13,292 nucleotides of DNA, taken from the NCBI GenBank assembly GCA_030634715.1, contig DAOWAG010000009.1:1-13292 (forward strand), read 5' to 3'. The position numbers and the translations under genes were made by a program. Shown here piece by piece: positions 1 through 13,292 of the stretch. Below the pieces are notes generated by a model. That model saw only the letters and a list, made by a program, of their open reading frames with translations. It was not told the origin of the DNA and searched no databases. Within the stretch, counting starts at the first letter, position 1, and the number at the start of each line of letters is the position of its first letter. Source of the DNA: Candidatus Aegiribacteria sp. (GTDB lineage Bacteria > Fermentibacterota > Fermentibacteria > Fermentibacterales > Fermentibacteraceae).

Positions 1-42
1 AGAACTTATCAAAGTGCTGAATAGAGCTTCCTATTAACCAGG

Positions 43-222
43 CTAATCCTTTTTCTTCAAGCAAGACCTTTCAAGGAGACTCGTCGAGATCACAGCACCC
101 CCTGCAAGAATTAACCATATCTCTTTATATGCTCCCGTACCTCTCAGAGCAAGCGAACATCCTATGATAACCAGGCCCCAGATGATGCTGTTGATTGTTA
201 TTACTTTACCAGGTTTCTTCAT
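43..222 (-). CDS. small two-helix membrane protein (59 aa), paralogue of the 75-aa protein at 1647-1874
   Basis: Found by reading the minus strand. An AAAGGAG ribosome site lies about 6 bases before the ATG at 222 and the frame runs 59 codons to TAG. Two hydrophobic stretches (about residues 7-26 and 33-50) are joined by a short loop, and the C-terminus is lysine-rich (LKKKD), so it is probably a small inner-membrane protein. It aligns with the protein at 1647-1874: both start MKK, then share (I/V)WG-V-IGCSL-L-GT--Y, followed by I-I--GG-AI in the second helix. I recognise no named family and assign no function. It is the third gene in a run after the 75-aa and Kelch genes; the 140-base gap before it contains no clear promoter. 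Being so short, it rests on the ribosome site and the paralogy. Confidence 0.72.
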   Translation of the reverse strand: MKKPGKVITINSIIWGLVIIGCSLALRGTGAYKEIWLILAGGAVISTSLLERSCLKKKD

Positions 223-301
223 ATTATCTCCTTTGTGAAGTTAGCTTCAGTAGTACTACATGCAATTCAACAAATAATGATTGACCGGAAATAAATCCCA
301 T

Positions 302-334
302 TATGCTGCAGAGCCCATAAGCGACCGCAGCATA
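302..334. terminator. inverted repeat after the Kelch gene, weak terminator candidate
   Basis: Arms TATGCTGC (302-309) and GCAGCATA (327-334) pair over 8 bp around a 17-base loop, about 30 bases beyond the Kelch stop codon. No run of T follows on the minus strand, so it is at best a weak terminator or an RNA-stabilising hairpin. Only the inverted repeat itself is certain. Confidence 0.3.
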
Positions 335-362
335 TACACCAGTCAGGTAATTTTCGAACTTT

Positions 363-1598
363 TTATCTTAGCAGTAGCATCTTCTTCATTGCGACACTTT
401 CGTCGCTGGTGATGCGCAACAGATAGGTTCCGGATGCGACTGCCTGACCATTGAAGTCCAATCCCTCCCAGTTGAGTGAATGAGTTCCTGTTTCAAAGAA
501 TCCTTCAACCAGGACGGTGATGCGCCTGCCGGTCATATCGAAGACACAAAGCTCCACCGATTGAGGATATTCCAGGGTGAAGGAAATGCTGGTGCGGAGC
601 GTAAAGGGATTGGGGCGGATCGAGACGTTGGTCAGGAGATGTGGTGTAATATCATCTTCACTTACTCCGGTTCCACTGAATTCCGCTTCTTCAACAATGT
701 CATAAAATGGAAATCCCCCCTGACTGAGGGGCGCTGAACCTGTAATAGTGAAAAATCTGCCATTCACCGCCGCACCAATTAATCCCTCTCGAGGAGTTGG
801 CATTGGGGACAGACTGGTCCAGCTATCGTTTAGCGGATCGTAGCACTCGAATTCATCATTATCTCCTCCACGCCCTCCTGCAACGTAAACCGTGTCGTTT
901 ATAACTGCAACACCACTCCCCCCCCTTGGGGTTTGCATTGGTGTCCTGGTAGACCAGATTTTTGTTACGGGATCGTATTCCTGCACCAGATTTGAACCCC
1001 ATCCGCCAATCAGATAAACCTTATCATTTGCCTGTGCAGTCATGAATGTGTACCTGCCATTCGGCATATTGGCTTCGCTAAACCATGTATCGGTGGGCGG
1101 GTAGTATTTCTCAACCGCTGAAGACGCGCCGTATCCACCGAAAACGAAAATCGTATCATCGACAACAGCACAGCCGCCATAGCCACGAGATGAAGGCATT
1201 GGTGCTATTGTAGTCCAGGAAGTTGTATTGGGATCGTATACTTCAGCCACATCCGTTTCCGTGAAACCACCCGAGAAAGAACCTGTCATGCCACCGAAAA
1301 CATAGATCTTATTATCTACAACTGCTGCCATTGCCGCCCAGCGACTTTTTGTCATGGGTGTAATTGATTCACAGCTATCCCCTGACACATCATAAGCTTC
1401 AACGGTTACAAGTGAAGAATACGGCAGAGTTTCACCCTGGCCTCCAATTACATATACCTTTTCATCAAGAACAACCGAACAGGGATACCAGCGGGAAGTG
1501 AAAATAGGTGTTCGCGTGGTCCATATTTGCCCAAGCGAATTATTGCTGAACGAAAACATGATAAACAATATCACAGAGATCAATCGAATTCGTCCCAT
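363..1598 (-). CDS. secreted Kelch-repeat beta-propeller protein with FlgD-like / T9SS-type C-terminal sorting domain
   Basis: The start chosen is the ATG at 1598, because AAAGGAG lies 6-7 bases before it and translation opens with a signal peptide (MGRIRLISVILFIMFSF, cleavage near SLG-Q). Upstream in-frame ATGs lack a ribosome site. The mature protein of about 390 residues has six Kelch blades, seen as VIGG, VFGG, VFGG, LIGG, VAGG and a degenerate TITG, each followed by a YDP...W..--PMP.-R type segment. This predicts a six-bladed propeller. The last 80 or so residues (SIRPNPF, FDMTGRRI, GQAVASGTYLLRI, KKMLLLR) are typical of the FlgD Ig-like / type A C-terminal domain that directs export and surface attachment in type IX secretion organisms. 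A binding role at the cell surface is likely; the ligand is unknown. It lies 48 bases after the 75-aa membrane protein and probably shares its promoter. Confidence 0.9.
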   Translation of the reverse strand: MGRIRLISVILFIMFSFSNNSLGQIWTTRTPIFTSRWYPCSVVLDEKVYVIGGQGETLPYSSLVTVEAYDVSGDSCESITPMTKSRWAAMAAVVDNKIYVFGGMTGSFSGGFTETDVAEVYDPNTTSWTTIAPMPSSRGYGGCAVVDDTIFVFGGYGASSAVEKYYPPTDTWFSEANMPNGRYTFMTAQANDKVYLIGGWGSNLVQEYDPVTKIWSTRTPMQTPRGGSGVAVINDTVYVAGGRGGDNDEFECYDPLNDSWTSLSPMPTPREGLIGAAVNGRFFTITGSAPLSQGGFPFYDIVEEAEFSGTGVSEDDITPHLLTNVSIRPNPFTLRTSISFTLEYPQSVELCVFDMTGRRITVLVEGFFETGTHSLNWEGLDFNGQAVASGTYLLRITSDESVAMKKMLLLR

Positions 1599-1646
1599 CC
1601 GAATCTCCTTTAGTGAAAGTAGAATCCATTTCATTATTTGCATTTG

Positions 1647-1874
1647 TTAAATACTTGTTTCAGAAATACCAGTTTTCTCGTTCTGAATTTTCCTTAACAG
1701 ACTTCCTACTAAAGGCCAGATAATAATTATATGGATAGCTGACCCACCGATAAGAATGTTGCTTATTTGATCATAGCATTCTGTGCCTTTCAATTTCAGG
1801 GAGCATCCAATCATTACGGCTCCCCAGACCAAGGCACTTGCTATGATGTAATAACCTATGCTGCTTTTCTTCAT
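1647..1874 (-). CDS. small two-helix membrane protein (75 aa), likely TrmB-controlled
   Basis: The start is set at the ATG at 1874 rather than the one at 1883. A GGGGA ribosome site lies about 10 bases before the inner ATG but almost touches the outer one, and the inner start gives MKK like the paralogue at 43-222. Helices are predicted at about residues 8-25 and 38-58, with a short polar tail. Shared motif with the paralogue: VWGAVMIGCSLKLKGT. No known family is recognised. A strong promoter and palindromic operator lie 45-80 bases upstream, and the Kelch gene follows 48 bases downstream, so this is probably the first gene of a two- or three-gene unit. Confidence 0.75.
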   Translation of the reverse strand: MKKSSIGYYIIASALVWGAVMIGCSLKLKGTECYDQISNILIGGSAIHIIIIWPLVGSLLRKIQNEKTGISETSI

Positions 1875-1918
1875 AAATATCATTCCCCATCTTGAATGAA
1901 TACAAAATTATATATTTC

Positions 1919-1944
1919 GTATTGGTAGCATATGCTACTAATAC
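1919..1944. promoter_or_regulatory. 26-bp near-perfect palindrome, putative TrmB-protein operator (site A)
   Basis: The centre GTAGCATATGCTAC (1925-1938) is a perfect 14-bp palindrome. Extending outward, 12 of 13 base pairs match across 1919-1944. It covers the -10 hexamer of the promoter for the 75-aa gene, the classic position for a repressor. A second copy with the same arms and the same position relative to the -10 lies at 3009-3022, in front of trmB. Binding by the neighbouring TrmB-family protein is inferred. Confidence 0.65.
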
Positions 1945-1955
1945 TAGAATGTCAA
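1927..1955 (-). promoter_or_regulatory. sigma-70 type promoter for the 75-aa/Kelch unit
   Basis: On the minus strand TTGACA (1950-1955, a perfect -35) is followed by exactly 17 bases and TATGCT (1927-1932, four of six matches to TATAAT). Transcription would start near 1920, giving a leader of about 46 bases to the ATG at 1874. The -10 sits inside palindrome site A. Confidence 0.65.
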
Positions 1956-2041
1956 TACATAAGAGTAACAAATATGAACTAGTATTCTTAATGGCTGACT
2001 GCACTTAATATTTGCTCTATTATGCTGATAGTCTAGTGGTT

Positions 2042-2065
2042 ATGATCGTTTGGATTCCCGATCAT
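2042..2065. repeat. 7-bp inverted repeat in the trmB / 75-aa intergenic region
   Basis: ATGATCG (2042-2048) and CGATCAT (2059-2065) pair around a 10-base loop. There is no T-run, so it is not a convincing terminator. It lies in the 260-base stretch downstream of trmB, which otherwise holds the hairpin at 2109-2134 and the promoter/operator at 1919-1955. Confidence 0.3.
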
Positions 2066-2108
2066 GCAAAGAGCAGTGATTTGAGCTGGATTGATTGTTA
2101 TAACGGCA

Positions 2109-2134
2109 GAAATTCAATTGTTAGTTGAAGTTTC
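2109..2134 (-). terminator. AT-rich hairpin directly after the trmB stop, terminator candidate
   Basis: Immediately beyond the stop codon, GAAAC-TTCAA and TTGAA-TTTC pair (nine pairs with one bulged base) around a 7-base loop. A few Ts lie in and after the distal arm, but the stem is AT-rich and there is no long T-tract. A weak intrinsic terminator is plausible and fits the separate promoter of the next gene. Confidence 0.35.
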
Positions 2135-3004
2135 TTAATTATCATCAGTGCGGGATTTGCCATTGGAGGATTGATAACGATTGCAAAGCGTTTTCAGACC
2201 GGAAGGCTGGAATTCCAGCAGTGAGACCTGGATCATTTCCTCCTCGAATGGGGTCACAATAGCCGGATGCTCTGATTTGAAGGCTGTGTACAGTATTTCA
2301 CCCGCTAAATTGTTATGATGCATGCAGGAAAGAAAAGTGCTGTTGCTCCACACAGCCTCATGCACACTCTCCATATCCCTTGTGAGCAATCCCAGCAGGT
2401 GCTCTTCGCCATCAACGACGATGCTGATATGTTGCCCTGGCCAGATATCCAGCGCTTGTTTGTCCTTGGTCAGCTGGTATGTATTCACTCCTGGGATCTG
2501 TTCATCGCCGTAGACCTTGCACGCAACGCAAACACCTCTGGACGCGCATTCACTGAGTGAATCCGCAAGGAGTCCGAAGGGGTCCGGAAAAAGGTCACAA
2601 AGGACGATCCCCCTGGCTCTATCCAGCATGGCCTTGCTCCGCTGAATCACCTGATCCACAGTCTTTAAATGGTAGATCCCGTCATCCGGCACCTGACGGG
2701 AGAGAGCTTCGAGAGCATTGTAGGCTTCCCTGCGGTGTTGCCTGAAGTGCTGTTCGAGGTTGTCCAGAAGTTCCGTTGGAGGTACAGCCCGGCAGAGCTT
2801 TTTCTCTCCAACCTCCACGATGATCGCTCCCTTGTCCTCGAGCGATACGATCGCCTTGTAAGTATTGGGAGGCTGCTTGTCGATGGCATGGCTGATCCGA
2901 TATCCAGTAGCAGGTGAGTTTTCAACGAGATAACCGTAGACGAGAGCCTCAATTTCCGTGAAACCCAGAGCCTGCAGGGGTCGGGTGTAATCGTTGTCTT
3001 TCAT
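2135..3004 (-). CDS. TrmB-family transcriptional regulator
   Basis: A 289-residue protein. Residues 8-75 form the TrmB-type winged helix (QALGFTEIEALVYGYL, then TGYRISHAIDKQPPNTYKAIVSLEDKGAI), followed by a helical linker (about 78-105) and a C-terminal PLD-like effector domain with IVLCDLFPDPF and HISIVVDGEEHLLGLL. TrmB proteins are sugar- or metabolite-responsive repressors or activators; the ligand here cannot be read from sequence. The start at 3004 is secure because the winged helix begins almost at once and there is no later suitable Met, although no ribosome site precedes it. Its promoter overlaps the start so closely that the mRNA should be leaderless. A palindrome shared with the promoter of the 75-aa gene suggests autoregulation and control of the downstream Kelch unit. 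Confidence 0.85.
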   Translation of the reverse strand: MKDNDYTRPLQALGFTEIEALVYGYLVENSPATGYRISHAIDKQPPNTYKAIVSLEDKGAIIVEVGEKKLCRAVPPTELLDNLEQHFRQHRREAYNALEALSRQVPDDGIYHLKTVDQVIQRSKAMLDRARGIVLCDLFPDPFGLLADSLSECASRGVCVACKVYGDEQIPGVNTYQLTKDKQALDIWPGQHISIVVDGEEHLLGLLTRDMESVHEAVWSNSTFLSCMHHNNLAGEILYTAFKSEHPAIVTPFEEEMIQVSLLEFQPSGLKTLCNRYQSSNGKSRTDDN

Positions 3005-3008
3005 GTTT

Positions 3009-3022
3009 GTAGTTTAAGCTAC
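3009..3022. promoter_or_regulatory. 14-bp palindrome, putative TrmB-protein operator (site B, autoregulatory)
   Basis: GTAGTTTAAGCTAC is a palindrome with one mismatched pair and has the same length and arms (GTAG...CTAC) as site A at 1925-1938. Reading site B on the minus strand against site A on the plus strand gives the joint pattern TGGTAGCWTAWRCTACWAA (15 of 19 positions identical). On the transcribed strand both sites place the -10 hexamer at palindrome positions 7-12. Confidence 0.6.
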
Positions 3023-3039
3023 CAGTACTCTGTCGTCAA
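3011..3039 (-). promoter_or_regulatory. trmB promoter giving a leaderless mRNA
   Basis: TTGACG (3034-3039, five of six matches) is followed by 17 bases and TAAACT (3011-3016, four of six). Only six bases (ACAAAC) separate the -10 from the ATG, so the usual start of transcription coincides with the A of the start codon. No Shine-Dalgarno sequence is present. Confidence 0.6.
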
Positions 3040-3105
3040 ACCCATTCGATCCAGTCTTCTCCCAGCTCAGTGAAGTGGAGAGCCCAGACTGCATAGCTGC
3101 GCAGA

Positions 3106-3117
3106 TTGCATATGCAA
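3106..3117. repeat. 12-bp perfect palindrome TTGCATATGCAA upstream of trmB
   Basis: A perfect palindrome centred about 96 bp upstream of site B. It shares the 8-bp core GCATATGC with site A but not the GTAG/CTAC arms. It could be an auxiliary operator; this is weak inference. Confidence 0.3.
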
Positions 3118-3180
3118 CAACCAGAACCATGTACACTTTCATCATATGTCTTCATGTACTCAGGGGAGTATGGCTTCTCC

Positions 3181-3750
3181 TTAGTCTCCGAGGAGTCCGT
3201 CCCGAAGCCCTCCGTTAGGGGGATTGTCTCCAAGCCAGATGGAGAAGAAAGCGCTGGCAAAATCAGCACCCTCGATCATACCTTTGAATTCGCCTAACAC
3301 AGACACCTCGAGTCCTGTGCCTGGAATGTAGGTATATACCATTCTCTCACCATCATCTATGTCACTCATCCATGAGTTAAGCGTTTCAATGCGATCCTGG
3401 AATGTCAACAGGTTGTCACCCGCATTTTTCATGAAGCCTTCTGTCCAGGCGTCGGTTATGTCTCCCATTCCTACATCGCGGACAAAATGAAGAATGAGTC
3501 GTTTGATTTCTTCTGACTGACAGATGGCATACCCGTCACTTGAAGGATTTTCCAGATAGAGAGCCGCAACGTATACATTAACCTTGAATATGGTGGCTTC
3601 GCGGGTTCCGAGACCGTTCAGCACCAGATCAACACCCTCAACAGTGATTTGATCGGGATACTCGACCCCATCACGCTCCATAGCCGATGTGGCTGTAGCT
3701 GCAAACAGTAGCACACTCAGCAAAAGGATTGTTCTCACAACACTTTTCAT
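3181..3750 (-). CDS. exported chalcone-isomerase-like protein (Chalcone_3 / CHI-like family)
   Basis: The start is the ATG at 3750, preceded by GGAGGGAG and opening with a clear signal peptide (MKSVVRTILLLSVLLFAATATSA, cleaved after about residue 23). The remaining 166 residues match the bacterial chalcone-isomerase-like family across its length: YPDQITVEGVDLVLNGLG, FKVNVYVAALYL, RLILHFVRDV, DAWTEGF, YIPGTGLEVSVLGE and the C-terminal IWLGDNPPNGGLRDGLLG. In bacteria these are small periplasmic proteins, mostly of unknown function; flavonoid chemistry is not implied. It stands alone, 187 bases after the rRNA methyltransferase and 176 bases before trmB. A 19-bp hairpin or operator-like repeat (3830-3848) lies upstream. 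I found no convincing -35/-10 pair. Confidence 0.85.
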   Translation of the reverse strand: MKSVVRTILLLSVLLFAATATSAMERDGVEYPDQITVEGVDLVLNGLGTREATIFKVNVYVAALYLENPSSDGYAICQSEEIKRLILHFVRDVGMGDITDAWTEGFMKNAGDNLLTFQDRIETLNSWMSDIDDGERMVYTYIPGTGLEVSVLGEFKGMIEGADFASAFFSIWLGDNPPNGGLRDGLLGD

Positions 3751-3829
3751 AACTCCCTCCGATCTTTCATGAATACGAACACACCTTTGCGAATTACTTT
3801 TCGCGGATAGTACTCTGCACTTCAATTAC

Positions 3830-3848
3830 CGTTTCAGAACATGAAACG
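3830..3848. repeat. perfect 7-bp inverted repeat upstream of the CHI-like gene
   Basis: CGTTTCA (3830-3836) and TGAAACG (3842-3848) flank five bases, 80 bp before the CHI-like start and 90 bp after the methyltransferase stop. It may be an operator or a weak terminator; no T-run follows on the minus strand. Confidence 0.35.
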
Positions 3849-3937
3849 CCTTCTGTATAATTGCCCCAGACATATAAGAATATGCAGTATTTCGATATGA
3901 AACCAGTGATCTCTTATTTGCTTAATGGAAGTACACG

Positions 3938-5077
3938 CTAATACAGGTCGTAGCGAACCAGACGTCCGTCAAGTCTGCCGTTTCTGAGAGGTTTTTTCCA
4001 GGCTGCTCTAAGACCGATTTTTTTTAAAAGGTCTCGTTTTCCAAAGTAGATGTAAGCGATAGAACCCTTGCATTTCTGTTTAAGATAGTCACCAAATTCC
4101 TTCATAAAGTCAACCATGTTCCCATGCTTCTGAAGTCGTAATCCATACGGAGGATTTGTAATTATGGTTGAGTCTGAAATATCACCAAGATCCTGGTATC
4201 GTGATGTTTTCAATTCAATCCTGTCTCCTGAGGGAAGCACACAGCAGTTGCCTGAGGCCACAGTTAACGTTTCGCGAGAGATGTCGCTGCCCATAATAAG
4301 TCCTTCAGGAAGTGTCCTGATCAATGAGTCAGCGTCACTCCGAATTTGTTCCCATTGCTCCCTATTGAATTCCGGCATGCATTCGAATCCGAATCTGCTG
4401 CGGAGATAACCGGAGGGTATTCGGCAGTATTTCATCAAAGCTTCACAGAGCAGAGTTCCTGATCCGCACATCGGATCGATCAGCTTAGTGGACCCATCCC
4501 AACCAGAGAGGTGTATCACAGCTGCCGCAAGAGTCTCCTGCATTGGCGCTTCAACTGATTTCTTCCTGTATCCCCGTCTATGAAGAGAACCACCGGAAGT
4601 ATCAAGTCGAATGGATGCTCTGTTTTGATGGATCCGGAGTCCAAGCCAGACGTCTGGATTCTTCGTATCAACATCGGGACGACGACCCTCCCTCTCCATG
4701 AACCAGTCTGCAATTGCGTCTTTGAGCTTGAGCGCGGCATACTGGGAGTGTTTGATATTGGAGTTGGAAACATTGGCGAATATGGCGAAAGTCTTCTTTG
4801 TCGACAGAATCTGTGACCAATCCATTGAGGATGCTGTTTTGAAAAGATACCTGTCACTGTGACAGTCAAATGTGAGCAGGGGCGCAAGGATCCGTGTAAA
4901 GAATCTTGATTGATAATTGATCCTGTAGAGCGCTTCTATGTCGGCACCGAAGAACATCCCGCGGTACGCATGTTTTGGATCGTTCCCCCCAAGAAGGGCA
5001 AGTTCTTCCTTACCCAGTTCCTCCATACCGTCAGCTATGAGACCGAAGAAACGTCCTGTTTTCTGATATTCGAACAG
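3938..5077 (-). CDS. rlmL: RlmL-like 23S rRNA (guanine-N2) methyltransferase, THUMP domain, probable CTG start
   Basis: Class I SAM-dependent methyltransferase like the RlmL half of E. coli RlmKL (m2G2445 of 23S rRNA) and standalone YpsC-type proteins. The N-terminal ferredoxin-like/THUMP part spans about residues 8-170 (RFFGLIADGMEELGKEELALLG, SQYAALKLKDAIADWF, IRLDTSGGSLHRRGYR). The catalytic part has the SAM motif DPMCGSGT (about 201-208), GSDIS (263-267) and NPPY (308-311). The first ATG in frame (5026) would cut the conserved GLEELL-type N-terminus and has no ribosome site. The frame stays open back to a TGA at 5081-5083, and AAGGAG sits 7 bases before CTG at 5077 (4 before ATT at 5080). 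No ATG, GTG or TTG occurs between. The length of 379 residues fits the family. The exact rRNA target is inferred from homology. Confidence 0.85.
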   Translation of the reverse strand: MFEYQKTGRFFGLIADGMEELGKEELALLGGNDPKHAYRGMFFGADIEALYRINYQSRFFTRILAPLLTFDCHSDRYLFKTASSMDWSQILSTKKTFAIFANVSNSNIKHSQYAALKLKDAIADWFMEREGRRPDVDTKNPDVWLGLRIHQNRASIRLDTSGGSLHRRGYRKKSVEAPMQETLAAAVIHLSGWDGSTKLIDPMCGSGTLLCEALMKYCRIPSGYLRSRFGFECMPEFNREQWEQIRSDADSLIRTLPEGLIMGSDISRETLTVASGNCCVLPSGDRIELKTSRYQDLGDISDSTIITNPPYGLRLQKHGNMVDFMKEFGDYLKQKCKGSIAYIYFGKRDLLKKIGLRAAWKKPLRNGRLDGRLVRYDLY

Positions 5078-5084
5078 AATTCAG

Positions 5085-5090
5085 CTCCTT
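5085..5090 (-). promoter_or_regulatory. ribosome binding site that fixes the non-ATG start of the methyltransferase
   Basis: AAGGAG on the minus strand, 7 bases before CTG (5075-5077) and 4 before ATT (5078-5080). The ATG at 5024-5026 has no comparable site. This decides in favour of a rare start codon unless the read has an error. Confidence 0.6.
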
Positions 5091-5168
5091 GAATAAAAAT
5101 GAAATGACATCAAGGTACTTACCTGCTGCCGGTAATATTATGAAAATTCAACCCGGTGAGGACTGCTC

Positions 5169-5198
5169 TTGACCGAAAGTCAATTAATCAATCATACT
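5169..5198 (+). promoter_or_regulatory. promoter for the PEBP gene
   Basis: TTGACC (5169-5174, five of six), an 18-base spacer and CATACT (5193-5198, four of six). Transcription would start near 5205, leaving about 25 bases of leader with GGAGG before the ATG at 5230. Confidence 0.45.
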
Positions 5199-5229
5199 GG
5201 AGTTTGAATAGAATGTTTGGAGGCTTGAA

Positions 5230-5697
5230 ATGATCATGGTTGCATTTTCTCTTTGGAGCACGGCTTTTGGTAACGGGGAGCTCATTCCGGCTCTGTATAC
5301 AATTGACGGGGATAACATATCTCCTCCACTGGAATGGAGATGTGATTTCGATGTTGAGACATTCGCTCTCATCTGCGAGGATCCGGACGCGCCGGTTGGC
5401 AACTGGATTCACTGGGTGGTTTACAATATACCTGGAGATCTCAGGGAACTGAGTGAAGGAATTCCTGTGTATCCGGAACTCGATAATGGGATCTTACAGG
5501 GAAGCAACAGCTGGGGAAGCATCGGGTATGGAGGTCCAGCTCCGCCATCTGGAAAGCACAGGTATTCTTTCACACTATATGCTCTTGAGGGAGAACTTCA
5601 CCTTGCGTCTGGAGCAACCGCACAGGAATTGAGAGAAGCCATTGAGGATAACATCATACAGAAAGTCGAATACATGGGTGAATACTCCCGGCAGTAG
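5230..5697 (+). CDS. YbhB/YbcL family phosphatidylethanolamine-binding (Raf-kinase-inhibitor-like) protein
   Basis: A 155-residue cytoplasmic protein without a signal peptide. The PEBP ligand-pocket signatures are all present: NISPPLEW (about 29-36), the DPDAP motif (about 51-55), HWVVYNIP (about 61-68) and GYGGPAPPSGKHRYSF (about 99-114). Bacterial members bind small anionic ligands, but their physiological role is largely unknown. The ATG at 5230 is preceded by GGAGG with 6-base spacing; an ATG two codons later is a poorer choice. It has its own promoter in the divergent gap from the methyltransferase and converges with the GYD gene. Confidence 0.9.
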   Translation: MIMVAFSLWSTAFGNGELIPALYTIDGDNISPPLEWRCDFDVETFALICEDPDAPVGNWIHWVVYNIPGDLRELSEGIPVYPELDNGILQGSNSWGSIGYGGPAPPSGKHRYSFTLYALEGELHLASGATAQELREAIEDNIIQKVEYMGEYSRQ

Positions 5698-5735
5698 TCT
5701 GTCATAACCTACGGAGCGGTATATTTCCTGTGTCT

Positions 5736-5770
5736 GACCTCAAATGTTAAGAATATCCATTGTTGAGGTC
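5736..5770. terminator. inverted repeat between convergent PEBP and GYD genes, possible two-way terminator
   Basis: GACCTCAA (5736-5743) and TTGAGGTC (5763-5770) form a perfect 8-bp stem with a 19-base loop, placed between two convergent genes. The position suits a bidirectional terminator, but neither strand has a T-tract after the stem. Confidence 0.35.
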
Positions 5771-5799
5771 CGTCCCGAATGTTCGAACGTGTGTTCCTG

Positions 5800-6102
5800 T
5801 CAGTCCTCTATCTCGTTCAGAATATCGAGGAACTTATCGTAATGCAGAGCCTGCCAGCTCTCCGCTTCCAGTGCCCCCTCGGCTCTGGAGATCAGGGATA
5901 CCTTATGAGCTGTCTCCACGTCAGGAGCTTCGTAGATATCCATAAAGTCATAGGGTCCCAGTATAGCGTAGTGTGCAATCCACTTGATGTCTGGGCAGGT
6001 TTCCCGGACTTTTTTCAGCCAGGTCTTTCCCATTCTTTTTCTGCTTTCAGCGTTGTGCAGACTGCTTGGATGATGTCGCGTCATCAATACGAAAGTAGGC
6101 AT
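5800..6102 (-). CDS. GYD-domain protein
   Basis: A 100-residue protein matching the GYD family along its whole length: MPTFVLMTR as strand one, a helix with SRKRMGKTWLKKVRE, then WIAHYAILGPYDFMDIYEAPDVETAHKVSL, in which GPYD replaces the eponymous GxYD signature. The fold is a dimeric alpha-beta barrel type; the biochemical role is not established. GGAGGTGAT, an almost full anti-16S match, lies just before the ATG, so strong translation is expected. It has its own promoter (6134-6162). Confidence 0.85.
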   Translation of the reverse strand: MPTFVLMTRHHPSSLHNAESRKRMGKTWLKKVRETCPDIKWIAHYAILGPYDFMDIYEAPDVETAHKVSLISRAEGALEAESWQALHYDKFLDILNEIED

Positions 6103-6133
6103 TTCATCACCTCCAGGTTAATCCTCTATGTTA

Positions 6134-6162
6134 ATTGTGTTACAAAAGAGAGTCATTGGCAA
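6134..6162 (-). promoter_or_regulatory. promoter for the GYD gene
   Basis: TTGCCA (6157-6162, five of six), 17 bases, CACAAT (6134-6139, four of six). The predicted start near 6127 leaves a leader of about 25 bases containing the strong ribosome site. Confidence 0.45.
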
Positions 6163-6215
6163 GAGGCCATCATGCTCCGAATATCTGTTGAATGGAAAGA
6201 GAGAAGACATATAAG

Positions 6216-6244
6216 TTGCATTAGATGACAACCTCAAATAGATT
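6216..6244 (+). promoter_or_regulatory. possible promoter for the PH-like membrane protein
   Basis: TTGCAT (6216-6221), 17 bases and TAGATT (6239-6244); both hexamers match four of six. It is the best pair I see in the divergent gap of 183 bases, about 40 bases before the ATG. Confidence 0.3.
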
Positions 6245-6285
6245 ATTTTCAAGGCAGTTATTGTTATTTTTCAGATGGAGTAAGC

Positions 6286-6789
6286 ATGACGGCTGTGGTC
6301 AGATCGTTTCAGGCGCACTGGGGTACACTTCTTAAAGTATTCAGTCTCTTTAGCATTCTTGTAATCATAGGAGTACCGGCCTGGGTTCTTCTGACAAAGG
6401 ACTGTGAAAAAATCGAAGTGATTCTATACTGCTCAATCCCGATTGTAGTTCTTTTCATCGCTCTGCTTTTCACTGTCAGAGGGTACGTGATTAAAGGTAA
6501 TGTTCTCGGTGTACGGAGATTGCTCTGGGAAACGAAAATTGACCTTTCCTCTCTTGTTTCTGTCAAACACGATCCAAAAGCCATGACTGGTTCAATCAGA
6601 ACCATGGGTAATGGGGGGCTTTTCAGTTTCTCCGGCAAGTATAGAAGCGGAAAATTTGGTTCTTTCAGAGCCTATGTCACTGATTTCAAAAACTGCGTGG
6701 TTCTGAAACTTGCTGAACAGGTGATTGTTATCTCACCTGAAAATCCCGAAATGTTCGTGGAAATTCTGAGTAACCTACAGAGCACTTAA
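6286..6789 (+). CDS. two-helix membrane protein with bacterial PH-like domain (bPH_5 type)
   Basis: A 167-residue protein. Transmembrane helices are predicted at about residues 16-37 and 44-65, then a cytosolic beta-rich domain starts with VRGYVIKGNVLGVRRLLWETKIDLSSLVSVKHD and ends VVLKLAEQVIVISPENPEMFVEIL. This opening and the closing SPENPEMFVE segment are typical of bacterial PH-like domain proteins of the PF10882 type. Function is unknown; a structural or scaffold role at the membrane is common for the fold. GGAG lies 5 bases before the ATG. The gene stands alone and converges with larE. Confidence 0.75.
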   Translation: MTAVVRSFQAHWGTLLKVFSLFSILVIIGVPAWVLLTKDCEKIEVILYCSIPIVVLFIALLFTVRGYVIKGNVLGVRRLLWETKIDLSSLVSVKHDPKAMTGSIRTMGNGGLFSFSGKYRSGKFGSFRAYVTDFKNCVVLKLAEQVIVISPENPEMFVEILSNLQST

Positions 6790-6833
6790 TGCTGAACCGT
6801 CGGTTGAATGTTTGGAGTTGAATAACATGGAGG

Positions 6834-6851
6834 GAAGAGTAGAAGCTCTTC
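6834..6851. terminator. inverted repeat between convergent PH-like gene and larE
   Basis: GAAGAG (6834-6839) and CTCTTC (6846-6851) flank six bases and abut the larE stop codon. On the plus strand TTATT follows. It is a weak terminator candidate for the plus-strand gene. Confidence 0.3.
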
Positions 6852-7610
6852 TTATTCAGGCAGACACCATTCAAGCTGAAGTCCAGCTTTATCGGCAATA
6901 CGTTGAAGTTCCTCGCGGTGTTTATTAACTATTTGAGAATCAATCACCGAGTAACTCACCGATAATCTGTTCCCATCAGTGCGAACACGAAGCCGTCCCT
7001 TTACAAATGGTCGAAGGGGAGCCTCCATTTGTTCTACAAGTCTAACAAGTTCCAGAGTAATCGAGTGATCCTCCAGTACTCTTGTAGCAAGGCATGAATC
7101 CGATGGTTTTACTTGTACGCAGGCTGAAATTGAGTCGGCCATTCTGCCGATGTCCACCTTTCCCATTCCAGCCTCAAGAAAGGGATGAAGAATACCGAAC
7201 TCCTCAGCAGCTGCCAGACCCGGTCTGTACTCATCGAGATCATTAATATTCGTGCCATCCATTACAGCGGTGTATCCAAGGGATCCAGCTCTTTCCTCAA
7301 GTTTCCCGTATACTTCCTGCTTACATATATAACAGCGTTCAGGTGTGTTATCAGTGAAGTCGGGATTATCAAGAGGATTCACCTTCACAAATATCGGTTC
7401 AATACCAATTTCACAAGCAACTCTTTGAATAGAATTTCTGTAGAATCCAGCAAGAAATGGCGAATCAGCGGTCAGTGATATAACATTTTCCCGATCAAGA
7501 ACATCGGTTGCTGCTCTAAGAAGAATTTCGCTGTCTGTACCCCCGGAATAGAGGATTGCACATCGACGTGATTCAAGCAGATATTTCTGCAGGGAATCTG
7601 GTACAATCAT
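6852..7610 (-). CDS. larE: LarE, ATP-dependent sulfur transferase for nickel-pincer nucleotide cofactor (three-cysteine type)
   Basis: A 252-residue PP-loop protein. The ATP-binding motif YSGGTDS is at 21-27, followed by NTPERCYICKQEVYGKL (about 89-104), DGTN (118-121), RPGLAAAEEFGILHPF and PSDSCLATRV (169-178). LarE adenylates pyridinium-3,5-biscarboxylate mononucleotide and inserts sulfur to give the dithiocarboxylate. L. plantarum LarE has a single sacrificial Cys, whereas many homologues such as that of Thermotoga maritima bind a [4Fe-4S] cluster with three Cys. Here Cys93, Cys96 and Cys173 provide that set, so a catalytic, cluster-based enzyme is predicted. GAGGAGG lies 4 bases before the ATG. 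It is divergent from larC with an 85-base gap. Confidence 0.92.
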   Translation of the reverse strand: MIVPDSLQKYLLESRRCAILYSGGTDSEILLRAATDVLDRENVISLTADSPFLAGFYRNSIQRVACEIGIEPIFVKVNPLDNPDFTDNTPERCYICKQEVYGKLEERAGSLGYTAVMDGTNINDLDEYRPGLAAAEEFGILHPFLEAGMGKVDIGRMADSISACVQVKPSDSCLATRVLEDHSITLELVRLVEQMEAPLRPFVKGRLRVRTDGNRLSVSYSVIDSQIVNKHREELQRIADKAGLQLEWCLPE

Positions 7611-7695
7611 GAATCCTCCTCTGGTTTGGACTGTGCCATGGTGCTTATAATATGATGACTATGTATGGGAATGTCCTAGATAAATTTGGTGGTAC
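7611..7695. promoter_or_regulatory. divergent larE / larC promoter region
   Basis: The 85-base gap must hold both promoters. A perfect TATAAT lies on the plus strand at 7646-7651, about 45 bases before the larC ATG, but the only -35-like hexamer (TTGGAC, 7626-7631) is just 14 bases upstream of it, so the assignment is uncertain. The same AT-rich block could serve as -10 (TATTAT) for larE. No clear operator palindrome is seen. Confidence 0.35.
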
Positions 7696-8877
7696 ATGAA
7701 GATAGCTGTTTTTGATCCTTTCTGCGGTGCTTCCGGGAATATGATTCTCGGTGCTCTTATCGATGCCGGCGCAGATCAGTCAAGTCTGAATGAAATGCTT
7801 TCGAAGCTTAACTTGAATGGTTGGGAGCTTACAACAGAAACGGTTTTAAAGAATAGTCTCAGAGGAACTTTTGTCGAAGTGCATATCCCGCACGAAACGA
7901 AATCCAGAGGTCTTCGAGACATAGAAATAATACTCGGGAACGCTGACTTACCTGCATATGTCATAAAAAAGAGTCTTAATTCGTTTCAGAGGCTTGCTGA
8001 AGCCGAAGCGGAAGCTCACGGGATACCGGTCAGTGAAGTTCATTTTCATGAAACAGGCGCGATAGATGCAATAATTGATATCGTCGGAAGTTTCTGTTGC
8101 CTCCATCTGCTTGGAATTGACAAGGTTTTCTCTTCTCCAATCTCAACTGGAACCGGCACTGTTACCTGCGCGCACGGCATTCTGCCCGTTCCGTCTCCGG
8201 CGACAATAGCAATTCTCAGAGGAGTTCCCACTTGTCCTTCCGGCATTAGATCCGAGCTTATCACGCCCACCGGCGCGACCATACTGGTCACCGCAGTTGA
8301 ATCATGGAATACTCCTCCCCCAATGATTCCTGTCATCTCCGGAATGGGAGCCGGCACATTCGATCACGAAAGACCCAATCTTCTTCGTGTCACAATCGGA
8401 ACTCAGGTGGGGAGTATCGGATGCAATCATGACAGCTGTGTTGAATTAAGAACGATTCTGGATGATATGGATATGAGAATCTGGCCGGATACAGCTGATC
8501 TCATTCTCGAATCTGGAGCTTTTGATTGCTATGCGACAATGTGTATTGGCAGAAAAGGTAGACCTGCAATCGAGGTAACTGTACTCTGCTCCTCTTCGAT
8601 GAAAGACGCTGTCACAGAATGCATTTTTCGCAATACTACAACTCTCGGAATAAGGATTCGGGAAACAGCAAGGGCTGTCCTTGAGAGAGATTTCTTCGAT
8701 GTGCTGACAGAATTCGGTACAATTCCAATCAAGACTGGAATATTTGAGGGTGAAGTGATTCATATAGAACCGGAGTATGAGGATTGCGCGAATGCGTCAA
8801 GAACTCATAATGTTCCCGTGCAAACTGTTATAACCGCAGCAAGAATAGCGGCTGATAACTTGAAAAAGGAAGGGTGA
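7696..8877 (+). CDS. larC: LarC, nickel insertion protein (cyclometallase) for nickel-pincer nucleotide cofactor
   Basis: A 393-residue full-length LarC. Motifs in order: FDPFCGASGNMILGALIDAG (6-25), EVHFHETGAIDAIIDIVG (114-131), GTVTCAHGILPVPSPAT (154-170) and ELITPTGATIL (187-197), then the C-terminal domain with ELRTILDDMD. LarC uses CTP to insert nickel into the dithiolated pincer nucleotide, the last step of cofactor synthesis. Some lactobacilli encode LarC in two pieces joined by frameshifting; here the frame is continuous. The ribosome site is modest (GGTGG, 3 bases before ATG). It is the first gene of the plus-strand operon and its stop overlaps the next start by four bases (GTGA). 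Confidence 0.93.
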   Translation: MKIAVFDPFCGASGNMILGALIDAGADQSSLNEMLSKLNLNGWELTTETVLKNSLRGTFVEVHIPHETKSRGLRDIEIILGNADLPAYVIKKSLNSFQRLAEAEAEAHGIPVSEVHFHETGAIDAIIDIVGSFCCLHLLGIDKVFSSPISTGTGTVTCAHGILPVPSPATIAILRGVPTCPSGIRSELITPTGATILVTAVESWNTPPPMIPVISGMGAGTFDHERPNLLRVTIGTQVGSIGCNHDSCVELRTILDDMDMRIWPDTADLILESGAFDCYATMCIGRKGRPAIEVTVLCSSSMKDAVTECIFRNTTTLGIRIRETARAVLERDFFDVLTEFGTIPIKTGIFEGEVIHIEPEYEDCANASRTHNVPVQTVITAARIAADNLKKEG

Positions 8878-9548
8878 GTCTCCTGGAAGATTATTCAAAA
8901 GACCTCCCGATGACGTCTCTGGGTCGGAAGAAAATTCGATCAACAGTGTTGTTCCTTCTGGCACTTATGATTACAGCATTTTTACTCAGTTTCCTTTTTG
9001 CTCTTAGTCCTGCACCTCCCACTGAGAGTATTCTTTCAGATGTTGATGATTTTCCAAGTGAACATATCTGGTTCAACAGCAGCGAGCCCCTGAGTCTTTA
9101 CAGCCAGCTCAGAAGACACGTAGTCATTGTTTTCTTCTGCAGGATGTCTACACTTTCAGATGTACAGTATTTCACAAGGCTTCAGGATATTCAAACAGAG
9201 TTCAGAGAACGTCCATTAGTTGTAGTAATCGCATTGGAAACAGTCGAGACATCCATCGATGAACTGGAAAGCATTGTTACTGACTGGGGCATTGATTTTC
9301 CAGTGATCGTTGACAATAGAGGAATTGTATCCAACCGGTTCAATGTCAGCTCATATCCTTCATTGCTGGTTCTTGACACACAGGCAAGAGTATCCGCGAG
9401 ATTCTACTCCGGGTGGGAGCAGGCTGATCTGAAAGGAATTGTTGAGGATCTGCTTCAGCTGGAGGGAGCAATGCGATCCTTACAGGGTCAGATTTTCAGA
9501 CCGGATGGAGAATCATTCATTCCAAATTCTCTTCGGGTGGAGTCCTGA
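8874..9548 (+). CDS. membrane-anchored thioredoxin-fold protein lacking the CxxC motif
   Basis: A 224-residue protein with a GTG start overlapping the larC stop (GTGA), so it is probably translationally coupled; AAGGAA lies just upstream. Residues 22-45 form one hydrophobic helix after a basic segment (GRKKIRS), giving a signal anchor with the rest outside the cytoplasm. Residues 63-197 fit the TlpA/redoxin thioredoxin fold: WFNSSEPLSLYSQLRRHVVIVFF, a helix with YFTRLQDIQTEF, strand LVVVIALE, and the cis-proline strand VSSYPSLLVLDTQARV. At the active site CGPC-like residues are absent: alignment by the FF strand gives Ser92-Thr-Leu-Ser95, with one Cys at 89. A disulfide reductase role is therefore unlikely; a structural, sensing or partner-binding role is possible. 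Its place between larC and hydE suggests a link to metallocofactor assembly, but no function is known. Confidence 0.75.
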   Translation: MSLLEDYSKDLPMTSLGRKKIRSTVLFLLALMITAFLLSFLFALSPAPPTESILSDVDDFPSEHIWFNSSEPLSLYSQLRRHVVIVFFCRMSTLSDVQYFTRLQDIQTEFRERPLVVVIALETVETSIDELESIVTDWGIDFPVIVDNRGIVSNRFNVSSYPSLLVLDTQARVSARFYSGWEQADLKGIVEDLLQLEGAMRSLQGQIFRPDGESFIPNSLRVES

Positions 9549-9553
9549 CCAGT

Positions 9554-10627
9554 TTGAAGTTCTCACGCAATCTTTCGCGAGAGAGTATAATCCGATTCCT
9601 TGAAGGCGGGGGACCTGATTCTGAGCTGTTTAAAGCAGCAAGCGATGTTCTCCTGGAATCAATAGGTTCCAGTGTTTTTCTCAGAGGAATCATTGAGCTG
9701 TCAAATGATTGCAGGAAGAACTGCTTCTACTGCGGTCTCAGAAGAGATAACAGAACCTTCTCAAGGTATACGATTCCCTTTGATGAAGTTATTAACGCAT
9801 TTGAGTCAGCGTATGCAAAGGGGCTTCGTTCTTTTCTACTTCAATCCGGAGAACTCCTTGGAGCTTCGCATATTGACCATGTAGAGAGGATCCTTCGCTG
9901 GGTTTCGAGAAATCTTGAGGGTGTCAGGATGGTCCTTTCAATGGGAGAGCTGCCAATAGGGAGTCTGCAAAGACTCAGGGAGGCAGGCGCTCACAGGTAT
10001 CTTCTGAGAATCGAGACCTCTTCTAGGGAATTGTATGATAAATTTCATCCTGATGATGGTCTTCATGAATATGATGACCGTTTGCGTTCACTTCAGATGA
10101 TTAAAGCATCCGGCTGGCAGACAGGAACAGGTGTCCTTATCGGTCTGCCGGGGCAAACTGCTGAAAACCTTGCAGATGATCTGCTGTTCATGAAAGCAAT
10201 GGATATTGATATGTGCGGCATGGGACCCTATCTTGAGCATGAACAGACACCGCTCTGGAACAGACGGGGTGAACTCAGCCAATTGGAGGAAAGGGAGTTT
10301 CTGACGCTTCGAATGATATCGCTGCTGAGAATACTTCTTCCAACTGCAAATATCGCTGCCACTACCGCTCTGCAGACTCTTGACCCCGAAGGCCTTGAAA
10401 AAGGACTCCTGGCTGGAGCGAATGTCGTAATGCCGAATCTCACTCCAATGAAATACAGAAAAGATTATAATCTTTACCAGGGTAAAGTGCAGGTGGAGGA
10501 TACTCTGGACGAAGTTCTGAAGATACTGGAGAATCGCTGCAGCGCGATCGGAAGAGAGGTTGAACTCGGAAATCCTGGAGATCCGATTCATTATACGAAT
10601 CGAATAGAAGAACTGGTGGGTGATTAG
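9554..10627 (+). CDS. hydE: HydE, radical SAM maturase of the [FeFe]-hydrogenase H-cluster
   Basis: A 357-residue radical SAM protein with a TTG start at 9554; GGAG lies 11 bases before it inside the end of the previous gene. The cluster motif is Cys53-x3-Cys57-x2-Cys60 in LSNDCRKNCFYCGLRRDN, a HydE signature. Further HydE features: RYTIPFDEVI, FLLQSGE, GAHRYLLRIET, TGTGVLIGLPGQT, GPYLEHEQTPL and the ending TTALQTLDPEGLEKGLLAGANVVMPNLTP. HydE builds the iron-CO/CN-dithiolate precursor of the H-cluster with HydF and HydG; neither is in this window. The C-terminal Cys trio that binds a second, dispensable cluster in T. maritima HydE is missing (only Cys329). The gene is packed between the thioredoxin-fold gene (5-base gap) and larB (8-base overlap). 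A related role on another substrate cannot be excluded. Confidence 0.88.
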   Translation: MKFSRNLSRESIIRFLEGGGPDSELFKAASDVLLESIGSSVFLRGIIELSNDCRKNCFYCGLRRDNRTFSRYTIPFDEVINAFESAYAKGLRSFLLQSGELLGASHIDHVERILRWVSRNLEGVRMVLSMGELPIGSLQRLREAGAHRYLLRIETSSRELYDKFHPDDGLHEYDDRLRSLQMIKASGWQTGTGVLIGLPGQTAENLADDLLFMKAMDIDMCGMGPYLEHEQTPLWNRRGELSQLEEREFLTLRMISLLRILLPTANIAATTALQTLDPEGLEKGLLAGANVVMPNLTPMKYRKDYNLYQGKVQVEDTLDEVLKILENRCSAIGREVELGNPGDPIHYTNRIEELVGD

Positions 10628-11387
10628 ACTGAATAATCAGGAAATACATGAGCTCCTGGAATTACTGAGAAAAGCTGGTATTCCCCCTGAGGAAGCTCTC
10701 AAGATGCTGAATTCACAGCTTACCTCTCAACTTGGATTCGCAAGAGTGGACGCCGGTAGAGGGGCTAGAGCAGTTCTTCCTGAGATTATTCTTGCTCCAG
10801 GGAAAGAATTCGAAGAAGTGAGAGCCGTGACTGATAACCTCTTCAGCAGGATTGGACTTGCGATTGTATCCAGAGTAGAAGCTGAGCTTGGCGAATACCT
10901 TCAACAAGCTTTCCCGGATGGTTCCTCTTATAGGAGTGGGCATATTTTTACTCTTGGAAGTGACAATGCTGAATATACGGAGAGTGAAGGTTCAGTTGCT
11001 GTTATCTCTGCGGGGACCTCAGATCTTCATGTGGCTGAGGAATCTGCTGTAATTCTGGAGACTCTGAATGTTGATACATATCGTTTCTATGATGTTGGAG
11101 TTGCAGGTATACATAGATTGGGGGATGTTCTTCCTGATCTGAGGAAATGCTCTGTCTGTATTGTCTGTGCTGGAATGGACGCTGCCCTTCCGACTGTAAT
11201 CGGGGGTTTATATAAAGGACCGATAGTTGCAGTACCTGTATCTACAGGATATGGTACCGCATTCAAAGGAGTTACTGCACTTCTTTCAATGCTGAATTCA
11301 TGCAGTCCTGGAATAAGTGTAATGAATATCGACAATGGGGTTGGCGCGGCGGCAGCTGCGCTGAGAATACTGAGAGGAAGCTATTAG
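10620..11387 (+). CDS. larB: LarB, pyridinium-3,5-biscarboxylate mononucleotide synthase
   Basis: A 255-residue protein. GTG at 10620 lies inside the end of hydE (8 bases of overlap), which suggests translational coupling; only a weak GGTGG precedes it and no in-frame ATG is close. The N-terminal part holds LGFARVDAGRGARAVLPEIILAPGK (38-62), and the PurE-like C-terminal domain holds SAGTSDLHVAEE, DVGVAGIHRL (158-167), AGMDAALPTVIGGL, AVPVSTGYG and LNSCSPGISVMNIDNG. Cys228 in the last motif corresponds to the catalytic Cys that forms the adduct with nicotinic acid adenine dinucleotide. LarB carboxylates and hydrolyses that substrate, the first step of the nickel-pincer cofactor path, and so supplies LarE and then LarC. 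Confidence 0.93.
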   Translation: MIRLNNQEIHELLELLRKAGIPPEEALKMLNSQLTSQLGFARVDAGRGARAVLPEIILAPGKEFEEVRAVTDNLFSRIGLAIVSRVEAELGEYLQQAFPDGSSYRSGHIFTLGSDNAEYTESEGSVAVISAGTSDLHVAEESAVILETLNVDTYRFYDVGVAGIHRLGDVLPDLRKCSVCIVCAGMDAALPTVIGGLYKGPIVAVPVSTGYGTAFKGVTALLSMLNSCSPGISVMNIDNGVGAAAAALRILRGSY

Positions 11388-11388
11388 C

Positions 11389-12324
11389 ATGTATCTAGTA
11401 ACCGGAGGCGCCGGCTTCATCGGCAGTAATATCGCAAGGGAAGCTCTCTCAAGAGGAGAGAGAGTCAGGATCCTGGACAATTTCTCTACCGGTCACTGGG
11501 CCAACCTTGCTGATATCAGAAATGACATCGAAGTAATTGAAGGTGATCTCCGCAGCTATCACATTGTAAGGAGCGCAATGGAAGACGTTGAAGTCGTCTT
11601 TCATCAGGGAGCCCTGCCAAGTGTTCCCCGATCTATATCTGACCCGATAACAACAAATGAAGTAAACGTTCAGGGTACGCTGAATATTCTTCATGCCGCA
11701 CTGGATGCGGGCTGCAGACGGGTTCTTTTCGCATCTTCCTCTTCTATTTACGGAGATGCTCCCGAAGCGGTCAAAACTGAAGATCTTCATGTAAAACCCC
11801 TCTCTCCGTATGCCGTAAGCAAACTTGCAGGAGAGAAATACATGCAGGTGTTTCATCATATCTATGGGCTGGAAACCGTTGCTCTTCGGTACTTCAATGT
11901 CTTCGGTCCCTACCAGGATCCAGACAGTCCCTATTCCGCTGTTATTCCTTTGTTCATCAAAGCATTCGATGAGAGAAGGAAACCTGTGATAAATGGAAAC
12001 GGAGAACAGTCAAGAGATTTTACTTACATCGCAAACGTAGTACATGCAAATCTACTTGCTTCAAATGCTCCTGAAGCTCCGGGAAGAATGCTGAACATAG
12101 CATGTGGAGACAGTATTACAGTAAACAGACTGTCTTCCGAAATTGCACGGCTAACGGGCAGGGAAGATATCATCCCTCTTCATGGTCCGGAACGTCCCGG
12201 AGACGTAAAACATAGCAGAGCTGATATTTCTCTCGCTGAAAACCTTCTTGGATACGGACCGGTAGTCACCTTTGAAGAGGGTTTGGAAAGAACCGTATCT
12301 TTTGTGCTGGGGAACAAGAAGTAA
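11389..12324 (+). CDS. NAD-dependent epimerase/dehydratase, UDP-N-acetylglucosamine / UDP-glucose 4-epimerase-like
   Basis: A 311-residue extended SDR. It has the Rossmann motif TGGAGFIG (5-12), Asp30 for NAD selection, Ser117-119 in the catalytic serine region (FASSSSIYG), Tyr141-x3-Lys145 (YAVSK), and the substrate segment RYFNVFGPYQDPDSPYSAVIP. HQGALPSVPRSISDP (about 72-86) resembles the WbpP/TviC branch of UDP-GlcNAc/GalNAc 4-epimerases, so a surface-sugar role is likely, though UDP-glucose cannot be ruled out. GAGGAAG sits inside the larB end, 8 bases before the ATG, and one base separates the genes, so it is co-transcribed. A link to the nickel-pincer genes is not obvious. Confidence 0.85.
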   Translation: MYLVTGGAGFIGSNIAREALSRGERVRILDNFSTGHWANLADIRNDIEVIEGDLRSYHIVRSAMEDVEVVFHQGALPSVPRSISDPITTNEVNVQGTLNILHAALDAGCRRVLFASSSSIYGDAPEAVKTEDLHVKPLSPYAVSKLAGEKYMQVFHHIYGLETVALRYFNVFGPYQDPDSPYSAVIPLFIKAFDERRKPVINGNGEQSRDFTYIANVVHANLLASNAPEAPGRMLNIACGDSITVNRLSSEIARLTGREDIIPLHGPERPGDVKHSRADISLAENLLGYGPVVTFEEGLERTVSFVLGNKK

Positions 12325-12339
12325 TCTAAGGTAGGATAT

Positions 12340-13292
12340 ATGAATCTCCTGGAAACTGATTCGGTTGTTCTTGCTGATGGCGCTATAGGTGAGTATCTCT
12401 TCTCACTTGGCTTTCCAGGGTCATATCTTGCATGTGAAGCGGTAATCAGATCTCCTGAAATACTGGGCAGCATTCACAGAGAATATGCCTGCGCGGGAGC
12501 GAAGATTCTCACCACTGATACATTTGATGCAAATGTGTCAAAGCTTGATATGCATGGTCTGGCTGATAGGTGCAGGGAGATCAATAGCAAAGCAGTTCAG
12601 CTTGCTACAAGGAATCCAGGATGCATGGTCGCCGGCGCTATTGGTCCGCTTAACTCAGGTCGTTCTTTCAGTCTTGGACAAAGAGACCCTGATCATCTCC
12701 GCGAAGCTTTCATACCGCAAATTGAAGGATTACTCGAGGGTGGTGCTGAACTGATTCTTCTTGAAACACAGGTTGATCCGCAGCAGGCAAGGCTCACATA
12801 CGATATCGTTCGATCCATATCCGGTGATATCCCGATTGCTGTCAGTTTTACATTCGGTCAGGACATTCTGACTCCATCAGGCTTCTCTGTGAACGATACT
12901 GTTGAAATGTTCAGGGATACAGATATCGTAATGTTAGGAGCAAACCATGGTATTGGTCCTCTTCAGTTCCTGGACATCCACCGGCGATTAAAATTGATAT
13001 CACCTTTCCCCATTCTTCTTGAGCCGAATTCGGGAACAGGCAGGTATATTGATGGTAGTTTTGTTTTCCCTGAAAATCCGGAGCATTTCAGCAGATGTAT
13101 GCTCTCATGTCTGGACAGCGAAACAGCTCTGATAGGAGGTTGCTGCGGAACGACGCCTGCATTCATTTCACTGCTTGCCGAAAGAATGCGGAATGATAAG
13201 AGAATATCGGTAACATCGGAATGGATTTCTGAACCGAGTGGTGAAGTTCAGACTGTCAGGGCTCCCGATAAACCACCTGGGCTTGCTGGGCA
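12340..13292 (+). CDS. homocysteine S-methyltransferase domain protein, 3' end outside the window (possibly fused to methylenetetrahydrofolate reductase)
   Basis: The open frame begins at ATG 12340 (AAGGTAGG lies 4 bases before it), 15 bases after the epimerase stop, and runs 317 codons past the window end. It matches the pterin/homocysteine methyltransferase barrel of MetH, BhmT and YitJ: LADGAIGEYLFSLGFP (11-26), TTDTFDANVSKL, AGAIGPL, GGAELILLETQVD, LLEPNSGTGRY, and the zinc motif GGCCGT (266-271) with Cys268 and Cys269. The first zinc ligand, normally Cys in a G-x-N-C-x-x-GP context, is His203 here (GANHGIGP). The linker after residue 290 suggests a second domain, commonly methylenetetrahydrofolate reductase in this class, but that is not visible. 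It would remethylate homocysteine to methionine and so support SAM supply, which HydE consumes. Confidence 0.85.
   Translation, partial: MNLLETDSVVLADGAIGEYLFSLGFPGSYLACEAVIRSPEILGSIHREYACAGAKILTTDTFDANVSKLDMHGLADRCREINSKAVQLATRNPGCMVAGAIGPLNSGRSFSLGQRDPDHLREAFIPQIEGLLEGGAELILLETQVDPQQARLTYDIVRSISGDIPIAVSFTFGQDILTPSGFSVNDTVEMFRDTDIVMLGANHGIGPLQFLDIHRRLKLISPFPILLEPNSGTGRYIDGSFVFPENPEHFSRCMLSCLDSETALIGGCCGTTPAFISLLAERMRNDKRISVTSEWISEPSGEVQTVRAPDKPPGLAG

Follow-up and report, generated by a model that had tools for sequence, protein, structure and literature searches.

A palindrome over the −10 box as putative operator of a probable TrmB-family autorepressor in Fermentibacterota and other bacterial phyla

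Main finding

An 18-bp dyad, in general form TAGTAG-N6-CTACTA, is very likely the operator of the TrmB-family protein encoded at 3004-2135 of the window, by which we mean the whole analysed stretch of 13,292 nucleotides from Candidatus Aegiribacteria sp. (Fermentibacterota). The protein would be a local autorepressor that blocks the −10 box and has one or two sites. Kept across phyla and mostly present as the sole exact copy in a genome, the putative operator points to a compact, self-controlling on/off module.

Palindromes in two promoters of the window

The trmB promoter, on the minus strand, has a −35 box TTGACG (3034-3039) and a −10 box TAAACT (3011-3016) separated by 17 bp. The promoter of the second unit, on the same strand, combines TTGACA (1950-1955) and TATGCT (1927-1932) at the same distance. 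Both −10 boxes lie inside a GTAGCWTAWRCTAC palindrome and occupy positions 7-12 of each 14-mer, GTAGCTTAAACTAC at 3022-3009 (6 of 7 symmetric base pairs) and GTAGCATATGCTAC at 1938-1925 (7 of 7). The 18-bp dyads around them are TGGTAG-CTTAAA-CTACAA at 3007-3024, a putative autoregulatory operator that ends 2 nt before the trmB ATG, and TAGTAG-CATATG-CTACCA at 1923-1940, the second putative operator. As the −10 box is 6 nt away from the ATG, the trmB mRNA of the window is probably leaderless, judging by this geometry. The second unit has a leader, its ATG (1883) lying ~ 37 nt downstream of the expected start.

The two palindrome-bearing promoters had been noticed in a first-pass annotation and are real, since TTGAC(A/G), the 17-bp spacing, the place of the −10 box in the 14-mer and the coordinates were all found again. 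The reported agreement of 15 in 19 bases is obtained only with the plus strand of the 1923-1941 site, and when both sites are read as transcribed it drops to 14 of 19. The 19-mer proposed there matches exactly once at each promoter in a scan of the window; at up to 3 mismatches 0.01 matches are expected in shuffled sequence, the pattern having been written from these same two sites. A generic scan found 20 promoters in the window, not above shuffles (mean 21.0), and the trmB promoter dyad taken alone is not significant (p = 0.44, crude test with 200 shuffles). The window alone is thus insufficient to prove that the match in register exceeds chance, as had been proposed, and the proof comes from conservation in other genomes.

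The TrmB-family regulator

The regulator gene (2135-3004, minus strand) encodes 289 aa and was assigned through Pfam, homologues and Foldseek. A PF01978 winged helix covers residues 10-76 with 53.8 bits (cut-off 25.6), while the NCBIfam cut-offs for archaeal TrmB and TrmBL1 equivalogs are missed (27.7 of 600 and 25.3 of 650 bits); judged by its domain, the protein is a TrmB-family member and not an archaeal TrmB equivalog. The protein search gave 261 relatives, 120 of them listed, and 31 of those listed were aligned with the window protein. N47, T48 and Y49 are invariant across these 32 sequences. For Pyrococcus TrmB, PMC4158304 describes a role of Tyr50 in the recognition helix, and Y49 presumably takes the equivalent position.

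The C-terminal domain of the window protein has no PF11495 match at E 0.001; PF11495 is listed for homologues such as P0009. Foldseek retrieved the TrmB sugar-binding domain 2f5t (E 2.7e-7, rmsd 3.4), TrmB 3qph and PLD folds, with the TrmBL2 structures 5bpd, 5bpi and 5bqt as the best matches of the window protein, and this suggests that the C-terminal domain resembles the TrmB effector/PLD fold. The combination of a winged helix with such a domain suggests a dimer that would read the dyad and sense a ligand. The AF2 model has a mean pLDDT of 73.8, with 49-68 for residues 1-80 (the DNA-binding domain), and was not used for DNA contacts.

In the alignment, the long N-termini of some databank orthologues (VAYTTNM and similar) spell the operator. 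The annotated starts of P0010, P0012, P0018 and P0023 lie upstream of the aligned methionine, and the extra residues are translated operator, as checked on DNA for loci L003 and L004. The window also encodes a chalcone isomerase-like protein (3181-3825; PF16036, 146 bits), immediately upstream of trmB and in the same orientation.

Conservation of the dyad at trmB homologues

Scanning of contigs yielded 39 trmB-homologous loci, and in 25 of them the dyad, at 10 or more of 12 matches, is positioned up to 100 nt upstream of trmB. Elsewhere in the same 39 loci it matches at four scattered positions (L003:3698, L014:7578, L019:10077 and L031:11240) and at two second operators. The 25 loci are titled with ten named phyla or candidate phyla: Fermentibacterota, Planctomycetota, Effluviviacota, Pseudomonadota, Myxococcota, Eiseniibacteriota, Aminicenantes, Krumholzibacteriota, Neomarinimicrobiota and Armatimonadota. 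All 12 positions match only in Planctomycetota, Pseudomonadota, Myxococcota and the unplaced L007, and the other dyad loci match at 10 or 11; the Fermentibacteria have TGGTAG-N6-CTACCA-like forms. In a midpoint-rooted tree of 39 of the 40 proteins (L030 is below the length filter), the window belongs to a clade of 17 proteins (support 100/98), and all 17 have the dyad. Conservation at the orthologous promoters, to which the operator reading had been tied from the outset, was therefore observed, and it extends to the second operator, kept in both Fermentibacteria relatives (L001 and L002).

Fourteen of the 39 loci have no dyad at the 10-of-12 level; four carry another palindrome and ten neither. 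The Armatimonadota loci L019, L022, L026, L027 and L032 have no dyad at the promoter, and remote paralogues in Fermentibacterota (25 of L057-L084) share no palindrome at the nearest start codon, with no start found for 10 of them.

Comparison of 26 trmB promoters (the 25 loci and the window) was made on a set picked by dyad likeness, so the apparent conservation is inflated. T1, G3, T4 and A18 are invariant; there is a single deviation at each of A5, T14 and A15, and two at each of C13 and C16. TTG precedes the dyad by 15 nt in 10 promoters, by 16 nt in five, and by 15 nt in all three second promoters. The remaining 11 trmB promoters have no TTG at either distance, and the overlap between the dyad and the −10 box is consequently not universal; by eye, the dyad of L014 lies in the promoter spacer. 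In 11 of the 26 (the window, L001-L005 and L009-L013), exactly 2 nt lie between the end of the dyad and the ATG, a geometry that would imply leaderless mRNA. Instead of it, L006 and L017 have a leader with a Shine-Dalgarno-like box, and in L006 and L007 the dyad is at least 40 nt from the start.

Distribution of the motif in whole genomes

We scanned 16 whole genomes of relatives for TRGTAGYNNNNRCTACYA, as exact patterns of fixed spacing, which miss weaker sites. By coordinates, the 15 exact matches are located at trmB (13) or at the adjacent operon (two, in Fermentibacteria G001 and G002), and 12 genomes contain a single exact copy, at trmB. The trmB sites of G006 and G001 differ by one mismatch, and G016 gave no match. 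Occurrence at many unrelated promoters, named in the first-pass annotation as evidence against its reading, was not found at exact match. The regulon proposed there, autorepression plus control of a membrane/surface unit, is supported and does look local rather than made up of transport or surface genes dispersed over the genome. A wider regulon was rejected because exact-match scans of whole genomes gave no further sites.

Away from trmB and its neighbour, the 16 genomes hold 23 non-overlapping one-mismatch sites, 20 of which were examined (all but the two of G005 and one of G011). Sixteen of the 20 fall within reading frames that stay open for 150 codons or more, the exceptions being L092, L099, L105 and L109, and none has TTGAC in register. 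TTG is found 15 nt away from two of them, L096 (frame open over the whole stretch) and L097 (163-codon frame), but neither has TTGAC nor, by eye, a −10 box. An identical 18-mer, TAGTAGTGAAAGTTACCA, with similar upstream bases, is present in both Fermentibacteria genomes (L093:601-618 and L099:601-618), in a 272-codon frame in one and in only short frames in the other.

Co-occurrence was surveyed in 138 genomes, taken from one phylum (that of G002, 42 genomes) and one order (that of the alphaproteobacterial locus L010, 96 genomes). Two of the 42 encode a close trmB (79% identity), and it is these two that carry the exact motif, G001 at the second operator only; another 14 have nothing closer than remote paralogues (best E 9e-36 to 8e-19) and lack the motif. 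Within the order, the regulator is present at E 1e-40 or better in 6 of 96 genomes, and the same six carry the motif once each, beside the regulator. Eight genomes thus have both and 130 neither, and the motif in genomes without a close trmB, also anticipated as adverse evidence, was seen in 0 of 130. All eight positive genomes were represented among the 39 loci before the pattern was drawn up, so that only the absence in the other 130 is new, and the one-sided exact test (4e-13) is too strong given genome relatedness and the choice of pattern.

The reversed pattern, used as a control, gave more one-mismatch matches than the motif in most of the 16 genomes (68 vs. 3 in G003; equal in G008), and it occurs exactly in 17 of the 96 and 1 of the 42 genomes. 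The motif, rich in TAG/CTA, is generally rare, so that composition accounts for part of its absence elsewhere. In viral contigs there were 93 pattern matches, none encoding a relative. Conserved, regulator-specific and placed over the regulator's own core promoter, the putative operator is of the kind expected for a local autoregulated repressor.

The second unit and its putative operator

The first gene of the putative target unit encodes a protein of 78 aa (1647-1883, minus strand; 75 aa from the second in-frame ATG), membrane-type by eye and without a Pfam match. The second gene encodes a Kelch propeller with a FlgD_ig domain (363-1643, minus strand; domains by Pfam, export by eye). Another small membrane-type protein, of 59 aa, is translated from 46-222 on the same strand.

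The second operator is also present at L001:10938-10955 and L002:7961-7978, in each case with TTGACA 15 nt upstream. In L002 it is directly followed by a Kelch gene (7998-9236, 73% identity to the window protein) and then by small membrane-type genes. In L001 the first gene after it corresponds to the 59-aa protein (11005-11184, 81% identity) and the next is an 89-aa gene, while no Kelch gene was seen up to the end of the contig piece. In the window, L001 and L002 the second operator thus stays in front of a common set of gene families whose order changes. L003 encodes a relative of the 78-aa protein (3649-3873, 52% identity over 66 aa) two genes downstream of trmB and in the same orientation; there is no dyad between trmB and this gene, and one weak match (3698) is inside the gene of that relative.

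The tiny membrane-type proteins form a family in tandem copies with the pattern IWGxVxxGCxLxLxGTxxY, recognized by eye, in the window (46-222 and 1647-1883), L001:11005-11456, L002:9315-9775 and L003:3649-3873. Three members scanned had no Pfam match.

Neighbouring genes and possible spread of the module

With L001 and L002 set aside, 37 loci remain, and the neighbours of trmB were searched with Pfam in 26 of them; genes were picked and export was judged by eye, and the result is a trend and not a test. A peptidase or hydrolase was found in 18 of the 26 loci. Aspartyl proteases accompany trmB in L004, L005, L009, L010, L011, L013 and L021, with PDZ above the cut-off in five of them, below it in L004, and L013 cut by the contig end. 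Serine hydrolases of the beta-lactamase type occur in L008 (with GH3), L016 and L023, S41 in L024 and, tricorn-like, in L033, M16 in L018, M24 in L015, M28 in L022, L026 and L032, and a CAAX-type protease in L014. The dyad is present in 13 of these 18 loci and absent in L018, L022, L026, L032 and L033. Repeat or propeller-type neighbours are found in L006 and L028. Outside the trend are a fumarylacetoacetate hydrolase domain (L007), a CHMI isomerase (L019) and a PagL-like protein (L031), and the neighbours in L003, L017 and L025 have no Pfam match.

The scattered occurrence (2 of 42 and 6 of 96 genomes) and the position of Planctomycetota in several separate branches of the tree suggest possible horizontal spread. 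We tentatively envisage, at slightly below an even chance, a horizontally spreading one-operator cassette, in which the operator, fused to the −10 box and start of trmB, travels with the regulator and settles beside an exported peptidase, hydrolase or surface propeller that it would then control. A second copy would have captured the neighbour in Fermentibacteria, and in Phycisphaerales the operator would have been replaced together with the DNA-reading helix.

Distant homologues with another palindrome

In the Phycisphaerales-type loci L028, L033, L034 and L038, the trmB start bears an unrelated palindrome, TTCTTCCT-N4-AGGAAGAA, instead of the dyad. It lies at 9943-9962 in each of them and includes a ribosome-binding-like AGGAAG. 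At one mismatch or less, it was found once per genome in four of five genomes, at trmB by coordinates, and not in the fifth (L036). The recognition-helix segment of these homologues reads GRPVGNVYKAV or GKSVGNIYKAV, compared with DKQPPNTYKAI in the window. This correlation, over one clade, fits a TrmB protein and an operator changing together.

Proposed mechanism and alternatives

Most likely, a TrmB dimer sits on the −10 boxes of its own promoter and of the adjacent promoter for the small membrane protein and Kelch propeller, where it would block RNA polymerase, and a ligand of the C-terminal domain would release it from the operator. With the trmB mRNA probably leaderless and the target unit provided with a leader, different expression levels would be possible from similar operators. 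Direct binding of TrmB, repression, leaderless initiation, ligand control and the physiological role are all what we infer from sequence.

It is unlikely, although not far-fetched, that TrmB activates from these sites or alternates between activating and repressing. PMC4158304 describes several archaeal TrmB proteins with both activities, the outcome depending on where the site lies, but the dyad covers the −10 box and nearly reaches the trmB start codon and, going by position only, a bound dimer should exclude RNA polymerase.

Less probable still is that another regulator uses the dyad to control trmB and its neighbour. A candidate exists in L001, where a gene for a PadR-type regulator lies just upstream of trmB. 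Against it, the motif tracks trmB in the 138 genomes, no other gene was seen by eye to be constant beside trmB in 23 neighbourhoods, and distant TrmBs carry a different palindrome at the same place.

The exact 2-nt distance between dyad and ATG in 11 of 26 trmB promoters could also mean that the sequence is kept as a special core promoter or a leaderless-translation signal. We regard this as very improbable, because the second promoter has the same dyad plus a leader, the dyads of L006 and L007 are far from the start, and no exact match occurs elsewhere in the 16 scanned genomes and the surveys of 42 and 96 genomes.

Chance likeness of two AT-rich −10 regions, in accord with the shuffle results for the window, is refuted by conservation across phyla and hardly deserves consideration, given the dyad in 25 of 39 trmB loci, its near-private occurrence genome-wide and the repeated −35 register.

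Comparison with known systems

The preferred reading, a −10-blocking autorepressor, has parallels in systems described in PMC4158304 and PMC8700777. TrmB, TrmBL1 and Tgr of Pyrococcus and Thermococcus share with the window protein the PF01978 winged helix and, by fold (2f5t, 3qph), probably the TrmB-type effector domain. They also share a palindromic operator at the core promoter, with autoregulation listed for some members (PMC4158304). Their operators TACT-N3-AGTA and TATCAC-N5-GTGATA differ from the TAGTAG-N6-CTACTA of the window type (PMC4158304), and their targets are sugar uptake and glycolysis/central metabolism (PMC4158304). Halobacterium VNG1451C, also of the TrmB family, has a palindromic motif with a TACT half; it differs in the form TACT-N7-8-GAGTA, with half-sites the other way round, and in being both activator and repressor (PMC4158304). 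The chromatin protein TrmBL2, the best Foldseek match, is described as devoid of an effector domain and as binding DNA within genes as well as between them (PMC4158304), whereas the exact window-type site is nearly private. EdcR of Caenibius, a classical local repressor, has a palindrome over the −10 boxes of its own and neighbouring promoters, different in sequence from the window-type dyad (PMC8700777). In open-access papers we found no bacterial TrmB with such an operator. The predicted logic is classical; what is unusual is an operator so private, cross-phylum and fused to the start of its own regulator.

The TrmB family has been described mainly through archaeal sugar regulators. A bacterial clade, in phyla known largely from metagenomes, now gains a testable putative operator, a tiny regulon and candidate targets (peptidases, hydrolases and propellers). 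The near-private operator offers a clean case for co-evolution of regulator and site and for movement between phyla, as well as a repressor-operator pair that may serve for orthogonal gene control in the laboratory.

Apart from the regulator, positions 6852-11387 of the window bring together a LarE-like ORF (252 aa), LarC, a thioredoxin-like protein, a HydE-type radical SAM protein and LarB. LarC, HydE and LarB were identified by profile match, the HydE-type protein with 297 bits, above the HydE cut-off, and the LarE-like and thioredoxin-like proteins by eye. This segment thus presents a HydE-like enzyme within a nickel-pincer cofactor cluster.
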